Positions 1 through 64,000 of a DNA stretch of 64,000 nt are shown in pieces. The notes beneath the pieces were generated by a model. It did not search any database. It was given only the letters and a program-made list of their open reading frames with translations, and was not told where the DNA came from. Both the position numbers and the translations under genes were made by a program. The stretch's first letter is position 1; each line of letters opens with the position of its first letter. Source of the DNA: Mumia sp. Pv4-285 (GTDB lineage Bacteria > Actinomycetota > Actinomycetes > Propionibacteriales > Nocardioidaceae); the NCBI RefSeq assembly GCF_041320275.1, contig NZ_CP162023.1, positions 3,224,001 through 3,288,000 on the forward strand, given 5' to 3'.

Positions 1-844
1 TGAGCGCGGCGATCGCCGCATGCTGCGTCGGCGTGCTCACCGACGAGGTCGTCGTCTCCTGGACCTTCGCCATGCGGGTGATGACGGCTGGATCGGCGTA
101 CGCGTAGCCGATCCTCCACCCGGTCATCGCGTACGTCTTCGACAGCGAGAAGACGGTCACGACGGCAGCATCGGGCGCGACGGCGCTGATGCTCGTCGAC
201 GGCTCGTCGAGCCAGAGCTGGTCGTAGCACTCGTCCGAGATGATCCACAGGCCACGCGACGTCGCCCATTCGGCAACGGCCTCGATGCTGGCGCGCGACC
301 AGACCGAACCGAGCGGGTTCGACGGCGAGTTCACGACGATCGCCCGCGTCCGGTCGGTCACCAGCGAGTCGAGGGCATCGACGTCCGGCTGGTAGTCGCG
401 GTCCGCAGTCAGGCGGTACGGGACGGGCACCGCTTTGACGATGTCGGCGATCGTCCGGAGGTTCGGCCACCCGGGATCCGGGACGAGGACCTCGCTGCCG
501 GTCTCGAGGAGCGCCCGGTAGGCGAGGGTCAGACCGCCGACGCCCCCCGGGGTCACGATGACGTGGTCGCGAGTCGCCTCGGTGATCGCGTTGTCCCGTG
601 CCAGCTTGGCGCACACGGCGTCGCGAAGCTCCGGGATGCCGGGCGTGGGGGCGTATCGCGTCCTGCCGTCTCGTGCGGCCCGGGCCCCCGCGTCCACGAC
701 GTGCGTCGGCGTGTCGAAGTCGGGTTCACCGAACTCGAGGTGGATCGCGTCGGGGACGGCCCAGGCGGCCGACGCGATCGCGCGGATGCCCGACGGGGGC
801 AGCAGGCCGACGTCCTCGGCCATCCGCAGGGCCGGCGTGCTCAC
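1..844 (-). CDS. PLP-dependent aminotransferase, class I/II (C-terminus outside window)
   Basis: Fold-type I aminotransferase, 281 residues visible; it should transfer an amino group between an amino acid and a 2-oxo acid in the cytoplasm. The text reads from GTG 844 with an early EFGEPDFDTP stretch, a PGG-VGGL cofactor-loop region, NSPSNPLG near residue 180, DECYDQL, and the PLP lysine K236 in FSLSKTYAMTGWRIGY. The start overlaps the stop of the upstream SDR by GTGA, so it is translationally coupled. It is the last visible gene of a four-gene leftward operon. The substrate is unknown; the context suggests an amino or hydroxy acid. The reading frame is still open at position 1. Confidence 0.92.
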   Translation of the reverse strand, partial: MSTPALRMAEDVGLLPPSGIRAIASAAWAVPDAIHLEFGEPDFDTPTHVVDAGARAARDGRTRYAPTPGIPELRDAVCAKLARDNAITEATRDHVIVTPGGVGGLTLAYRALLETGSEVLVPDPGWPNLRTIADIVKAVPVPYRLTADRDYQPDVDALDSLVTDRTRAIVVNSPSNPLGSVWSRASIEAVAEWATSRGLWIISDECYDQLWLDEPSTSISAVAPDAAVVTVFSLSKTYAMTGWRIGYAYADPAVITRMAKVQETTTSSVSTPTQHAAIAAL

Positions 845-1614
845 GTGAGGCTCCGCATCATGCCGCCGTCGCAGGCGAGCATGCTCGCCGTCACGTATGA
901 GGCGGACTCCGACGCGAGGAACCCCACCACCGCAGCGAACTCCTCAGGGCGTCCGTATCGACCGGCAGGGATCCCCGCCTCGCTGCGCGCCCGCACGGTC
1001 TGGACGCCGAGACCGGTGCGCTCGGCGGCGGACTGGTCGAGGGAGGCGACCCTGCTCGTGTCGATCCGCCCAGGGATCACTCCGTTGACCGTGACGCCGT
1101 CTTCGGCGACGGTCCGTGCGACGGTCTTCATCCAGCTCGCGAGCGCTGAACGGCCGGCGTTGGAGTAGGCCAGCTCGGGGATCGGCTCGCGGACCCCAGA
1201 GGAGAGGACCGCGACGATGCGCCCGAAACCGCGCGCGCGCATCCCGGGCAGCAGTCGCGTCGCCAGGTCGATCGGTGTGATGGCGAGCAGCTGGAGCGCT
1301 GCGCGCCACCCCTCGGCGTCCGTGGCGTCCGCGGGGCAGGGCGGCGGGCCACCCGCATTGAGGACTATGACGTCGACGCCCCCTGCAGCCAGCGCGGCCT
1401 CCGCGACCTCCGCGGCCGCGCCTTCGCTTCCTGCGTCGGCCGCGACGACGTCGACCGTGACATGGTGACGCGATCGCAGGTCGTCGGCCTTCGCCTCCAG
1501 CCGGGCGACATCGCGCGACCACAGCACGAGATCGTGGCCGCTCGACGCCAGGTCGTCGCTGACCGCGGCGCCGATGCCCGACGTCGCGCCGCCGACAAGA
1601 GCACGGCGGGCCAT
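841..1614 (-). CDS. SDR family oxidoreductase with atypical active site
   Basis: Short-chain dehydrogenase/reductase, 257 aa, the usual length. The Rossmann glycine motif GGATSGIG is at residues 8-15, NAGG near 90, and the catalytic serine region is VLSSGVREP. The expected YxxxK is YSNAG followed by R, so the general-base lysine is replaced. Some divergent SDRs carry an SNxxR version of this motif. The ATG at 1614 shares one base with the preceding stop (TGATG). The gene sits between a DHDPS-like lyase and an aminotransferase in one operon, so it probably oxidises or reduces an intermediate of the same pathway. The substrate is unknown. Confidence 0.88.
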   Translation of the reverse strand: MARRALVGGATSGIGAAVSDDLASSGHDLVLWSRDVARLEAKADDLRSRHHVTVDVVAADAGSEGAAAEVAEAALAAGGVDVIVLNAGGPPPCPADATDAEGWRAALQLLAITPIDLATRLLPGMRARGFGRIVAVLSSGVREPIPELAYSNAGRSALASWMKTVARTVAEDGVTVNGVIPGRIDTSRVASLDQSAAERTGLGVQTVRARSEAGIPAGRYGRPEEFAAVVGFLASESASYVTASMLACDGGMMRSLT

Positions 1615-2537
1615 CAGCGGTCCCCCAGCTCTTCGATCGTGAGCGGCTCCGGCGACGGCACGAGTCCGACGCGATCGAGAACGTCGTCGAGCTCGTCGCT
1701 GGTCGCCTGGTCGAGCGGTCCCTTGGCAGCGCGCGTCGTGGCGGTGCTGATCACCCCTCGACGTCGCAGGACCTCCTTGCGGATGCGTAGCCCGACCACC
1801 GGCTGGCCTTCGAAGGCGATGTAGGGCAGGTAGTGGTCGAACACACGCGCCGCCGTCTCGATGTCGCCGCGCTCGAACGCCAACCTGATCGCGCGCAAGA
1901 TCTCGGGGAAGGCGAACCCGGTCATCGTCCCGGCTGCACCCCGGCGCAGCTCGCTGTACGCGCTCACTCCACCCAGTCCTCCGAAAACGGTCAGCTCGGG
2001 ACGTGCCTCGAGCAGCCGGCCGATCTTGGGCGGCGTCGGGGGGTCTTCGAGCTTGACGCAGGTGCTCGCGCTCGCGTCCAGTGCGGCGAGCAGCGCCGAG
2101 ACCGGCAGCATCACCCCGGTCGCAGCCGGCTCGTCCTGGACGATCACCGGCACGGCGCACCCCGCAGTCGCCCGCGAGAAGAAGCCGCCGATCTGGTCGA
2201 CGTCCTTCAACAGGGTCGGCGCCGCGACCATGACGGCAGCTGCACCGGCGCTCGTCGCTTCGTCGATCCTCGACCGGGTGAGGTCGGCTGACGGCGAGGA
2301 GCAGCCGACCGCGAGCGGGATGACGTCACGCGCCGCATCGGCCACCGTGTCGAGCACGACACGACGTTCGTCGTCGGAGAGCGCCGGGGCCTCGCCCATG
2401 ACGCCGAGGATCGTGATGCCGTCCGCCTTCCACCGGGCGGCTGCAGCCACCAGCTCTCGCAGGCTGTCGGTGTCGAGAGCGCCGGACTCGTCGAATGGTG
2501 TCGGGGCGATGTACCAGGTGCCGTTGAGGGTGCTCAT
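1614..2537 (-). CDS. DHDPS/N-acetylneuraminate lyase family protein
   Basis: Class I aldolase-type lyase of the DapA/NanA superfamily, 307 aa, a normal length. These TIM-barrel enzymes form a Schiff base with a 2-oxo acid. The Schiff-base lysine is K162 in CVKLEDPP, and the phosphate-loop-like GGLGGVSAYSELRRGAAG lies near 200. The tyrosine that DapA uses for proton relay (YNVPSRTG) is Q134 in VQDEPAATG, so it is probably not a dihydrodipicolinate synthase but a lyase or dehydratase of a catabolic route. An AAGGAC ribosome-binding site precedes ATG 2537, 11 bases after the dehydrogenase stop. Confidence 0.88.
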   Translation of the reverse strand: MSTLNGTWYIAPTPFDESGALDTDSLRELVAAAARWKADGITILGVMGEAPALSDDERRVVLDTVADAARDVIPLAVGCSSPSADLTRSRIDEATSAGAAAVMVAAPTLLKDVDQIGGFFSRATAGCAVPVIVQDEPAATGVMLPVSALLAALDASASTCVKLEDPPTPPKIGRLLEARPELTVFGGLGGVSAYSELRRGAAGTMTGFAFPEILRAIRLAFERGDIETAARVFDHYLPYIAFEGQPVVGLRIRKEVLRRRGVISTATTRAAKGPLDQATSDELDDVLDRVGLVPSPEPLTIEELGDR

Positions 2538-2548
2538 GAGGTCCTTCT

Positions 2549-3571
2549 TCAGTAGCCGAGGTCGCGGCGGTAGAGGTTGCGCAGCGGGCGCCCGTCAAGG
2601 TGCCGCTGAAGGTTGTCGATGAAGAGATCGGTGAGCGCACGGTTCTCCGAGGCAACGGTCGAGGCCGAATGCGGCGAGACGATCACGTTGTGCAGGTCCC
2701 ACAGCGGCGAGGAATCCGGCAACGGCTCCCGCTCGAAGACGTCGAGGCAGGCACCCGCGATCCGCCCTGCGCGCAGGGCGTCGATGAGCGCGTCCTCGTC
2801 GATGACCTGCCCCCGTGAGATGTTGACCACGACCGCGCCGACCGGAAGCGCGGCGACGCGACCCGCGTCCACCAGCCCCTGGGTCTCAGGCGTGAGGGCC
2901 GTGCAGAGCACGAGGACATCGGTCGCGGGGAGCAGCTTGTCGAGGTCGTCGGTGGAGAAGAGGTCCACACCCTCGGGCAGGTCGTACTCCCTGCCGGGAC
3001 GACCGACGGCGCTCAACTTGGTGCCGAGCGCGGCGAAGAGCCTGACGGTGTGCCGACCCATTCCGCCGAGCCCGACGACGGTGACCCGACGACCGGCAAG
3101 CTGAGACGTCGTGTACCGCTCCCAGTGCTTGTCGGCCTTGCGGCGGTTCAGCTCGTCGATGCCCTTGGTGAAGTAGAGCGCTCCAGCGACGGCGAACTCG
3201 GCGAGCGGGACGGCGTGGATGCCGGCCGCCGTGGTGACGACGACGTCGGTGTCGTGCAGGCCGGTCCGTTGCATGAACGCCCCGACGCCGGCGCTCGTCG
3301 CCTGGATCCACCGCAACCGCGGTGCCCGCTCTGAGAGCTGCTCGGGTGCCTGCCAGTCGAAGTCGAACGCGACGTCCGCCTGCGCGAGCAGCGACTCCCA
3401 GGCAGCCTGCTGCTCGCCATCGAGCTCGTGTCTTGCTCCGGTGTGGTCGGCCGCGTAGCGCGGGACCGGCAGCAGCTCGGGCGCGTAGAGCACCTTCACC
3501 CGCGGGTCGCTCGCGGCGATCCGGTCGACCTGTTCAGGCTCGAGGTAGGTCGAGATCAGGACGTTGACCAC
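2549..3571 (-). CDS. D-2-hydroxyacid dehydrogenase, NAD-binding
   Basis: D-isomer-specific 2-hydroxyacid dehydrogenase, 340 aa, which interconverts a D-2-hydroxy acid and a 2-oxo acid with NAD(P). The nucleotide-binding GLGGMGRHTV is near residue 150. The catalytic triad is visible as Arg in VNISRGQVIDEDAL, Glu in DVFEREPLP and His in VSPHSAS near residue 300. It is the first gene of the leftward operon, followed by the DHDPS-like lyase, SDR and aminotransferase. That set suits breakdown of a hydroxy or amino acid through a 2-oxo acid. A GntR-like palindrome lies 59 bases upstream. Confidence 0.93.
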   Translation of the reverse strand: MVNVLISTYLEPEQVDRIAASDPRVKVLYAPELLPVPRYAADHTGARHELDGEQQAAWESLLAQADVAFDFDWQAPEQLSERAPRLRWIQATSAGVGAFMQRTGLHDTDVVVTTAAGIHAVPLAEFAVAGALYFTKGIDELNRRKADKHWERYTTSQLAGRRVTVVGLGGMGRHTVRLFAALGTKLSAVGRPGREYDLPEGVDLFSTDDLDKLLPATDVLVLCTALTPETQGLVDAGRVAALPVGAVVVNISRGQVIDEDALIDALRAGRIAGACLDVFEREPLPDSSPLWDLHNVIVSPHSASTVASENRALTDLFIDNLQRHLDGRPLRNLYRRDLGY

Positions 3572-3629
3572 GCTCGCATCTCCATTGTTTCGGCCTGCAA
3601 CGACCTGTGGAGCGTAGGACTAATTGCCG

Positions 3630-3641
3630 ACTGTCGACAAT
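3630..3641. promoter_or_regulatory. Candidate GntR-type operator ACTGTCGACAAT
   Basis: An 8 bp perfect palindrome TGTCGACA with near-symmetric flanks lies in the 193 bp gap between the divergent dehydrogenase and carboxylate-amine ligase genes. It resembles TTGTCnACAA operators of GntR-family repressors of amino- and hydroxy-acid catabolism. No GntR gene is in the window; one may lie to the left. The rest of the gap shows nothing else recognised except the GGAGG ahead of 3765. Confidence 0.4.
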
Positions 3642-3764
3642 CGACTGTGATCTACTTCACACCTCGCCCAGGGCTTCCCGCGCGGCCACCCGACCCCGCG
3701 CATTGCCGCAGCCCGACGGGGTACCTCCGGACTTGAGGCGATCACTGTTCTCCGGAGGCCCGCC

Positions 3765-4901
3765 GTGACGAGCGATCTACCCATCGCCATTGCGCACGAG
3801 GTGCGCGCCCCTAGCCTCGATTGGCAGCCTGGTGGTGAGTTCACCGTCGGGGTCGAGGACGAGTTGTTCCTTGTCGATCAAGAAGGACAGATGCTGGGGT
3901 CGGCTGCGGAGCCGTTGATGGCCACCGTCTGCGGACCCGCTGCCGGAGGCACGTTCAAGAGTGAGATCTTCGTCGACGAGGTCGAGCTCGAGACGCAGGT
4001 GTGCAGTGATGCCGAGGAAGTGCGCAAGTCACTGCAGAGCCTGCGCGGATCGCTGATGGTCAAAGGCGTTCGCCCAATGGCGGTCGGCGTCCACCCGAGT
4101 GCCGATTTCGGAGCAGCAGACCTCACGACATCGCCTCGCTACGACCGGCTCGGCGACGAGTTCGCTGGCCTGCTCCGAACGCCGACGGCAGCCTTCCAGG
4201 TCCATGTCGGCCTACCGGACACCGCAAGCGCCCTGCGGGTCTTCCGTGGACTGCGCAACCGCCTTGCCGTCTTCCGCGCACTCGCCGCAGGATCGCCGTA
4301 CTGGCACGCTCGTGACTCCGGGCTCGCCTGCTCGCGGCCGGCCATCCTCAGGTCCTATCCGCGCACGACGATGCCACCGGCGCTCCGCAGCTGGGATGAG
4401 TACGTCGAGGCGATCGAACGCTCGATGTGGGCGTACGAGGTGCCTGATTACAGCTACGTGTGCTGGGAGCTCCGGCCGCAGCCCAGACTGGGGACGATCG
4501 AGGTGCGGGTGATGGACGCCCAGTCGTCTCTGGACCGCATCGCCGGGTTGACCGCCTTGGTGCAAGGTCTTGCCCGCCATGCCGTTGAAGCACCAGACCT
4601 CCATGACCTTCCGGACGAGGCGGTGCTCGCCAACGACTTCAGATCGTGCCGCCGTGGACTCGAAGCGACGGTCATTGACGCCAACGGGTCACGACGGCCC
4701 ATGCGCGAGCTCGCCTGGCGCGCGCTCGATGACGCCCGCGCACAGCTGGCGCCCGACGGTCTCGACAGACCACTCGACGCCGTAGAGGAGATCCTCACAG
4801 CGCCTCCTGAGTACGCCCGCCAACGAGACCTGCGCGAGCAGCGGGGAATGCCGGCTCTGCTGGCGGACCTCGTCGAGCGTACGGCGAACGTCGACGGCTG
4901 A
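3765..4901 (+). CDS. Carboxylate-amine ligase, glutamate-cysteine ligase family 2 (YbdK-like)
   Basis: Member of the GCS2/YbdK ATP-dependent carboxylate-amine ligase family, 378 aa, the usual length. The N-terminal motif FTVGVEDELFLVD, the acidic metal-binding stretch KSEIFVDEVELETQV and the C-terminal TIEVRVMDAQSS match the glutamine-synthetase-like catalytic core. Family members join a carboxylate to an amine using ATP. True glutamate-cysteine ligase activity is weak in YbdK, so the substrate is open. The GTG start follows CCGGAGG at a good distance. The next gene starts 8 bases after the stop, implying a two-gene operon with an amidohydrolase. Confidence 0.9.
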   Translation: MTSDLPIAIAHEVRAPSLDWQPGGEFTVGVEDELFLVDQEGQMLGSAAEPLMATVCGPAAGGTFKSEIFVDEVELETQVCSDAEEVRKSLQSLRGSLMVKGVRPMAVGVHPSADFGAADLTTSPRYDRLGDEFAGLLRTPTAAFQVHVGLPDTASALRVFRGLRNRLAVFRALAAGSPYWHARDSGLACSRPAILRSYPRTTMPPALRSWDEYVEAIERSMWAYEVPDYSYVCWELRPQPRLGTIEVRVMDAQSSLDRIAGLTALVQGLARHAVEAPDLHDLPDEAVLANDFRSCRRGLEATVIDANGSRRPMRELAWRALDDARAQLAPDGLDRPLDAVEEILTAPPEYARQRDLREQRGMPALLADLVERTANVDG

Positions 4902-4909
4902 GCACGACG

Positions 4910-6028
4910 ATGTACGCCGACCACCTGATCCAGCCGTGGCTGCATTGCCTCCTCGACCACCTGCCGGGCGCGGAGGTCTTCGACGCCCATACCCATGTCG
5001 GCGAGCACGATCCGAGCGGCTTCACGGCACGCTGGGACGAGCTGCTCGGCTCACTCGAGGCCATCGATGCGCGTGCCGCGGTCTTCCCGCTGTCTGAACC
5101 GAGCGGCTACCGAGAGGCCAACCTCCGGTGTGCCGAGGCTGCTGCGCAGAGTGGGGGGCGACTGACGCCCTTCGTACGACTCACCCCCAGCGAGGTGGGC
5201 CTGTTGGAGGACGGGCTGTCTGCAGGGGCCAGAGGAGTCAAGCTCCACCTGTCGAGCGATGGCTTCGACCTCGATGACATCAGGCTCAACCGGCTCTACG
5301 AGACTGCCCACGAGCGACACCTTCCCGTCATCGTTCATGCGGGTCCAGAACTCGACTCCATCGCGTACGAGGTACTCGAGCTGTGCGCGCGGTGGCCCGG
5401 GCTCCGCCTGGTGCTCGCCCACTGCGCACTCACCGACCTCGGACAGCTGCGAGGACATGTCGAGCAAGCACCCAACCTCTTCTTCGACACCGCGTGGTGG
5501 AACCCCGCGAACGTCCTCGCCCTGTTCCGCCTGATCCCGCCCGGACGCATCCTCAATGCCAGCGATCTGCCCTACAGCACCCCGGTCTCCCACACCTTCA
5601 CCACCGCCCGGTGCGCGTGGCAGGCTGGACTGGACGTCGCACAGATCACGGCGGTCATCGGCGGACAGTTCGCCAGACTGGTCGAGGGCGCAGAACCCCT
5701 GGAGCTGGGCCCGCCACCCGCAGCCGAACCGCAACCGCCCAGCCCGCTGCTCGAGGTGATCTCCACCAACCTCCTCGCGGCACTCGAACCGATGCAACGC
5801 GGCGACGAGCCGGGCGTGCCGCTCACCGTCGCCCGCCACGCGTGCCGCGTCCCCGACGACGACCCCGACGCGCCGACCATCGCGGCGGTCAGTCGGCTGC
5901 TCGACCTGTACGAGGAGCATCGGGAGCACATCCCGCAGCGCAACCAGCACCTTCCCGGTTGGGACCTGATCTCCGCTGCCGCGATCGTGGCGCGAACGCC
6001 AGCCGCACCATTGCCCGCCCCGACGTGA
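4910..6028 (+). CDS. Amidohydrolase family protein (amidohydrolase 2 type)
   Basis: Metal-dependent TIM-barrel hydrolase of the amidohydrolase-2 type, 372 aa. The first metal ligands are H27 and H29 in VFDAHTHVG. Later histidines appear in PVIVHAGPE and LVLAHCALTDL, and the final aspartate in LNASDLPYSTP. Such enzymes hydrolyse or decarboxylate small cyclic or amide substrates. The proline-rich stretch after the barrel (PPPAAEPQPPSP) joins a helical C-terminal region of about 100 residues that I do not recognise. The gene is paired with the upstream carboxylate-amine ligase, so the two may make and break the same amide bond. That is inference. Confidence 0.86.
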   Translation: MYADHLIQPWLHCLLDHLPGAEVFDAHTHVGEHDPSGFTARWDELLGSLEAIDARAAVFPLSEPSGYREANLRCAEAAAQSGGRLTPFVRLTPSEVGLLEDGLSAGARGVKLHLSSDGFDLDDIRLNRLYETAHERHLPVIVHAGPELDSIAYEVLELCARWPGLRLVLAHCALTDLGQLRGHVEQAPNLFFDTAWWNPANVLALFRLIPPGRILNASDLPYSTPVSHTFTTARCAWQAGLDVAQITAVIGGQFARLVEGAEPLELGPPPAAEPQPPSPLLEVISTNLLAALEPMQRGDEPGVPLTVARHACRVPDDDPDAPTIAAVSRLLDLYEEHREHIPQRNQHLPGWDLISAAAIVARTPAAPLPAPT

Positions 6029-6032
6029 CCAA

Positions 6033-6046
6033 GCGCCGTCCGGCGC
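6033..6046. terminator. Small GC hairpin between convergent genes
   Basis: GCGCC-GTCC-GGCGC stem-loop in the 29-base gap between the convergent amidohydrolase (ends 6028) and ANTAR gene (ends 6058). There is no U-rich tail, which is common for actinobacterial terminators. The stem is short, so the call is weak. Confidence 0.35.
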
Positions 6047-6057
6047 GGTCGTATCTC

Positions 6058-6774
6058 CTAGGCGCGCTCCTGTGCCTTCCTCACCACACCTCGAGCGACG
6101 TCGGTGAGATGCTCACCTGTGCTTCGCTCGAGCTCGAGCAACCGCTCGTAGGCGTCATCCATGCTGAGACCCTCCAGCTCTGAGAGGACGCCCTTGGCCT
6201 GCTCGATGACCGCGCGGCCCTCGAGCGCGACCTCGACACGCTGGCGTGCGACCTCGGGGCCCACGGGACCCGCGTTAATGATGAACAGCGTCAGGATGTC
6301 GGAGTAAGCCTGAGCGGCAGTCTCCGCCTCCGCCACGGCGTCGGGCGGTCTGCGCCAGAAGAGGTTGAGCCCTCCCAATGCCGTCCCACGCCATCGGAGC
6401 GGCGTTGCCAGGACGTAGGTGTAGCCGGAAGATTCCATGATTGCGGCGACGGTGGGCCAACGATCGGCGACCTGGCTCAGCTCGCCCTGCACTGTCTCTT
6501 GCTGACGCACGCACTCGACGCACGGCCCTTCGCCTGAGAACGCCTGATACGTCTCCAGCTCGGTCACGCGGTGCGAGGTCGCCGACAGCAGCTCGAGATC
6601 ACCGCCTGTGTTGGTGACGAGGAGCCCGCCAGCCTCCGCCCCGACGTGCTCGGTCGCTTCCGCGACGGTCTTCGCCAGCGCTCCCATCAGGTCGTAGTCC
6701 TGCACCAGGGCGGAAGACGAACCGGCGATACCGCTCAACGAGTGTGTTCCTTTCATGGGCGTGCCACCAATCAT
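6058..6774 (-). CDS. GAF and ANTAR domain-containing protein
   Basis: RNA-binding antitermination-type regulator, 238 aa. The N-terminal two thirds form a GAF sensor domain (VAEATEHVGAEAGG to SDILTLFII). The C-terminal 55 residues form an ANTAR domain (ALEGRAVIEQAKGVL to TEHLTDVARGV-type helices), which in other proteins binds paired hexaloop hairpins in nascent mRNA. The ATG at 6774 overlaps the upstream stop (TGATG). A second ATG at 6756 (MKGTHS) is also possible because no strong ribosome-binding site precedes either. It is co-transcribed with another GAF-ANTAR gene, and a heteromeric partner is plausible. Confidence 0.88.
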   Translation of the reverse strand: MIGGTPMKGTHSLSGIAGSSSALVQDYDLMGALAKTVAEATEHVGAEAGGLLVTNTGGDLELLSATSHRVTELETYQAFSGEGPCVECVRQQETVQGELSQVADRWPTVAAIMESSGYTYVLATPLRWRGTALGGLNLFWRRPPDAVAEAETAAQAYSDILTLFIINAGPVGPEVARQRVEVALEGRAVIEQAKGVLSELEGLSMDDAYERLLELERSTGEHLTDVARGVVRKAQERA

Positions 6775-7466
6775 CAGAGGGAGAACGTGATGCGCCGCTC
6801 GACGACCGCTGTTGCGATCTCGGCCAACGTCGTCTGCTGGCCGTAAGCATGGGCTCGGAGGACGGCCAGAGCATCCCCCGGACTGACCTGCAGCTGCGCG
6901 ACGACGATGCCCGTCGCCTGGTGAATCCGTGCACGCGACGCCCATGGCCCGCTCGTGAGGTTGCTGGACGCGGCATCCTGGTCGGAGAGCAGTGCCACGC
7001 CGACCACGTGGGCGAGGAACTGCAGGTCGTGACGATCGAGCGCGAGCGGCGACGGCGGGCTCTGGTAGAGCGTGATCACGCCGAACACCACGGTTTCGGG
7101 CTGTAACGGGACCGCCACGATCAAGGCGCTGCCCACGATCTCCCGCGCCGACTCGACGAACACCGGCCACCTCGACGCCGGGTCTCCGGGGACAGCGCAC
7201 CGCTCGATCCGACCCGATGCCGATGCGGTGTGGCCGGGCCCCTCGCCGAGCACATCCTGGAGGTCCTCGAGCCGGTTCACCAGCGAGTTCGTCGTGCAGA
7301 CCGTCACGCGGGTGGGGTTGTTGTAGTCGACGGTGATCGCCGCTCCGTCAGCACCCGCCAGTTCACGGTACGACTCGCAGAGCCGTCCACTCAGCGACTG
7401 GTCGGGATCTCGCCGGGCCAACGCCCCCGTAAGCCGTTCGAGAAGCTCCCCTGGGTGCTGCGCCAC
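6774..7466 (-). CDS. GAF and ANTAR domain-containing protein
   Basis: Second member of the tandem GAF-ANTAR pair, 230 aa. The GAF domain spans about residues 20-160 (ELAGADGAAITVDY to LQFLAHVVGVALL). The ANTAR-like helical end is ARIHQATGIVVAQLQVSPGDALAVLRAHAY. The GAF domain keeps the LGEGPGHTA pattern often seen in this actinobacterial group. GTG 7466 follows a GGTGAGG-like site. It is transcribed away from the membrane protein at 7624. Its signal and RNA targets are unknown; no clear dual-hexaloop RNA was found in the neighbouring 157 bp gap. Confidence 0.87.
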   Translation of the reverse strand: MAQHPGELLERLTGALARRDPDQSLSGRLCESYRELAGADGAAITVDYNNPTRVTVCTTNSLVNRLEDLQDVLGEGPGHTASASGRIERCAVPGDPASRWPVFVESAREIVGSALIVAVPLQPETVVFGVITLYQSPPSPLALDRHDLQFLAHVVGVALLSDQDAASSNLTSGPWASRARIHQATGIVVAQLQVSPGDALAVLRAHAYGQQTTLAEIATAVVERRITFSL

Positions 7467-7623
7467 CGCCTCACCGCCTCCCCACTACATCCGTTCCGTC
7501 CGGCAACTAAGTCAACCATCGGTCGTGCGAGCACGCCGAAAAGGCGAGGGGACGGCCGACGCCAGGCCGGGCGACGGCTGCTCCCACCAACGGCTCACGT
7601 GTCTGCGCGAACGCGATGGGTAC

Positions 7624-8631
7624 ATGCGGACCATGAAGCCGATCCACGTCGGTCTTGTTGCTGATCCCGACTCGCCTACCGAGATGGCGCATCGGATCAA
7701 GGACATCGAACCGCCGAAGAGCGAGCATCACGACGCCTGGAACATCGAGGTCGTCAGCGAGCCGTTCACCACCGGTTCCGAGGACGTCGACACCGCGTTG
7801 GCGCGTCTGGGCGACCAGGCTCACCAGCACGAATGGGACCTCGTGGTCGGCCTGACAGAGCTTCCCCTTCGCGACGACGACGGACGCTACCTCCTCATCG
7901 AAGCTGACCCGCAACAACGGAGAGCCGTGCTGTCGCTGCCTGCGCTCGGCGGCCTGCGTGTGCAGTCGCGCACTCGCCAAGCCGTACGCACGCTCGTCGG
8001 CGGCATGACTGACTCCTCCTCGCAGGACGAGCACCGCGTCCCGCTCCCCCGTCGCGGTGGCCGCGGGCGGTTGCTCGCGGGGATGGTGCTCGCCAACCGA
8101 CCGTGGCTGCTCGTGCCCGGGCTCAAGTCCGCGCTCGTCGCGGCGCTGGCAACCGGAGCCGTCGCCACGGTCAACTCCACCGTCTGGCTCCTGGCCGGCT
8201 CCTTGTCATGGTGGCGCCTCGTGGTCGCGACGGTCGCGTCCGTCGCGCTCGTCGTCGCCTGGCTCGTGATCGACGGCGGCCTCTGGGACCGCCCGGACGA
8301 TGACTCCTCAGAGGCTCGGGAGAGGTCGCGCCTCTACAACATCTCGACCTTGGTGACCCTCACCGTCGGCGTGCTCATCTGCTACGTCGCGCTGTACGTC
8401 GTCAATCTGGTCTGGGCGCTGTTCGTCCTCGACCCCGCGGTGATGGGCGGGTATCTCAACGCATCGCTCGGCTACGGCGACCTTTTCGTACTGGCCTGGT
8501 TCGTCGCGTCCGCGGCGACCGTCGGAGGTGGACTCGGCAGCGGCCTGGAGTCGGACCAAGCGATCCGCGCCGCCGCCTACTCCAAGCGCGAGGAGGAGCG
8601 CCGCAACCGGCTCGCGCGTCAACGGACCTAG
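7624..8631 (+). CDS. Unrecognised membrane protein with soluble N-terminal domain
   Basis: Protein of 335 aa not matched to a family by eye. Residues 1 to about 135 are soluble and charged (VGLVADPDSPTEMAHRI, then LVVGLTELPLRDDDGRYLLIE). They are followed by at least four hydrophobic segments (SALVAALATGAVATV, LVVATVASVALVVAWLVI, ISTLVTLTVGVLICYVALYVVNLVWALFV, DLFVLAWFVASAATVGGG) and a basic tail KREEERRNRLARQRT. The ATG at 7624 was chosen because the text upstream is low-quality protein; ATG 7633 is an alternative. It faces the GAF-ANTAR pair across 157 bp that hold no other gene. Confidence 0.75.
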   Translation: MRTMKPIHVGLVADPDSPTEMAHRIKDIEPPKSEHHDAWNIEVVSEPFTTGSEDVDTALARLGDQAHQHEWDLVVGLTELPLRDDDGRYLLIEADPQQRRAVLSLPALGGLRVQSRTRQAVRTLVGGMTDSSSQDEHRVPLPRRGGRGRLLAGMVLANRPWLLVPGLKSALVAALATGAVATVNSTVWLLAGSLSWWRLVVATVASVALVVAWLVIDGGLWDRPDDDSSEARERSRLYNISTLVTLTVGVLICYVALYVVNLVWALFVLDPAVMGGYLNASLGYGDLFVLAWFVASAATVGGGLGSGLESDQAIRAAAYSKREEERRNRLARQRT

Positions 8632-8677
8632 CCCGACGACACTCGCCCGCGCCGCGCTGAGCGGCGTCACCGTCGGG
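8632..8677. terminator. Two-level hairpin between convergent genes
   Basis: Outer arms CCCGACG (8632-8638) and CGTCGGG (8671-8677) enclose an inner CGCCGC-GCTGA-GCGGCG hairpin (8650-8666). It begins right after the stop at 8631 and overlaps the end of the opposing gene at 8667. It could stop transcription in both directions. There is no U-tract. Confidence 0.45.
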
Positions 8678-9299
8678 CAGCGCGGGGTGGCACGGAATCC
8701 CTCTCAGGGTGCCCCTGTGACGACCTCTCGAGCGCGACCAGGTCTGACGTGTAGCTCGGCCGAGAGCGGACCACCTTGAGATCGGTCACCAGTGCGGCGA
8801 TCAGCTCGTCGTGCGATCGACGCGGTTTCCGAACCATCTCCGTGGTCAGCTGCACGTCGTCACCGAGCTCAAACATGGCGTCCCAGGAGGAGTCCCACTC
8901 GCCGCGCCAGACTTCGCGACGCGGGGCGGCGCTGCTTCGGACCTTAGGGTCGGTGCCCCACTCGCCGAACGTCCGGTAGCAGTCGTCGAGGAAGGCGTCG
9001 TAGCTCTGTCGCACCCGGGGCGAGAACAGCGGGGCTGCCACGAAGAACTCCCGATCGAGCTGCCGTTTGAGCGCGACCACCTCGGGCGGTGAGATGTCGC
9101 GCCAGTCCCCCATGAACGTGACGTAGCAGACGAGCGTGTTGAGACGCGGAGCCAGCACGCTGTAGTACTCCAGCTGCACACGCTTGAGCTCGTCGTTGCG
9201 CGACTGGCGGATGCTGAGGACGTACGCCAGCCACGCCACCGCGAACGGCGAGAGGAACAGGCCGATCGCCTGCAGGCCTTCCCACCACGAGTTCGACAT
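8667..9299 (-). CDS. Hypothetical protein with one N-terminal membrane segment
   Basis: 210 aa, family not recognised. After MSNSWWEGL there is a single hydrophobic helix (LQAIGLFLSPFAVAWLAYVLSI, residues 8-29), so it is probably a membrane-anchored protein with a cytoplasmic helical domain (RNDELKRVQLEYYSVLAPRLNTL and following). The C-terminus is basic and low in complexity. The ATG at 9299 directly follows a GAGGGG run, and upstream in-frame text looks non-coding. The gene stands alone, 43 bases past a YCII-type gene on the same strand. Confidence 0.62.
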   Translation of the reverse strand: MSNSWWEGLQAIGLFLSPFAVAWLAYVLSIRQSRNDELKRVQLEYYSVLAPRLNTLVCYVTFMGDWRDISPPEVVALKRQLDREFFVAAPLFSPRVRQSYDAFLDDCYRTFGEWGTDPKVRSSAAPRREVWRGEWDSSWDAMFELGDDVQLTTEMVRKPRRSHDELIAALVTDLKVVRSRPSYTSDLVALERSSQGHPERDSVPPRAARR

Positions 9300-9342
9300 C
9301 CCCTCAGGATGCCAGCGGCGGGTGCCGGTTCGTGGATGAATA

Positions 9343-9711
9343 TCACTCGCTGGGCGGCACCTGGAAGGCGCGGACCTCGATCGGGCCACCGAGGGCCTTC
9401 GATGCCCTGGCCGCCCAACCGAGGGCAGCCTCCTCGTCGGCGACCTCGATGACCCAGAATCCCCCCAGGTACTCGGGAGCCTCGACGAAGGGGCCGTCGA
9501 CCTTGCTCAACGACTCGCCGGTGTTGTCGACCGTGATCGCACTCGAGGGCGGCATCAACCCGCCCGCGAAGACGAACGCGCCGGTCGACGTCAGCTCTTC
9601 GATGATCGCGCCAGTGGCAGCCATGGCCGCCTCGAGCTCGGCCGGGTCCATGGTCTCCATGGTCGGCTCCTCGTCGGAGTCGTGGGGAACGGACAGCAGG
9701 TATTGAGTCAT
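9343..9711 (-). CDS. YCII-related (DGPF-type) protein
   Basis: Small ferredoxin-like-fold protein of the YCII/DGPF family, 122 aa, with the diagnostic DGPFVEAPEYLGGFWVIEVADEEAAL near residues 65-90. Members are dimeric and often sit near ECF sigma factors or redox genes; their activity is poorly known. The ATG at 9711 (MTQYLLSVPHD) matches the family N-terminus. ATG 9744 would add an 11-residue leader that overlaps the promoter of the divergent gene at 9785. No sigma factor gene is adjacent. Confidence 0.8.
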   Translation of the reverse strand: MTQYLLSVPHDSDEEPTMETMDPAELEAAMAATGAIIEELTSTGAFVFAGGLMPPSSAITVDNTGESLSKVDGPFVEAPEYLGGFWVIEVADEEAALGWAARASKALGGPIEVRAFQVPPSE

Positions 9712-9784
9712 GCCGTGATGACCGTCTTCGATGCGGAAACTCATCGGGGCCTGGCCGACGAACAAGTCTCCTAAGGTGGGTGGC

Positions 9785-10120
9785 ATGGCCAAGTTCCTGG
9801 CGATCTACAACGGATTTGCGGATGACTCGGACAAGGACGATCTCGATGCTGCGCGGCAGTCCGAGTTCATGAACGCATGGGCGTCCTGGGCGCAGGCCCA
9901 TCAGGATGCGCTGGTCGACCCTGGCGCCCCGCTCTACCGGAAGAAGCGTTTGACCGCTGACGGCGTCGAGGACTTCACCGACCCCAAGACCGGGTACGCC
10001 CTCGTCGAGGCGGCGAGTCACGACGAAGCGGTTCGGATCTTCTCCGACCACCCGCACCTCGGGCTCTTCCCTGGGAACTCGATCGAAGTGTTGGAGTGCC
10101 CTCCTGTCCCCGGCGGATGA
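9785..10120 (+). CDS. YCII-like small protein
   Basis: 111 aa, MAKFLAIYNGFADDSDKDD to VLECPPVPGG. The start resembles YCII/DGPF-like proteins (short beta strand, then a long helix AARQSEFMNAWASWAQAHQDAL), and the end GYALVEAASHDEAVRIFSDHPHL matches the strand-helix pattern of that fold. The DGPF motif itself is absent. An AAGGTGGG site precedes the ATG. It is divergent from another YCII gene 73 bases away, and the two may be distant paralogues. Function is unknown. Confidence 0.72.
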   Translation: MAKFLAIYNGFADDSDKDDLDAARQSEFMNAWASWAQAHQDALVDPGAPLYRKKRLTADGVEDFTDPKTGYALVEAASHDEAVRIFSDHPHLGLFPGNSIEVLECPPVPGG

Positions 10121-10127
10121 CGCTCGC

Positions 10128-12347
10128 TCAACGGACGTCCGGGGCGTCGCCGGCCCACGGGTCGTCGTGGCGTCCCTCCCAGGCGCGCAGGGGGTGGCGT
10201 TCGGGCGAGAGCGGGCCGATGTCCCAGGGTTCGAAGGCGTTGGAGACGTTGGCGAGGCCGGTCTGCGCGAGGTCGGGATAGTGACGCAGCAGGACGTCTT
10301 TCATGGTGGTCCCGTCCACCCACGCGATCCCCTCGGGCGTGTAGACCTCCTCGCGGAAGTCGGTGGTGTAGAACCGGTCACCCAGCAGCCGGAGCGACGC
10401 ATTGAGGATGAAGATCTGGAACAAGGTCTCGCCGAAACCGAACCCGGTGGGACGGTGCCCCTCCGAGAGCGTGCCGACCAGCAGGTCCATGTCGTCGATG
10501 TTGTCGTGCCCGTCAGCGTCGGTGCCGTAGACCTCGCGGAGCGTGGCCACGCAGTCGCGGTCGTCGGTGAGGGCGTCGAAGTCGGGCACGGGCTCCAGGC
10601 CGAGCTCACGGCGCAGCTGGTTGTACGACGGCACGCCACGCTCGCGATCGCGGTAGAGGTCGATGGCACCGATGTCGGCGACCGGAGCGCCCGGCACCGT
10701 GATCGCGCGCAACGAGTCCGGGTAGTTGTTGTTGACGAGCGCACACGCCGACTGCTCGCCCATCGTCCGTGCCAGCGCCTCGAACCCGTGCTCGGCCAGC
10801 AGCGCAGGCGACGCGGCATGGCGGGTGCGCTGGAACGGGACTGACGCCACCTCGTCGCCGTCGGCGTCGACGAGGCGGATCCGGTCGGGCAGCAGCGAGT
10901 GCAGACGGTAGATGCTGACGAACTCCTCCGACAGCCCGTACGTCGGGGCGTCGACGGGCGCGTTGCCGACGATCCCGCCGAGCTCCCGGCTGGCGATGGG
11001 GACATCCTCGAGCGCCTGCTTGCGTTCGCCGCCGAGCAGCGAGGTCGCCAGACCGAACCAGTTCGCCTCCATGCCGCTGAGCAGCGCCTCGTTCGGGAGG
11101 ATGGCAGGCGTCCACTCAAGGGTGTGGATGCGGGCGATCAGCGCGGCGTTGGCGAGCCGAGCGGTCTGGAAGAGCGCTTCGTCGTCCCAGTCCGGATAGG
11201 ACCGGGCGAGCTTGTCGGCGATGGCGTTGTGCTCGCGAGCGAAGAGCGTGTGCAGCATCGCAAGCCCGACCCACCAGTTCCGTACGAACCCGGACCGCTC
11301 GGTGCCCGTCTCAGGGTCGAGAGGGAGCGAGCCGTCGTCGTTCACGATCAGCCGGCCGCCGGTGTGGGCGCGCAGGGAGTGCTGGGTCTCCCAGTCGCTG
11401 CCGTAGACCTGGGACGCGTCCCACCAGTGGGTCACCTCGTTCAGGAACGTCACCGGCATGTCCCGGTCAGGGCCGTCGTCGCGCCGGGTCGGATCTGAGA
11501 GCGACCGGCGGACCTCGAGGTGGTCGATGCCGTGCTCTCGGAGCGGGTCGTCCTCGGCCAGCGGGATCGTGTCGGTCTTCCCGTCGAGGTCGGTGCCATG
11601 GCTGATCCAGTCGTGGTTCTGGAACTGGATCCAGGCCCCGCCCCACAGGTTGAGGAAGGGCATCTCGACCCGTGGGCCCTTGGAGGCGAGCAGCTTGCGG
11701 CTGACGTCGCGGACGCTCACGGGGTCGGTTGCGGGGTTGTCGCTCGGGCGCACGCCGGCAAGGCCCAAGTCGTCTCCGACGTTGCGGAAGAACCGCGTGT
11801 ACGCGGCCCCGACCATCGGGTCGATCCTCCCCGCCTCGTCGCAGGACAGGTCGTTCCAGCTGCCGTCGGCCGTCCGCCACCGTCGAGCGAACGTGGGCAC
11901 CTGCGACTGCGGCTCGGCGAACCCGGTCGCCTGACCGGCTGCGTACGTCCGCACGACGTTGTTCGCGAACAACGTCTCGCGCATGTGGGCCAGCTTGAGA
12001 ATCTTGACCGACGTCGACACGGGCCCCGGCAGATGGGCACCCGATGCGTACCAGTTGGTCCAGACCCGCCCGCTCGTGTGGCGGCCCAGCAGGCTCGTGA
12101 CACCGTGCAGGATGCCGGAGCCGACGGTGCCGAGCACCCGCCCGGCCGCGACCTTGGCACCGCGGAGGACGTCGGGGGGCGGCTGCGGGCCAGGTGGTGG
12201 AGTGCCGAGGTCGGGCGGCTCGATGAACGCGCCCTCACGCGCGACCCGCGCGACGTGCTCGGCGAACAGGGTCGCCTGGCGCTCGCCGCGGTCGATGCCA
12301 GTCTCCGCGTTGGCTGCCGTCAGCTCGTCGGGTACGTCGGTGGCCAT
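10128..12347 (-). CDS. Animal-type heme peroxidase / COX-like fatty-acid dioxygenase
   Basis: Heme-dependent peroxidase of the animal peroxidase-cyclooxygenase superfamily, 739 aa. The distal histidine is probably H245 in QFQNHDWISHG and the proximal histidine H483 in IYRLHSLLPD. Tyrosine Y480 stands three residues before it, as in the YxxH of cyclooxygenases and fungal and plant fatty-acid dioxygenases. The LFAREHNAIADKL segment near 370 and QTARLANAALIARIHTLEW are also typical. The catalytic tyrosine favours fatty-acid oxygenation over simple peroxidase activity. No signal peptide is seen, so it is cytoplasmic or peripheral. It is divergent from a lipoxygenase-like gene across 93 bp, which suggests joint regulation. 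Confidence 0.9.
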   Translation of the reverse strand: MATDVPDELTAANAETGIDRGERQATLFAEHVARVAREGAFIEPPDLGTPPPGPQPPPDVLRGAKVAAGRVLGTVGSGILHGVTSLLGRHTSGRVWTNWYASGAHLPGPVSTSVKILKLAHMRETLFANNVVRTYAAGQATGFAEPQSQVPTFARRWRTADGSWNDLSCDEAGRIDPMVGAAYTRFFRNVGDDLGLAGVRPSDNPATDPVSVRDVSRKLLASKGPRVEMPFLNLWGGAWIQFQNHDWISHGTDLDGKTDTIPLAEDDPLREHGIDHLEVRRSLSDPTRRDDGPDRDMPVTFLNEVTHWWDASQVYGSDWETQHSLRAHTGGRLIVNDDGSLPLDPETGTERSGFVRNWWVGLAMLHTLFAREHNAIADKLARSYPDWDDEALFQTARLANAALIARIHTLEWTPAILPNEALLSGMEANWFGLATSLLGGERKQALEDVPIASRELGGIVGNAPVDAPTYGLSEEFVSIYRLHSLLPDRIRLVDADGDEVASVPFQRTRHAASPALLAEHGFEALARTMGEQSACALVNNNYPDSLRAITVPGAPVADIGAIDLYRDRERGVPSYNQLRRELGLEPVPDFDALTDDRDCVATLREVYGTDADGHDNIDDMDLLVGTLSEGHRPTGFGFGETLFQIFILNASLRLLGDRFYTTDFREEVYTPEGIAWVDGTTMKDVLLRHYPDLAQTGLANVSNAFEPWDIGPLSPERHPLRAWEGRHDDPWAGDAPDVR

Positions 12348-12440
12348 GGCAACTCCTCATCAGGCCCGCCTGCGTCGACCGAGGGTCGTCAGGGATGCGA
12401 CTCATCCCCGACGATCGTGCTGCGCGGCTACTCTCGGAAC

Positions 12441-13979
12441 ATGTTGACGCGGCAGCGTTTCCGCCTGTACCGCACTATCCTGGCCGGCTTTCTCAGCGCC
12501 GGCTTCAAAGATCACCCCATCGAACCGCTGGCGCAACCCGTGGACACGCGGATCGACTACGTGTCCCATGACGAGCTGTGGCCGGACATCCCTCTTCCAG
12601 GGGTCCGGGTCGCGGCCACCTTCATCCCCTCCGACCATGCCGAACGGCGCGGGCTCAAGATCCGGGTGCAGATGCGACTGCGCCGTCTGCTGGTCGACCT
12701 GGCGCCTCCGGACGCTCCCCCGATCCCGGCCGACGAGCAGGCATTCCTCGATGCTGTATACCCGCGCGAGTTCGACAAGGCAGGAGTACGGCGCCCGGTG
12801 CTGCCGCCGGAGCTGCGCGGGCCGGACGCCGACGTGATCGCCGAGATCGCCGTCCGCGGTCCCTTCGGCTCGTTCCTGCGGCGAGCGACGGCGCAGGAGG
12901 TCACCGCTGGTGAGGCCGCTGAGGACGAGTACGTCGTGGACCTCTCGCACTACCTCGACCAGCCGGTGCGCGACGGTCTGGTCCGGCCCGGCGGCAAGGC
13001 CGTGCTGTCAGCGACCGCGGCGGGCCTCCGCACCCGTACGGTGATCCGCAGCGACGGCCTCGAGCAGGGAACCGCCCGCCGAGCACTGCTCGCGGCCATG
13101 AACGAGGACATGACGACCTTCCGCCACAACCTCTCGATCCACAACGTCATCCTTACCGACTTCGCCATCGCGACGATCAACGAGCTGACCGCCCGCCACC
13201 CGGTCAGGCGACTGCTCCAGCACACCTTCCACACGCTGCTCATCGGCAACCTCGAGAACTGCAACGCACACTTCGCCGGCGCCAAGAGCTTCGCGGTCAC
13301 CCTGTTCTCCCACGACGCGAAAGAGGTCGCCGCGCTCGCAGCGCGGCACCTGCGCGACTTCGACCTCCACAGCTTCACACCGGACACCCAGTTCGAACGC
13401 CACGGAACCACCGAGACGCCGTTCGACTACCCGTACCGCGACAACGTCCTCGAGCTGTGGGCAGTCAACCTCGGCTACGTTCGCGAGTACGTGGCGCTGT
13501 ACTACGCCAACGACGACGCCGTGCGCGCTGACCCCGACCTCGCGCGGTGGGCCGACGCGCTCGACACGCTGCTCCCCAACTCCGTCAGCCGACCCGACGG
13601 TGGAATGACCCGTGAATGGCTGGCCCGGGTGTGCGCGACGGTCATCCACCTCTCGACCGTCGAGCACGACATTCTCAACAACGTCATCTGGGACTACGGG
13701 ACGTTCGGGTTCGCTGTGCCCGCCGTGGTCCCGGAGAGCACCGACCAGATGGATCAGGTGCGGGCGCTGGACACGCTCGCGGTCCTGTTCGTGACCTGGC
13801 GCCCGTTCAACATGCTCCTCGAGAGCCACGTCGAGGACATGGCACTCGACGGAGCAGGACGCCGCGTGATGCTCGCGTGGCTGGATCGGCTGCGGACGGT
13901 GCACGGGGAGATGGAAGATCGCGGGTACGACCCGTCGCTGGCCTACCCGGCCAACTTCAACGTCAGCATCACCAACTAG
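12441..13979 (+). CDS. Lipoxygenase-like non-heme iron dioxygenase
   Basis: 512 aa, read as a lipoxygenase-family protein without a PLAT domain. The iron-ligand pattern is present: H229 and H234 in FRHNLSIHNV (HxxxxH), then HPVRRLLQHTF, and H409 with N413 in EHDILNN. Lipoxygenases end in an isoleucine whose carboxylate binds iron. Here the end is NVSITN, so the likely isoleucine I510 is followed by two residues. This may alter or abolish the fifth ligand. ATG 12441 is the first start after the promoter gap. It is divergent from the COX-like gene and overlaps the convergent DUF5995 gene by four bases. Overall similarity to plant enzymes is low; the motifs carry the call. Confidence 0.78.
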   Translation: MLTRQRFRLYRTILAGFLSAGFKDHPIEPLAQPVDTRIDYVSHDELWPDIPLPGVRVAATFIPSDHAERRGLKIRVQMRLRRLLVDLAPPDAPPIPADEQAFLDAVYPREFDKAGVRRPVLPPELRGPDADVIAEIAVRGPFGSFLRRATAQEVTAGEAAEDEYVVDLSHYLDQPVRDGLVRPGGKAVLSATAAGLRTRTVIRSDGLEQGTARRALLAAMNEDMTTFRHNLSIHNVILTDFAIATINELTARHPVRRLLQHTFHTLLIGNLENCNAHFAGAKSFAVTLFSHDAKEVAALAARHLRDFDLHSFTPDTQFERHGTTETPFDYPYRDNVLELWAVNLGYVREYVALYYANDDAVRADPDLARWADALDTLLPNSVSRPDGGMTREWLARVCATVIHLSTVEHDILNNVIWDYGTFGFAVPAVVPESTDQMDQVRALDTLAVLFVTWRPFNMLLESHVEDMALDGAGRRVMLAWLDRLRTVHGEMEDRGYDPSLAYPANFNVSITN

Positions 13980-14665
13980 CCCGCGGGGATCAGCAGCGCC
14001 CTCGACGTCATGCCCACGGTGTGCCCCAGACCGTCGAGGAAGCGGCCACGCAGGATCCTCGTTCGGCGGAGCGCCCAGATCGTCTCGGCGGTGACCCATG
14101 CGAGATCACGTGCCTTGTCGATCTTCCAGGTGCTGAGCAGGTGGACTATCGGGCCGACTCGATCATCGACCGCACGCCCTGACGCGTCCAGGAACGACCG
14201 CCGGATCGAGGACTCGACCTGGGCGAGGATCTCGTTGACCGTCTCGTAGTCGGCGTGGACGTCGTCAGGCTCGAGGCCACCCGTTCGACAGGTGTCGACC
14301 ACGGCGATCGGAAGGTCGTGCTCGATGTGCGTGTTCATTCCCGCGATGGCGTACTGGACGGACAGGCGCCTCGCGTCACGTGCCTCGAACAGTGGTCGCC
14401 ACGCCGGTGTGACCCGCCGCCCCGCCGCGGCGTCGTCGATCGCCGCCAGCCAGTGGTTGGCGAAGCCGACGTCGAGCGCGGCCATCGTCTCAGCGTCCCG
14501 GAACCGGGTGCCGGCGGACGCCGGATCGGCGATGACCGCCGCGACCCGCTCGGTGACGGTGAGGTACATCCGGTTGAACACCGCGACCCCGTCCTTGGCC
14601 GGGAGTCCGGAGTCGATGTCTCGCAGGCGGGAGATGACGCCGTCGACAGTATTCGGCAGGCTCAT
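13976..14665 (-). CDS. DUF5995 family protein
   Basis: 229 aa, matching by eye the actinobacterial DUF5995 family (function unknown): NRMYLTVTERVAAVI, FANHWLAAIDD, YAIAGMNTHIEHDLPIAVVDTC and SSIRRSFLDASGRAVDD. The NTHIEHDLP histidines may bind metal. The ATG at 14665 overlaps the stop of the glutamine amidotransferase (ATGA), so the two are coupled. Its 3' end overlaps the lipoxygenase-like gene by four bases in convergent orientation, with no room for a terminator, so transcription of the two could interfere. Confidence 0.78.
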   Translation of the reverse strand: MSLPNTVDGVISRLRDIDSGLPAKDGVAVFNRMYLTVTERVAAVIADPASAGTRFRDAETMAALDVGFANHWLAAIDDAAAGRRVTPAWRPLFEARDARRLSVQYAIAGMNTHIEHDLPIAVVDTCRTGGLEPDDVHADYETVNEILAQVESSIRRSFLDASGRAVDDRVGPIVHLLSTWKIDKARDLAWVTAETIWALRRTRILRGRFLDGLGHTVGMTSRALLIPAG

Positions 14666-15495
14666 GCGGCGAGCTCGGGTAGGAAGGGACGCAGCTCCTC
14701 CGAGCCGCCGTGGACGATGACGCACGTCGCCTCCGGGACCTCACGCCACGCGCCGCGCAGGTCGCCGAGAGGCTCGGAGACCACGAGCCGGGTGTCGTCC
14801 GACAGTCCGTGCAGCATGGGGTTGTCGGGGTACTGGTGGCGCAGTGTCGAGACGTCGGTGCTGTGGAACAAGGAGCGCGAGCGCCCCTCACTGGAGTAGC
14901 GGAACCCCCAGATGGTCTCGCCGTCCGTGGTCGCCACCGTCATCTGCACCGGAAAACTCACTCCGTACCGCTGCGCCGTCTCCTCGATCAGGCCGACGGC
15001 GCGGGCTACCGCGGCCGGCGGGTCCTCGGTGAGCCCGAAGGTCAGCGCGAGGAAGAAGAACAGCTCCGAGTCCGTCGAACCCTCGATCGAAGGGAACAGC
15101 TCCGGGTCCACCGCCATCATGAGGTCGCGCTTCATGACCGCGAAGCCGTCGAGGTATCCGTTGTGCATCCACAGCCAACGTCCGTGCCGGAACGGATGGC
15201 AGTTCGTCTGCTGCACCGGCGAGCCGATGGAGGCGCGGATGTGCGAGAAGACGAGCGGCGACTCGATGTGCATCGCAAGGTCGCGAAGGTTGCGGTCGTT
15301 CCACGCCGGTTCAGCACTGCGGAAGATTCCGGGGGTCCCCGTGCGGCCGTACCAGCCCACGCCGAAGCCATCCCCGTTCGTCGGCTCGGCCCCCAGCTCG
15401 GAGCTCAAGCTCTGCACGATCAGCGAGTGCTGAGGCTTGTACAGGAGCTCCTCGATGAGGACGGGTGAGCCGGAGTAGGCGAGCCAGCGACACAT
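14662..15495 (-). CDS. Class II glutamine amidotransferase
   Basis: Ntn-type glutaminase of the YafJ/EgtC-like group, 277 aa. The nucleophile is Cys2 after removal of Met1 (MCRWLAYSG). Substrate-binding elements include NGDGFGVGWYG near 55, FSHIRASIGSPVQQTNCHPF near 100 and WMHNGYLDGF near 125. It should release ammonia from glutamine, but no ergothioneine biosynthesis gene is adjacent, so a synthase partner is not visible. ATG 15495 with an AGGAGGG site fixes the start. It forms an operon with DUF5995. Confidence 0.88.
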   Translation of the reverse strand: MCRWLAYSGSPVLIEELLYKPQHSLIVQSLSSELGAEPTNGDGFGVGWYGRTGTPGIFRSAEPAWNDRNLRDLAMHIESPLVFSHIRASIGSPVQQTNCHPFRHGRWLWMHNGYLDGFAVMKRDLMMAVDPELFPSIEGSTDSELFFFLALTFGLTEDPPAAVARAVGLIEETAQRYGVSFPVQMTVATTDGETIWGFRYSSEGRSRSLFHSTDVSTLRHQYPDNPMLHGLSDDTRLVVSEPLGDLRGAWREVPEATCVIVHGGSEELRPFLPELAA

Positions 15496-15582
15496 GATGC
15501 CCTCCTGCGGATAGCCGTCCGTTTCATGATGACCTCGATGGAGGCGGTCTGGGTCATCCATCGCGGGTGAATGCCCGGCGCA

Positions 15583-16560
15583 TCACCCCGTGTAGCGCAG
15601 CATGTCGGCGCCGAGGCGGGTCAGCGTGTGAAGCACGGTGTCGGCATGGCGACGGCTGCTGATCAGCCCGGCCTCGCGCAGCGTACGGGTGTGATAGCTG
15701 ACCGTCCCGGCTGACACCCCCACCCTTCGAGCGATCTCGGAGGTGGTGGCGCCGGTCGCGCAGGCTGCGAGCACGGTGGCGCGGCTTCCGCCGATCAGCG
15801 CCGCCACGGCCTCCTCCGAGGAGGCAGCGACGTGGTCCGCGGCGGTGCGGGGCATCGGGTAGACCAGCACCTGGGGCAACGCCGGGTCTGCCATGGTGAC
15901 CGGCTGCTGCCAGCAGAAGTACGAGGGGACGAGGCGGAGTCCACGTCCGTCGAGGTGGACGTCGCGGTCGTCGACATGGTCGACCACGCTGAGCACCGGC
16001 GGACGCCACTGCATCGTCGGGCCGAGCCCTCGGAGAAGGCCGTCCACTCCCCCGTCCAGCAGATGCCGGGATCGCAAGGCCCGCTCACTGTCCAGGTGGT
16101 CTCGCATCTGACCGGCGACCGGCGAGATCACGGCGGAGTGGTATGCGCGCAGCGTCTCGACCAGGACGCGTCGCTCCCTCAGCGTGGCAAGCGCGTGCAG
16201 CGGCGAGGCGTGGCGGCGGTGCGGCTCGATCTGGTTGATCTCCTCGGTGACACGACCCTTCGGTGCGGCGAGGATCGCGTCCAGCCCCGCTCCGAGACCG
16301 GCCTCTCCCTCGCCGGGTGTGAGGAAGTCCGGGTAGTACTGGGCGCGCGGATACAGCGGCAGGAGCAGCGTGCGTACGGCGCGACCGAGCGCGGTGCCGC
16401 GCAGGGTGCGCACTGCGTCCGCGTGCCAGCGACCGTGTGCCCACCGCCCCCGGCGCGTCTGGAAGCGGTGCAGGCTCGACGCGATCTCCCACAACGGATC
16501 GGGCGCGACGGCAAAACGGGTACGGGCGAGGTCGAGCTCGCCGAAGTGGATGCGCAGCAC
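15583..16560 (-). CDS. ArsR-type winged-helix transcriptional regulator
   Basis: 325 aa DNA-binding protein. The C-terminal 70 residues form a winged helix (TTSEIARRVGVSAGTVSYHTRTLREAGLISSRRHADTVLHTLT). The long N-terminal region (LRIHFGELDLARTRFAVAPDPLWEIASSLHRFQ) matches the DUF5937-type sensor found in actinobacterial HTH proteins. GTG 16560 lies behind GGGGGA. No metal-binding cysteines are seen in the helix region, so a metal-sensing role is unlikely. It is transcribed away from a secreted peptidoglycan-binding protein across a 203 bp gap with an inverted repeat. Confidence 0.85.
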   Translation of the reverse strand: MLRIHFGELDLARTRFAVAPDPLWEIASSLHRFQTRRGRWAHGRWHADAVRTLRGTALGRAVRTLLLPLYPRAQYYPDFLTPGEGEAGLGAGLDAILAAPKGRVTEEINQIEPHRRHASPLHALATLRERRVLVETLRAYHSAVISPVAGQMRDHLDSERALRSRHLLDGGVDGLLRGLGPTMQWRPPVLSVVDHVDDRDVHLDGRGLRLVPSYFCWQQPVTMADPALPQVLVYPMPRTAADHVAASSEEAVAALIGGSRATVLAACATGATTSEIARRVGVSAGTVSYHTRTLREAGLISSRRHADTVLHTLTRLGADMLRYTG

Positions 16561-16628
16561 TGGATTCCCCCTGACCAGAACGCCCACCAGGACCTCCACA
16601 GCCTCGCAAACTCATCGGTTCACCGTGC

Positions 16629-16645
16629 GAGCACTTTCAATGCTC
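16629..16645. promoter_or_regulatory. Inverted repeat in divergent promoter
   Basis: GAGCA-N7-TGCTC lies about 70 bases before the ArsR-type start and 119 before the peptidoglycan-binding gene. It could be the operator of the regulator at 15583. Only a 5 bp arm supports it. Confidence 0.3.
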
Positions 16646-16763
16646 ATCGAAATGCCTGTCGACGGCTCGCTCCTCGGTGACACGATCCCTTCGCTGTGGC
16701 GGCCCGCGGACAGCAGGCGAGAAGACCACGGTGTCCATCCAGCGTCACCCAGGGGGATACGTC

Positions 16764-17210
16764 ATGAAGAAGAAGATCATCACCGTCTTGGCCACCGCCG
16801 GGCTCACCGCGGGCCTGGTGCTGGCGTCCGGAGGCCCCGCTGCCGCAAGTCCCGCCTGCACCACGAACGGGTACGGCGTCACCAGGAGCGGCAGCATCCT
16901 GTCCGTGCCGGCGACGAGCGGCGGCAGCCTGCACTGTCATCTCCAGGAGGGCTACAGCAACCGCGCGGTCTGGCAGCTCCAGTACTCGATCACCTGGTGC
17001 TACCGCGGCTACGGGGAGTCCGTGCTCAACATCGGGGTCGACGGCAACTTCGGCCCGAAGACCAAGGCCGCACTCAGGCGCGTCCAGCAGATCGAGCGCA
17101 TCAACGTCGACGGCGTCTACGGTCCGCAGACGAGGGACGCGATGATGCACCGCCAGGACTCGTGGGAGGGCGACCAGGACCCGAACGTATGCCGGAAGCT
17201 GAGCTGGTGA
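16764..17210 (+). CDS. Secreted peptidoglycan-binding domain protein
   Basis: 148 aa with a Sec signal peptide (MKKKIITVLATAGLTAGLVLASGGPAAASP; cleavage probably after AAA near residue 28). The mature part contains a peptidoglycan-binding type-1 repeat (LNIGVDGNFGPKTKAALRRVQQIERINVDGVYGPQTRDAMM). Four cysteines in the mature part could form disulfides. It probably attaches to the cell wall; there is no catalytic domain, so it may be an inhibitor, a wall-binding factor or an effector. AGGGGGA precedes ATG 16764. It stands as a single gene. Confidence 0.85.
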   Translation: MKKKIITVLATAGLTAGLVLASGGPAAASPACTTNGYGVTRSGSILSVPATSGGSLHCHLQEGYSNRAVWQLQYSITWCYRGYGESVLNIGVDGNFGPKTKAALRRVQQIERINVDGVYGPQTRDAMMHRQDSWEGDQDPNVCRKLSW

Positions 17211-17257
17211 CGCGCTGAGAGCTCGGATCACCGGAGTCGTCGCGGTAACGTCACCTT

Positions 17258-17638
17258 GTGAGCCGTCGGCGCAGGTTTCCGAGCAACGCCTCGGCCACCA
17301 CACGTGCGCGGTACGCCAAACGTCGGCAACGACGACTCGAACGAGTCGACAACGACCTCACCACAACGCAGTGGACCGACCTCGTGATCGCGTGGGGTGG
17401 CTGCGCCTACTGCGGCGCAGCCACCACCGCCCTCCAGAAGGACTGCGTCCTGCCGATCTCACGCGGCGGCCGCTACACGCTGCCGAACGTGGTCCCAGCT
17501 TGTACGTCGTGCAACGCGAGCAAGCACAACAGCGAAGTCTCCGGGTGGCTGCGCCGCAAACGCCTCGACGAGAGCGCCTTCCTGCTCCGACATGCCGAGA
17601 TCCTGAAGACCCTCCGTGCAGCAGGCCCTCAGCAGTAG
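17258..17638 (+). CDS. HNH endonuclease-like protein, first histidine replaced
   Basis: 126 aa with a very basic N-terminus (SRRRRF, ARYAKRRQRR) and a zinc-type HNH fold: CAYCG, then CVLPISRGGRYTLPNVVPACTSCNASKHN. In active HNH nucleases the strand reads DHxxPxSxGG. Here the first histidine is C63 (KDCVLPISRGG), while N and the final H/N and both CxxC pairs are kept. The nuclease activity is therefore doubtful. The GTG start lies 47 bases after the previous stop. It ends 33 bases before a convergent response regulator. It could be a degraded nuclease or a DNA-binding derivative. Confidence 0.75.
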   Translation: MSRRRRFPSNASATTRARYAKRRQRRLERVDNDLTTTQWTDLVIAWGGCAYCGAATTALQKDCVLPISRGGRYTLPNVVPACTSCNASKHNSEVSGWLRRKRLDESAFLLRHAEILKTLRAAGPQQ

Positions 17639-17671
17639 CGGGGACGATTCGCGACACCTGCTAGCGACGAT

Positions 17672-18355
17672 TCAGCGCTCTCCGGCGAGGCCGGTCTCGT
17701 AGGCGAAGATGACCGCCTGAACGCGATCGCGGAGGCCAAGCTTGGTCAGGATGTGACCGATGTGCGTCTTGACCGTGGTTTCGGAGACGAACATGTGGGT
17801 GGCGATCTCGGAGTTCGTGAGCCCTTTGGCCAGGTGGAGCAGGGTCTCGCGCTCACGGGTTGTGAGCGCGTCGAGGCTGCTGCGAGCACGGGGGTCGATC
17901 ACCGCGGGGCGATCCAGGTAGGTCTCGATCATGCGCCGGGTGATCGAAGGCGCCAGCAGGGAATCTCCGCCGTGCACCGCCCTGATGCCGGCGACGAGGA
18001 ACTCAGGTTGCACGTCCTTGAGGAGGAATCCGCTCGCACCTGCACGCAACGCGTCGAACACGTACTCGTCCATGTCGAAAGTCGTGAGCATGACGACGCG
18101 GACCTCCTCCCCGCTCGCCGCCACGATGCGCTCGGTCGCGGTGATGCCATCGGTGCCCGGCATCCGTACGTCCATCAGCACGACGTCCGGTTTGACGGAC
18201 GCCGCGAGGTCGACCGCCTCGTCACCATCGGCTGCCTCTCCCACCACGGTGAGGTCGGGCTCGATCTCGAGGATGAGGCGGAAGCCGGTGCGCACGAGCG
18301 CCTGGTCGTCGACGACGAGCACGCCGATGGTCGCGGTGTCCTCGGCCGTCGTCAC
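17672..18355 (-). CDS. LuxR/NarL-family response regulator
   Basis: 227 aa response regulator. The receiver domain spans residues 1-125 with phosphoacceptor D62 in VVLMDVRMPG and conserved Thr and Lys (MLTTFD, FLLKDV). The C-terminal LuxR helix-turn-helix is LTTRERETLLHLAKGLTNSEIATHMFVSETTVKTHIGHILTKLGLRDRVQAV. The GTG start at 18355 overlaps the stop of the sensor kinase by four bases. It is the regulator of the two-component pair with the kinase at 18352. Confidence 0.95.
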   Translation of the reverse strand: MTTAEDTATIGVLVVDDQALVRTGFRLILEIEPDLTVVGEAADGDEAVDLAASVKPDVVLMDVRMPGTDGITATERIVAASGEEVRVVMLTTFDMDEYVFDALRAGASGFLLKDVQPEFLVAGIRAVHGGDSLLAPSITRRMIETYLDRPAVIDPRARSSLDALTTRERETLLHLAKGLTNSEIATHMFVSETTVKTHIGHILTKLGLRDRVQAVIFAYETGLAGER

Positions 18356-19497
18356 GCCGGCTCCAACGGCAGGGTCGCAAGCAGCTCGAAGCCGCCGTCG
18401 GGCAGCGGCCGGGCGACGAGCTCGCCGCCGTACACCGCTACGCGCTCCCGCATGCCCAGCAGACCGCTGCCCGCTTCAGCCACGGCGGCATGCGCCACCG
18501 TCGCTGGTTCTCCGTCGTCGCTGACGCACAGCCGCAGCGTGGTCTCGCCGTAGTCCATCCTCACCTGCGCTGCTCGCGGGTTGCGGGCGTGGCGCAACGC
18601 ATTGGTGAGCCCCTCCTGGACAAGCCGGTACGCCGTCAGGTCGAGCCCCGGCGCCAGTGACCGTGGCGTGCCGGAGATGGTGAGCTCGACCGGCAACCCG
18701 GCGGCACGGAACTTCTCGAGGAGCCTGTCGAGCTGATCGGTGCCGGGAGGTGGCTCGCGGTCGCCTGGTCTCCCGTCCTCGCGCAGCACGCCGACCATGC
18801 GGCGCATCTCTGCGAGGGCTTCACGCCCAACCGACTCGACGGTTTCGAGGGCACGTCGCTCGACCGCCTGATCGGGGGCCAGCCGGCGGCGTACGGCAGA
18901 GGCCTGGACCGTCATGACGCTCACGCTGTGCCCGATCACGTCGTGCAGCTCGCGGGCGATCCGTGTCCGCTCCACCGCGACCGCATGGGCCTCACGCTGC
19001 TCACGGGCGAGCCGGCGCTGGTCAGCGTTGAGCCGGACGCTGCGGACGAGCGCGCCGAGCAGCCAAGCGATGACGAACGGTGACATCCACACGCTGCTGC
19101 CGTACCAGTCTGCGAGGGAGTCGTTCATCGGATCGAACGCCGACCACGCGAGCCATCCCACAGGCGCGAGCGCCAACGCGATCCAGGAGCGCCTCCACTC
19201 GAGCCACCGCGCGCACGTGTACGTCGCGATCAAGGGCGCCAGTGCAACCGCGAATCCTTCGGGCGACCCGTACATCGCATGCTCGACGACGCAGGCCGCC
19301 GTCATCGCCACCAGACACGTCAGCGGGCGCCAGCGACGCATGACGAGGAGCAGCGCCAGCACGGCGTACAGCGCCGACTGTGCCCAGAGCGGACCCTGCC
19401 GGTGGGTCTCGCCGTAGCCCCACCATGCCTCTGCCTGCCCCTGCATGCCGACGGCGATCGCCAGAGCGATGTCGAAGGCCCACTGCTTGCGGGTCAC
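18352..19497 (-). CDS. Sensor histidine kinase (HisKA_3 type)
   Basis: 381 aa NarL-type sensor kinase with about four to five transmembrane helices in the first 140 residues (FDIALAIAVGMQ, SALYAVLALLLVM, CLVAMTAACVV, IALALAPVGWLAW, PFVIAWLLGALV). The phosphoacceptor is H185 in RELHDVIGHSVSVMT. The ATP-binding part has a VQEGLTNALRHARN N-box and a GSGLLGMRERV G-box. GTG 19497 is the start. The short extracytoplasmic loops suggest it senses a membrane signal. It is divergent from the membrane protein at 19682, a likely target or co-sensor. Confidence 0.93.
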   Translation of the reverse strand: MTRKQWAFDIALAIAVGMQGQAEAWWGYGETHRQGPLWAQSALYAVLALLLVMRRWRPLTCLVAMTAACVVEHAMYGSPEGFAVALAPLIATYTCARWLEWRRSWIALALAPVGWLAWSAFDPMNDSLADWYGSSVWMSPFVIAWLLGALVRSVRLNADQRRLAREQREAHAVAVERTRIARELHDVIGHSVSVMTVQASAVRRRLAPDQAVERRALETVESVGREALAEMRRMVGVLREDGRPGDREPPPGTDQLDRLLEKFRAAGLPVELTISGTPRSLAPGLDLTAYRLVQEGLTNALRHARNPRAAQVRMDYGETTLRLCVSDDGEPATVAHAAVAEAGSGLLGMRERVAVYGGELVARPLPDGGFELLATLPLEPA

Positions 19498-19531
19498 ACT
19501 CCGACGTTACGTCCAGAGCTGTCGCGGCGCG

Positions 19532-19547
19532 TCCTCCTTCCGGAGGA
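19532..19547. promoter_or_regulatory. Inverted repeat in kinase/membrane protein promoter gap
   Basis: TCCTCC-TTCC-GGAGGA, 35 bases upstream of the kinase start and 135 upstream of the membrane protein. It could be a response-regulator site or an operator. The symmetry alone supports it. Confidence 0.3.
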
Positions 19548-19681
19548 TTACGTTCTCCTCCTCGCGGTCGGCAGATCTCGCTCCCGCTGACGACGACATG
19601 GGCGTCCACGGCTCCCTAGCGTCGAAACCGGTCCGTCGGATCGGAGCCGGCGACCACGGCTCACCACTCTGGGGAGGAACC

Positions 19682-20317
19682 ATGAACACCATTCCACGCA
19701 CTGCGGGCCTCGGTCTGCTCGTCTTCCTTGCCGGCATCATCGTCTGGAGCTTCGCAGGCACGATGGGCGGCAACTTTCACGAGTCCGAGGTTCAAGCCTT
19801 CGTCGAAGGGCGGCACCGCAACCTCGACTTCGCCCTGTACACCGTCGGCGCCCTCACCTCGATGGGGTTGATCGTCTTCGGATGGGCTGTCCGCGACAGG
19901 GTCGACCGAGTCGGCGGGTGGGTGTGGGGCCTGTCCGTCGCCGGCGTGGCGACCGCGGTGTCCGGTCTGTGCGTGCTCGGCGGGTTCCAGGTCGCGATGG
20001 CCGAAGGTGGCGCACAGGCACAAGAGATCCCGCTGTCGGTTGCGTACACGATCGGCACCATCGGCCACCTCTTCGCGGGGCCGGCACCGGCGCTCTTCGT
20101 CGGCACCATCGCGCTGCTGCTGGCGGCGAAGGCAGAGATGCCCGGCTGGATGCGGGTGTTCACCGTGCTCGCCGGTGTCTGCGCCATCACCGCGGCGCTG
20201 TACTTCACCGCTGCCGTCTACCTGCTGTGGCTGCTGGTCTTCGGGATCTGGGTCGTGGCACACCGGCGGCCGAGCGCGCGCCGCAGCGGCGATCGGACGG
20301 CGGAGTCGCTGGTCTGA
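19682..20317 (+). CDS. Unrecognised integral membrane protein
   Basis: 211 aa with six predicted hydrophobic helices (LGLLVFLAGIIVWSFAG, FALYTVGALTSMGLIVFGWAV, WVWGLSVAGVATAVSGLCVLG, VAYTIGTIGHLFAG, ALFVGTIALLLAA, and VFTVLAGVCAITAALYFTAAVYLLWLLVFGIWVVAH, which is long enough for two). No catalytic motif is visible. GGGGAGGAACC precedes the ATG at 19682. It faces a sensor kinase/response regulator pair, so it may be regulated by it. It ends ahead of a strong hairpin. Confidence 0.78.
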   Translation: MNTIPRTAGLGLLVFLAGIIVWSFAGTMGGNFHESEVQAFVEGRHRNLDFALYTVGALTSMGLIVFGWAVRDRVDRVGGWVWGLSVAGVATAVSGLCVLGGFQVAMAEGGAQAQEIPLSVAYTIGTIGHLFAGPAPALFVGTIALLLAAKAEMPGWMRVFTVLAGVCAITAALYFTAAVYLLWLLVFGIWVVAHRRPSARRSGDRTAESLV

Positions 20318-20442
20318 TCTGAGGCGACCTCGTGCGGTACGGCGTCTCTCCACGACCCTCCTGCCGTTGAGGGCAAGGATCCGCGAGCGCTTGTGGTCGA
20401 CTCAGCGAGAGCGTGTTCCGCGTCGACACGAGGACCGACCAT

Positions 20443-20485
20443 CGACGGGAGATCCGATCCATACGATGGGTCGGATCTCCCGTCG
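20443..20485. terminator. Bidirectional terminator hairpin
   Basis: 15 bp perfect arms (20443-20457 and 20471-20485, CGACGGGAGATCCGA and its complement) with a 13-base loop that can extend the stem. It lies in the 193 bp gap between the convergent membrane protein and ABC permease genes; nothing else was seen in that gap. Confidence 0.75.
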
Positions 20486-20510
20486 TGGCGATCGACGTGC
20501 GGCAGGCGAC

Positions 20511-21377
20511 TCAGGCGACGTCGCGGCGTCGTACGAGGACGAGCACCAGGACCACGAGCCCGACGCAGTACGCCGTCACCGTCACCAGCGCCTGCCCGCC
20601 CGAGAGCACGTCGAGAATCCCGGGAGTCTCGTTCGGGTTGGCCGAGACGTCGATGAGCGCGCCGACGAGCGAGCCGCCCGCCGTCCCCGGGAGGACCTCG
20701 GTCACCGCCTCGACGGGTCCGAGCAGCGCGCCGACCCCGCGGAGGAGGTTCTCGATGACCAGGGCCCAGACCAGTCCGAGGCCGACCGCAAGGGCCGGAC
20801 CGCGCGCTACGGTCCCGAGGGCGTAGCCGAGCAACACCCACATCTCGAGCACGAGGAAGCCGCCGGCGAACGACTCGAGCAGCGAGCCGACCGATGGCCA
20901 CGTAACGGTCTGCGACTCCACCCCAGCGACGAGCAGCGAGACGCCGGTGAACAGCACCAGGGTCAACGCAAGGATGCCGACGACGGCAACCGTGAGAGCC
21001 ACGAGCGAGCCGCCCACCGCAACGGGGCGGGACGGACCCTGGGTGAAGACCGTCTTCCATGTGCCCCAGCCGTAGCCGTTGCCGGCCACGATCGCCCCGA
21101 GCACCAGTGCCAGCGCACCGCCGAACATCGGCAGCCCCTGGACGAGCACCGTCGGGAGCGCAGCCGGCAGCATCTCGACGAGCAGCTGTGTCCGGGTGTC
21201 GCCGTCGCCGGCGAAGCTGAGGTCGCCTGTCCGGTAGGACAGGTAGGGGAACAGGTAGCCGAACACCAGGGCCAGCGCGACCCACACGGTCAACGTCACC
21301 CACACGGCCGGCCACTTGCGGAGGCGGAGCAGCTCCGCCCGCGTGCTGCGCGTCGTACTGTCGATCACGGTGGTCAT
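20511..21377 (-). CDS. ABC-2 type transporter permease
   Basis: 288 aa membrane protein with about six helices (LTVWVALALVFGYLF, LALVLGAIVAGNGYGWGTWK, LVALTVAVVGILALTLVLFTGVSLLVAG, GFLVLEMWVLLGYALG, LAVGLGLVWALVIENLL, ALVTVTAYCVGLVVLVLVLV). The NGYGWGTWKTVF loop is typical of ABC-2 permeases fused to nothing. It starts with GTG or ATG overlapping the ATPase stop (ATGA at 21374-21377). It forms an efflux or lipid/antibiotic exporter with the ATPase at 21374. The substrate is unknown. Confidence 0.9.
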   Translation of the reverse strand: MTTVIDSTTRSTRAELLRLRKWPAVWVTLTVWVALALVFGYLFPYLSYRTGDLSFAGDGDTRTQLLVEMLPAALPTVLVQGLPMFGGALALVLGAIVAGNGYGWGTWKTVFTQGPSRPVAVGGSLVALTVAVVGILALTLVLFTGVSLLVAGVESQTVTWPSVGSLLESFAGGFLVLEMWVLLGYALGTVARGPALAVGLGLVWALVIENLLRGVGALLGPVEAVTEVLPGTAGGSLVGALIDVSANPNETPGILDVLSGGQALVTVTAYCVGLVVLVLVLVRRRDVA

Positions 21378-22303
21378 GACACCCTCTCTTCCGTCTGCAC
21401 TGCCGTCGTCGCCGTTGTGGTGGTCATCTCGAAGAAGACCTCTTCGAGGGTGCGCTCAGCCGGGGACACCTCGTGGACGTCGACACCGGCCGCCACCAGA
21501 TCCCGTACGAGTGCAGGCGCGGCCGACGCCGGCAGCCCGACCTCGAGCCCGCGCGGCGTACGGCGTACGGCGTCCTCCCCCGCGACCCGCATCGCGACCG
21601 CGATCGCCGCGTCCTCCGGGGTCGCGTGCACCCGGAGTGTGGCGTCGCCGCGCAGCTCGTCGACCCGAGCCTCGCGCAGCAGCCGACCTCCGTTGATGAC
21701 ACCGACGCGGTCGCAGATCTCCTGGACCTCGGCTAGCAGGTGGCTCGAGAGCAGCACGGTCTGCCCGCCGCGCGCGAGCGACACCACGAGGGCACGCATG
21801 TCGGCCATGCCTGCGGGGTCGAGCCCGTTCGTCGGCTCGTCGAGCACGATCAGCTCCGGGTCGCCCATGAGCGCGGAGGCCACACCGAGCCGCTGCTTCA
21901 TACCGAGTGAGTACGCCTTGAACTTGTCGTCCGCACGGTCCGCGAGGTCGACGCGGGCCAGTGCGGCAGCGACCGCGTCGTCGCCCAGGCCGCGGTAGCG
22001 GGCCATCGTCCGCAGGTTGTCGCGCCCGGACAGGTACGGGAAGAACCCGGGCCCCTCTACGAGTGCCCCCACCCGAGCGATTGTGTCGGGGCGACCGGCA
22101 GGCCGTCCCAAGACGCTCGCCGTACCGGCCGTGGGCAGGATCAGTCCGAGCATCATCCGCAGGGTCGTCGTCTTGCCGGCCCCGTTCGGGCCGAGGAATC
22201 CGTAGACCTCGCCCCGCCGTACGGTCATGCTGACCGAGTCCACGGCGAGTCGGTCGCCGTACCTCTTGGTCAGCCCGTCTGTCAGTACCACCAGATCGTC
22301 CAT
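21374..22303 (-). CDS. ABC transporter ATP-binding protein
   Basis: 309 aa ATPase of the drug/lipid exporter class. Walker A GPNGAGKTTTLRMMLG near 40, signature YSLGMKQRLGVASALMGDPELIVLDEPTNGLDP near 135-160, H-loop SSHLL near 190, and a C-terminal extension of about 90 residues typical of exporters. ATG 22303 (MDDLVVLTDGL) is chosen over an upstream ATG. Together with the permease it forms a complete ABC-2 pump. It is divergent from a two-component system and probably under its control. Confidence 0.95.
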   Translation of the reverse strand: MDDLVVLTDGLTKRYGDRLAVDSVSMTVRRGEVYGFLGPNGAGKTTTLRMMLGLILPTAGTASVLGRPAGRPDTIARVGALVEGPGFFPYLSGRDNLRTMARYRGLGDDAVAAALARVDLADRADDKFKAYSLGMKQRLGVASALMGDPELIVLDEPTNGLDPAGMADMRALVVSLARGGQTVLLSSHLLAEVQEICDRVGVINGGRLLREARVDELRGDATLRVHATPEDAAIAVAMRVAGEDAVRRTPRGLEVGLPASAAPALVRDLVAAGVDVHEVSPAERTLEEVFFEMTTTTATTAVQTEERVS

Positions 22304-22350
22304 GTCCCCACGGTCGTCGCCGCGGCGCCGCAAAGCGTCCGTCGTGTCGC

Positions 22351-22386
22351 GGCTCCTCCGTACGCGGATCTGCGTACGGCGGAGCC
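22351..22386. promoter_or_regulatory. Near-perfect 15 bp inverted repeat in ABC/two-component promoter gap
   Basis: Arms 22351-22365 (GGCTCCTCCGTACGC) and 22372-22386 match with one mismatch around a GGATCT loop. It sits midway in the 130 bp gap between the ABC ATPase (starts 22303) and the sensor kinase (starts 22434). It is a good candidate for the binding site of the adjacent response regulator, or for a leader hairpin of the kinase transcript. Confidence 0.5.
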
Positions 22387-22433
22387 TCGCGTGGTCGTAC
22401 GCCGCAGGGCTCGGCGCGGTCTATCCTCGGCCC

Positions 22434-23543
22434 GTGAGCGACCGGCGAATCGACGTGGTCCACGCTCCCGGCTGGTGGCCGTGGACCGTGGTGATCGTCG
22501 TGCTGCTCGGCACCGTCGCGTCCAACCGGGAGGTGGGTTCCGGCCACGGCGAGGTCATCGGTGCCAGCCTCACCGCCGTGCTCGCCGTCCTTCCCGCCAT
22601 CCTCCCGTGGCGGGCGGAGGTCGCGCTCGCAGCCAGCGGACTCTGCACCGCCGTCTACTTCGGGGCAGGCTTCGCGGACGGACCGATCTTCCTGGCGCTC
22701 CCGACCGTGACATTCGTGCTCGCGATGCGCGCCACCTCGTACCGGTGGGTGCCGTGGGCTGTCGGTGCCGCCCTCGTCGCAGCCGCCTCGCTCGTGATCC
22801 GGATGCTGGCCACCGACGGACCGCGGACGCAGGAGGTGTGGCAGGCCATCGGGTTGCTCGCCGTGGTCGCCGCGGCCGGTGCCGTCGCCACCGCCGTGAG
22901 CCAGCTGCAGTCCTCGCGCGCCGACCGTAGCGCCCGCGCGGCGACCGAGGAGCAGCTGCGGATGGCGCAGGACCTGCACGACGGTGTCGGCCATGGCCTC
23001 GCCGTGATCGCGATGCAGGCCGGCGTCGCACTGCACGTTCTCGATCGCGATCCGGCGAAGGCACGCGAGAGCGTCGAGGCGATCCGCGTGACGAGCCGCG
23101 AGTCGCTCGACGCGCTGCGTGCCGAGCTCGGGCGGATGTCGGGCGCCGATGCCGTACGCCGCCCTGCACGGGGACTCGACGATCTCGACGCGCTGCTCGA
23201 CCGGGTACGCGCCGGCGGGCTGGACGTCGTACGAACAGGCGACGTGGGCGACGCCGACGACCGCCTCGGTGAGGTCGTCTACGCGGTCGTGCAGGAGGCC
23301 TTGACGAACGTCCTCCGGCACGCGGGCGCGACCCGGGCGGTGGTCGCCCTCACGCGCAGCGACCCCGTGCTCGACGTGACGGTGAGCGACGACGGACGCG
23401 GTGGCCCGACCTCCGGCCAGGATGAGGGCATGGGCATCACAGGCATGCGCGCACGGGTCCGTGAAGTCGGTGGCACGCTCGTGGTGGGTCCCGCCGAGGG
23501 TGCAGGATTCCGCGTCCATGCCTCGCTGCCGGAGGAACCGTGA
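22434..23543 (+). CDS. Sensor histidine kinase (HisKA_3 type)
   Basis: 369 aa sensor kinase. Several membrane helices occupy residues 10-155 (WPWTVVIVVLLGTV, VIGASLTAVLAVLPAILPW, VALAASGLCTAVYFGAG, FLALPTVTFVLAM, WAVGAALVAAASLVIRML, GLLAVVAAAGAVATAVS). The phosphoacceptor is H182 in AQDLHDGVGHGLAVIAMQAG. ATP-binding boxes are VQEALTNVLRHAGATRA and MGITGMRARV. GTG 22434 is the start. Its stop overlaps the response regulator start (GTGA). The pairing with an adjacent ABC exporter suggests sensing of a membrane-active compound. Confidence 0.93.
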   Translation: MSDRRIDVVHAPGWWPWTVVIVVLLGTVASNREVGSGHGEVIGASLTAVLAVLPAILPWRAEVALAASGLCTAVYFGAGFADGPIFLALPTVTFVLAMRATSYRWVPWAVGAALVAAASLVIRMLATDGPRTQEVWQAIGLLAVVAAAGAVATAVSQLQSSRADRSARAATEEQLRMAQDLHDGVGHGLAVIAMQAGVALHVLDRDPAKARESVEAIRVTSRESLDALRAELGRMSGADAVRRPARGLDDLDALLDRVRAGGLDVVRTGDVGDADDRLGEVVYAVVQEALTNVLRHAGATRAVVALTRSDPVLDVTVSDDGRGGPTSGQDEGMGITGMRARVREVGGTLVVGPAEGAGFRVHASLPEEP

Positions 23544-24196
23544 TCAGGGTCGGGCTTGTCGACGACCAGCCGCTCGTCCGGATGGGGCTCGCGACGCTGA
23601 TCGCCACCGAGGACGGGCTCGAGCTGGTCGGCGAGGCAGCGGACGGACGCGAGGGGCTCGCACTGATCCGCCGGACGACCCCCGACGTGGTGCTGTGCGA
23701 CATCCGGATGCCCGTGCTGGACGGGCTCGCGCTGCTCGCCGAGGTGAACGGTGACGCCGCGCTGGACGGCGTACGGATCGTGATGCTGACGACCTTCGAG
23801 CTCGACGAGTACGTCTTCGAGGCGTTACGACACGGGGCCAGTGGCTTCTTGCTCAAAGACGCAGAGCCGACGGCGCTGCTCGACGGCATCCGCGTCGTGG
23901 CCGCGGGCGGGTCGCTGCTCGCCCCGTCGGTGACGCGCACCGTGATCGAGCGATTCAGCGGCTCGTCCGCCACGGCCCGCCCGCACCCGCGGCTGGAGGA
24001 CCTCACCGAGAGGGAGCGCGAGATCCTCGGATGGGTCGCAACCGGCCGCTCTAACCAGGAGATTGCCGACGCGCTCGTGGTCAGCCCCGAAACGGTGCGC
24101 ACTCACGTCAGCCGCGCGATGGTCAAGCTCCATGCGCGCGACCGGGCACAGCTCGTGGTGTTCGCCATCGAGTCCGGCCTCCGAGCTGACCGATAG
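23540..24196 (+). CDS. LuxR/NarL-family response regulator
   Basis: 218 aa regulator with a receiver domain (phosphoacceptor D54 in VVLCDIRMPV, switch residues in IVMLTTFELDEYVFEALRHGASGFLLKDAEP) and a LuxR helix-turn-helix (LTEREREILGWVATGRSNQEIADALVVSPETVRTHVSRAMVKLHARDRAQLVV). GTG 23540 overlaps the kinase stop. It probably activates the divergent ABC-2 exporter genes when its kinase is on. Confidence 0.95.
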   Translation: MIRVGLVDDQPLVRMGLATLIATEDGLELVGEAADGREGLALIRRTTPDVVLCDIRMPVLDGLALLAEVNGDAALDGVRIVMLTTFELDEYVFEALRHGASGFLLKDAEPTALLDGIRVVAAGGSLLAPSVTRTVIERFSGSSATARPHPRLEDLTEREREILGWVATGRSNQEIADALVVSPETVRTHVSRAMVKLHARDRAQLVVFAIESGLRADR

Positions 24197-24249
24197 CCAC
24201 CGCATGGGCGAGCCGCGCTGAGGCGCAACTTGACGACCGGTCCTGATCA

Positions 24250-25215
24250 TCAGCCCTCGGGCACCTCGAGCACGATCTTGCCGCGGCTGTCGCCCGCGGC
24301 GAGCCGGGCCAAGGCTGCCTTCGCGTCGTGCAGTGGATACACGCTGTCGATCCGCGGCGTGAAGGCGCCCTGGCGGATCAGGGCACTGACTGATTCAAGC
24401 TCCGCCCGCGACTGCGGCACCACCAGCACGCCGACCCGCTTGCCATGGACCCTCCCGACCAAAGGGCCGAGGGACGCCGTACCCAGCAAGATCCTGGCTC
24501 TCCCGCCGAGCATCGCGTACCGCCCGCCAGGACGCAGAGCGTGGTGCACACGGAACGGCGAGCGTTCAGCGACGAGATCCACGATCAGGTCGTAGCGCCC
24601 GCGCTCGTCGGCCCAGTCGTCCTTGGCGAAGTCGATGGTGTGGTCCGCCCCGATCTCGTTCAGGAAGTCGGCCTTGTCGCCTCGGTCGACCGCGGTCACC
24701 TCGGCACCGGCGTGCTTCGCAAGACCGACAACGAAGACTCCACCGGCACCACCGGCGCCGTTGACCAGCACGGCGTCTCCGGGTCGGACACCGGCCGTTG
24801 CCCTCCGCGCGATGCCTCCAGCCTGCGGGATCGCCGCCGCTTCGACGAACGAGAGTCCGTCGGGCTTGCGGGCCAACAGCTTGGGCCGCGTGGCAACGAG
24901 CTCCGCCATCCCGCCGCGATACCCGGCGAGCTCGCCGTACAGCTGGTCACCCCAGGCGTACTCCGTGACCCGACGACCGACGGCCGCGACCACGCCGGCG
25001 ACGTCGGAGCCGGGCACGGGGTTCCGCGGACGGCGCAGCCCGTTGGTCCACCGCGCGTACGCGGGTCGGCCCGCCAGGTTCTCCCGGTCCGAGCCGTTCA
25101 GCGAGACTGCTCGGACGCGGAGAAGAATCTCGTCATCGGCCGGCACGGGGTCGGGGAGCTCGCCCCACCGTACGACGTCCGCGCTGCCGTACCTGTCCTG
25201 GATGACGGCTTGCAT
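24250..25215 (-). CDS. NAD(P)-dependent quinone-oxidoreductase-like dehydrogenase (MDR family, zinc-free)
   Basis: 321 aa medium-chain dehydrogenase/reductase. The N-terminal GroES-like domain has NGSDRENLAGRPAYA where zinc enzymes have cysteine, so no catalytic zinc. The cofactor motif is VLVNGAGGAGGVFVVGLAKH near 145-165, and the substrate end VYPLHDAKAALARLAAGDSRGKIVLEV is standard. It reduces a quinone or enone with NADPH. ATG 25215 follows GGCAGGGG. It is convergent with the response regulator gene 53 bases away and divergent from the HIT gene across 115 bp. Confidence 0.88.
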   Translation of the reverse strand: MQAVIQDRYGSADVVRWGELPDPVPADDEILLRVRAVSLNGSDRENLAGRPAYARWTNGLRRPRNPVPGSDVAGVVAAVGRRVTEYAWGDQLYGELAGYRGGMAELVATRPKLLARKPDGLSFVEAAAIPQAGGIARRATAGVRPGDAVLVNGAGGAGGVFVVGLAKHAGAEVTAVDRGDKADFLNEIGADHTIDFAKDDWADERGRYDLIVDLVAERSPFRVHHALRPGGRYAMLGGRARILLGTASLGPLVGRVHGKRVGVLVVPQSRAELESVSALIRQGAFTPRIDSVYPLHDAKAALARLAAGDSRGKIVLEVPEG

Positions 25216-25330
25216 AGAGACCCCTGCCTGCGGCACTCGAGCTGTCCACCATGCTATCCGCGTCGGGCAGATCATCGGTCGAGCGCAGTAATACGTGGCA
25301 CGCATCCGACTCGCCTGAAACGATCGCGCC

Positions 25331-25783
25331 ATGACTCAGGCGCCGGAGGCCGTGCGGGACGGGTGCATCTTCTGCGCCATCGTGGCGCAGCGGGCGGAAG
25401 CCAGCATGGTCTATGAAGACGACATCACCGTGGTGTTCATGGACATCAACCCAGCGACACCCGGACACCTTCTCGTCGTGCCCCGCAGACATGCAGTAGG
25501 CCTGGAGGACCTCGACGGAGAGACGAGCGTTCACGTGTGGTCGGTCGGCCACCAGATGGCACGAGCCGTGCGGCGCTCGGGCTTGCGCTGCGACGGGATC
25601 AACCTCTTCGTCGCCGATGGCACGGTCGCGTTCCAGGAGGTGCTCCATTTCCACTTGCACGTCATCCCCCGCTTCGCAGGGGATGGCTTCGTGATCCAGG
25701 CTGACTGGAAGGCCCGCGACCGACTGCTCCTGGACGCCGACGCCGAAGCGCTCAGAGGCGCCCTCCTTCGGGGAACCGACTGA
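25331..25783 (+). CDS. HIT family nucleotide hydrolase
   Basis: 150 aa Fhit/HinT-like protein. The zinc-type N-terminal CIFC (residues 13-16) occurs in some HIT proteins, and the catalytic HxHxH pattern is LHFHLHVIPRF near residues 104-110. It hydrolyses nucleoside phosphoramidates or dinucleoside polyphosphates. GDSETS-like strands and the PATPGHLLVVPRRH motif (residues 41-54) complete the fold. It ends seven bases before the convergent TetR gene. Monocistronic. Confidence 0.92.
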   Translation: MTQAPEAVRDGCIFCAIVAQRAEASMVYEDDITVVFMDINPATPGHLLVVPRRHAVGLEDLDGETSVHVWSVGHQMARAVRRSGLRCDGINLFVADGTVAFQEVLHFHLHVIPRFAGDGFVIQADWKARDRLLLDADAEALRGALLRGTD

Positions 25784-25790
25784 CCAGTCG

Positions 25791-26399
25791 CTATGTCTCG
25801 GAGGCGATGCCGTCGATCACCGTGTCCACGACGCCCTCGAGGAAGTCGCCGTCTACCGGTTCGCCGGTGAGCAGGAGCCGCAGGTGGATCGGGCCGATCA
25901 CTGACTCGATGACCCGCTGCGGATCGGTGTCGGCGGCGGCCTCGCCGCGGTCCACTCCCCGGCTGACGATGACCGCGTCGAGTGCGAGCCGCTGGGCCCA
26001 GAAGTCGCGGGCCGCGGCCGCCAAGGTGCTGTCGTGCGGCGCTCCTGCCACGACCGCTCTGGCCATGGCCGACACCTCCGGGGTGGCGGCGTTGGTCGCC
26101 ACGGTCTCGGCGAACTCCAGCAGATCGGCTCGCAAGGATCCGGTGTCCGGGACCGACACGCGCGTGCCCGCGCGTTCGAGCATGGCCTCGAGCACCAGCC
26201 CCTCCTTGGTCCCCCATCGGCGATAGAGGGTCGTCTTGGCGACACCCGCGCGCCGCGCGACCCTCTCCAGGCTCACCGCGGCGTAGCCGCCGTCGGACAG
26301 CTCGGCGATGGTCGCCTCGACCACTGCGGCACGCACCAGCCTGCTGGGCCCTCGAGAGCGTCGCTCCGCTCCCAGTCGTCCTTCTTGCTTCGGGGTCAC
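25791..26399 (-). CDS. TetR/AcrR family repressor
   Basis: 202 aa TetR regulator. The N-terminal helix-turn-helix is VVEATIAELSDGGYAAVSLERVARRAGVAKTTLYRRWGTKEGLVLEAM, and the C-terminal ligand domain resembles the TetR_C type with GPIHLRLLLTGEPVD. The GTG at 26399 is chosen because upstream text is the promoter; a start at 26450 would place the operator inside the coding region. It faces a deazaflavin-type oxidoreductase across a 35 bp palindrome, so it likely represses both. Confidence 0.9.
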   Translation of the reverse strand: MTPKQEGRLGAERRSRGPSRLVRAAVVEATIAELSDGGYAAVSLERVARRAGVAKTTLYRRWGTKEGLVLEAMLERAGTRVSVPDTGSLRADLLEFAETVATNAATPEVSAMARAVVAGAPHDSTLAAAARDFWAQRLALDAVIVSRGVDRGEAAADTDPQRVIESVIGPIHLRLLLTGEPVDGDFLEGVVDTVIDGIASET

Positions 26400-26423
26400 G
26401 CGGACATAGTAGATGAAACTGCT

Positions 26424-26458
26424 CGTATCTATTGCTACTACTCGTAGCATTTGATACG
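26424..26458. promoter_or_regulatory. 35 bp palindromic operator for the TetR pair
   Basis: Nested symmetry: CGTATC-n3-TGCTAC-TACTC-GTAGCA-n3-GATACG, centred at 26441. Both 6 bp arm pairs are perfect. It lies 24 bases before the TetR start and just 8 bases before the oxidoreductase ATG, covering both promoters. This is the expected size and placement for a dimer-of-dimers TetR operator. Confidence 0.8.
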
Positions 26459-26466
26459 TTCACGAG

Positions 26467-26985
26467 ATGCAGCAGAGCTATCGGCAGGCCCGACTTGCGC
26501 GGCGGATCATCCGACGCCAAGCGGCGACGCGACCGATGGCCACGCTGTACGGCGTCATCCAACAACCCTTGGACGAGCTGGTCTACCGGCTCTCTTCGGG
26601 GCGGACCACGGCGTCGGGGTGGCTCGCCGGGCTCGAGATCGCGATGCTCACGACGACCGGCGCGAGGACGGGACTTCCGCGGACCGTGCCAGTGCTGCCA
26701 CTGCCAGACGGCGACCGCACGATCCTCATCGCGTCGAACTTCGGCCGACCGCACCACCCCTCCTGGTACTACAACCTGCGAGCTCACCCTGCGGCGACGA
26801 TCGTCCTCGGCGGCACCGCCCGCGAGGTGGTCGCCCGTGAGCTTCAGGGGGACGAGCGAGAACAGTGCTACCGACGGGGCGAGGAAGTCTTCCCCGGGTT
26901 CAGCTCCTACCGCCGGTGGACGCAGCGAGAGATCCCCGTGCTGACGCTCGACACAGCTGGCGGAGACAACGATCAGTTGCCCTGA
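26467..26985 (+). CDS. Nitroreductase/deazaflavin-dependent oxidoreductase (Ddn-like)
   Basis: 172 aa split-beta-barrel F420-binding protein. The core LTTTGARTGLPRTVPVLPLPDGDRTILIASNFGRPHHPSWYYNLRAHPAATI matches deazaflavin-dependent nitroreductases (family GRKSGxxRxxxL and HPAWYxNLxAxP). It probably reduces quinones or nitro compounds with F420H2. The ATG at 26467 follows the operator closely, so the leader is short. Repressed by the divergent TetR in the simplest model. Confidence 0.88.
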   Translation: MQQSYRQARLARRIIRRQAATRPMATLYGVIQQPLDELVYRLSSGRTTASGWLAGLEIAMLTTTGARTGLPRTVPVLPLPDGDRTILIASNFGRPHHPSWYYNLRAHPAATIVLGGTAREVVARELQGDEREQCYRRGEEVFPGFSSYRRWTQREIPVLTLDTAGGDNDQLP

Positions 26986-27093
26986 GGAGACCGGATAGGC
27001 CGCCGGCATCCCTGGCAACGAGCTTCGCCATGCATTCCACGTCGATCCGCCCTAGTCTCGGCCGCAGGAGACACCCCGTACCAGGGAGGAACC

Positions 27094-28650
27094 GTGGCCC
27101 ACGCCGACGTCACCGCCGATGAGCAGAAGCGGGGCATGTTCAACTCTCGCCGGGTCTTCATCCTGGCTGCGATCGGCTCCGCCGTCGGGTTGGGCAACAT
27201 CTGGCGCTTTCCGTACGTGGCGTACGAGAACGGTGGCGGCGCGTTCGTCATCCCCTACCTGGTGGCGCTGCTGACCGCGGGCATCCCGTTCCTCTTCCTC
27301 GACTACGCGCTCGGGCATCGCAACCGCGGATCGGCACCGCTGTCGTTCGCGCGACAGTCGCGCCGGACCGAGGGCCTGGGCTGGTGGCAGGTAGGCATCT
27401 GCTTCATGATCGGCGTCTACTACGCGGCCGTCCTCGCATGGGCATTGCGCTACACGTTCTTCTCGTTCAACGAGTCCTGGGGTGACGATCCGGAGGGCTA
27501 CTTCTTCGGGGAGTTCCTCGAGGTCAGCGAGCCCGGAGTCACTCTCGACCCGGTGTGGGGAGTCATGATCCCCCTCGCCGTCGTGTGGGCAGCGCTGATC
27601 GCGGTGCTCGTCCTCGGTGTCCAGAAGGGCATCGGCATGCTGTCGTTGATCTTCATCCCGATCCTCGTGATCGCGTTCGTCGCCCTCGTCGCACGATCCC
27701 TCTTCCTCGACGGCGCCATGGACGGACTCGACACGCTCTTCACGCCGGACTGGGAAGCGTTGACCAAACCCGGGGTGTGGGCCGCGGCATACGGTCAGAT
27801 CTTCTTCTCGCTGTCGATCGGCTTCGGGATCATGATCACGTACTCCTCCTATGTGAAGCGCGACACCGACATGCCTGGCTCGGGCTTGGTCGTCGGCTTC
27901 GCCAACTCCGGCTTCGAGCTGCTGGCCGGCATCGGGGTCTTCGCAGCGCTGGGGTTCATGGCGCAGGCCAACGGCGTAGCCGTCGACGAGGTCGCAAGCA
28001 GCGGCATCGGGCTGGCGTTCATCGCGTTCCCGACGATCATCAGCGAGGCGTCATTCGGGGCGTTCATCGGCGTGCTGTTCTTCGCGTCCCTCGTGATTGC
28101 CGGCTTCACCTCGCTCGTCAGCGTGCTCGAGGTCGTGATCTCCGCCGTACGCGACAAGTTCGAGATGACCCGAGTCGGCGCAGTCGTGGCGGTCTCGGTT
28201 CCCTGCGCTCTGGTGAGCCTCGTGTTCCTCGGGACCACCTCCGGACTCTACGTCCTCGACATCATCGACAACTTCATGAACAAGTTCGGGATCCTCTTCG
28301 TGGCGATCGTCAGCATGGTCGTCCTCGCCTGGGTCGTACGCGCGCTGCCGTCGATGGCCGACCATCTCAACGAGTACAGCTCCATCCCGATCAGCGCCTG
28401 GTGGAAGGTGCTGGTCGGCTTCATCGCACCGATCGCTCTCGCGTACGTGCTCGTCCGCGAGTTCATCGACACCGTCGACACCCCGTACGGCGGTTATCCC
28501 GGCTGGATGCTCAACGTCTTCGGCTGGGGCACCGTCGTGGCCGTCATCGTCTTCGGGTTCGTCGCGACCAGAGTCCCGTGGCGACCGGAGACCACTCTGC
28601 AGGTACCCGAGTCACCAACGCCTCGCCAACCGTCCGGGGAGGTGCGCTGA
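27094..28650 (+). CDS. Neurotransmitter:sodium symporter family amino-acid transporter (MetP-like)
   Basis: 518 aa NSS transporter with 12 membrane helices. TM1 has the unwound GSAVGLGNIWRFPYVAYENGGGAFVIPYL signature near residues 28-57, and other helices keep the sodium-site pattern (FFSLSIGFGIMITYSSY, ASLVIAGFTSLVSVLEVV). It imports an amino acid with sodium. AGGGAGG precedes GTG 27094. The tiny gene just downstream encodes a MetS-like small subunit, so methionine or alanine is the best guess for substrate. No regulatory site was recognised in the 108 bp gap. Confidence 0.93.
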   Translation: MAHADVTADEQKRGMFNSRRVFILAAIGSAVGLGNIWRFPYVAYENGGGAFVIPYLVALLTAGIPFLFLDYALGHRNRGSAPLSFARQSRRTEGLGWWQVGICFMIGVYYAAVLAWALRYTFFSFNESWGDDPEGYFFGEFLEVSEPGVTLDPVWGVMIPLAVVWAALIAVLVLGVQKGIGMLSLIFIPILVIAFVALVARSLFLDGAMDGLDTLFTPDWEALTKPGVWAAAYGQIFFSLSIGFGIMITYSSYVKRDTDMPGSGLVVGFANSGFELLAGIGVFAALGFMAQANGVAVDEVASSGIGLAFIAFPTIISEASFGAFIGVLFFASLVIAGFTSLVSVLEVVISAVRDKFEMTRVGAVVAVSVPCALVSLVFLGTTSGLYVLDIIDNFMNKFGILFVAIVSMVVLAWVVRALPSMADHLNEYSSIPISAWWKVLVGFIAPIALAYVLVREFIDTVDTPYGGYPGWMLNVFGWGTVVAVIVFGFVATRVPWRPETTLQVPESPTPRQPSGEVR

Positions 28651-28651
28651 G

Positions 28652-28753
28652 ATGAGCGGACCAGCGATCGTGATGATGATCGTGGCGATCGTCGTCATCT
28701 GGGGAAGCCTCGCGGCAGCGATCTGGAACCTGTCGACCCGTAGCCCGGAGTAG
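28652..28753 (+). CDS. MetS-like small subunit of NSS methionine/alanine importer
   Basis: Small gene of 33 codons, MSGPAIVMMIVAIVVIWG then SLAAAIWNLSTRSPE. It encodes a single membrane helix with a short cytoplasmic tail and starts one base after the transporter stop, behind GGGGAGGTGCG. The G-x-AI(V)MMIVA(I)VVIWGSL(A)AAI pattern is that of the actinobacterial methionine/alanine importer small subunit (MetS type), required for activity of MetP. It ends nine bases before the convergent YCII gene. Confidence 0.85.
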   Translation: MSGPAIVMMIVAIVVIWGSLAAAIWNLSTRSPE

Positions 28754-28761
28754 CAGCGCGG

Positions 28762-29100
28762 CTAGCTCTCGGGGTCGTACATGAACTCCCGGAGCTCCTG
28801 CGCGCAACGGCACGCGGTCGCGATCTTGCGGGCCCACTCCTCCGCGGCTTCGCGGTCCGGAAGCTCCAGGACGGTGAACCCGCCCCGGATGTTCGTTCCG
28901 GGATAGGGCTCTGAGCCCAGCGAGCCGTCGGCCGAGACGAGCACCGGATCGACCGACTCGTCGATCCCGCCTCCGAACACGTATACGCCGGCGGCTTTGG
29001 CTTCCTCGATGACGGCATGGGACTCGGCGGCGACGATCGGGAGCTCCTCGTCTGTGAGGACCATTGCCTCGCTCGGGAAGGAGATCAGGTACTTGGTCAC
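28762..29100 (-). CDS. YCII-related protein
   Basis: 112 aa, MTKYLISFPSEAMVLTDEELP to MYDPES. The strand-helix-strand order and GGFTVLELPDREAAEEWARKIA end match the DGPF/YCII fold; the DGPF itself is replaced by YPGTNIRGG. GTG 29100 matches the family N-terminus M-K-Y. It is divergent from the HxlR regulator, whose operator region lies between them, so the regulator may also control it. Activity is unknown. Confidence 0.82.
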   Translation of the reverse strand: MTKYLISFPSEAMVLTDEELPIVAAESHAVIEEAKAAGVYVFGGGIDESVDPVLVSADGSLGSEPYPGTNIRGGFTVLELPDREAAEEWARKIATACRCAQELREFMYDPES

Positions 29101-29131
29101 CCGTCGATCCTGCCGGTGGCGCAGCAGGGTG

Positions 29132-29170
29132 GCAAGCGGAACTTGCAAACTGCAAGCAACTGCTTGCAAA
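29132..29170. promoter_or_regulatory. Clustered GCAAG/CTTGC repeats, candidate HxlR operator
   Basis: CTTGCA-AAC-TGCAAG (29142-29156) overlaps GCAAGC-AACT-GCTTGC (29152-29167), and another GCAAGC lies at 29132. The repeats sit 21 bases before the HxlR-type start at 29188 and 42 before the divergent YCII start. Two overlapping perfect inverted repeats suggest cooperative binding by a dimeric regulator. Confidence 0.7.
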
Positions 29171-29187
29171 TCTGATAACGTCCCTGG

Positions 29188-29844
29188 ATGCGTACCTACT
29201 CCGATGCCTGCGGCGTGGCGCGAGCGCTCGACGTGGTCGGAGAACGCTGGGCGCTCCTCGTCGTCCGCGAGCTCCTCCTCGGTCCGAAGCGATACACCGA
29301 CCTCGCCGTGGCGCTGCCCGGTGTGAGCACCAACATCCTCGGCACGCGTCTTGGCGAGCTCGAACAGACAGGAGTCCTCACCAAACGCAAGCTGCCACCG
29401 CCGACGGCCGTCACCGTGTACGAGCTGACACCGTGGGGTCGCGAGCTTGAGCCCGCGATCCTTGCCCTCGGGCGGTGGGGAGCTGCGACGAGCGAAGGCC
29501 CGTCGACGCTGTCGTTCAGCGCGTCGTCGTTCATCCTGTCGCTGAGGACGAACTTCTCCCCCGCTCGCGCCCGGGGAGTCACGGCGCGGTTCGCCGTCCG
29601 GCTCGGCGACGAGCGGTTCGCGGGAACCGTCGATGACGGCACCCTCGCCGTCCTCCGCAGCGACGACCCTGACGTCGACGTGGAGATCGGCGGTGATCCG
29701 AAGGTCCTCGCGTCCGTCGTCTACACCGAGGCGACGCTCGATGCCGCGCTCGAGAGCGGCATGATCGCTGTCGCCGGCAGACGAGACCTGCTCGACCAGA
29801 TCATCGACTGCTTTCCCCTGCCACTGGGCGCCGGCTCCCGATGA
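29188..29844 (+). CDS. HxlR-type winged-helix regulator with C-terminal SCP2-like domain
   Basis: 218 aa. Residues 1-100 form an HxlR winged helix: CGVARALDVVGERWALLVVRELLLGPKRYTDLAVALPGVSTNILGTRLGELEQTGVLTKRKLPPPTAVTVYELTPWGREL. The remaining 110 residues (SASSFILSLRTNFSPARARG to ESGMIAVAGRRDLLDQII) resemble the small sterol-carrier-like domain found in some of these regulators. It starts at an ATG directly after the CTTGC repeats. Its stop overlaps the MFS start (ATGA), so it probably controls its own exporter. Confidence 0.9.
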   Translation: MRTYSDACGVARALDVVGERWALLVVRELLLGPKRYTDLAVALPGVSTNILGTRLGELEQTGVLTKRKLPPPTAVTVYELTPWGRELEPAILALGRWGAATSEGPSTLSFSASSFILSLRTNFSPARARGVTARFAVRLGDERFAGTVDDGTLAVLRSDDPDVDVEIGGDPKVLASVVYTEATLDAALESGMIAVAGRRDLLDQIIDCFPLPLGAGSR

Positions 29845-31232
29845 GGCCGGCCACCCCTGTCGGGGCTGCACCCGCGCTGGGGTTGCTGTGCGCCGCCTTC
29901 TTCATGGTCGTGCTCGACTCGACAAGCATCTTCACGGCCCTGCCCTTGATCGGCGCGGATCTCGCGATGACGCCGACGGCGCTCGCCTGGGTCGTCGCCG
30001 TCTACGGGGTGGTCGTGGCCGGCTTCCTGCTTCCCTTCGGCCGCATGGCCGACATCCTCGGCCGCCGACGGGTGTTCCTCGCCGCCGTCGCGGTCTTCGG
30101 CCTGGGATCGCTGGGGTGCGGCCTCGCCACCTCCGGCGCCGTCCTGATCGCGGCCCGTGCCGTCCAGGCGATCGGCGCCGCCGCTCTCACACCAGCAGCC
30201 TTGGCGCTGCTGCTGGCCCTCTACCCCGAGGGGCCCCGCCGCAACCGGGCGCTCGGAGTGTGGGGCGGCCTCGGAGGGATCGGCGCGACCGCCGGGTTGC
30301 TGCTCGGAGGACTCGTCACCGACCGCCTCGGCTGGTCGTGGATCTTCCTCATCAACATCCCCGTGTGCCTGCTGGTCGTCCTTCTCACTCCCCGCTGGCT
30401 CCCGGAGTCCAAGAAGCTCGGGCACCGCCGCCTCGATTTGGTGGGTGGCGCGCTGGTGTCGGCCGCGCTGATGCTGCTGGTGCTCGGGCTCCTCGCCGTC
30501 CCCGTCTCGGGATGGGCACCGCGGGTCTGGCTCCCGCTGACCTTCTCGGCAGCGATCGCCGCAGCCGTCGTGGTCGTCGAACGCCGTAGCACCGACCCGA
30601 TCCTTCCGGCCCGGCTCTTCCAGTCACGCGCACTCGTCGTCGGCAACATCGTGGTCGTCGCCAGCGGCATCTGCGTCGACGGCCTCTTGACGCTGACGAC
30701 CGTGTACGCCCAGCAGGTCCTCGGACTGACCTCGCTCGCATTCGGCCTGATCCTCGCGGCGATGACACTCAGCTCGGTGCTGGCCGTCGCCTACGGTCAG
30801 CGGATGGTGACACGACACGGCCTCCGAAGCGTCGCGCCCGTCGGTCTCGCCATGCTGGCGATCGCCTGCGCGTCGTTCACCGCTCTCCCTGCCGACGACG
30901 CCGGCGTGCCCCTGCTCATCGGCGGCCTGCTGGTGTTCGGCGTCGGCATGGGTGCAGCATTCGTCGCTGGACAGATCGGAGCCGTCAGCGACATCGACCC
31001 CGACGATGCCGGTGCCGCCTCCGGGCTGGAGGAGACCTCCTTCATGATCGGCTCGACCCTCGGCGTCGTCATCGTCACGGCCGTGGCTGCAACCGTGGCT
31101 GGTACGACCGGGGCGGACAGCCCGCCACAGATCGAGGGACTGCGCGCCGCATTCGCGACGCTGGCCGTGATCGCCGCAGCCGGCGCCGTGGCCGCGTCTG
31201 TGGCCTTTCCGAAGACCACCTCTGCGGTCTAG
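29841..31232 (+). CDS. MFS transporter, DHA2 (14-helix) drug exporter type
   Basis: 463 aa with about 14 membrane helices. Motif A-like GRMADILGRRRVFLAAVAVFGLGSLGCGLA (residues 63-92), motif C-like GGLGGIGATAGLLLGGLVTDRLGWSWIFLINIPVCLL (near 147-180) place it in the DHA2 proton-driven multidrug exporters. It is coupled by ATGA to the upstream HxlR regulator. The ligand sensed by the regulator is probably the exported compound. Confidence 0.93.
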   Translation: MRPATPVGAAPALGLLCAAFFMVVLDSTSIFTALPLIGADLAMTPTALAWVVAVYGVVVAGFLLPFGRMADILGRRRVFLAAVAVFGLGSLGCGLATSGAVLIAARAVQAIGAAALTPAALALLLALYPEGPRRNRALGVWGGLGGIGATAGLLLGGLVTDRLGWSWIFLINIPVCLLVVLLTPRWLPESKKLGHRRLDLVGGALVSAALMLLVLGLLAVPVSGWAPRVWLPLTFSAAIAAAVVVVERRSTDPILPARLFQSRALVVGNIVVVASGICVDGLLTLTTVYAQQVLGLTSLAFGLILAAMTLSSVLAVAYGQRMVTRHGLRSVAPVGLAMLAIACASFTALPADDAGVPLLIGGLLVFGVGMGAAFVAGQIGAVSDIDPDDAGAASGLEETSFMIGSTLGVVIVTAVAATVAGTTGADSPPQIEGLRAAFATLAVIAAAGAVAASVAFPKTTSAV

Positions 31233-31323
31233 CCGGATCACAGGCGTCGCCACCGTGTCGCGTTTCTTCAAGCCGGCGCGACCCCGATCCGGCGATGCTG
31301 GCGCTCTGTCCACGACACCATCA

Positions 31324-31343
31324 GCGACGAGAGGTCTCGTCGC
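31324..31343. promoter_or_regulatory. Palindrome upstream of VOC gene
   Basis: GCGACGAGA-GG-TCTCGTCGC, 9 bp perfect arms, 14 bases before ATG 31357 and next to its GGAG ribosome-binding site. It could be an operator or a hairpin that limits translation. Confidence 0.4.
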
Positions 31344-31356
31344 GGAGCGGAGAAGC

Positions 31357-31722
31357 ATGAGCTTGGCCGAGTTGAAGATGATCACTCTGGACTGCGCGGA
31401 CGCCCCGGCGTCGGCAGCATTCTGGTCCGAGGTGCTGGGCTGGGAGGTGGCGCACTCCCAAGACGAGTACGCCATGCTCACCGGACCCTCCCACGCGCTC
31501 GGCTTCGGCTCGATCCCCGACTACGAAGCGCCGGCGTGGCCCAACGAGCACGGCTCGAAGCAGTTCCATCTCGACCTTGCCGTCGACGATCTCGCGACCG
31601 CCGAGAAGGCCATGGTGGACCTCGGGGCCAGGGTCCCGGACGAGCAACCCGGCGAGACGTGGCGGGTGCTGATCGACCCCGGCGGGCATCCGTACTGCAT
31701 CACACTGGCCGGCAACTGGTGA
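31357..31722 (+). CDS. VOC (glyoxalase/bleomycin resistance) superfamily protein
   Basis: 121 aa of the Glyoxalase-like domain type, MSLAELKMITLDCADAPASAAFWSEVLGWEV to GGHPYCITLAGNW. The paired beta-alpha-beta-beta-beta units and end motif DPxGHPFCL are kept (DPGGHPYCI). A metal site is not certain from sequence. GGAGCGGAGAAGC precedes the ATG. It ends 20 bases before the convergent thiolase. Many such actinobacterial proteins have no known substrate. Confidence 0.88.
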   Translation: MSLAELKMITLDCADAPASAAFWSEVLGWEVAHSQDEYAMLTGPSHALGFGSIPDYEAPAWPNEHGSKQFHLDLAVDDLATAEKAMVDLGARVPDEQPGETWRVLIDPGGHPYCITLAGNW

Positions 31723-31741
31723 GCCGGGACGGCTGTCGCGC

Positions 31742-32971
31742 CTACGCCCGGACGCGTTCCCACACCGCCGCGAGGCCCTGACCGCCGCCGATGCACATCG
31801 TCGTGAGCCCGTACCGCTGCTCGCGCCGGTCGAGCTCACGCGCCATCGTTCCGAGCATCCTCGCGCCGGTCGCCCCGACCGGGTGGCCGAGCGAGATGCC
31901 GGATCCGTGGACGTTCGTACGCGCCAGGTCGTCGTCGGTGAAGCGCCACTCCCGCATCACGGCGAGGGCCTGCGCGGCGAATGCCTCGTTCAGCTCGATC
32001 ACGTCGATGTCGGAAAGCGTCAGCCCGGCCCGGTCGAGCGCACGCGCGGTCGCCGGGACCGGACCGATGCCCATCCGGCTCGGTTCCACCCCGGCAACGG
32101 CTGACGACACGAGCCGGATCCACGGCTTCAACCCGAGCTGGTCGGCACGTTCTCGCGAGGTGACGAGAACGAGTGCCGCGGCATCGTTCTGACCGCTGGC
32201 GTTGCCCGCCGTCACTGTGGCGGCGGGGTCCGACGCTCGCAGGATCGGCTTCAGCGATGCCAACGTCTCGAGGCTGGCATCGGCACGCGGATGCTCGTCC
32301 TGGTCGACGACGACCTCCGCGCGGCGCTCGGACACGGTGGTCCCGACGATCTCCTCGGCGAACACGCCACTCCTCTGCGCGGCCACCGCACGACGGTGCG
32401 ACTCGACGGCGAGCGCGTCCTGCTCCTCGCGCGCGATCGCGTACTCGCGACGCAGGTTCTCCGCGGTCTCGATCATCCCTCCCGGCACCGGATGAAGCCG
32501 TCCCCCCGCGGTCACCCGCCCTCTCGCCAAGGCGTCATGGATCTGGACCCCGGAACGTGCACCACCCCACCTCATGTCCGTCGAGAAGAACGCGACGTTG
32601 CTCATCGACTCCACGCCGCCGGCGACGACGACCTCGCTCACGCCGGTACCCACCTGCAGGATCGCGGTGAGCACCGCCTGCAGACCCGAGCCGCAACGAC
32701 GATCGAGCTGCTGCCCCCCGACCGTGACCGGGAGCCCCGCGTCCAGCGCGACGACCCGGCCGATCGCCGGCGCGTCCGCGGTCGGATAGCAGTGGCCGAG
32801 GATCACGTCGTCGATCACCGCAGGGTCGAGACCGGTACGGGACAGCAGTCCCTGCAACGCGCTCACGCCGAGGTCGACCGCACTCGCCGATCGGAAGGCT
32901 CCCCCGTACGCGCCGACCGCGGTCCGCACGGGCTCGCAGACGACGACCTCCCGCATCGTCGTGGTGCTCAC
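31742..32971 (-). CDS. Thiolase (acetyl-CoA C-acyltransferase)
   Basis: 409 aa thiolase. The acylated cysteine is C93 in DRRCGSGLQA, the base pair of residues is in GHPVGATGARM near 365 and CIGGGQGLA near 395. NEAFAAQALAV is also typical. It cleaves a 3-oxoacyl-CoA with CoA in beta-oxidation. GTG 32971 overlaps the LLM gene stop (GTGA). It is the last gene of the seven-gene operon led by the LivH-type permease, placing chain cleavage beside uptake. Confidence 0.95.
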   Translation of the reverse strand: MSTTTMREVVVCEPVRTAVGAYGGAFRSASAVDLGVSALQGLLSRTGLDPAVIDDVILGHCYPTADAPAIGRVVALDAGLPVTVGGQQLDRRCGSGLQAVLTAILQVGTGVSEVVVAGGVESMSNVAFFSTDMRWGGARSGVQIHDALARGRVTAGGRLHPVPGGMIETAENLRREYAIAREEQDALAVESHRRAVAAQRSGVFAEEIVGTTVSERRAEVVVDQDEHPRADASLETLASLKPILRASDPAATVTAGNASGQNDAAALVLVTSRERADQLGLKPWIRLVSSAVAGVEPSRMGIGPVPATARALDRAGLTLSDIDVIELNEAFAAQALAVMREWRFTDDDLARTNVHGSGISLGHPVGATGARMLGTMARELDRREQRYGLTTMCIGGGQGLAAVWERVRA

Positions 32972-34014
32972 AGGGAGTGCACGATCTCGGCGAACCGATG
33001 GAGGTCACCCATCGGGTCGGGACCGACGGGCGTCACCTGGACCACCGTGACGCCACTGGTCCTGTACGCCTGGAGGCGGTCACGGAGGTACGACTCGTCA
33101 CCGATCAGCGATGTTCCCTCGAGCAGCTGGGTGGGGAGGGCCGCCGTCGCCTCGGCGACGTGCCCGTCGAGATAGAGGTCCTGTACCTTCTCTGCCTCGG
33201 CCTCCCACCCGTACTGGCGCACGACCCGGTTGTAGAAGTTGGCCTCGCGGGGGCCCATCGCGCCGACGTAGAAGGTCAGGTGCGCTCGATCGAGCTCACG
33301 TAGGTGCTCCACGTCGTCGCCGACCGCCATCGGGCCTCCGGACACGATCTGGAACGGTCCGAGGCTCGTGTCCCGCTTCGCCAGACCGGCATCCATCGCG
33401 CTCCCCCACACGCGATCAGCCTTCTCCGGGATGTAGAGGAACGGGATCCACCCCTCGGCGACCTCGGCTGCGAGCTCGACGTTCTTCTGACCGAGCGCCG
33501 CGATGAGGACGGGAATCTCCGCGCGCAACGGACGGTGCAGCATCTTCAACGGCTTCCCGGCGCCGGTGCCGCGCTCCTTCGGGAGGGGAATCTCGTACCG
33601 ACGTCCTTGGTGGTCGAGGTGCTCGCGGCGCCACACGGTGCGCAGGATCTCGATGATCTCCCGCGTGCGGCCTAGCGGCGCGTCGTACGGAAGCCCGTGC
33701 CACCCCTCCACGACCTGTGGTCCGCTCGCTCCGAGACCCAGCGTGAACCGCCCGTCGGACACCTGGTCGAGGCCGGCAGCGGTCATGGCGAGCAGCGCGG
33801 GAGTCCGGGAGTAGATCGGCACGATGCCCGACATCAGCTCGACCCGCTCGGTGATGCCGGCGAGGAGCCCGAGGATGCTCACGGCGTCGAAGCCGTACGA
33901 CTCGGGGACGGAGATCACGTCGACGCCTGCGCGCTCGTAGCCGACGGCGAGGTCGCGGATGGATCCGATGTCCGTCCGCGGGTCGATCCCGACGGCAACC
34001 TTCATGCTGGACAT
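32968..34014 (-). CDS. LLM class F420-dependent oxidoreductase
   Basis: 348 aa luciferase-like TIM-barrel protein: VGIDPRTDIGSIRDLAVGYERAGVDVISVPESYGFD, LLAGITERVELMSGIVPIYSRTPALLAMTAAGLDQVSDGRFTLGLGASGPQVVEGWHG. The GLGASGPQVVEGWHG pattern is typical of F420-type actinobacterial LLM enzymes. It may reduce or oxidise a CoA-bound intermediate. ATG 34014 (MSSMKVAVG) is preferred because GAGG sits six bases ahead; ATG 34005 is possible. It lies between the binding protein and thiolase in the Liv-type operon. Confidence 0.9.
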   Translation of the reverse strand: MSSMKVAVGIDPRTDIGSIRDLAVGYERAGVDVISVPESYGFDAVSILGLLAGITERVELMSGIVPIYSRTPALLAMTAAGLDQVSDGRFTLGLGASGPQVVEGWHGLPYDAPLGRTREIIEILRTVWRREHLDHQGRRYEIPLPKERGTGAGKPLKMLHRPLRAEIPVLIAALGQKNVELAAEVAEGWIPFLYIPEKADRVWGSAMDAGLAKRDTSLGPFQIVSGGPMAVGDDVEHLRELDRAHLTFYVGAMGPREANFYNRVVRQYGWEAEAEKVQDLYLDGHVAEATAALPTQLLEGTSLIGDESYLRDRLQAYRTSGVTVVQVTPVGPDPMGDLHRFAEIVHSL

Positions 34015-34022
34015 CTCACGCC

Positions 34023-35207
34023 TCAATCCGACTCGAAGGACTCGACGTACGTGACGTCCTGACCGGTGATCCGGTAGAGGTGCCACTTGGCGTACGGGTA
34101 GTGGTCGTCGCCGTCGTATCCGAACTCGTCCGCGAGGCCCGGGAGCTCGATCGTCGTCTGCTCGAGCTGTTCCTTGAGCTGCTTGCCGCTGCACGGGTAG
34201 CCGCACTCCTCGAGGGCCGCACCGAAGAGACGAGCCGTCATGTACGCCGGAACGGTGTAGGCACCGTTGAGCTCGAGCACGTTGTCCGACGGCATCTCGC
34301 CCTCGACCGCGTCAAGGAACTCGGAGGCGGCGCCCTCGGCGGTGGCCGGGTCGACGACCTCGTTGACCGTCAGCGCGTACACGTTCTTGTCGGTCGACTC
34401 CGCCAGCGACGGCAGGTTGCCCGTGCCGTCGACCCAGATGAAGGGAGCGTCGATCCCAGCGCTTCGAACCCCCTTCAGCACGCTCAGGAAGCCGGGTCCG
34501 GTGTTGCTCATCATGACGACGTCCGGCTTCGCCGCGACGATCTTGGCGACCTGCGCGGAGGAGTCGCTCGCCGCGAGGTCGATCTCCTGGCGGGTCACGA
34601 TCTCGATGCCGGCGTCGGCTGCCTTCTCCTCGACCTGGTCGCCGAAGCCCACCGAGGTCAGCGTGTTGATGTTGACCAGCGCAGCGCGGGGTGAGTCGAC
34701 CCCGGCGACCTCCGACGCCGCCGCCAGCATGGCGCTGCCGGCCTTGGTGTTGTCGGCACCCAGGCTGAACGCGTAGTCGTTCGCCTCTGCCAGCGACATG
34801 CACGCCAGCGGCACCTCGTACCGTTCGGCGACCGGTGTCCCCGCCGAGCAGTTGGCGCTCAGGACGAAGCCGAAGATCGCATTGACCTCGTCCGCGGTGG
34901 CGAGCTGCGTGGTGTTCGTCGCAGTGCGCGAGGCGTCGGCGGCGTTGTCGAGCGTGACGAGCTCGATCTTGTGGCCGTTGATCCCGCCGTCGGCGTTGAC
35001 CTCGTCGAGGTACGCCTGGATCCCGACCTCCATGCCCTCGCCGTAGTAGGCGGTGACCCCGGAGAGCTCGGCGTTGATGCCCCACGTGTAGGTCCCGTCG
35101 CCGGACGATCCGCTCGCCCCGCCGTCTCCCCCGCACGCGGAGGCCGCGAGCGCGAGAGTGCCGACAGCGACGACTGGCCTGATGCGTCGCGTGCGCGTGG
35201 ACGTCAT
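34023..35207 (-). CDS. ABC transporter substrate-binding lipoprotein (branched-chain amino-acid type)
   Basis: 394 aa periplasmic-binding-type protein tethered by lipidation. The lipobox is AASAC with lipid cysteine C25 (LALAASACGGDGG). The mature domain (GINAELSGVTAYYGEGMEVGIQAYLDEVNADGGINGHKIELVTLDNA) is of the Leu/Ile/Val-binding class. In this group many members bind aromatic or other hydrophobic acids, not amino acids. It is the fifth gene of the operon and serves the LivHMGF set just upstream. Confidence 0.93.
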   Translation of the reverse strand: MTSTRTRRIRPVVAVGTLALAASACGGDGGASGSSGDGTYTWGINAELSGVTAYYGEGMEVGIQAYLDEVNADGGINGHKIELVTLDNAADASRTATNTTQLATADEVNAIFGFVLSANCSAGTPVAERYEVPLACMSLAEANDYAFSLGADNTKAGSAMLAAASEVAGVDSPRAALVNINTLTSVGFGDQVEEKAADAGIEIVTRQEIDLAASDSSAQVAKIVAAKPDVVMMSNTGPGFLSVLKGVRSAGIDAPFIWVDGTGNLPSLAESTDKNVYALTVNEVVDPATAEGAASEFLDAVEGEMPSDNVLELNGAYTVPAYMTARLFGAALEECGYPCSGKQLKEQLEQTTIELPGLADEFGYDGDDHYPYAKWHLYRITGQDVTYVESFESD

Positions 35208-35247
35208 CTCGTACCTCCGTGGTGTGGGAACTGGCTGTGCTGACCGG

Positions 35248-36009
35248 TCACTCTGCGGACTGCCCGAGGTACGACCGCTTCACCTCGGCGCTCGACATCA
35301 CCGCGCCGGGCTCACCGACACGCAGGACCTCGCCGAAGTTCATCGCCATCAGCTGGTCGCAGTTGCTGACGACGAAGCCGGGGTCGTGGTCGATCAGGAC
35401 GATCGTCCGGCCGAGCCGGCGCATCTCGGCAAGCGCCTCGGCGATCGCCCCTCGCTCGCTCGCGCTCACGCCTGAAGTCGGCTCGTCGAGCAGGATGAGC
35501 TCGTTGCCGACCGCGAGAGCGCGGGCCATGTCGGCCAGCTTCTGCACCGCGCTAGACAGCTCGCCGAGCGGCCGGTGGGCGTACGAGGTGAGGTCGAGAA
35601 GCTCGAGCACCTCCATCGCGCGGCTGCGGCTCGCCGCCTCGAACTGGGTGCGTCGGTGGTCGGAGAACCGCAGCGCCCCCCAGACCGAGTTCTTGAGCTG
35701 CCCCAGCGAGACGAGGTTGAGGACGGTCAGGTGGGTGAAGTACTGGGTCGACTGCAGGCTGCGACCGATGCCGTGATTGCGGACCTTGTGGGGAGAGGTG
35801 CCGGTCAGCCTCTCGCCCTTGAAGAGCACCTCGCCACGCACGGTCGGGACGACGCCGCTGACGACGTTGAGGATCGTCGTCTTCCCTGCGCCGTTCGGAC
35901 CGACGATGCCGAACGTCTGTCCTCGTTCCACCTCGAAGTTGATGTCACGCAGGATCGAGACTCCTCCGAGCTCGACGTCCACGCTCTCGAGTGCCAGCAG
36001 CACGGTCAC
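35248..36009 (-). CDS. ABC transporter ATP-binding protein, LivG-type, with altered signature
   Basis: 253 aa ATPase. Walker A is GPNGAGKTTILNVVSG near 35-50, Walker B ELILLDEPTSGVSASE near 155-170, and DHD in IDHDPGF. The usual signature LSxGQ is LSSAVQKLADMARALAVG, lacking the glycine, so hydrolysis in this site could be weak. The partner LivF (36006) has a normal signature, which would give an asymmetric pair. GTG 36009 overlaps the LivF stop. Confidence 0.92.
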   Translation of the reverse strand: MTVLLALESVDVELGGVSILRDINFEVERGQTFGIVGPNGAGKTTILNVVSGVVPTVRGEVLFKGERLTGTSPHKVRNHGIGRSLQSTQYFTHLTVLNLVSLGQLKNSVWGALRFSDHRRTQFEAASRSRAMEVLELLDLTSYAHRPLGELSSAVQKLADMARALAVGNELILLDEPTSGVSASERGAIAEALAEMRRLGRTIVLIDHDPGFVVSNCDQLMAMNFGEVLRVGEPGAVMSSAEVKRSYLGQSAE

Positions 36010-36719
36010 ACCTTCTCCCGACCCAGGTAGGTGTCGAGGACTCCCTCGACATCGAGCTCGTCGATGGCGCCTTCGGCGACGACCAGGCCGTCGTCCATCA
36101 CCTGGACGCGATCGGCCACCGCGAGCGACTCCGACACCGACTGGTCCGCCGCGAGGATGGCGAGCCCCTGATCGTCGGCGAGCCGCCGCAGGTACTGCAT
36201 GAGCTCGCGCACGACACCGGGCGCCAGTCCGAGCGAGAGCTCGTCGACAAGGAGGACCTTCGGGGTACGCAGCAGGGCGAGCGCCGTCGCGAGCATCTGT
36301 CGCTCACCGCCGCTCAGCAGCCCGGCCCTGACCATGAGCCGGTCCGCCAGCCGAGGGAAGTACTCCAGGACCTGGTTCTTGAGCGCCTTGGTCGGAGCGA
36401 CGAGGCGCAGCTGCTCGTCGACCGTCATCCCAGTGAACACCTTGTTCCGCTCGGCGATCAGCTCGAGGCCGGCGCGCGAGAGCGTGAGCGGGTGCGGTCG
36501 TCGTACGGGCTTGCCGAGCAGCTCGATCCGCCCGTTGGACCGGCCGGTCTCGCCCGGGAGGAACCCGACGATCCCGCGGAGCGTGGAGGTCTTCCCGGCG
36601 CCGTTGCGTCCGAGCATCATCGTGAGGGTGCCCGGCTCGAGATCGACCGCGTAGCCGGTCACGGCGGGCACGCCGCGGTAGGAGACGGTGAGGTCTCGTA
36701 CGGAGAGGATCGCGTTCAT
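36006..36719 (-). CDS. ABC transporter ATP-binding protein, LivF-type
   Basis: 237 aa ATPase. Walker A LGRNGAGKTSTLRGIVG near 37-53, signature LSGGERQMLATALALLRTPKVLLVDELSLGLAPG near 140-170, H-loop AADQSVSESLAVADRV. ATG 36719 overlaps the LivM stop (ATGA). It forms the second ATPase of the Liv-type importer of operon I. The D-loop EL instead of EP in VDELSLGL is an uncommon but seen variant. Confidence 0.93.
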   Translation of the reverse strand: MNAILSVRDLTVSYRGVPAVTGYAVDLEPGTLTMMLGRNGAGKTSTLRGIVGFLPGETGRSNGRIELLGKPVRRPHPLTLSRAGLELIAERNKVFTGMTVDEQLRLVAPTKALKNQVLEYFPRLADRLMVRAGLLSGGERQMLATALALLRTPKVLLVDELSLGLAPGVVRELMQYLRRLADDQGLAILAADQSVSESLAVADRVQVMDDGLVVAEGAIDELDVEGVLDTYLGREKV

Positions 36720-37882
36720 CGAGCGGCCGCCTTCTTCTTGCCGACGAGACTGACGAGCGCCCTGATCCTCGACTCCAGCTTGCGCAGGATGCCTTCGATG
36801 CCGTCGGGCTCGAACAGGATCACCAGCAGGAACAGCAGGGAGAACAGTCCTGCGTTGACGGTGTTGACGTTGCTCAGGTACCAGTCGAAGTTGATCCCGG
36901 CGTTCTGCATCCAGACCGACACCTGGTTCTGGAGGAAGTACGGCAGGACCGAGATGACGACGGCGCCGATGATCGCGCCCAACCGGGAGCTGACACCGCC
37001 GATGAAGATCATCGTGACAAGGGTGATGGTCAGCGTGAGCGTGTACGACTCGTAGTCCGCGCGACCGACCCAGTACGCGAACAGGCAACCCGCGATCGCC
37101 GTGACGGCACCGCTCGCCGCGAACGCGTACAGCTTCCAGCGGACGACGTCGACGCCGCTCATCGCGGCCGCGACCTCGCTCTCCTTCAGCGCGCGCCACG
37201 CGAGCCCGATGCCCGTGCGCTCGACGAGGGCGGTGGCGGCGTAGATGACGAGGAGGATGACGATCAGCGTCCAGTAGAGGTTCGTCCCGTACGACAGGTC
37301 CCACGAGCCGATCTCCAGCGGGGGCAGCACGAGCCCGGCCGGGTGGTACTCCGCCTGGTACTGCCGGGTCAGCGACGTCACGATGAACTGCAGCGCCAGG
37401 CTGGACAGCAGCAGGTAGAGGCCCTTGAAGCGCAGGCCGGGCAGTCCGGACACGACCCCTACCGTCCAGCCGACGAGCGTGCACCCCAGCAGGACGACCG
37501 GGAAGCTCTCCACCCCCCAGCTGACCATGATGCCGGCGGTGAACGCACCGATCGCCATGAAGGCGCCGCCGCTCAGCGCGATCTGGCCCGCGCCGCCGAC
37601 CAGGATCGACTGACCGATCGACGCGATCGCGAAGATCGCGCACGACTGGGCGATCAGGTTGATGTAGGGGCCAGCCCCAGCCGCCCACAGCGCTGCTGCA
37701 ACGAGCAGGAGGGTCACCGCGAGATGGGTAGGAGCGCCCGGACGGGTGAGCGCGTCCTTCAGCCGGCCGGTGCGACCACCGGTCCCGCCCGACTGGGGGG
37801 ACGGGTCTGGCGCGTCGGAGGACGATCGCGCGTCGACAGGGGCGTCGGCGATCTCGGGAACCTGCGCGGGGGACATGTCCAT
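36716..37882 (-). CDS. Branched-chain-type ABC permease, LivM-like
   Basis: 388 aa. A hydrophilic N-terminal extension of about 45 residues (MDMSPAQVPEIADAPVDARSSSDAPDPSPQSGGTGGRTGRL) precedes about nine helices (THLAVTLLLVAAALWAAGAGPYINLIAQSCAIFAIASIGQSILVGGAGQIALSGGAFMAIGAF). The EAA-like loop is ALKESEVAAAMSGVDVVRWKLYAFAASGAVTAIAGCLFA. ATG 37882 overlaps the LivH stop (TGATG); GTG 37885 is also possible. Confidence 0.9.
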   Translation of the reverse strand: MDMSPAQVPEIADAPVDARSSSDAPDPSPQSGGTGGRTGRLKDALTRPGAPTHLAVTLLLVAAALWAAGAGPYINLIAQSCAIFAIASIGQSILVGGAGQIALSGGAFMAIGAFTAGIMVSWGVESFPVVLLGCTLVGWTVGVVSGLPGLRFKGLYLLLSSLALQFIVTSLTRQYQAEYHPAGLVLPPLEIGSWDLSYGTNLYWTLIVILLVIYAATALVERTGIGLAWRALKESEVAAAMSGVDVVRWKLYAFAASGAVTAIAGCLFAYWVGRADYESYTLTLTITLVTMIFIGGVSSRLGAIIGAVVISVLPYFLQNQVSVWMQNAGINFDWYLSNVNTVNAGLFSLLFLLVILFEPDGIEGILRKLESRIRALVSLVGKKKAAAR

Positions 37883-38757
37883 CACAACCTCACGACCTCG
37901 GCCTTGCCGAACAGGCCGGTCGGACGAACCATCAGGAAGGCGAGCATCACGGAGAAGGCGACCAGGTCCACCCAGTCCGTGCCGAGCGTGGCCGCCACCG
38001 CGTTCTGCAGCGCGCCGAGGACGAGCCCTCCGAAGAGCGCTCCCGGCACCGAGTCGAGGCCACCGAGGATGATCGCGGGGAAGGCGAAGAAGCCGATGTT
38101 GGCGACTCCGACCGGGTCCACCGACGACCGCAGCGCGAAGGCGATGCCCGCGAAGGCCGCCGTCAGTCCTGCCAGGCCCCACGCGATGGTCGCGATCCGC
38201 GCCGCGCTCACGCCCAGGTGGACCGACAGGCCCGGGTTGTCGGCGACGGCGTTCATCTGAAGACCGAGCTGTGTCTTGGCGAGGATCAGCAGGATCGCGG
38301 CGACGACGAGCAGCGTGATGCCGACCGAGACGAGGTCGGCGACCGTGATGGTGGCGCCGGCGACCTGGAACGAACGGTCGCCCACGACGTCGGGCAGGGC
38401 GAGCGGGCTGGTGCCGTAGCGCACCGCCACCACGGCCTGGAGCACCCCCGCCAGGCCGATCGTGGCGACCGAGGTGGCGAAGGGCTCTCGCGCGGCTACC
38501 TTCGCGAAGACCACGATGTAGACGAACGCACTGAACATCGCCACGAGCGTCACCGTGATCGCCGTCGCGACGAGGAACGGCAGCTGTTCGTTCTTCACCA
38601 GGTCGTAGAAGAGGAAGGCGCCGAGGAGCATGAACCCGCCCTGGCAGAAGCTCAGGACCTTCGACGCCCGGAAGAGGAGGACGAACCCCACTCCGACCAG
38701 CCCGTAGAGCGAGCCTGTGACTATCGAGCCCCAGACGGCTTGTGCGAACACGCCCAC
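37882..38757 (-). CDS. Branched-chain-type ABC permease, LivH-like
   Basis: 291 aa membrane permease, first gene of operon I. About eight helices, with the family text GSLYGLVGVGFVLLFRASKVLSFCQGGFMLLGAFLFY at the start and MNAVADNPGLSVHLGVSAARIATIAWGLAGLTAAFAGIAFAL in the coupling loop. GTG 38757 follows TAGGGAG. The palindrome at 38813-38828 lies 56 bases upstream, so this operon belongs to the proposed TetR regulon. Confidence 0.93.
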   Translation of the reverse strand: MGVFAQAVWGSIVTGSLYGLVGVGFVLLFRASKVLSFCQGGFMLLGAFLFYDLVKNEQLPFLVATAITVTLVAMFSAFVYIVVFAKVAAREPFATSVATIGLAGVLQAVVAVRYGTSPLALPDVVGDRSFQVAGATITVADLVSVGITLLVVAAILLILAKTQLGLQMNAVADNPGLSVHLGVSAARIATIAWGLAGLTAAFAGIAFALRSSVDPVGVANIGFFAFPAIILGGLDSVPGALFGGLVLGALQNAVAATLGTDWVDLVAFSVMLAFLMVRPTGLFGKAEVVRL

Positions 38758-38812
38758 GTTGCGAATCTCCCTACCTCGGTCGTACGAAGGTGACGCGGAT
38801 CAGAAAACGACT

Positions 38813-38828
38813 TTGACATCGACGTCAG
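38813..38828. promoter_or_regulatory. Island operator A: TTGACATCGACGTCAG
   Basis: 16 bp palindrome, two mismatches between arms, in the 94 bp gap ahead of the LivH-led importer operon (transcribed left from 38757). Matches the consensus TTGACnTCGAnGTCAA seen at six other sites in the island. Probable TetR operator. Confidence 0.75.
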
Positions 38829-38851
38829 TTTATGGAGCAGGTCACATCCCG

Positions 38852-39724
38852 TCAACGTCCTTGCGCTGCGAGACCACCGAGGAACCGCCAGGTGCGTTCG
38901 TCGTCGTCCCCTCGCGCCACGACGTGGGCCGCAAACTCGGTGACGCCCGCGTCGGCGAACCGGTGCAGCTGGCCGGCGACGGTCGCCTCATCGCCGACGA
39001 GGGACAGGGCCGCGACACCGTCGGCACCTTCGCGCTCCAGCACTCGCTGGTACGACGGCAGCGCGTCGTTCGCGCCGAGCTTGCGGTGGATCGCCGCGCG
39101 GGCCGCGTCGACGTCGTCGGTCACGCACAGCGGGAGCGCGGTCACGATCCGGAACGGCTCCGTACGGCCGGCGGCCGCCGCCACGATGACCTGCTCGACA
39201 GTGCGCAGTCCGGAGGCCCACGTGACCACGCCGTCCGCCTGCTCGGCAGCGAACCCCGCCATGACCGGGTTGACCGCGCCGAGCACGACCTGCGGCGCAG
39301 GCGCCCTCGGCTGCAGCCGCTCGGGCTGCTCGCCACCGAGCAGACTGCGCAGCTCGGCGAGATACGAGCGCATCGTGGCCATCGGCGAGCCCCACTCGGC
39401 CGCGAACAGGCGTTCGGCCAGATCTTTGTGCGACGTCCCGAGCCCGAGGGTCAAGCGACCTCCGGACACTTCCTGCACGGTCAGCGCTTGCTGCGCGAGC
39501 GCATACGGCGTGCGGAGGGGAATCGGAGCGACGGCCGTCGCGATCTCGACGTCCTCGACCCGGCTCGCCGCCACCGCGAGCGCGGTGAGGGTGTCGAGGC
39601 CGTTCAGCATCGGCGCCCAGTAGCCCGCAAGTCCTGTCCGACCGACCCTCGAGACCTCGTCCACGACCTGCGCGACGCTGCCGTGGTTGGTGGTCGAGGA
39701 GTGGATCGAGATGCGCATCGTCAT
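38852..39724 (-). CDS. LLM class F420-type oxidoreductase
   Basis: 290 aa, shorter than the LLM at 32968. ATVAPIPLRTPYALAQQALTVQEVSGGRLTLGLGTSHKDLAERLFAAEWGSPMATMRSYLAEL matches the actinobacterial F420 LLM group. Probably works on a CoA thioester in the island. ATG 39724 overlaps the SDR stop (ATGA). Third gene of the operon ECH-SDR-LLM; it ends 24 bases before operator A. Confidence 0.87.
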   Translation of the reverse strand: MTMRISIHSSTTNHGSVAQVVDEVSRVGRTGLAGYWAPMLNGLDTLTALAVAASRVEDVEIATAVAPIPLRTPYALAQQALTVQEVSGGRLTLGLGTSHKDLAERLFAAEWGSPMATMRSYLAELRSLLGGEQPERLQPRAPAPQVVLGAVNPVMAGFAAEQADGVVTWASGLRTVEQVIVAAAAGRTEPFRIVTALPLCVTDDVDAARAAIHRKLGANDALPSYQRVLEREGADGVAALSLVGDEATVAGQLHRFADAGVTEFAAHVVARGDDDERTWRFLGGLAAQGR

Positions 39725-40455
39725 AGGTGGGTCCTCAGCAGCTGGCCACCGTCGACGAGGATCTCGGCGCCGGTGAGATAGGAAGCCTGCTCGGAGAGCA
39801 GGAAGGAGACGACGGACGCGATCTCGTCGGTGCGACCCGGTCGCCCGAGAGGCACCCACGACGAGATCCTGGGGATGCTCGCCTCGGGAAGCATCGGTGT
39901 CGCGATCGCTCCCGGGAGCAGGGTGTTGACGCGGATCCCGAGCTCGGCAAGCTCGACCGCAGCGCTCTGCGCCAAGCCGCGGGCTCCCCACTTCGACGCC
40001 CCGTAGCCGGCGTGCTCGGCGAAGGGACGCATCGCGGCGTTGCTCGCGGTGACGACGACCGCCGGCGCCGTGCCTTCACGCAGCAAAGGGACGCACGTCT
40101 GGAGGGCGAGCAGGAGACCGAGGGTGTTGACCCGCCATGCACGCTCGAAGTCGGCGGGATCCTCCTCGAGCAGCGGTGAGCGGTGCAGGATCCCGGCGTT
40201 GCTCACGAGGCCGTCCAGACGGCCGAACCGCTCACGGACGGCGGCGATCGCTTCCTGCCACTCGTCGGCCGAGGTCACATCGAGCCGCTGCGCGAGCACC
40301 GCGTCGCGGGGCAGCGGCTCGACCGTACTCACAAGCTCGTCCGCGAGCACGTCGCAGGCGACCACGGCGTATCCGTCGTCCAGCAGCGTCCGCACCACGG
40401 CCAGCCCTTGTCCGCGTGCCGCTCCGGTCACCAGCGCGACCCGACGTGCGGTCAT
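39721..40455 (-). CDS. SDR family oxidoreductase
   Basis: 244 aa classical SDR. Cofactor motif TGAARGQG near residues 10-17, NAG near 90, and YGASKWG (YxxxK) near 157. The C-terminal GAEILVDGGQ is standard. Fits dehydrogenation of a 3-hydroxyacyl-CoA or a ring alcohol. It is coupled to the hydratase before it and the LLM after it. Confidence 0.92.
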   Translation of the reverse strand: MTARRVALVTGAARGQGLAVVRTLLDDGYAVVACDVLADELVSTVEPLPRDAVLAQRLDVTSADEWQEAIAAVRERFGRLDGLVSNAGILHRSPLLEEDPADFERAWRVNTLGLLLALQTCVPLLREGTAPAVVVTASNAAMRPFAEHAGYGASKWGARGLAQSAAVELAELGIRVNTLLPGAIATPMLPEASIPRISSWVPLGRPGRTDEIASVVSFLLSEQASYLTGAEILVDGGQLLRTHL

Positions 40456-41252
40456 CGGCGAGCCACCAGGGCTTGCACGAGTGCTCGGTGCTCGGGCGTG
40501 GCGGTGAGTCGTACGTGCTCCTCGGCGTCACGGTCGCACGCCTCGGCGAACGAGAGGGCTGGTACGAGGTCGGAGGTCGCCGCCATCACCGCAACCGCCG
40601 GAGCCGGCACCCGCGCGAACCGTCGTGCGACTCGCATCGTCTGCTCCACGAGCTCGTCGTCGGGATGGACTCCGTTCACGAGTCCGCGCGCGAGCGCGAC
40701 GTCGGCGGGGACGGCCGCGGAGGAGTAGAGCAGCTCCCGCGCGACCGCTCGACCCACGAGGTCGTGCAGCAGCCAGCTGCAGCCGAAGTCTCCCGCGAGG
40801 CCCACGCGCCCGAACCCGGTCATCAGCACCGCGGAGCTCGCGGCGTAGCGGACGTCGCAGGCGAGCGCCAATGCCAGACCCGCGCCCACCGCCGGCCCCG
40901 GGATCATCGCGATCGTCGGCTTCGCGAGCTCGCGCAGCCTCACCACGGTGCGGCGTTGGAGATCTGCCTGGGCGGTCGCGCGGCCGTCTGGATCGTCGGC
41001 CGCACCGAAGATGCTCCGCCCAGCCGCCATCAGGCCGACGTCGCCACCCGCGCAGAAAGCGCCACGGGCACCGGTCAGCACCAGTGCTCGAACCTCGGCC
41101 GACCCGGAGGCGACGTCCAGCGCCGCGGCCAGTCCTTCGAGCAGCGGGAGCGAGAGGGCGTTGCGCACCTCGGGGCGGTCGAGGGTGACGACCAGGACAC
41201 CGTCATCCAATGACGCTGTCACGTCGTCGGTCCCGGTGGCGACGATCTCCAC
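40452..41252 (-). CDS. Enoyl-CoA hydratase/isomerase family protein
   Basis: 266 aa crotonase-fold protein. Oxyanion-hole residues are in GARGAFCAGGDVGLM near 60-75 and PAVGAGLALALACDVR near 125-140. The catalytic acid region VGLAGDFGCSW has Asp where a hydratase has Glu, so isomerase, hydrolase or C-C lyase activity is also possible. GGAG precedes ATG 41252, and operator B lies 29 bases upstream. First gene of the ECH-SDR-LLM operon, divergent from the CoA-transferase/ligase fusion. Confidence 0.9.
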   Translation of the reverse strand: MEIVATGTDDVTASLDDGVLVVTLDRPEVRNALSLPLLEGLAAALDVASGSAEVRALVLTGARGAFCAGGDVGLMAAGRSIFGAADDPDGRATAQADLQRRTVVRLRELAKPTIAMIPGPAVGAGLALALACDVRYAASSAVLMTGFGRVGLAGDFGCSWLLHDLVGRAVARELLYSSAAVPADVALARGLVNGVHPDDELVEQTMRVARRFARVPAPAVAVMAATSDLVPALSFAEACDRDAEEHVRLTATPEHRALVQALVARR

Positions 41253-41280
41253 GGCAACTCCTTGCTCGAAGGACTAGATT

Positions 41281-41296
41281 TCGACATCGACGTCAA
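41281..41296. promoter_or_regulatory. Island operator B: TCGACATCGACGTCAA
   Basis: 16 bp palindrome (two arm mismatches) in the 88 bp gap between the divergent hydratase (starts 41252) and fusion gene (starts 41341). A TTATAGT run at 41299 may be the -10 of the rightward promoter. One site could control both operons. Confidence 0.75.
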
Positions 41297-41340
41297 AGTT
41301 ATAGTTGCGTCCTATGCAGCGCAACAGCCTGGAGGAACAC

Positions 41341-44022
41341 GTGGGCCCCCTGACCGCCCCTTTGAGCGGCATCACCGTCGTCGCCTTCGAGCAGGCGGTG
41401 TCGGCGCCGTACGCCACCCGTGTCCTCGCCGACCTCGGCGCGCGGGTGATCAAGGTGGAACGACCCGGCACCGGTGACTTCACACGCTGGTTCGACGAGG
41501 ACGCCGGCGGACTTGCGACCCATTTCGTGTGGCTCAACCGCAACAAGGAGTCGATCGCGCTCGACGTCAAGGACCCCGCGGCTCGTCCGACGCTCGAGGC
41601 GCTGCTCGACCGGGCCGACGTCGTGGTCCAGAACCTCGCGCCGGGCGCGGCTGCTCGTCTCGGACTCGACGCCGAGAGTCTCGTCGCGGCTCGCCCGCAC
41701 CAGGTCGCGGTCGACATCTCGGGCTACGGCCACGACGGACCCCACGCCCACCGGCGGGCGTACGACCTGCTGGTCCAGGCCGAGTCCGGCTCGTGCGCCT
41801 CGACGGGCTGGCCCGGGCGACCGGCGCGGCCGGCGATCCCTTCGGCGGACGTGGGAAGCGGACTGATGACAGCGGTGTCCGTGCTCGCCGCCCTCCAGGC
41901 ACGGCACGAGCACGGCCGCGGGGCCGCACTGCACATCAACATGTTCGACGTCTCCGCGGACTTCCTTGGCTTCTCCCTGCTGCACGCGCTGTACACGGGT
42001 CAGGAGCGGCCGCCGCACGGGATGAGCTCACCCACGGTCGCCCCGTACGGCTCGTACCCGACGCGAGACGGCCGCTCGGTCGTGCTCGGCACCACGAACG
42101 ACGGAGAGTGGCAGCGCCTCACGCGGGACCTGATCGAGCGCGACGACCTGGCCGAGGATCCCGAGTACGCGACGAACGACCAGCGCTGGCGCCACACCGA
42201 CGCGATCAACGCCGAGATCCGCCGGTGGACCGTCGAGCACGACGCCGAGGAGATCTGCGCGCGTGCGGACCGGGCCGGGATCGGCAGCGCCGTCCTGCGC
42301 AGCGTTCCCGAGGCGGCACGTCACCCGGAGATCGTCGCGCGAGACCGGTGGGCGCAGGTCGACTCCCCAGTGGGCCCGGTCTCCAGCCTGCGCGCGCCGT
42401 TCGAGTCGACCACGTGGGAGCAGCCGCTCGCGGCCGTCCCCGGTCTCGGTCAACACACTGACACGATCCTCGCCGAGCTCGGCCTGTCGGCACCAGGTCC
42501 CGCCGCGGACATCTCGATCGACCGGTTGCGTGACGGTCTCGAGCGCTGGGCGGCCGCGGAGCCGTCACGGATCGCGCTCGTCGACGACGCCCGTTCGTGG
42601 ACGTACGGCGAGCTCGAGCACGCCGTGGCGGTCGCCGTCGGCCGGCTGCGGCGCTCGGGCGCGAGGCCGGGACGTGCCGTCCTCATCGTGGCCCCGGTCT
42701 CGGCTGCCGCTGTCACCGCCTACCTCGCTGTTCTCCGGACCGGCGCCACCGCCGTGCTCCTGGACCGCAGGTGTGGGATCGCCGACGTTCGACACGCGCT
42801 CGAAGCGCTCGGTGCCGATCTCGTCGTGTCGACCCGGGATCTCGTCACGAGTCTCGATCTCGACCAGTTGGGGGCAGCGGTGCTCGACCTCGACCATCTG
42901 GGCGCGGTCGGCGACCCGGACCGTAGGTGGGTGGAGCCGGATCCGTCGATGCGAGCGTCGGTGTTCTTCACGTCCGGCACCACCAGTCGTCCGAAGGCGG
43001 TGCTCCACAGCCTGAGGTCGATCGGCGCGGGGGCACGCAACATGGCGACGGCCTTGTCATTCACTGCGGCTGACTCGGCCTTCCTCAGCAGCCCGGTCGC
43101 GAGCATCACCGGGATCATGCACGTCCACCTCGCCATCGACACCGGCGGCAGCCTCGTCCTCGAAGACCGCTTCGATCCTGAACCGTCTCTGCGGCGGGTG
43201 CTCGGCCACGGGTGCACGACGCTCGGGGGCGCGCCGATCATCGCGGAGGAGCTCTTCCGAGAGGCCCGGCGGCGCGAGCTCGAGCGCCTGCCGATCCGAG
43301 CCGTCGCACTCGGGGGCGCGATGATCCCGCGCGACCTGCTGGAGCTCGCGACGGACCGGTGGGGAATCGTCGTGAGCCGCGTGTACGGCTCGTCCGAGGC
43401 TCCCGTCGCGACCTTCTCCCTTCCCTCCGACACGGGTGATGCACGACTCGCGAACGACGGCGCGCCGGGGCCCGGCTCCGAAGTCGCGATCGCCCCCTCC
43501 GGCGAGGTGCTCCTCCGTGGTCCGATGCTGTTCCTGGGGTACGCCGACGCGAACGACAACACCGACGCCTTCACGACCGACGGGTGGTTCCGGACCGGTG
43601 ACCTGGGGCGGCTCGAGCGCGACGAGGTCGACCGTGACCGGCTGGTGATCACCGGACGGCTCAAGGAGGTCGTGGTCCGCAAGGGGATGAAGATCTCCCT
43701 GCCCGAGATCGACGCGGCGGCCCGGCTGCTTCGCGGGATCGAGGAGGCAACCGCGTACGCCGTGCCGGATCCCGAGACGGGCGAGCACCTCGCCCTTGCC
43801 GTCCTCCCCCAGGCCGGGACGACGGTCTCGCTCGGGTCGATCACCGAGCAGCTGCGCGCCGCAGGGCTCGCCAAGGGCAAGCTTCCGGAGGAGGTCGTGG
43901 TGTGGGAGTCGCCCCTGCCCCGCACCGCCACCGGGAAGGTCCGACGCGGAGCCCTCGCCGGTGGAGGCGTACGCCGGATCGTCGCCGAGCGGCTTCAACA
44001 CCCTGGCGGTGCAACCACGTGA
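41341..44022 (+). CDS. Fused class III CoA-transferase and acyl-CoA ligase
   Basis: 893 aa two-domain protein. Residues 1 to about 385 form a CaiB/BaiF CoA-transferase with the catalytic aspartate probably D170 in SADVGSGLMTA. Residues about 390-893 form an AMP-binding ligase: FFTSGTTSRPKAVLHS (phosphate loop), YGSSEAP, WFRTGDLGRL, and PLPRTATGKVRRGAL with the catalytic lysine. No stop or frameshift separates them. It may make the CoA thioester by either route, or transfer CoA between intermediates. The start GTG 41341 has GGAGG six bases ahead; ATG 41314 and TTG 41305 are too near the probable promoter. First gene of a three-gene operon ending with TetR. Confidence 0.9.
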   Translation: MGPLTAPLSGITVVAFEQAVSAPYATRVLADLGARVIKVERPGTGDFTRWFDEDAGGLATHFVWLNRNKESIALDVKDPAARPTLEALLDRADVVVQNLAPGAAARLGLDAESLVAARPHQVAVDISGYGHDGPHAHRRAYDLLVQAESGSCASTGWPGRPARPAIPSADVGSGLMTAVSVLAALQARHEHGRGAALHINMFDVSADFLGFSLLHALYTGQERPPHGMSSPTVAPYGSYPTRDGRSVVLGTTNDGEWQRLTRDLIERDDLAEDPEYATNDQRWRHTDAINAEIRRWTVEHDAEEICARADRAGIGSAVLRSVPEAARHPEIVARDRWAQVDSPVGPVSSLRAPFESTTWEQPLAAVPGLGQHTDTILAELGLSAPGPAADISIDRLRDGLERWAAAEPSRIALVDDARSWTYGELEHAVAVAVGRLRRSGARPGRAVLIVAPVSAAAVTAYLAVLRTGATAVLLDRRCGIADVRHALEALGADLVVSTRDLVTSLDLDQLGAAVLDLDHLGAVGDPDRRWVEPDPSMRASVFFTSGTTSRPKAVLHSLRSIGAGARNMATALSFTAADSAFLSSPVASITGIMHVHLAIDTGGSLVLEDRFDPEPSLRRVLGHGCTTLGGAPIIAEELFREARRRELERLPIRAVALGGAMIPRDLLELATDRWGIVVSRVYGSSEAPVATFSLPSDTGDARLANDGAPGPGSEVAIAPSGEVLLRGPMLFLGYADANDNTDAFTTDGWFRTGDLGRLERDEVDRDRLVITGRLKEVVVRKGMKISLPEIDAAARLLRGIEEATAYAVPDPETGEHLALAVLPQAGTTVSLGSITEQLRAAGLAKGKLPEEVVVWESPLPRTATGKVRRGALAGGGVRRIVAERLQHPGGATT

Positions 44023-44048
44023 TGAGTCGTACGAACGAGGAGCAAGCA

Positions 44049-44450
44049 GTGGAAGACACAGACGGAGCACGATACGCGCGGGTGAGCACGCTGATGGCGG
44101 ACTACGCCGTACGCGTGGACTCTCGAGACGCCGATGGTTGGGCGGACATCTTCATCCCTGACGGGGTACTCACGTTCGCAGGCAAGCGGGTCGAGGGGCG
44201 TGAGGCGCTGGCAGCGTTCGCCGCCGCGTCGCCGCCCGGGATCCACCTCGGCGGATCGCCGACGATCGCCGACGACGGCGAGATCCTGAGCGTCCGCTCG
44301 CAGTTCGTCTTCGTCCCGGCCGACGGGTCGAGGGTGCTCGCCGGCTCGTACCACGACCGCGTGCTCGACGACGGGACGACCGCCCGACTGGTCGAGCGTG
44401 CGATCGAGATCGTGGCTTCGATGAAGCCCGGCCGCGCTGCGACGGGGTGA
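44049..44450 (+). CDS. NTF2-like (SnoaL/ketosteroid-isomerase fold) protein
   Basis: 133 aa cone-shaped NTF2-fold protein. DGARYARVSTLMADYAVRVDSRDADGWADIFIPDGVLTFAGKRVEGREALAAFAA matches the first half of the SnoaL_4 type; the second half has HLGGSPTIADDGEILSVRSQFVFV. GTG 44049 with GAGGAG ahead is chosen; ATG 44022 (TGATG, overlapping the fusion stop) is possible. It may isomerise or dehydrate an intermediate. A similar protein lies at 48490. Confidence 0.82.
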   Translation: MEDTDGARYARVSTLMADYAVRVDSRDADGWADIFIPDGVLTFAGKRVEGREALAAFAAASPPGIHLGGSPTIADDGEILSVRSQFVFVPADGSRVLAGSYHDRVLDDGTTARLVERAIEIVASMKPGRAATG

Positions 44451-44462
44451 CCCGCTGTGTAC

Positions 44463-44480
44463 TCTGACGTCGCAATCAGA
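44463..44480. promoter_or_regulatory. Island operator G: candidate autoregulatory site of TetR
   Basis: TCTGACGTCGCAATCAGA is an 18 bp palindrome with TCTGA/TCAGA ends, 13 bases before the TetR ATG and overlapping its ribosome-binding site. The left half matches the island consensus (TGACGTCG); the right half diverges. It suggests autorepression. Confidence 0.6.
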
Positions 44481-44493
44481 AGGAGGACCAAAA

Positions 44494-45111
44494 ATGGTCG
44501 ACAGCACACCGCGATCCGCGAAAGGCCGCCGCACCCGCGTGCGCCTCTTCGAAGCCGGCAAGACGGTGTTCGAGCGCGACGGATTCCTTCAGGCCAGGAT
44601 CAGCGACATCTCTGCTGAGGCTGGAGTCTCGCACGGTTCCTTCTACCACTACTTCGACTCCAAAGAGACGCTCTTCCGCGAGATCGCCGAGCAGGTCGAG
44701 GTTCGCCTGGTCGGGATGGACGACCTGACCCTCGAGGGCGAGCAGCCGCCGGCCGTCGAACGGATCCGGGCCGCCAACCGCTCCTACCTTCGCGCCTACA
44801 AGAAGGAAGCGAAGATCATGCGGGTGATCGAGGAGGTCAGCCGCTACGACGCCGAGGTCCAGGCCGTGCGCAAGCGCCGCGACGACCACCTCGCGTCCCG
44901 GATGGAGTCCTCGATCGCCAAGCTGCAGAAGAAGGGGCTGGCCGACGCGCGCGTCGACGTCCGGTACGCCGCCACGGCCCTCGGCAGCATGGTCGCGCGG
45001 TTCGCCGAGGAGATGTTCATCCGCGGGGGCGACTTCGAGATCAATGAGGCGGTCGAGCAGCTGACGCTCCTGTGGTGCAACGCGCTCGGCATCAGCTCCG
45101 ACGAGACCTGA
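44494..45111 (+). CDS. TetR/AcrR family regulator, likely master repressor of the island
   Basis: 205 aa. The N-terminal helix-turn-helix is GFLQARISDISAEAGVSHGSFYHYFDSKETLFREIAEQVEV. The C-terminal domain (RIRAANRSYLRAYKKEAKIMRVIEEVSRYDAEVQAV) is of the TetR_C type seen in FadR- and KstR-like regulators that sense acyl-CoA. AGAAGGAGG precedes the ATG. It lies inside the island, third gene after the CoA-transferase/ligase fusion, and its promoter contains operator G. I infer it binds the shared palindromes; the ligand is unknown. Confidence 0.9.
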   Translation: MVDSTPRSAKGRRTRVRLFEAGKTVFERDGFLQARISDISAEAGVSHGSFYHYFDSKETLFREIAEQVEVRLVGMDDLTLEGEQPPAVERIRAANRSYLRAYKKEAKIMRVIEEVSRYDAEVQAVRKRRDDHLASRMESSIAKLQKKGLADARVDVRYAATALGSMVARFAEEMFIRGGDFEINEAVEQLTLLWCNALGISSDET

Positions 45112-45145
45112 CCCCGCGCTGGCGCATTCGTCGTCAGAAGCAATA

Positions 45146-45161
45146 TTGACGTCGACTAAGG
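45146..45161. promoter_or_regulatory. Island operator C: half-matched site TTGACGTCGACTAAGG
   Basis: Left half TTGACGTC fits the island consensus; the right half is degraded. It sits 41 bases before the hydratase at 45202. Binding would be weaker, if any. Confidence 0.45.
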
Positions 45162-45201
45162 TTTTGGCGCAGACTGTGAGTCTCCCACCGAAAGGCGCGC
45201 C

Positions 45202-45972
45202 ATGCCCCAGGACGTCATCACCGTCGAGGTGGACGACACGATCGCCGTCGTCACTCTCAACCGGCCCGACTCGCTCAACTCGTCGAACCCCGACCTGCAC
45301 GCGCGGCTCGCGACGATCTGGGACGACGTCGCTGCGATCGACGGTCTCCGCGCCGTCGTCCTGACCGGCGCCGGGCAAGCGTTCTCGGCCGGCGGCGACT
45401 TCGGGCTGCTCGACCGGATGGTGAAGGACCCCCAGCTGCGGGACGAAGTGATGGCTGAGGCCGCGGCGATCGTGCGTGCGATCGTCGAGTTCCCCCTCCC
45501 CCTGATCGCCGCCGTCAACGGCCCCGCGGTGGGCCTCGGCGCCAGCGTGGCCGGGTTCGCCGACCTGGTCGTCATGGCGGAGGACGCGTTCTTCGCTGAT
45601 CCTCACGTCTCGCTCGGGCTCGTCGCGGGCGACGGGTCGGTCATGACGTGGCCACAGCACATGGGCCTGCAGCGCGCAAAGGAGTGGATCCTGCTCGGCG
45701 GGCGCATGTCGGCCGAAGAGGCCCTCCGCGTCGGTCTGGCCAACCGGGTCGCACCGTCGGGCGAGGCGCTCAAGCAGGCGCTCGAGCTGGCCCGTCGCGT
45801 CGCGGCGATGCCGCCCCAGTCCGTACGCGAAACCTTGCGAGCGCTCGACAAGCCGTTGCGCGACCGGCTCGACGGCGATCTCGCCGCCGTGCTCGGCGCC
45901 GAGACCCGGTCGTTCGACGAGCCCGAGTTCCAGGCCAACCTCGGGCGCCTGATCAGCCGCTCCAGTCGGTAG
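45202..45972 (+). CDS. Enoyl-CoA hydratase/isomerase family protein
   Basis: 256 aa crotonase-fold protein. Oxyanion-hole text is TGAGQAFSAGGDFGLL near residues 55-70 and NGPAVGLGASVAGFADLVV near 105-125. The site VSLGLVAGDGSVMTWP has Asp in place of a catalytic Glu. GAAAGGCGC precedes the ATG. It is followed by operator D and the thiolase operon, and may be monocistronic. Confidence 0.91.
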   Translation: MPQDVITVEVDDTIAVVTLNRPDSLNSSNPDLHARLATIWDDVAAIDGLRAVVLTGAGQAFSAGGDFGLLDRMVKDPQLRDEVMAEAAAIVRAIVEFPLPLIAAVNGPAVGLGASVAGFADLVVMAEDAFFADPHVSLGLVAGDGSVMTWPQHMGLQRAKEWILLGGRMSAEEALRVGLANRVAPSGEALKQALELARRVAAMPPQSVRETLRALDKPLRDRLDGDLAAVLGAETRSFDEPEFQANLGRLISRSSR

Positions 45973-46013
45973 ACACGCCGCGGGCCGGTCGTGATCTCCG
46001 GCGACCGGCGTTA

Positions 46014-46029
46014 TTGACTTCGACGTCAA
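46014..46029. promoter_or_regulatory. Island operator D: TTGACTTCGACGTCAA
   Basis: Almost perfect 16 bp palindrome with one arm mismatch, in an AT-rich patch 55 bases ahead of the thiolase start at 46085. Best match to the consensus together with operator E. Confidence 0.85.
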
Positions 46030-46084
46030 TATTGTAGATCGTTGTGACAGAGATCCCCGCGCCCACCACTCGAAGGAGATGAAC

Positions 46085-47293
46085 GTGCCAGACGCCGTCA
46101 TCGTCGCATCCGCCCGTACGCCCATCGGGCGCGCTCACAAGGGCTCGTTGGTCGATGCCCGCGCCGACGACCTTGCGGCCACAGTCGTCCAGGCGGCGCT
46201 CGACAAGGTGCCCGGGCTCGCCCCCGAGGCGATCGAGGACCTCTATATCGGAGCCTCCAACCACACCGGCGAGCAGTCGCAGAACCTCGGACGACGGGTC
46301 GCGGTCCTCCTGGGGCGTGACGATCTGCCCGCGGTCACGGTCAACCGCGCCTGCGCCTCGTCGATCCAGACCACGCGCATGGCGTTCCACGCGATCCGCG
46401 CCGGGGAGGGCGAGGCGTTCCTCTCGGTCGGGGCCGAGAGCGTCTCGCGCTACCGACCTGCACCGGCGGGCACCGAGCACCCGGACTTCGCCGCCGCGCA
46501 GGACCGGACCTCGCTCCGGGCGACCGGTGGCGGCGGCACGTGGGGAGACCCGCGCGAGGAGGGCGATCTGCCCGACTACTACATCCCGATGGGACAGACC
46601 GCCGAGAACGTCGCCGAGCTGTGCGGCATCAGCCGCGCCGACCAGGACGCCTTCGCCCTGCGATCGCAGCAACGGTACGCCGCAGCCGAGGCAGCCGGCT
46701 CCCACTCCCGACTGATCGCCCCCGTCAAGCTCGCCGACGGCACGTGGATGGAGCATGACGACTCTCCGCGGCCCGGCACCACGCTCGACGGCCTGTCGCA
46801 GCTGAAGCCGGTCTTCCGCCCGGACGGCACCGTCACCGCCGGCAACAGCTGTCCGCTCAACGACGGCGCTGCGGCACTCGTCGTGGTGAGCGACACGATC
46901 GCCGCCACCCTCGACGCGCCGGTCCAGGCGCGCGTCATCGGCACCGCCGCATCGGGCCTCTCCCCCGAGATCATGGGTCTCGGTCCGGTTGACGCCACCG
47001 AGCGGGTGCTGGCCCGGTGCGGCCTGACGACAGACGACCTCGACGTCATCGAGATCAACGAGGCGTTCGCCGCGCAGGTGGTGGCGTCGCAACGTGCACT
47101 CGGACTCGACGAGGACAAGGTGAACGTCAACGGCGGAGCCATCGCGCTCGGCCACCCGTTCGGCATGACCGGCGCGCGCCTGATCGGTCAGGCGATGCAG
47201 ATCCTCCATGAGAACGACGCGGAGCTCGCGCTCGTGACGCTCTGCGTCGGCATGGGCCAGGGAATGGCGATCGTGCTCGAACGAGTCGGCTGA
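46085..47293 (+). CDS. Thiolase (acetyl-CoA C-acyltransferase)
   Basis: 402 aa thiolase. The acylated cysteine is C90 in NRACASSIQTT, and the other active-site text is GHPFGMTGARL near 360 and CVGMGQGMA near 385. GTG 46085 is preferred because GAAGGAG is seven bases ahead; ATG 46079 would sit on it. It leads a five-gene operon (thiolase, dehydrogenase, NTF2-like, two dehydrogenase subunits), as expected for the last step of a beta-oxidation spiral. Confidence 0.94.
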   Translation: MPDAVIVASARTPIGRAHKGSLVDARADDLAATVVQAALDKVPGLAPEAIEDLYIGASNHTGEQSQNLGRRVAVLLGRDDLPAVTVNRACASSIQTTRMAFHAIRAGEGEAFLSVGAESVSRYRPAPAGTEHPDFAAAQDRTSLRATGGGGTWGDPREEGDLPDYYIPMGQTAENVAELCGISRADQDAFALRSQQRYAAAEAAGSHSRLIAPVKLADGTWMEHDDSPRPGTTLDGLSQLKPVFRPDGTVTAGNSCPLNDGAAALVVVSDTIAATLDAPVQARVIGTAASGLSPEIMGLGPVDATERVLARCGLTTDDLDVIEINEAFAAQVVASQRALGLDEDKVNVNGGAIALGHPFGMTGARLIGQAMQILHENDAELALVTLCVGMGQGMAIVLERVG

Positions 47294-47319
47294 CGGACGC
47301 CGGGAAGGACATCACACGC

Positions 47320-48465
47320 ATGCGCAGAACGCTCTACGACCAGGAGCACGAGGACTTCCGCCTGATGGTGCGCAAGTTCCTCCAGGACGAGGTCGTGCCC
47401 GTCTACGCCGACTGGGAGGACGAGGGCCTCGTTCCTCGCTCGTTCTTCGAGCGGCTCGGCGAGCTCGGGGTGATGGGACTCACGATCCCGGAGCAGTACG
47501 GCGGCGCCGGCGAGGCGAGCTATCGCTTCGGCGCGGTGCTGAGCGAGGAAGTCTCGGCGGCACTCGTCGCCACCGGCCCGTTGCGGTGCCACCTCGACGT
47601 CGTCCTGCCGTACTTCCTGGCGTACGCGAACGACGAGCAGCGGCAGAGGTGGTTCCCCGGCCTCGCCGCGGGGCATCTCCTGACCGCCGTGGCGATGACC
47701 GAGCCCGGCGCCGGATCCGACCTGTCGGCGATCCGCACGCGCGCCCGCCGCGACGGCGACGCGTATGTCCTCGACGGGGCGAAAACCTTCATCACCGGCG
47801 GCATGCTGGCCGATCTCACGATCGTGGTCGCACGCACCTCCGACGAGGAGAACCCTCGCCAGGGCCTCTCGCTCCTCGTCGTCGAGTCCGGCATGGACGG
47901 ATTCACCCGCAGCGGCCCGATGAAGAAGCTGGGCATGCACGTCCAGGACACCGCTGAGCTCTTCTTCGACGGCGTACGCGTCCCGGTCACGAACCTCCTC
48001 GGTGAGGAAGGCCGCGCGTTCGAGCACCTGGGCAACAACCTTCCCAAGGAGCGGCTCGGCATCGCCGTGACGGCTGTGGCCAACGCGAAGGCCGCGGTCG
48101 AGCTCGCCAAGGCCTACGTCCAGGACCGGAGGGCCTTCGGCAAGCGCATCGCCGAGTTCCAGAACACCCGTTTCGAGCTGGCGTCGGTGACGACTGAGCT
48201 CGACGCCGCTCAGCTGATGGTCGACCACGGCGTCGCCGAGCTGGACGAGGGGCGCCTGTCGCCGGTCGACGCAGCGAAGATCAAGCTCTTCGCGACGGAG
48301 GTGCAGGGTCGCGCGATCGATCGGTGCCTCCAGCTGTTCGGCGGCTACGGCTACATGGCCGAGTACCCGATCTCGCGGTTGTACGCCGACGCGCGCGTCA
48401 CCCGCATCTACGGCGGCACCAGTGAGGTCATGCGCACGATCATCGCGAAGTCGCTAGGAATCTGA
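47320..48465 (+). CDS. Acyl-CoA dehydrogenase
   Basis: 381 aa FAD-dependent acyl-CoA dehydrogenase. The substrate and FAD-contact motif is VAMTEPGAGSDLSAIRTRA near 125-140, and FGGYGYMAEYPISRLYADARVTRIYGGTSEVMRTIIAKSLGI ends the chain. The C-terminal position is IYGGT where MCAD has Glu, so the base is probably the Glu in LPKERLGIAVTA, as in isovaleryl/LCAD types. GGGAAGGAC precedes the ATG. It introduces a double bond in an acyl-CoA of branched or long type. Confidence 0.95.
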   Translation: MRRTLYDQEHEDFRLMVRKFLQDEVVPVYADWEDEGLVPRSFFERLGELGVMGLTIPEQYGGAGEASYRFGAVLSEEVSAALVATGPLRCHLDVVLPYFLAYANDEQRQRWFPGLAAGHLLTAVAMTEPGAGSDLSAIRTRARRDGDAYVLDGAKTFITGGMLADLTIVVARTSDEENPRQGLSLLVVESGMDGFTRSGPMKKLGMHVQDTAELFFDGVRVPVTNLLGEEGRAFEHLGNNLPKERLGIAVTAVANAKAAVELAKAYVQDRRAFGKRIAEFQNTRFELASVTTELDAAQLMVDHGVAELDEGRLSPVDAAKIKLFATEVQGRAIDRCLQLFGGYGYMAEYPISRLYADARVTRIYGGTSEVMRTIIAKSLGI

Positions 48466-48489
48466 CCAACCCCGAGCACAGAGGTGAGC

Positions 48490-48927
48490 ATGGACAGCAA
48501 CACCATCGCGGACGTCATCGAGATCCAGCAGCTGCTGGCCCGCTACGCAGTCCGCATGACCCAGCACGATGTCGAGGGTGTCGTCGGCGTCTTCGCCCCC
48601 GGCGGAACGTACAGCGCCTTCGGAGACATCTACGACACGACGGACTTCCCCCTTCTCATGGACGCAGCGCCGCGCGGCCACTACACCACGGGCATCCCTC
48701 TCCTCGAGATCGACGGCGACACCGCCACCGGCGTACAGACGCTGTCGTTCGTCGCGCAGACCGACCACGCGATGCGGATCGGCTACTACACCGACACCTA
48801 CACCCGGACGACAGACGGTTGGCGGCTGCAGACCCGTGCGATGACGTTCCTGCGCCGCGACGGCTCGCAGAACTCCGGGAAGGCGCACGACCCGCTGCGG
48901 CCGGCACCGACCAGCTCCGCGAGCTGA
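48490..48927 (+). CDS. NTF2-like (SnoaL-type) protein
   Basis: 145 aa NTF2-fold protein: IADVIEIQQLLARYAVRMTQHDVEGVVGVFAPGGTYSAFGDIYDTTDFPLLMDAAPRGHYTTGIPLLEIDGDTATG. ATG 48490 with GAGGTGAG ahead; GTG 48484 overlaps the ribosome-binding site. It is related in fold to the protein at 44049 but not close in sequence. It could hydrate or isomerise an unsaturated intermediate. It lies 24 bases after the dehydrogenase. Confidence 0.82.
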   Translation: MDSNTIADVIEIQQLLARYAVRMTQHDVEGVVGVFAPGGTYSAFGDIYDTTDFPLLMDAAPRGHYTTGIPLLEIDGDTATGVQTLSFVAQTDHAMRIGYYTDTYTRTTDGWRLQTRAMTFLRRDGSQNSGKAHDPLRPAPTSSAS

Positions 48928-48940
48928 GCGGCGCCCGACC

Positions 48941-50071
48941 GTGGACCTGCTGACGTTCCGTACCGACCTCGACGCCTGGATCGAGACGAACCGTGCACAG
49001 CTGACACCGGTCGAGGCCGGGGAAGGCACGTTGGCCGGCCAGCTCGCGCACCTCGCGATCGTCAAGAAGCTCGCGTACGACGCCGACTTCGGTCGCTACG
49101 GCTGGCCGGAGCGGGTGGGCGGTCTGGGTGGCGCCCCGATCTATCGGGCGCTGCTCGGCGAGCGGCTGACCGCGGAGGGATTCGTGCAGCCCGGCGGCTG
49201 GTCCATGACGGAGGTGCTCGCGCCGACGATGATCGACTTCGCCTCGCCGGGCCTTGCAGCCGAGGTCGTCCCGCTCCTGCTCAGCGGGGCGGAGCACTGG
49301 TGCCAGGGATTCTCGGAGCCGGGCACCGGCAGCAATCTCGCTGCCCTGTCGTGCAAGGCAGTCCAGACCGACGACGGCTGGTTGGTCAACGGCCAGAAGG
49401 TGTGGACGAGTCACGCCCAGCTGTCCGATCGCTGCGTGCTCCTGACTCGTACGGGCACCCGTGAGTCGGCGCACCGCGGCATCACGGCGCTGTTCGTCGA
49501 CATGGACACGCCCGGGATCACCGTACGGCCGATCGAGACGCAGCACGGCGTCGACGAGTTCTGCGAGGTCTTCTTCGAGGACGTCCTGGTCCCCGACGCC
49601 CGCCGCCTCGGTGAGGTCGGAGGCGGCTGGGCGGTCGCGATGGACCTGCTGCCGTACGAGCGGAGCACTGCCTTGTGGCACCGCGGCGCCTTCGTACACC
49701 GGCGTTTCGTAGACCTGCTGGGCGACGCCGAGCCTGACGCGCTCGACCCTCGCTCTGTGGGTGAGGTGGCGATGAAGCTGTTCGCCCTGCGCGCCGTCTC
49801 GCGCGGTACGCAGTACAGGATCAGCGCCGGTGATCGGCTCGGTGCCGAGACTTCCGTCGACAAGCTCCTCCTCGGACTGACCGAACAGGCCGTCTACGAC
49901 CTGGTGGCTGACGGTCTCGCCGATCGGGTCGTCGCCGGCGAGGACCCGGCGAGTCGCCGCTGGCGCTCGGAGTTCCTCTACTCGCGCGCGGCGACGATCT
50001 ACGGGGGTACGTCCGAGATCCAGCGCAACGTTCTTGCCCGGCGCGTGCTGGGCCTCGGAGAGGAGTCGTGA
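48941..50071 (+). CDS. Acyl-CoA dehydrogenase (FadE-type subunit)
   Basis: 376 aa acyl-CoA dehydrogenase. FAD motif WCQGFSEPGTGSNLAALSCKAVQTDDGWLVNGQKVWTSHA near 120-150 and RAATIYGGTSEIQRNVLARRVLGL at the end are of the FadE class seen in steroid and terpenoid degradation. It probably pairs with the smaller subunit at 50071 (stop and start overlap). GTG 48941 is the start. It is divergent in sequence from the dehydrogenase at 47320. Confidence 0.93.
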   Translation: MDLLTFRTDLDAWIETNRAQLTPVEAGEGTLAGQLAHLAIVKKLAYDADFGRYGWPERVGGLGGAPIYRALLGERLTAEGFVQPGGWSMTEVLAPTMIDFASPGLAAEVVPLLLSGAEHWCQGFSEPGTGSNLAALSCKAVQTDDGWLVNGQKVWTSHAQLSDRCVLLTRTGTRESAHRGITALFVDMDTPGITVRPIETQHGVDEFCEVFFEDVLVPDARRLGEVGGGWAVAMDLLPYERSTALWHRGAFVHRRFVDLLGDAEPDALDPRSVGEVAMKLFALRAVSRGTQYRISAGDRLGAETSVDKLLLGLTEQAVYDLVADGLADRVVAGEDPASRRWRSEFLYSRAATIYGGTSEIQRNVLARRVLGLGEES

Positions 50072-51063
50072 TGGAGCAGAGCGAGCGCGAGCAGTTCGCC
50101 GAGACTGTCCGCAAGGTCTTCGACCGTACGGACACCCTGCCCGACGACGGGCTCGAGGCGATCGGCTGGCGCGATGCGCTGGCTGCCTGGGGTGGGCCGG
50201 CGATCAGCATCGTGCTGGGGGCTCAGGGCCGCGCATGCGCCACCTCGGGCGCGATCGATGACGTCGTCGCAGGCGCGCTGGGCCTCGACGCAGCGCCGGA
50301 CGCTGTCCTCCTCCCTCGCCTCGGGAGCCAGCAGCCTCCGACGACGGCGTCAGACGAGGGTGTGACGGTCGCCGGCGTCGCGACCGCGCGCATCCTCGCT
50401 GCCACGCGCGTTGCCGTCGCCGTCGGGGACCCGACCGGCTGTCGCGTCGTGCGTGTCCCGACCGAGCTGCTCACGGTCGAGCCGATCCTGGGTGTCGACG
50501 CCGATGCGCGTCTGTTCAGCGTCACGGCCGAGGTCGCGACCGGGGATCTCGAGGACGGGCCCAGTGTGGACTGGGCACGTGCCCTGGCGTTCGGGCAGGT
50601 CAGCGTCGCATGCGAGCTCGTCGGAGTCGGACGCGGCATGCTCGAGCTCGCGATCGAGCACGCCACGTCCCGGGTGCAGTTCGGCCGTACGATCGGGTCC
50701 TTTCAGGCCGTTCGCCACCGGCTCGTCGACTCCTTCATCGCCCTCGAAGGTGCCTCGGCTGCGGCGGCGGCGTGCTGCGACGTCATGATCGGTGACGGCC
50801 CAGATGGCGGCAGCGCGGGCACCCTGCCGTCGGCGCACGCCGCGATGGCGAAGGCACTCGCTGGAGACGCCGCTCGTACGGCAGCGAAGCACGCTCAGCA
50901 GGTCCTCGCGGGGATCGGCTTCACGTCCGAGCACCGGTTCCACCACTACTTCCGCCGTACTCTGCTGCTCGACCGACTGCTCGGCTCGCGCACCGCCATC
51001 ACCCAGGAGATCGGGCAGACCGCCCTCGACGCGCGGCGGGTGCCGATGGACCTCCCGCTCTAG
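50071..51063 (+). CDS. Acyl-CoA dehydrogenase-like subunit
   Basis: 330 aa, acyl-CoA dehydrogenase fold, but the central FAD-contact motif is missing or degraded. The second half keeps SRVQFGRTIGSFQAVRHRLVDSFIALEGASAAAAACC and AAKHAQQVLAGIGFTSEHRFHHYFRRTLLLDRLLGS. These are the FAD-facing elements of alpha2beta2 dehydrogenase partners. It most likely forms a heteromer with the 48941 product. ATG 50071 overlaps the previous stop (TGATG). GTG 50068 is possible. Confidence 0.88.
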   Translation: MEQSEREQFAETVRKVFDRTDTLPDDGLEAIGWRDALAAWGGPAISIVLGAQGRACATSGAIDDVVAGALGLDAAPDAVLLPRLGSQQPPTTASDEGVTVAGVATARILAATRVAVAVGDPTGCRVVRVPTELLTVEPILGVDADARLFSVTAEVATGDLEDGPSVDWARALAFGQVSVACELVGVGRGMLELAIEHATSRVQFGRTIGSFQAVRHRLVDSFIALEGASAAAAACCDVMIGDGPDGGSAGTLPSAHAAMAKALAGDAARTAAKHAQQVLAGIGFTSEHRFHHYFRRTLLLDRLLGSRTAITQEIGQTALDARRVPMDLPL

Positions 51064-51073
51064 CGGACTGCCG

Positions 51074-51145
51074 CGTCCCCGTTTTGTGCACTTGTGGCAG
51101 GAATCGCACCGAGGAAACCTGTCGGGATTGCACAAAACGGGGACG
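51074..51145. terminator. Long inverted repeat between convergent operons
   Basis: 17 bp perfect arms (51074-51090 CGTCCCCGTTTTGTGCA and 51129-51145) separated by 38 bases. It lies just after the stop at 51063 and before the opposing stop at 51154. Probably a bidirectional terminator, but the loop is long for one; it could also be a small repetitive element. Confidence 0.55.
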
Positions 51146-51153
51146 GGGCGGGG

Positions 51154-52284
51154 CTACGAGGGCGGCAGGCCGAGGATCCGGGTCGCGATCAGGTTGCGTT
51201 GGATCTGGGCAGTGCCGCCCATGACGCTCTGCGCACGGCTGTAGAGGTACATCTTCATCCACGTGTCTTCCTCGTGGTCGGGATGCACGCGGCTGGCCTT
51301 GAGCGCGGCGTGGGCGACCTGCTGCTCGACCTGGGTCATGAGGACCTTGTCGACCGACCCCTCGGGGCCGTGGGTGATCCCGTCGAGCCGGTCGGAGAGA
51401 CGACGGCGGACGTGGAGCCGGAGCATCTCGGTGCCGACGAGTGCCCAGCCGAGGGTGTGGAGATCTTCCTCGGTGTACGCCGCTCGGTCTTCGCGCGCGA
51501 GCTGCGCAAGCTCCTTGACAGCCTTCGCGTAGCGCGACACGAAACCCAGCTCGCCGGGCTCGCGCTCGTGGCTGACGACGGTCATCGCCAGGCGCCACCC
51601 CTCCCCCGGCTCGCCGACCATGTCGACCGCGCGGGCGCGGGCTCCGTCGAAGGTCACTTCGCCGAACTCACGCGTGATCCCGTTGATCATCCGCAGCGGC
51701 CGCTGCTGGACGCCGGGCTGGTCCATGCGGACGGCAAAGGCGGAGATTCCCTTGTGCTTCGGGGCGTCCTGGTCCGTACGCGCCAGGACGAGACACCAGT
51801 CGGCCTGATCCGAGTAGCTCGTCCAGACCTTGTGCCCGTTGATCACGTAGTCGTCGCCGTCACGGTCGGCGCGCGTGCGCAGGACAGCGAGGTCAGAGCC
51901 GGCATCGGGTTCGCTAAAGCCTTGGCACCACCGCTCGCGCCCGCTCACGATCCCCGGAAGGAAGCGTTGGCGGACGTCATCGCCTGCGTGGCGCAAGATG
52001 CCCTGTACGAGGTAGCCGACGCTCGGCCGCGGCGGCGCCCCGGCGGCCGCGAGCTCCTCGTCGAGGATGACGTCGTAGACCGAGGGCAGGCCCCGTCCGC
52101 CGACCGACTCCGGCCACGAGATGCCGAAGTATCCGGCGTCGTACAACGCGCGGTGCCAGGGAGCCTGGCCGGCCCAGTACTCGTCAGACGTCGATGAGGC
52201 CGGCAGCCCAGGGTTGTTCTCAGCCAGCCACGCGCGCAGCCCCGATCGGAACTGCGCCTCTGCGGGCGAGTCACCGTAGTCCAT
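51154..52284 (-). CDS. Acyl-CoA dehydrogenase (FadE-type subunit)
   Basis: 376 aa with a full FAD-contact motif (WCQGFSEPDAGSDLAVLRTRADRDGDDYVINGHKVWTSYSDQADWCLVLA near 125-165) and VMGGTAQIQRNLIATRILGL at the C-terminus. A base candidate is the Glu in VSHEREPGEL. It is translated with the 52271 product (14-base overlap), so they likely form an alpha2beta2 enzyme. ATG 52284 follows AGGGTGG. It is the second gene of the leftward operon facing the FadD-type ligase. Confidence 0.94.
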   Translation of the reverse strand: MDYGDSPAEAQFRSGLRAWLAENNPGLPASSTSDEYWAGQAPWHRALYDAGYFGISWPESVGGRGLPSVYDVILDEELAAAGAPPRPSVGYLVQGILRHAGDDVRQRFLPGIVSGRERWCQGFSEPDAGSDLAVLRTRADRDGDDYVINGHKVWTSYSDQADWCLVLARTDQDAPKHKGISAFAVRMDQPGVQQRPLRMINGITREFGEVTFDGARARAVDMVGEPGEGWRLAMTVVSHEREPGELGFVSRYAKAVKELAQLAREDRAAYTEEDLHTLGWALVGTEMLRLHVRRRLSDRLDGITHGPEGSVDKVLMTQVEQQVAHAALKASRVHPDHEEDTWMKMYLYSRAQSVMGGTAQIQRNLIATRILGLPPS

Positions 52285-53305
52285 CGTCACCACCCTTGAG
52301 TCCGTGCTGGGCGAGCACGAACGCCAGGCTTGCGCCGGCTCCACCCAGGATGTCGCTGGAGTGCAGGCCGCGGCGCAGGTACACGTGCGCCATGCACTCC
52401 CATGTGTTGCCGATCCCACCGTGCACCTGGATCGCGGTCTCGCACACCGTCAGGGCAGCGCGGCTACTGAATGCCTTGGCATGCCGCGCCGCGAGCAGCG
52501 CCTCGCGTGGAGTGAGCACGTCGGCGGCCCAGGCTGCGTGCAGCGCAAGACTGTACGACCCTTCAGCCGCGACGTGCGCTTCAGCGATCAGGTGCTGTAC
52601 GGCCTGGAACGAACCGATCGTGGTGCCGTACTGCTCGCGCACCAGCGCGTAGTCACGCGCCAGCTCGACCGCTCCGCGCATGACGCCGACGAGATCGGCC
52701 GAGAGCATCGCGAGCGCCAGCGCGGTCCACGCCGTCACGTCGTCCTCACTCAGCTCGGCCGCGCCCTCGACGGGCACGGGGGCGGTCGCGACGCCGGCGA
52801 GGGGGCGGGTGAGGTCGGTGCGGATCACGCTCGGCCGTAGCTCGACCGTACGCAGCTCGTACCCGTTCCTGCTCGGCTCGAGGACGAGCGCGCTCGCACT
52901 GCCGCCGGCGTCGACGGCGACAGTCTCGGCGGCGTCGCTCGTGGGGACGCGAGCCAGATGAGCAAGGTCGGAGGTGAGTGCGAAGGTGGTGGCATCGACG
53001 TCCTCAAGGCCAGCGCGACGCGCGAGGTCGCCGGCGAGCAACGGTCCGAGATAGGAGGTGTCAGCCAGCGCGCGGGCGAGCTCTTCGGCCACGATCGCGG
53101 CTTCGACGCCCGACGCCAGGGGCGTGCCTGGCTCATCGTCGGGAAGTCGCAGCTGACGCCAGCCCGACGACGTCACCGCAGCATCGAGCTTGGCTGCGCG
53201 CTCCGTGTCATCGAGGTCGCTGACGTTGCCCGGGCACAGCGTCTGAGCAAGCTTGCGAGCAGTCTCTTTGAGGGCGACCTGCTCAGGCGAGAGCCGTACG
53301 TCCAC
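52271..53305 (-). CDS. Acyl-CoA dehydrogenase-like subunit
   Basis: 344 aa acyl-CoA dehydrogenase-fold partner with REQYGTTIGSFQAVQHLIAEAHVAAEGS and ETAIQVHGGIGNTWECMAHVYLRRGLHSSDILGG near the end. The N-terminal ETARKLAQTL and central region lack the full FAD motif. It probably pairs with the 51154 product. GTG 53305 has GGAGG five bases ahead. It leads the two-gene operon, and operator E lies 80 bases upstream. Confidence 0.9.
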   Translation of the reverse strand: MDVRLSPEQVALKETARKLAQTLCPGNVSDLDDTERAAKLDAAVTSSGWRQLRLPDDEPGTPLASGVEAAIVAEELARALADTSYLGPLLAGDLARRAGLEDVDATTFALTSDLAHLARVPTSDAAETVAVDAGGSASALVLEPSRNGYELRTVELRPSVIRTDLTRPLAGVATAPVPVEGAAELSEDDVTAWTALALAMLSADLVGVMRGAVELARDYALVREQYGTTIGSFQAVQHLIAEAHVAAEGSYSLALHAAWAADVLTPREALLAARHAKAFSSRAALTVCETAIQVHGGIGNTWECMAHVYLRRGLHSSDILGGAGASLAFVLAQHGLKGGDDGLR

Positions 53306-53384
53306 ATGCACCTCCGTCGATTTCCTACCGGCGTGTCGCTGATTCGGCGTCACACCTTCCGAAGGACCCTCATGTAAGTCTATA

Positions 53385-53400
53385 TTGACGTCGAAGTCAA
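53385..53400. promoter_or_regulatory. Island operator E: TTGACGTCGAAGTCAA
   Basis: 16 bp palindrome with one arm mismatch, within an AT-rich patch (TATA and ATAT flanks), in the 119 bp gap between the leftward dehydrogenase pair (53305) and the FadD-type ligase (53425). Identical in most bases to operator D read on the other strand. Confidence 0.85.
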
Positions 53401-53424
53401 ATATCTCGAGCGAGGAGATCCCGA

Positions 53425-55005
53425 ATGTCTGAACCCGAAGGCGGATGGCCGAGCATCGCCGAGATGCTGCGCGCCTCAGCACACGCGCACGCCGATCGGG
53501 TCGCCGTGGTCGACGGTGACCGCACGATGTCCTACACCGACCTCTTCGAGGAGTCGCGGCGCTTCGCCGCGGCCCTTGTCGCCGACGGCGTCGAGCGTGG
53601 AGACCGGGTGTCGATCTGGGCGTTCAACTCCGCCGAGTGGATCATCGCCGTGCTCGGGATCCACCAGGCGGGCGCGACGCTGATCCCGATCAACACCCGC
53701 TTCAAGGGTCTCGAGGCATCCGAGCTCCTGCGTCGTGGCCGCGTCGGAGTCCTCATCGCCGTGACCGACTTCCTCGGCACCGACTACGTCGAGATGCTCG
53801 AGTCCACGGAGGAGGACCTCCCGGACCTGCGGACCATCGTCGCCGCACGCGGCCCGGCAACTGCGCCGTCGGTGTCATGGGCGGACTTTCTCGACAGGGC
53901 GACCGACGCCGACTTCGACGAGGTCGATCGCCGCCGCACGCTGATCGGACCGGACGACCCAGCGGACATGCTCTTCACGTCGGGGACGACCGGGACACCC
54001 AAGGGCGTCATCGCCACTCAGTCCCAGACGCTCGCGGTCGCCCAGGACTGGGCTGTGATGACCGGGTTGAGCGAGGACGACCGCTATCTCATGGTCAACC
54101 CGTACTTCCACATGTTCGGGCTCAAGGCCGGCATCCTCGCCAGCACCTCGGTCGGCGCGTGCATGCTGCCCGTCCCGGTGTTCGACGTGGCGGCATCGCT
54201 TCGGGCCGTCGAGCGTGAGCAGATCACGGTATTCCCCGGAGCACCGACGCTGTACGGGTCGATTCTCGAGCACCCAGAACGCTCGGCGTTCGACCTGTCG
54301 ACCCTCCGGGTCGCGGTGACCGGCGCGGCCGACATCCCGGTCGAGCTCATCCGGCGGATCTATGCCGAGCTGCCGTTCGACTACGTGGTCTCCGGCTACG
54401 GACTCACGGAGGCAGGCACCGCCGCGAGCACCTCGCGCGACGACACCCCGGAGAAGATCGCCACCACTGTCGGCAAGGCCCGTCCCGGCTTCGAGATCCG
54501 TGTCGCCGACGAGTTCGACGCACCGGTGCCCGCTGGCAAGGTCGGCCAGATCCTCCTGCGCGGCCCCTCGGTGATGAGTGCCTACCTCGATGATCCCGAG
54601 ACCACGGCGGCCGTACTCTCTGACGACGGTTGGCTGCGGACCGGCGACCTGGGTCGCTTCGACAAGGACGGATACCTGACGATCGTCGGTCGCACGAAGG
54701 AGATGTTCATCGTCGGCGGTTTCAACGCCTATCCCGCGGAGATCGAGTCGATACTCATGCGACACCCGTCCATCACCAACGTGGCCGTCGTGGGCATCCC
54801 GGACGAGCGGATGGGTGAGGTCGGGATGGCATTCGTCGTCGCCTCCGAACCCGTCGACGAGGCAGACGTGATCGCGTGGTCGCGAAACAACATGGCGAAC
54901 TACAAGGTTCCCCGCCAGGTCCGCATCATCGATGAGCTGCCCCTCAACGCGACCGGCAAGGTCCAGAAGTCCGCCTTGCTCGAGCAGACTCCTCGCCCTT
55001 CTTGA
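53425..55005 (+). CDS. FadD-type acyl-CoA synthetase (FadD3-like)
   Basis: 526 aa AMP-binding ligase that activates a carboxylic acid to its CoA thioester with ATP. Phosphate loop MLFTSGTTGTPKGVIATQ near residue 175, YGLTEAGTAA near 330, WLRTGDLGRFDKDGYLTIVGRTKEMFIVGGFNAYPAEIE near 405, and the catalytic lysine in LPLNATGKVQKSALL near 513. The overall text resembles FadD3-type enzymes that act on steroid ring fragments, but this rests on family memory only. GAGGAGATCCCGA precedes the ATG. Operator E is 25 bases upstream. Confidence 0.93.
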   Translation: MSEPEGGWPSIAEMLRASAHAHADRVAVVDGDRTMSYTDLFEESRRFAAALVADGVERGDRVSIWAFNSAEWIIAVLGIHQAGATLIPINTRFKGLEASELLRRGRVGVLIAVTDFLGTDYVEMLESTEEDLPDLRTIVAARGPATAPSVSWADFLDRATDADFDEVDRRRTLIGPDDPADMLFTSGTTGTPKGVIATQSQTLAVAQDWAVMTGLSEDDRYLMVNPYFHMFGLKAGILASTSVGACMLPVPVFDVAASLRAVEREQITVFPGAPTLYGSILEHPERSAFDLSTLRVAVTGAADIPVELIRRIYAELPFDYVVSGYGLTEAGTAASTSRDDTPEKIATTVGKARPGFEIRVADEFDAPVPAGKVGQILLRGPSVMSAYLDDPETTAAVLSDDGWLRTGDLGRFDKDGYLTIVGRTKEMFIVGGFNAYPAEIESILMRHPSITNVAVVGIPDERMGEVGMAFVVASEPVDEADVIAWSRNNMANYKVPRQVRIIDELPLNATGKVQKSALLEQTPRPS

Positions 55006-55029
55006 CCCGAGGGTCGCTCGCGCCTATTT

Positions 55030-55045
55030 TCGACTCCGACATCAA
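55030..55045. promoter_or_regulatory. Island operator F: TCGACTCCGACATCAA
   Basis: Weaker 16 bp match to the island consensus, 21 bases ahead of the SDR start at 55066 and 25 bases after the ligase stop. It suggests a separate promoter for the SDR operon. Confidence 0.55.
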
Positions 55046-55065
55046 AATTAATGCGAGAGGACGTC

Positions 55066-55830
55066 ATGACGAGATTCCAGGACCGGGTCGCCGTCGTCAC
55101 CGGAGCAGCGCGCGGACTCGGCGCACGGATCGCGAAGGACCTCGCGGCCGAGGGAGCGCGCGTCGCCGTGCTCGACCTCGACGAGGAGCGTACGACTCCT
55201 GTCGTCGACGAGATCCGTGCAGCCGGCGGTGACGCCATCGGCCTCGGAGCCGACGTCGGCGACAGCGACCAGGTCGAGGGCGCGGTTGCTCGCGTCGTCG
55301 ACGCCTTCGGTTCCGTGCACATCCTGGTGAACAACGCCGGAATCACCCGCGACAACCTCCTCTTCAAGATGACCGACGAGGACTGGGACACCGTCATGCA
55401 GGTGCACCTGCGGGGAACCTTCGCCATGACCCGAGCCGCGCAGCGCTCGATGGTCGAGCAGAAGTACGGGCGCATCATCAACCTCTCGTCCACGGCCGCG
55501 CTGGGCAACCGCGGCCAGGCGAACTACTCCGCCGCCAAGATGGGGTTGCAGGGCTTCACCAAGACGGTCGCCCTCGAGCTCGGGCCGATGGGCATCACGT
55601 CCAACTGCGTCGCCCCCGGCTACATCGACACCGAGATGACGCGAGCCGTCGCCGAGCGCGTGGGCGTGCCCCTCGAAGAACGCCTCGCCGAGTACGCCGC
55701 CCGCATGCCGCTGCGCCGGGTCGGCCAGCCCGAGGACATCGCCAACGCGGTGCTCTTCTTCGCCAGCGAGCCTTCCAGCTTCGTGACCGGCCAGGTCCTC
55801 TATGTCGACGGCGGGCGGTGGCTCGTGTGA
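55066..55830 (+). CDS. SDR family oxidoreductase, FabG/3-hydroxyacyl-CoA dehydrogenase type
   Basis: 254 aa classical SDR. TGAARGLGARI near 12-22, NNAG near 90, serine in NLSSTAAL near 140, YSAAKMG (YxxxK) near 155, and the end GQVLYVDGGRWLV. It oxidises a 3-hydroxyacyl-CoA or alcohol. ATG 55066 with GAGAGGA ahead is preferred over ATG 55051. It leads an operon of SDR, dehydrogenase and two MaoC-type hydratase subunits. Confidence 0.93.
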   Translation: MTRFQDRVAVVTGAARGLGARIAKDLAAEGARVAVLDLDEERTTPVVDEIRAAGGDAIGLGADVGDSDQVEGAVARVVDAFGSVHILVNNAGITRDNLLFKMTDEDWDTVMQVHLRGTFAMTRAAQRSMVEQKYGRIINLSSTAALGNRGQANYSAAKMGLQGFTKTVALELGPMGITSNCVAPGYIDTEMTRAVAERVGVPLEERLAEYAARMPLRRVGQPEDIANAVLFFASEPSSFVTGQVLYVDGGRWLV

Positions 55831-57005
55831 GCGCCGTCGAGCCGGGAGACGACCTGCCGAGCGAGGCGGAGATCCGCTCCGCCGTCCGCGACCTGGCCGG
55901 CCGCTTCGACGACGGCTACTGGGCCAAGCTCGACGAGGCGAGCGAGTTCCCCTGGGAGTTCTACAACGCGTTCGCCGACGCCGGCTGGCTCGGCATCGCG
56001 ATCCCGACCCAGTACGGCGGGGCGGGGATGGGAATCTCCTCCGCGGCCGCTCTGCTGTACGAGATCGCTGCCTCCGGCGCCGGCATGAACGGCTGCAGCC
56101 CCTTCCACCTCACGATCTTCGGGCTCAACCTGGTCGCGAAGCACGGTGGTGACGCACTGTGCCAGGAGCTTCTCCCCCGCGCCGCGGACGGGAGCCTGCA
56201 CGTCTGCTTCGCGATCACCGAGCCTGATGCCGGGTCGGACACCAGCCGGATCCGCACCCAGGCACGCAAGGACGGGACCGACTACGTCATCAACGGACGC
56301 AAGGTCTGGATCACCAAGGCGGCGCAGTCCGAGAAGGCCGTCATGCTGGTGCGGACGAGCCCCGCTCCGGAGGGCGGCCGCCCGACCGACGGGCTCTCGA
56401 TGTTCGTCGTCGACCTGGACAGCGACAAGGTTGAGATGCGCGCCATCCCGAAGATGGGACGCAACGCGGTCTCGTCGTACGAGCTGTTCATCGACGACCT
56501 GCGCGTACCCGGCTCTGCGCTGATCGGCGAAGAGGGCAAGGGTTTCCGCTATCTCCTCGACGGCATCAACCCTGAGCGCATCCTGCTCGCGAACGAGGCC
56601 CTCGGCATCGGTCGTGCCGCCCTTCGCAAGGCGGTCGCGTACTCCAAGGAACGCATCGTCTTCGATCGGCCGATCGGCCAGAACCAGGGCATCGCCTTCC
56701 CGCTCGCGGAGGCCACCATGCGCCTCGATGCGGCCGAGGCGATGGCGCGGATCGCGGCGGAGAAGTACGACCGGGGCGAGCCCTGCGGACGCGAGGCCAA
56801 CACCGCGAAGTTCCTGTGCGCCGACGCCGGGTTCCAGGCCGCCGACGCCGCGCTTCAGACCCACGGCGGGTTCGGGTACGCCCGGGAGTACCACGTCGAG
56901 CGCTACTTCCGCGAGTCGCGGCTCATGCGGATCGCACCCGTCAGCCAGGAGATGGTCCTCAACTACATGAGCGAGCACGTCCTCGGCCTGCCGAAGTCGT
57001 ACTGA
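55827..57005 (+). CDS. Acyl-CoA dehydrogenase
   Basis: 392 aa. FAD motif CFAITEPDAGSDTSRIRTQARKDGTDYVINGRKVWITKAAQSEKAVML near 130-175, base candidate Glu in GINPERILLANEALGIG, and a C-terminal QTHGGFGYAREYHVERYFRESRLMRIAPVSQEMVLNYM typical of FadE-type long or branched acyl enzymes. GTG 55827 overlaps the SDR stop (GTGA); GTG 55818 is possible. It makes the enoyl-CoA for the next hydratases. Confidence 0.94.
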   Translation: MSAVEPGDDLPSEAEIRSAVRDLAGRFDDGYWAKLDEASEFPWEFYNAFADAGWLGIAIPTQYGGAGMGISSAAALLYEIAASGAGMNGCSPFHLTIFGLNLVAKHGGDALCQELLPRAADGSLHVCFAITEPDAGSDTSRIRTQARKDGTDYVINGRKVWITKAAQSEKAVMLVRTSPAPEGGRPTDGLSMFVVDLDSDKVEMRAIPKMGRNAVSSYELFIDDLRVPGSALIGEEGKGFRYLLDGINPERILLANEALGIGRAALRKAVAYSKERIVFDRPIGQNQGIAFPLAEATMRLDAAEAMARIAAEKYDRGEPCGREANTAKFLCADAGFQAADAALQTHGGFGYAREYHVERYFRESRLMRIAPVSQEMVLNYMSEHVLGLPKSY

Positions 57006-57009
57006 GCCG

Positions 57010-57600
57010 ATGGACGACGACTGGAAGCGCGCCTGGCAGCCGCTGATGGACAAGGTCGGTCAGCTGCTCGACGACGACGAGCTCCGCTTCGGACCTGAGA
57101 CGGTGGAGCGTGGCGCGGTCCGGCGCTTCGTCGAACCGCTCGAGCTCGACTCGGCTCTGCACACCGACCCCGACACCGCGCGACAGCACGGCCATCCAGA
57201 CATCGTCGCCCCGTACACCTCGGTGTGGACCTTCCTGCTTCCCCGGGCGTGGACGCCTGGCGGCGGGGAGCTCTATCCCGACGAGGCCGACCGGGACGCC
57301 CAGCCGAGCTGGAGCCCGATCGGCGACGACGTCGTTCCCGGCGCACCGCCGACCAGCAGCATGTTCGGGAGCGGCATCTCGCTCGAGTTCGACCGGCCAC
57401 TCCACATCGGTGATCGCGTCGCAGCGGGACCACGCCGGCTCCTCGCGTGCACACCGAAGGAGACTCGGGTCGGTCGCGGAGCGTTCGTGCGGTTCGAGCG
57501 GGACGTGGTGGCGGAGTCCGGTGAACGCGTCTGCCGGATGACCGGCGAGATCTATCTCTACGACCCGCACCCGGAGCCGGAGGAGGCAGAGCGTGTGTGA
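57010..57600 (+). CDS. FAS1-type (N-terminal MaoC-like) dehydratase subunit
   Basis: 196 aa hotdog-fold protein of the FAS1-like dehydratase group: MDDDWKRAWQPLMDKVGQLLDDDELRFGPETVERGAVRRFVEPLELDSALHTD, then GSGISLEFDRPLHIGDRVAAG. Lacks the hydratase-2 YxxAxHxD. In such pairs this chain forms the substrate tunnel while the partner bears the active site. It overlaps the 57593 gene by eight bases, so they likely make a heteromer that hydrates an enoyl-CoA, as in MaoC-type steroid hydratases. Confidence 0.88.
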   Translation: MDDDWKRAWQPLMDKVGQLLDDDELRFGPETVERGAVRRFVEPLELDSALHTDPDTARQHGHPDIVAPYTSVWTFLLPRAWTPGGGELYPDEADRDAQPSWSPIGDDVVPGAPPTSSMFGSGISLEFDRPLHIGDRVAAGPRRLLACTPKETRVGRGAFVRFERDVVAESGERVCRMTGEIYLYDPHPEPEEAERV

Positions 57601-58027
57601 GGCGGACCAACGGACGTACGACGAGGTGGCCGTCGGCGACGTCCTGCCCGGCGCCTCGTACCCGCTACCCGTCCACAGGCTGGTGCTCGCCGCCGGGGCG
57701 ACGCGGGACTACACCGCGATCCACCACAACGACGAGTACGCCCGGGCGACCGGGGCGCCCTCGATGTACGCGAGCGCGATCCTCCTGCAAGGCATGTGGG
57801 AACGCGTCGTACGCGACTGGATCGGCTCGGCAGGGACCATCCGTGCCCTGCGTGACTTCCGGATGCGCCGGTTCACCCTGGTCGGTTCCGTTGCCCGGGT
57901 CGAGGGGAGGGTGATCGGCAAGCACCGTGACGGCGCCACCGGCATCGTCGAGATCGAGATGCGCACGCTCGTCGAGGACACCGTCACCGTCGGTCCCGGG
58001 ACCGTCGTCGTGACCCTTCCCGGCTGA
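57593..58027 (+). CDS. MaoC-like (R)-specific enoyl-CoA hydratase subunit
   Basis: 144 aa hotdog protein with the hydratase-2 motif AGATRDYTAIHHNDEYARATGAPSMYASAILLQGMWERVV near 35-70, where Asp and His act in water addition. GTG 57593 lies inside the end of the FAS1-like gene, so translation is coupled. It is the catalytic half of the hydratase pair. It ends just before a strong terminator hairpin. Confidence 0.92.
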   Translation: MCEADQRTYDEVAVGDVLPGASYPLPVHRLVLAAGATRDYTAIHHNDEYARATGAPSMYASAILLQGMWERVVRDWIGSAGTIRALRDFRMRRFTLVGSVARVEGRVIGKHRDGATGIVEIEMRTLVEDTVTVGPGTVVVTLPG

Positions 58028-58045
58028 AGCGGCCCGCCAAGACAC

Positions 58046-58091
58046 ACGAGGGGTTGCAGTGGTCCGAGATCCGGACCACTGCACCCCTCGT
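58046..58091. terminator. Bidirectional terminator hairpin
   Basis: A 20 bp stem (58046-58066 with 58072-58091, one bulged T) between the convergent hydratase (ends 58027) and binding protein (ends 58106). Clear and strong. Confidence 0.85.
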
Positions 58092-58105
58092 CGCGTGCGG
58101 CCTGC

Positions 58106-59320
58106 CTACTTCAGCGGGTTGACCACCGGCGGCTCGAGCTGCTCCGCCGTGAACGCCTCGATCGGCTCGGCGACCCACTCGTCACCCTGCTTGACGAGCC
58201 GCACGGTGAACTGCGGCACGGTGACCTGGTTGTCCTCGGCGCGGATCGTCACGGTCCCTGCAGGTCCTTCGAACGAGTAGCCCTGGAGCGCCTCGGCCAT
58301 GGCCTCGGTGTCCGTGCCGCCCTCCTTGATCGCCTGGACGACCATCGCACCGGCGTGCCAGCCGACGGCGTCGTCGTACTCGATGGCGTGGTCGTTGGCC
58401 TCGGAGTAGACCTGGAGCGCCTTGTCGGCCTCGTTGTCCGTGGCTCCCGCGAAGTACGAGAGGTAGAACGTGGAGCTCGCGACGCTGTCACCGAGCGCCT
58501 CGCCGACTGGTGCCCAGCCCTCCTTGAGCAGCAGGGGCTTGAAGAACTCGGCGTTCTCCAGCAGTCCCTGGCTGTCGAGCGAGCCGAGCAGCTGGTTGAA
58601 GCCCTTGCCGGCCCATGTCGTCGTGATGTAGTCCGGTGCGTCCTTCTCGACCTTCAGCATCGTGGGCGTGAAGTCCGTGGTGCTGACGGGCAGCAGGTAC
58701 GAGGCGACGTTCACGCCCATCGGCTCCAGCTGTGCCTTCATCGCCGCGGCCATCGTCTGCCCGAAGGCATAGTCCTGGTCGATGGTGACGAGCGTCTTGC
58801 CGTCGACGTTGCCGCCCATGATCTCGGGGATGATCATCTGACCGGCGGGGGACGATCCGGCGGTGCCGAAGACCTTCTTGTCCATCCCGACGAACGCCGT
58901 CGTGCCGGCCGTGCCGCCGATGAACATGGCGTTGTTCTGGACCGCCTGCTCGGCGACACCGACAGCGACGGCGGAGTCGGTGGTGCCGGCGAGGATGGTC
59001 GCGCCCTGGCCGAGGAACTCCTTCGCCTTCGCCGACCCGACGGCCGCATCGCCCGTGTCGTCGCCCACCATGATCTCGATCTTGTGACCGTCGACGGCCA
59101 TCGTCCCGTCGGTCAGGTGGTCGAGTGCGGCGTTGAAGCCGTTCTGGAAGTCCTTGGCCTGGGTCGCAAAGATGCCCGTCTCGGAGACGATGATCCCGAC
59201 CTTGACGGTGTCGCCGCCAGCAGAGTCGTCGTCCGATCCTGAGCCGCCGCAGGCGGTCAGTGCCAGGCACGCTGCTGCGGCCGTGACCAGCAGGCGCCCC
59301 GTGCGCTTCTGAGTGAACAT
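58106..59320 (-). CDS. ABC transporter substrate-binding lipoprotein (branched-chain type)
   Basis: 404 aa. Lipobox LALTAC with lipid cysteine C24 (CLALTACGGSGSDDD). The mature domain VKVGIIVSETGIFATQAKDFQNGFNAALDHLTDGTMAVDGHKIEIMVGDDTGD and AYFQTMAAAMKAQLEPMG-type text is of the amino-acid-binding class (Peripla_BP_6). It is unlike the 34023 binding protein in sequence, so the two importers may take different substrates. Last gene of operon II, 13 bases after the hydratase stop. Confidence 0.93.
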   Translation of the reverse strand: MFTQKRTGRLLVTAAAACLALTACGGSGSDDDSAGGDTVKVGIIVSETGIFATQAKDFQNGFNAALDHLTDGTMAVDGHKIEIMVGDDTGDAAVGSAKAKEFLGQGATILAGTTDSAVAVGVAEQAVQNNAMFIGGTAGTTAFVGMDKKVFGTAGSSPAGQMIIPEIMGGNVDGKTLVTIDQDYAFGQTMAAAMKAQLEPMGVNVASYLLPVSTTDFTPTMLKVEKDAPDYITTTWAGKGFNQLLGSLDSQGLLENAEFFKPLLLKEGWAPVGEALGDSVASSTFYLSYFAGATDNEADKALQVYSEANDHAIEYDDAVGWHAGAMVVQAIKEGGTDTEAMAEALQGYSFEGPAGTVTIRAEDNQVTVPQFTVRLVKQGDEWVAEPIEAFTAEQLEPPVVNPLK

Positions 59321-59333
59321 TTCTTGTGCCTTC

Positions 59334-60260
59334 CTAGGTGGTGGGGGTCGCCCGCACGTCGCCTGTGGCGTCGTTCGGGGAGGCCTTCGTACGGTCGATG
59401 GCTCGGTTCCAGGTGGCGGATTCGTCGGCCTCGGGAGGCCGTACGAGCAGCTCGCCGTTGGTCTCCACGGCCCACCGAGCGTGGTTGAGCTGGTGAAGGG
59501 TGAACGCGGACTGCAGGGAGTTGTAGAAGCCCTGGTTGTCCTGCGTCTGGTTGACCGACTCCTTGATCATGAGCGCGGCAGCGCTGTCGACCTTCGCGAT
59601 CTTGCGGGCCAGCTCGAGAGTGCTTCCCTCGAGGGCTCCCTCGGCGAACACCTTGCTGACCATGCCGAGGCGATGGGCCTCTTCGACCGACAGCGAGTCG
59701 CCGGTGAGCAGCAGCTCCTTGGCTCGACGGGGACCGAACTCCCACGGGTGCCCGAAGTACTCGACACCGCACATCCCGAGCCGCGTGCCGACGACGTCGG
59801 CGAACACGGCCGTCTCGTCGGCGACGATGAGGTCGCACGCCCACATCAGCATCAGCCCAGCCGAGTAGACCGGTCCCTGCACCGACGCGATCGTGATCTT
59901 GCGAAGGTCACGCCAGCGGCGGGTGTTGTGGAAGAAGTAGTGCCACTCCTGCATCCACGTCCGCTCGACCGTCCCCTTGGTGCCGCCGCGAATCTCGAAC
60001 GACGGGTGGAGGTCGGGTCCTGGCGTCATCTCCGCGAGCATGTCCTTGCTGCCCATGTCGTGCCCCGAGGAGAATGCGGTGCCGGCACCGCGGAGGATCA
60101 CGACACGCACGGTGTCGTCCTGCTCCGCCCGGTCGAAAGCGTCGCCGAGCTCGACGAGCAGACCCCGGTGCTGCGCATTGCGTTGACGCGGCCGGTCGAG
60201 GGTGATCGTGGCGATCGTTCCCTCGTCCTCGGTCGAGTACTGGATGTATCGGTAGCCCAT
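59334..60260 (-). CDS. Enoyl-CoA hydratase/isomerase family protein
   Basis: 308 aa crotonase. Oxyanion-hole text is GAGTAFSSGHDMGSKDMLAEM near 65-85 and VQGPVYSAGLMLMWACDLIV near 135-155. The Glu in GVEYFGHPWEFGPRRAKELLLTG near 175 is a likely acid. ATG 60260 has AGGAAGG ahead; ATG 60278 (ATGA with the permease stop) would add six residues. It is embedded between a LivM-type permease and the binding protein, which is unusual. Confidence 0.9.
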   Translation of the reverse strand: MGYRYIQYSTEDEGTIATITLDRPRQRNAQHRGLLVELGDAFDRAEQDDTVRVVILRGAGTAFSSGHDMGSKDMLAEMTPGPDLHPSFEIRGGTKGTVERTWMQEWHYFFHNTRRWRDLRKITIASVQGPVYSAGLMLMWACDLIVADETAVFADVVGTRLGMCGVEYFGHPWEFGPRRAKELLLTGDSLSVEEAHRLGMVSKVFAEGALEGSTLELARKIAKVDSAAALMIKESVNQTQDNQGFYNSLQSAFTLHQLNHARWAVETNGELLVRPPEADESATWNRAIDRTKASPNDATGDVRATPTT

Positions 60261-60274
60261 GGGACCTTCCTGGT

Positions 60275-61333
60275 TCATCGAGACACGCTCCGCGTACGGA
60301 GCTTGGTGAACATGCCGGCGATGCCGCCAGGCAAGAAGTAGATGAGAGCGATGAAGGCGACCCCCAGCAGCAGCTGCGGCTCGGACAGCGGGATCCGTAC
60401 GACCTCGGGGAGGCCTTTCACGCCTTCGGAGGACGCGAGAACCGGCAGCCGCTGCTCGAGAAGCACGTAGATCGTCGCGCCCAGCGCTGCGCCCCAGATG
60501 CAACCTCGACCACCGATCACGACCATCACGATCAGGCTGAGCGAGAACATCAGGCCTGACATGTGAGGTACGGCGGAGCCGAGCACGATGACGTAGGCGA
60601 TACCGCAGATGCCGGCGAGGAGGGCGCTGAGCGTCGTGCCGATCAGCTTGTAGAGATAGGTGTTGATGCCCATCACGTTGACCCGCAGGTCGTTCTCGCG
60701 GATCGCCTGCCACATCTTGCCCAGGCGCGTGGAGGTGGCCCACAGAGCGACGGCGATCACGACGACCAGTGTCGCGAGGGCGAGCCAGTAGATGTTCTTG
60801 GTGTTGAGCACGCCGATGAGCTGCTCGGGCATCTTCTCGTAGGGGATGGCGAGGCCTTCCTCGCCTCCGGTCCCCCAGTAGTTGCGGCCGATGCCGATCG
60901 CGACGACCTCGGCGAAGGCCAGCGTGACCATCGCGAACGACAGGGCTGCCACCCGCAGCGCCACGGAGTTGACGAGCAGCCCGCCGAGGGTGGCGGCGCC
61001 CAACCCGATCAGGACGGCCGGGCCGAACCCGAGATCGGTGTGGACGAGGACCATCACGAAGCCGTAGCCACCGAGGGTGAAGAACAGGGCGTGGCCGAAC
61101 GAGATGAGGCCGGTGTAGCCGAACACGAGGTCGAAGGACACCGCGAGCGCTGCGGTGACGAGCACGAGCGCCAGGACCTGCAGGCTGCCGGGGCTGTTGA
61201 TCTCGTACGGCAGGAATCCGCCGGTGGTGAAGCTCATGAAGGGGATGCAGGCGAGCACGACGAGGAGCGTGCCGACGACAGCCCAGGGGGTGATCCGCTT
61301 GAGACTCATACCGCGCGCTCGTCTCGCCCTCAT
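60275..61333 (-). CDS. Branched-chain-type ABC permease, LivM-like
   Basis: 352 aa with about nine helices (WAVVGTLLVVLACIPF, LVLVTAALAVSFDLVFGYTGLISFGHALFFTLGGYGFVMVLV, GLGAATLGGLLVNSVAL, LAFAEVVAIGIG, LALATLVVVIAVALW, IGTTLSALLAGICGIAYVIVLG, LSLIVMVVIGGRGCIWGAALGATIYVLLEQ, LLLGVAFIALIYFLPGG). The coupling loop is ENDLRVNVMGINTYLYKLIG. ATG 61333 overlaps the LivH stop (ATGA). A second ATG at 61309 sits in a 24-base repeat (CTCATACCGC at 61305 and 61329), so the start is not certain. Confidence 0.9.
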   Translation of the reverse strand: MRARRARGMSLKRITPWAVVGTLLVVLACIPFMSFTTGGFLPYEINSPGSLQVLALVLVTAALAVSFDLVFGYTGLISFGHALFFTLGGYGFVMVLVHTDLGFGPAVLIGLGAATLGGLLVNSVALRVAALSFAMVTLAFAEVVAIGIGRNYWGTGGEEGLAIPYEKMPEQLIGVLNTKNIYWLALATLVVVIAVALWATSTRLGKMWQAIRENDLRVNVMGINTYLYKLIGTTLSALLAGICGIAYVIVLGSAVPHMSGLMFSLSLIVMVVIGGRGCIWGAALGATIYVLLEQRLPVLASSEGVKGLPEVVRIPLSEPQLLLGVAFIALIYFLPGGIAGMFTKLRTRSVSR

Positions 61334-62226
61334 ACCGCACGCCCCTCTCGCCCGAAGAGACCTTGCGGTCGGATCAGAACCGTGAGTGCCATCAGAAGAA
61401 CGGCGATCACGTCGCCGGCCCCGCCGCTGATGTAGTAGTTCGAGTACTGCTGGATCAAGCCGATGCCCAACGCGGCCACGAAAGCGCCCGGGACCGAGCC
61501 GAGCCCGCCGATGATGAGCACGATGAACGCGAAGATCAGGAACGCCTCGCCCGTACCAGGGGTGATGGCCCGCAGATAGATCCCGCTGAGTGCGCCTCCG
61601 ACTCCGGCGAGCAGGCCGCCGAGCACGAACACCAAGGTGAATGAGTGGCGTACATCGATGCCGAGCGCCCGCACCATGTCGCGGTTGTCGACACCTGCAC
61701 GGACGATCAGGCCGTGCCGGGTCCGCTTCAGGAACAGCATGACCGCAACGAAGATCAGCACAGCCACGCCCACGATCAGGATGCGGTCGTTCGTGATGTT
61801 CGCGCCGAGGATGTTCGTGGTCGACGTCAAGGACTTCGGCAGCGGGATGACCCGCTCCTGGTGTCCCCAGATCCCGCCGAGCAGCGCCGTGAGCACGAAG
61901 CCGAGCCCGAGGGTGACGAGCACCGCGTCGAAGTGGTCACGGGTGTAGAGCGGACGAAGGAGTGTCACCTCCGTGACGAAGGCGAGCAGACCGCCGACGA
62001 CGGTCGCGACCAGGATCGCGAGCAACAGCCGCCACATCGTGGGCTCGTCGCCGGCTGCCTGCTTGAGCACGAGCCAGCTGGCGTAGGCACAGACCGTCAG
62101 GAACGCAGCGTGCGCGAGGCTCAAGACGTTCATCAGCCCGAAGACGAGGCTCAGACCCGACGCGAGCAGGAAGTACAGCGATCCGACGCTCAGGCCGGTG
62201 AACGCCAGGACGAGGAGGGTTTCCAT
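61330..62226 (-). CDS. Branched-chain-type ABC permease, LivH-like
   Basis: 298 aa. METLLVLAFTGLSVGSLYFLLASGLSLVFGLMNVLSLAHAAFLTVCAYASWLVLK is typical of LivH. The coupling loop is NRDMVRALGIDVRHSFTLVFVLGGLLAGVGGALSGIYL. TGATG overlap with the LivF-type gene above it. Part of the complete importer of operon II. Confidence 0.93.
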   Translation of the reverse strand: METLLVLAFTGLSVGSLYFLLASGLSLVFGLMNVLSLAHAAFLTVCAYASWLVLKQAAGDEPTMWRLLLAILVATVVGGLLAFVTEVTLLRPLYTRDHFDAVLVTLGLGFVLTALLGGIWGHQERVIPLPKSLTSTTNILGANITNDRILIVGVAVLIFVAVMLFLKRTRHGLIVRAGVDNRDMVRALGIDVRHSFTLVFVLGGLLAGVGGALSGIYLRAITPGTGEAFLIFAFIVLIIGGLGSVPGAFVAALGIGLIQQYSNYYISGGAGDVIAVLLMALTVLIRPQGLFGREGRAV

Positions 62227-62939
62227 CAGCGGCCTCCCTTGGTGCCGCCGACGCCGAGCGCCTCGCGGATCGTGGCGTCGTCCTCAAGCACCTCGGGCGA
62301 GTGCTGGGCGACCACACGTCCCTGCGCCATGATCACGACGTGGTCGGCGAGCCGGCGGGCCGCCGCGATGTTCTGCTCGACCATCAGCACAGTGGAGCGG
62401 CCCTTGACCCGCTCGAGCGCGCCGACGACCTCGGCGACGACCTTGGGCGCCAGACCCTTCGTGGGCTCGTCGATCAGCATGAGCGGGTTGTCGTTCAGGA
62501 GCCCTCGGGCCAGCGAGACCATCTGCTGCTGACCGCCCGAGAGCGTCCCCGCGAGCTGACGGCCACGGGTCTCGAGCTCCGGGAACAGCTCGTAGACCAG
62601 GTCGTAGTGGTGGTCGCTGCCCTTCCGCTCGGCGAGCGCGAGGTTCTCCGACACCGTGAGGTCGCCGAACACATCCCTGTCCTCGGGGACGTAGGCGATG
62701 CCCTGACGGGCGATTCGCGACGTCTCGAGCGTGTCGATGCGCTCACCGCGGTAGTGGATGGCGCCGCTCCGCTCGACGAGGCCGAGCACGGCGCGAAGCG
62801 TCGTCGTCTTGCCGACGCCGTTGCGGCCGATGATGACCGTGACGTCGCCGGTGGGGACGTCGAAGGACACTCCTTGGAGGATGTGCGAGACGCCGATGGA
62901 GGCGTGCACGTCCTCGAGCCGGAGCAAGGTGTCGATCAC
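62226..62939 (-). CDS. ABC transporter ATP-binding protein, LivF-type
   Basis: 237 aa ATPase. Walker A IIGRNGVGKTTTLRAVLG near 36-53, signature LSGGQQQMVSLARGLLNDNPLMLIDEPTKGLAPK near 130-165, H-loop VEQNIAAARRLADHVV. The signature is fully canonical. GTG 62939 overlaps the LivG stop (GTGA). Confidence 0.94.
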   Translation of the reverse strand: MIDTLLRLEDVHASIGVSHILQGVSFDVPTGDVTVIIGRNGVGKTTTLRAVLGLVERSGAIHYRGERIDTLETSRIARQGIAYVPEDRDVFGDLTVSENLALAERKGSDHHYDLVYELFPELETRGRQLAGTLSGGQQQMVSLARGLLNDNPLMLIDEPTKGLAPKVVAEVVGALERVKGRSTVLMVEQNIAAARRLADHVVIMAQGRVVAQHSPEVLEDDATIREALGVGGTKGGR

Positions 62940-63703
62940 AGCAGCTCTCCCACGTACGCGGTCTGGACCCGCTCGTCGGACGTGACGGTGTCCGGCGCGT
63001 CGACGGCGAGGAGCTCGCCCTTGTGCATGACGGCGACGCGCTCGGCGAGGCCGAGAACGACTTCGAGGTGGTGCTCGACCATCAGGAACGTCGCGCCGGA
63101 TTCGCGGTGCAGCTCTCGGATCAGCTCGGTGAGGCCCTCGACGTCCTCGCTGTTGACGCCGGCCATCGGCTCGTCGAGGAGCACGTACGGCGCCCGGGCG
63201 GCGACGACGATGGCGAGCTCGAGCTTGCGGCGGTCACCGTGCGACAGCGATCCGGCCGGGCGGCCCGCGGCGGCGCCGAGTCCGACGCGGTCGAGCGCCT
63301 CGCGTGCTTCGGCGGTCGTGGCGTCCTTCGGAGTCAGGAGCCGGAGCAGCCCAACACCCTTGACGTTGCGGGACTGCGCCATGAGGCGCACGTTCTCGAG
63401 CGCACTGAGCCCGAGCAGCAGGTATGAGGTCTGGAACGTCCGCGACAACCCGAGACGGGCGCGCCTGTGCGGGGCCAGACGAGTGATGTCGGTGTCGCCG
63501 AGGAGGATGCGACCGCTGGTGCTGCGGACGGTTCCGCTGAGCAGGTTCAGGAGGGTCGTCTTGCCTGCTCCGTTCGGGCCGATGATGCCCAAGAACTCGC
63601 CGGCCGGGACTGCGAGCGAGACGTCTTCGACGATCTTCGCTCCTCCCACACGGAAGGTCAGCCCCTCCGTTCGGAGGCCGGTCGGGGGACTCTGCGATGT
63701 CAT
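62936..63703 (-). CDS. ABC transporter ATP-binding protein, LivG-type
   Basis: 255 aa ATPase. Walker A GPNGAGKTTLLNLLSG near 37-52, signature region LSHGDRRKLELAIVVAARAPYVLLDEPMAGVNSEDVEG, H-loop VEHHLEVVLGLAERV. LSHGD keeps the glycine that the operon I LivG lacks. ATG 63703 is the start; it is the first gene of operon II. The 205 bp upstream to 63909 hold only a hairpin and no recognised operator of the island type. Confidence 0.94.
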   Translation of the reverse strand: MTSQSPPTGLRTEGLTFRVGGAKIVEDVSLAVPAGEFLGIIGPNGAGKTTLLNLLSGTVRSTSGRILLGDTDITRLAPHRRARLGLSRTFQTSYLLLGLSALENVRLMAQSRNVKGVGLLRLLTPKDATTAEAREALDRVGLGAAAGRPAGSLSHGDRRKLELAIVVAARAPYVLLDEPMAGVNSEDVEGLTELIRELHRESGATFLMVEHHLEVVLGLAERVAVMHKGELLAVDAPDTVTSDERVQTAYVGELL

Positions 63704-63830
63704 TCGTTAGGCACCTAGCACTCGTGTCGGGACTACGACGTCCGCGGTGTGATGACCGTAATACGTACGCTATCCAAACGCAATAGACTTGCTCCATCCT
63801 GCCCACGGCTGACAAAGGTTCTGCGGAACG

Positions 63831-63868
63831 ACGAAATGCGATCTGAACACATCCAGATCGCATTTCGT
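63831..63868. terminator. 15 bp perfect hairpin
   Basis: Arms 63831-63845 and 63854-63868 (ACGAAATGCGATCTG and complement) with an 8-base loop, 41 bases after the stop of the acyl-CoA synthetase at 63909 on the minus strand. It probably ends that transcript. It is the only recognised element between 63704 and 63908 besides a repeated ACGCAATAG word at 63778 and 63869. Confidence 0.7.
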
Positions 63869-63908
63869 ACGCAATAGCCCGCGCCGTCGGCGCCGCCGCG
63901 CTGCGCCC

Positions 63909-64000
63909 TCAGCCGATCTCCCCCGACTCGATCCGGCGCAGCAGCTCACGCTTGTCCGGCTTGGTCGTGGGAAGCAGCGGCACCTCGTCGACGACGATCC
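63909..64000 (-). CDS. Acyl-CoA synthetase, C-terminal fragment (rest outside window)
   Basis: The last 29 residues read IVVDEVPLLPTTKPDKRELLRRIESGEIG, the C-terminal end of an AMP-binding ligase. LPTTKPDKREL aligns with the LPxTxxGKxxKxxL motif that carries the catalytic lysine. The frame is open at the window end. It is likely transcribed toward the importer of operon II and ended by the hairpin at 63831. Confidence 0.85.
   Translation of the reverse strand, partial: IVVDEVPLLPTTKPDKRELLRRIESGEIG

Follow-up and report, generated by a model that had tools for sequence, protein, structure and literature searches.

A conserved pair of alpha-dioxygenase and lipoxygenase family genes in Mumia suggests a bacterial two-enzyme oxylipin module

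Do two adjacent oxygenase genes of the actinomycete Mumia sp. Pv4-285 act together on fatty acids, and which oxygenases are they? The window, a stretch of 64,000 nucleotides (NZ_CP162023.1, positions 3,224,001 to 3,288,000), carries the two genes on opposite strands, and the initial annotation had read them as a COX-like heme dioxygenase and a lipoxygenase-like enzyme sharing one promoter. Both open reading frames, the 93-bp gap between their start codons, Y480/H483 (YRLH) of the heme enzyme and H229/H234/H409/N413 of its partner are present as described there (Table 1).

Table 1. Coordinates of the gene pair, its predicted functional residues and its neighbors in the window
Feature	Position	Strand	Basis
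alpha-DOX family protein, 739 aa	10128..12347	-	PF03098 331 bits; rice 4kvj 313 bits, Arabidopsis 4hhr 304 bits, COX-2 57 bits
R653 codon, equivalent of carboxylate-binding R559	10389..10391	-	alignment; role PMC8720084
Y480 to H483 codons (YRLH), radical Tyr and proximal heme ligand	10899..10910	-	alignment; roles PMC8720084
H408 to T413 codons (HTLEWT), matching carboxylate-binding H311 and T316, which positions the alpha carbon	11109..11126	-	alignment; roles PMC8720084
H245 codon, equivalent of distal heme ligand H157 of rice alpha-DOX	11613..11615	-	alignment; role PMC8720084
Divergent intergenic gap, 93 bp	12348..12440	.	between start codons of both genes
Short lipoxygenase family protein, 512 aa, without PLAT domain match	12441..13979	+	PF00305 41.9 bits; 8x8f profile; hhalign
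H229 to H234 codons (H-x4-H), first metal-ligand pair	13125..13142	+	in 4/4 relatives including the window
H409 to N413 codons (H-x3-N), second metal-ligand pair	13665..13679	+	in 4/4 relatives including the window
N512 codon, C-terminal residue	13974..13976	+	Asn in 4/4 relatives including the window
DUF5995 gene, judged outside the module	13976..14725	-	PF19458 201 bits
Class-II glutamine amidotransferase gene, judged outside the module	14662..15561	-	PF13230 39 bits (cut-off 23)

The heme protein matches PF03098 far above the cut-off of 25 bits, and among solved structures the alpha-dioxygenases (alpha-DOX) of rice (313 bits) and Arabidopsis (304 bits) score highest, followed by a lactoperoxidase entry (120 bits), peroxinectin A (83 bits) and COX-2 (57 bits). 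In the alignment, the heme His pair and radical Tyr of the rice enzyme (H157, H382 and Y379) fall on H245, H483 and Y480, and rice H311, R559 and T316 fall on H408, R653 and T413; all are kept, and the equivalents of the latter three are also kept in Nocardioides agariphilus, in another Mumia (G001), in Calothrix and in a Streptomyces plasmid homologue. The protein shares its catalytic residues and 41% identity with what is presumed to be CalDOX, encoded on a Calothrix plasmid; CalDOX has been shown to be active as an alpha-DOX toward C10-C14 acids (PMC8720084). The Mumia protein resembles CalDOX and the rice and Arabidopsis enzymes in the heme ligands, the radical Tyr, the carboxylate-binding His and Arg and the alpha-carbon Thr, but differs from them in its lipoxygenase gene partner, in being extended by about 100 residues at the N-terminus and in short inserts near residues 170-205; the extension and inserts are common to N. 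agariphilus and absent in G001 and CalDOX. Judged by sequence, the heme enzyme is a member of the fatty-acid alpha-DOX family. A true cyclooxygenase-like enzyme with prostaglandin-type products is most improbable, as the Tyr-x-x-His motif and PF03098 are common to COX and this protein but the sequence is closer to alpha-DOX than to COX, with scores that rise from COX-2 through peroxinectin A and the lactoperoxidase entry to alpha-DOX, and the H311, T316 and R559 equivalents are kept. The COX-like reading was dropped on these grounds. Characterized alpha-DOX relatives add oxygen to the alpha carbon of saturated fatty acids, and therefore the two enzymes of the pair need not share an unsaturated substrate. 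An AlphaFold model of the alpha-DOX, built from a three-row alignment, was poor (pLDDT 31.4) and was discarded.

The product of the gene at 12441 is the single PF00305 match in the genome (41.9 bits, cut-off 23.6, E 6.4e-11), and this answers in the affirmative a check that had been set beforehand, namely whether a lipoxygenase HMM would recognize it. Its profile matches the PDB lipoxygenase 8x8f with an E value of 3.5e-20 and other bacterial lipoxygenases with an hhalign probability of 99.1%, and the PDB lipoxygenase matches span only residues ~204-430. All four side-chain ligands of the lipoxygenase pattern (H-x4-H, H-x3-N/H) are present in four of four relatives. Lipoxygenases take their fifth metal ligand from the carboxylate at the C-terminus, where the residue is normally Ile. 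Here, the last residue is Asn in every relative; in five other bacterial lipoxygenases it is Ile (four) or Gly (one), and the distance from an aligned Pro to the C-terminus is 10 residues in the partner as in those five. We assign the partner, from its sequence, as a predicted divergent short lipoxygenase in which Asn replaces the C-terminal Ile. Like the single-domain bacterial lipoxygenases Cyanothece CspLOX2 (5med), the Enhygromyxa enzyme (8x8f) and Pseudomonas PA-LOX (5ir5), it exceeds the lipoxygenase HMM cut-off and has H-x4-H/H-x3-N and no PLAT match, but it is only 16-20% identical to them (Foldseek rows), ends in Asn rather than Ile and is paired with an alpha-DOX. An AlphaFold model from a three-row alignment (pLDDT 47.7) serves as weak support only; in a Foldseek search with this poor model the best 50 of 284 matches were all lipoxygenases, with query-normalized TM scores of just 0.33-0.39. 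No residue could be placed at the Coffa-site Gly/Ala, where the alignments can shift by one or two columns. The C-terminal Asn and the unplaced Coffa-site residue weigh against a firm prediction of lipoxygenase chemistry.

Lipoxygenases of this clade were found at four loci, namely the window, M. xiangluensis (L005), N. agariphilus (L006) and G001 (L027), and an alpha-DOX gene is adjacent at all four. Conservation of the pair in related genomes, the other check set beforehand, is thereby confirmed, and what stands of the original reading is the conserved pairing of a lipoxygenase-family protein with a heme dioxygenase for fatty acids, without the COX-like label. The pairing sample comprises four loci, of which two are nearly identical. 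The genes are divergent in the window, M. xiangluensis and N. agariphilus, with a gap of 94 bp in M. xiangluensis; in N. agariphilus the gap is 59 bp, provided that the ATG at L006:9941 is the start codon of the alpha-DOX. In G001 the genes lie on the same strand with a 4-bp ATGA stop/start overlap. With both genes on one strand in G001, a divergent shared promoter cannot be the general rule, and a scan confined to sigma-70-type sites, with other promoter types outside its scope, found none in 12250-12540, so that the proposed single 93-bp promoter was not borne out. The genes around the pair differ among the loci, and the two genes alone form the conserved unit.

In the family, 3 of 341 genomes carry the lipoxygenase and 29 of 341 have an alpha-DOX match; 26 of the latter matches are near-full-length, one is truncated at a contig end (G280), another consists of fragments (G254) and one is weak (G329, 27.6 bits) and perhaps represents another heme peroxidase. 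All three lipoxygenase genomes also have an alpha-DOX, for which hand arithmetic assuming independent genomes gives a chance of ~6e-4, an assumption that is false because all three belong to one genus and two are nearly identical. No lipoxygenase is detectable in 26 of the 29 alpha-DOX genomes, which indicates that alpha-DOX works without it. Wider sampling gave lipoxygenase matches in 1 of 394 genomes of the class (PF00305), 1 of 296 of the phylum and 2 of 391 of the order (both with a four-row profile); the window's own genome is among the matches in every case, and the samples partly share genomes. Seven plasmid records match the lipoxygenase query and 21 the alpha-DOX query, of which five and six, respectively, were opened (L053, one of the six, is without annotation); the distant plasmid lipoxygenases are 21-27% identical to the partner.

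Identities of both proteins to the window fall in parallel across the three relatives, from 96% (lipoxygenase) and 95% (alpha-DOX) in M. xiangluensis to 63% and 69% in N. agariphilus and 45% and 39-44% in G001. The N. agariphilus pair is thus nearer to the window pair than is that of G001, although G001 belongs to the window's own genus. In the alpha-DOX tree, which takes in 20 of the 29 family genomes (G103, L040, is out since its gene was missed by the ORF caller, and eight others are out), G001 stands apart from the other three, and the four are joined in 0% of 200 bootstrap trees. Trees constrained to hold the four together nevertheless gave AU p values of 0.23 (27 rows) and 0.20 (24 rows, without the long branches of rice, L038 and Qingshengfaniella). 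Two independent pairings are not established, given that the AU test does not reject joining the four despite the 0% bootstrap; the tandem form may be a rearrangement and not a second pairing. Between the window and L005, dN/dS is 0.13 and 0.11 for the two genes, and both are under purifying selection. Simple dN/dS values between the window and G001 are 0.56 and 0.80, probably inflated by saturation.

Family membership, the kept residues, the conserved pairing and the changed flanks make it probable, to our judgment, that the two genes constitute a horizontally shared oxylipin module of two enzymes, which would form fatty-acid hydroperoxides at two different carbons; it is from these observations that we infer activities, substrates and co-expression. 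A peroxide would oxidize the alpha-DOX heme, after which the Tyr480 radical would abstract an alpha hydrogen of the fatty acid bound by H408 and R653. Addition of O2 would yield a 2-hydroperoxy acid, to be converted into the one-carbon-shorter aldehyde or reduced to the 2-hydroxy acid. The short lipoxygenase, its metal presumably held by H229, H234, H409, N413 and the C-terminal carboxylate, here that of Asn512, would oxygenate an unsaturated acid in mid-chain and so give a second hydroperoxide. We propose that the genes are kept together because both activities are used together, and it is plausible that the enzymes prime each other, as each would need a lipid hydroperoxide for activation and would make one. 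A bolder version, which we regard as doubtful, is a mobile actinobacterial double-dioxygenase cassette of two genes, with mutual priming, with signals or weapons in the form of doubly oxygenated (alpha and mid-chain) acids or of short aldehydes, and with a lipoxygenase subclass that binds its metal through the carboxylate of a C-terminal Asn.

The lipoxygenase-fold protein might instead convert the alpha-DOX product, or the reverse, rather than act on free polyunsaturated acids. Such a sequential pathway would fit the unusual C-terminus of the lipoxygenase and its lack of a readily placed Coffa Gly/Ala, as well as the second-step candidates beside other alpha-DOX genes of the family, where five of ten scanned neighbors are a P450 (L029, L034, L037) or an acyl-CoA oxidase (L036, L043). 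Actinobacteria are not known for polyunsaturated acids, which points the same way. We nevertheless consider the sequential pathway unlikely, since no relative has lost any of the four side-chain metal ligands expected of a lipoxygenase, and three matches to the fatty-acid desaturase family in the window's genome make polyenoic acids of its own possible. Alternatively, the functions could be separate, with the alpha-DOX serving alpha-oxidation, the lipoxygenase acting on foreign polyunsaturated acids, and the two being neighbors merely by co-transfer; the locus would then hold an ordinary pair of lipid oxidation genes. The alpha-DOX is indeed commoner than this lipoxygenase and mostly occurs without it, and for the Rhodococcus, Nostoc, Acaryochloris and Pantoea plasmid lipoxygenases the incomplete gene tables list no member of the peroxidase family within 6-7 kb. 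Yet the two genes stay side by side both in divergent orientation and in tandem, where their stop and start codons overlap, despite differing surroundings, and separate functions appear decidedly improbable to us compared with the two-enzyme module.

To our knowledge, the alpha-DOX and lipoxygenase genes of plants form no two-gene unit. The two enzyme kinds of the Mumia pair do occur within one organism in plants, where they initiate oxylipin synthesis (PMC4490225, PMC8358658); the bacterial pair has no known signaling role. In Pseudomonas aeruginosa, the diol synthase operon PA2077/PA2078 is also a bacterial two-gene unit whose heme enzymes turn fatty acids into oxylipins, but these enzymes are described as members of the di-heme cytochrome c peroxidase group that act in the periplasm, and the operon comprises just the two genes and includes no lipoxygenase (PMC5155153). 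In Nostoc punctiforme, a bacterial heme dioxygenase likewise works with a second oxylipin enzyme: the linoleate/oleate dioxygenase 10S-DOX, reported to lie nearer to COX than its fungal counterparts do, has as its partner a separate catalase-related hydroperoxide lyase (PMC13049297). Both enzyme kinds are therefore already known, and we found neither the alpha-DOX/lipoxygenase pairing nor the conserved C-terminal Asn described: in the openly licensed literature, no paper on such a bacterial pair was found by title or abstract start and nothing was found on the Asn, which is weak evidence of absence in either case. Bacterial alpha-DOX are known, but no pathway was found assigned to them in that literature. 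The conserved pair hints at which enzymes cooperate and is a two-gene system suited to expression and assay, and the conserved Asn tests the need for Ile as the last lipoxygenase residue.

The DUF5995 and glutamine amidotransferase genes, which had been noted beside the pair, do adjoin it in the window but do not travel with it. Of the four loci, only the window and the near-identical M. xiangluensis have them there, and they were dropped as module parts for that reason. A genome search of G001 found no match to the amidotransferase, and the DUF5995 gene of G001 lies about 1.1 Mb from its pair. Against the EgtC equivalog model, the amidotransferase of the window scores 166.5 bits, under the cut-off of 218.65.

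Both open reading frames of the pair, the 93-bp gap between them and the residues named in the initial annotation were all found in the window. The heme protein matched PF03098 in Pfam with 331 bits, and neither it nor the lipoxygenase-family protein had a match in NCBIfam at E 0.01. Its top matches among solved structures were the alpha-dioxygenases (alpha-DOX) of rice (313 bits) and Arabidopsis (304 bits); a lactoperoxidase entry (120 bits), peroxinectin A (83 bits), dual oxidases (64-65 bits) and COX-2 (57 bits) ranked lower. The heme enzyme is therefore classed from its sequence as an alpha-DOX, and the earlier label "COX-like" falls on the scores for rice alpha-DOX versus COX-2. In an alignment with the rice enzyme and others, rice H157, H311, W315, T316, A331, Y379, H382, F549, F552, I553, A556 and R559 correspond to H245, H408, W412, T413, A428, Y480, H483, F643, F646, I647, A650 and R653 of the window protein, the exception being rice M325, which is Leu. 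Roles of these residues are given in PMC8720084, and because they are kept, alpha-DOX chemistry is likely. The same paper shows CalDOX to be an active alpha-DOX that prefers C10-C14 acids, and reports alpha-DOX sequences in Actinobacteria, so that an alpha-DOX alone is not new there. A Calothrix sp. PCC 6303 plasmid protein (L052), 41% identical to the window alpha-DOX, carries the residues that this paper gives for CalDOX (H131, H290, T295, Y358, H361, F522, R529) at the same positions, and we therefore take it to be CalDOX.

The partner matched PF00305 in Pfam with 41.9 bits (cut-off 23.6) and is the sole match to this family in the 4.65-Mb genome. Its best single PDB match was 8x8f (62 bits), a four-row profile lowered the E value to 3.5e-20, and every one of the 53 distinct PDB sequences matched by the lipoxygenase search is named lipoxygenase. 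Comparison of the partner profile with four plasmid lipoxygenases gave a probability of 99.1%. The match spans only residues ~204-430, and the first 200 residues matched no Pfam family. These comparisons identify the partner as a divergent short lipoxygenase; both enzymes are of known kinds. H-x4-H and H-x3-N are kept in all four relatives (window counted), each of which ends in Asn (SITN in three, SISN in one) with ten residues from an aligned Pro to the C-terminus. The same ten-residue spacing occurs in Ile-ending lipoxygenases from Rhodococcus (two), Acaryochloris (one) and Pantoea (one), and in a Nostoc protein with terminal Gly. For plant and rabbit lipoxygenases, PMC3669278 and PMC11011848 name the C-terminal carboxylate or Ile among the metal ligands. 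The AlphaFold model was poor (pLDDT 47.7); among the 50 Foldseek matches listed for it, all were lipoxygenases, with low TM. Lipoxygenase chemistry is probable, though less sure than that of the alpha-DOX.

Other plasmid lipoxygenases were also observed in context. The 3' end of the Nostoc gene overlaps a convergent gene, so its Gly-ending C-terminus may be altered. On two different Rhodococcus qingshengii plasmids (L047, L048), a 699-aa lipoxygenase is flanked by an acyl-ACP thioesterase-domain gene on one side and a YncE-family gene on the other, possibly another lipoxygenase gene set. The Pantoea lipoxygenase has a hypothetical gene on one side and genes annotated as lysozyme and lysis protein on the other, with Ig-like-domain protein genes farther out in both directions.

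Coordinates of the genes and matches discussed
Feature	Location	Coordinates	Strand	Length
alpha-DOX gene	window	10128-12347	-	739 aa
lipoxygenase gene	window	12441-13979	+	512 aa
DUF5995 gene	window	13976-14725	-	
class-II glutamine amidotransferase gene	window	14662-15561	-	
ORF convergent with alpha-DOX gene	window	9731-10120	+	129 aa
YCII match and junction remnant	L071 (G004)	9205-9929		
genes beside pair	L006 (Nocardioides agariphilus)	11546-15257		
P450	L029	2753-4186		
P450	L034	10036-11361		
P450	L037	10345-11658		
acyl-CoA oxidase	L036	6505-8451		
acyl-CoA oxidase	L043	10052-11977		
lipoxygenase	L049 (Nostoc cf. commune plasmid)	6143-7984		
lipoxygenase	L055 (Pantoea ananatis plasmid)	5182-6978		598 aa
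alpha-DOX	L054 (Rhizobium plasmid)	5936-8764		942 aa
alpha-DOX	L057 (Phyllobacterium plasmid)	4774-7623		949 aa

The lipoxygenase occurs in three of the six genomes of the genus, and these same three are the only ones among 341 of the family; a single scan of genome contigs added N. agariphilus as the only further organism. Matches to alpha-DOX are present in 29/341 family genomes (26 near full length). The initial annotation had proposed looking for the divergent pair in other actinomycete genomes, and both genes indeed lie side by side at all four loci. In three of them the genes diverge, across gaps of 93, 94 and, taking the ATG as start, 59 bp; in G001, another Mumia, both lie on one strand, with alpha-DOX leading and its stop codon overlapping the start codon of the lipoxygenase in the four bases ATGA. 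Identities to the window proteins drop in parallel across Mumia xiangluensis NEAU-KD1 (the nearest lipoxygenase), N. agariphilus and G001: 96, 63 and 45% for the lipoxygenase and 95, 69 and 39-44% for the alpha-DOX. Against the window, dN/dS was 0.13 (lipoxygenase) and 0.11 (alpha-DOX) for M. xiangluensis, 0.31 and 0.35 for N. agariphilus, and 0.56 and 0.80 for G001, the last two probably inflated by saturation.

The N. agariphilus pair is closer to that of the window than is the pair of G001, although G001 belongs to the window's genus, which suggests that the pair moved by transfer. In an alpha-DOX tree (27 rows, 200 bootstrap trees), the window, M. xiangluensis and N. agariphilus formed one group (100/100), with G001 apart on an unresolved backbone. 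All four were joined in 0/200 bootstrap trees; a constraint joining them was not rejected (AU p 0.23; 0.20 without three long rows), so that the pair may have had a single origin followed by rearrangement.

The DUF5995 and amidotransferase genes do adjoin the pair, as initially annotated, and in M. xiangluensis they follow it inside a 5.4-kb block of 93.5% identity to the window. We judge these neighbours incidental, as they are missing beside the pair in N. agariphilus and G001; the G001 DUF5995 (66%) is ~1.1 Mb distant on the same contig, and nothing in that genome matched the amidotransferase. G004, which belongs to the genus but lacks the pair, retains of the amidotransferase/DUF5995 junction only a short remnant (244 columns), 83 bp from a match to YCII, whose gene flanks the locus in the window; the pair and DUF5995 stand between these in the window. 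As read from these sequences, genomes of the genus differ in whether they have the locus. The convergent 129-aa ORF, which stops 7 bp from the alpha-DOX stop, had no match in Pfam or NCBIfam at E 0.01 and, apart from its final bases, is not included in the block shared with M. xiangluensis. The N. agariphilus pair has as neighbours genes for a histidine phosphatase, an APH-type phosphotransferase, a short-chain dehydrogenase and an acyl-CoA dehydrogenase, which may form a hydroxyacyl-CoA breakdown set or stand there by chance.

The pairing supports use of both enzymes together, and their functional link, first proposed in the initial annotation, gains real support. Both enzyme kinds generally need peroxide activation, and we infer from this that each would prime the other with hydroperoxide. 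The genome has three matches to the fatty-acid desaturase family, which might supply a polyunsaturated substrate.

At 17 other family loci, 99 genes were predicted up to three positions away from alpha-DOX, and we scanned 10 of them. By Pfam, a P450 (3/10) or an acyl-CoA oxidase (2/10) lay directly beside it; the remaining five were a serine dehydratase (L044), an HlyD-type protein, a LigD primase, a DNA ligase and one without a match. Six plasmid alpha-DOX records were also examined: patatin-like lipases, TPP enzymes, FAD-/GMC-type oxidases or P450 lie near the alpha-DOX of Streptomyces, Calothrix and Phyllobacterium plasmids, and cytochrome c genes near those of Rhizobium and Qingshengfaniella. 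The second enzyme that accompanies bacterial alpha-DOX thus seems to vary; in this clade it is a lipoxygenase. The TPP enzymes (L051, Streptomyces sp. NBC_00069; L057; L052) include benzoylformate-decarboxylase-like ones, as if these neighbourhoods were alpha-oxidation gene sets. In the long Rhizobium and Phyllobacterium alpha-DOX, ~350-410 residues precede the region to which the window protein matches.
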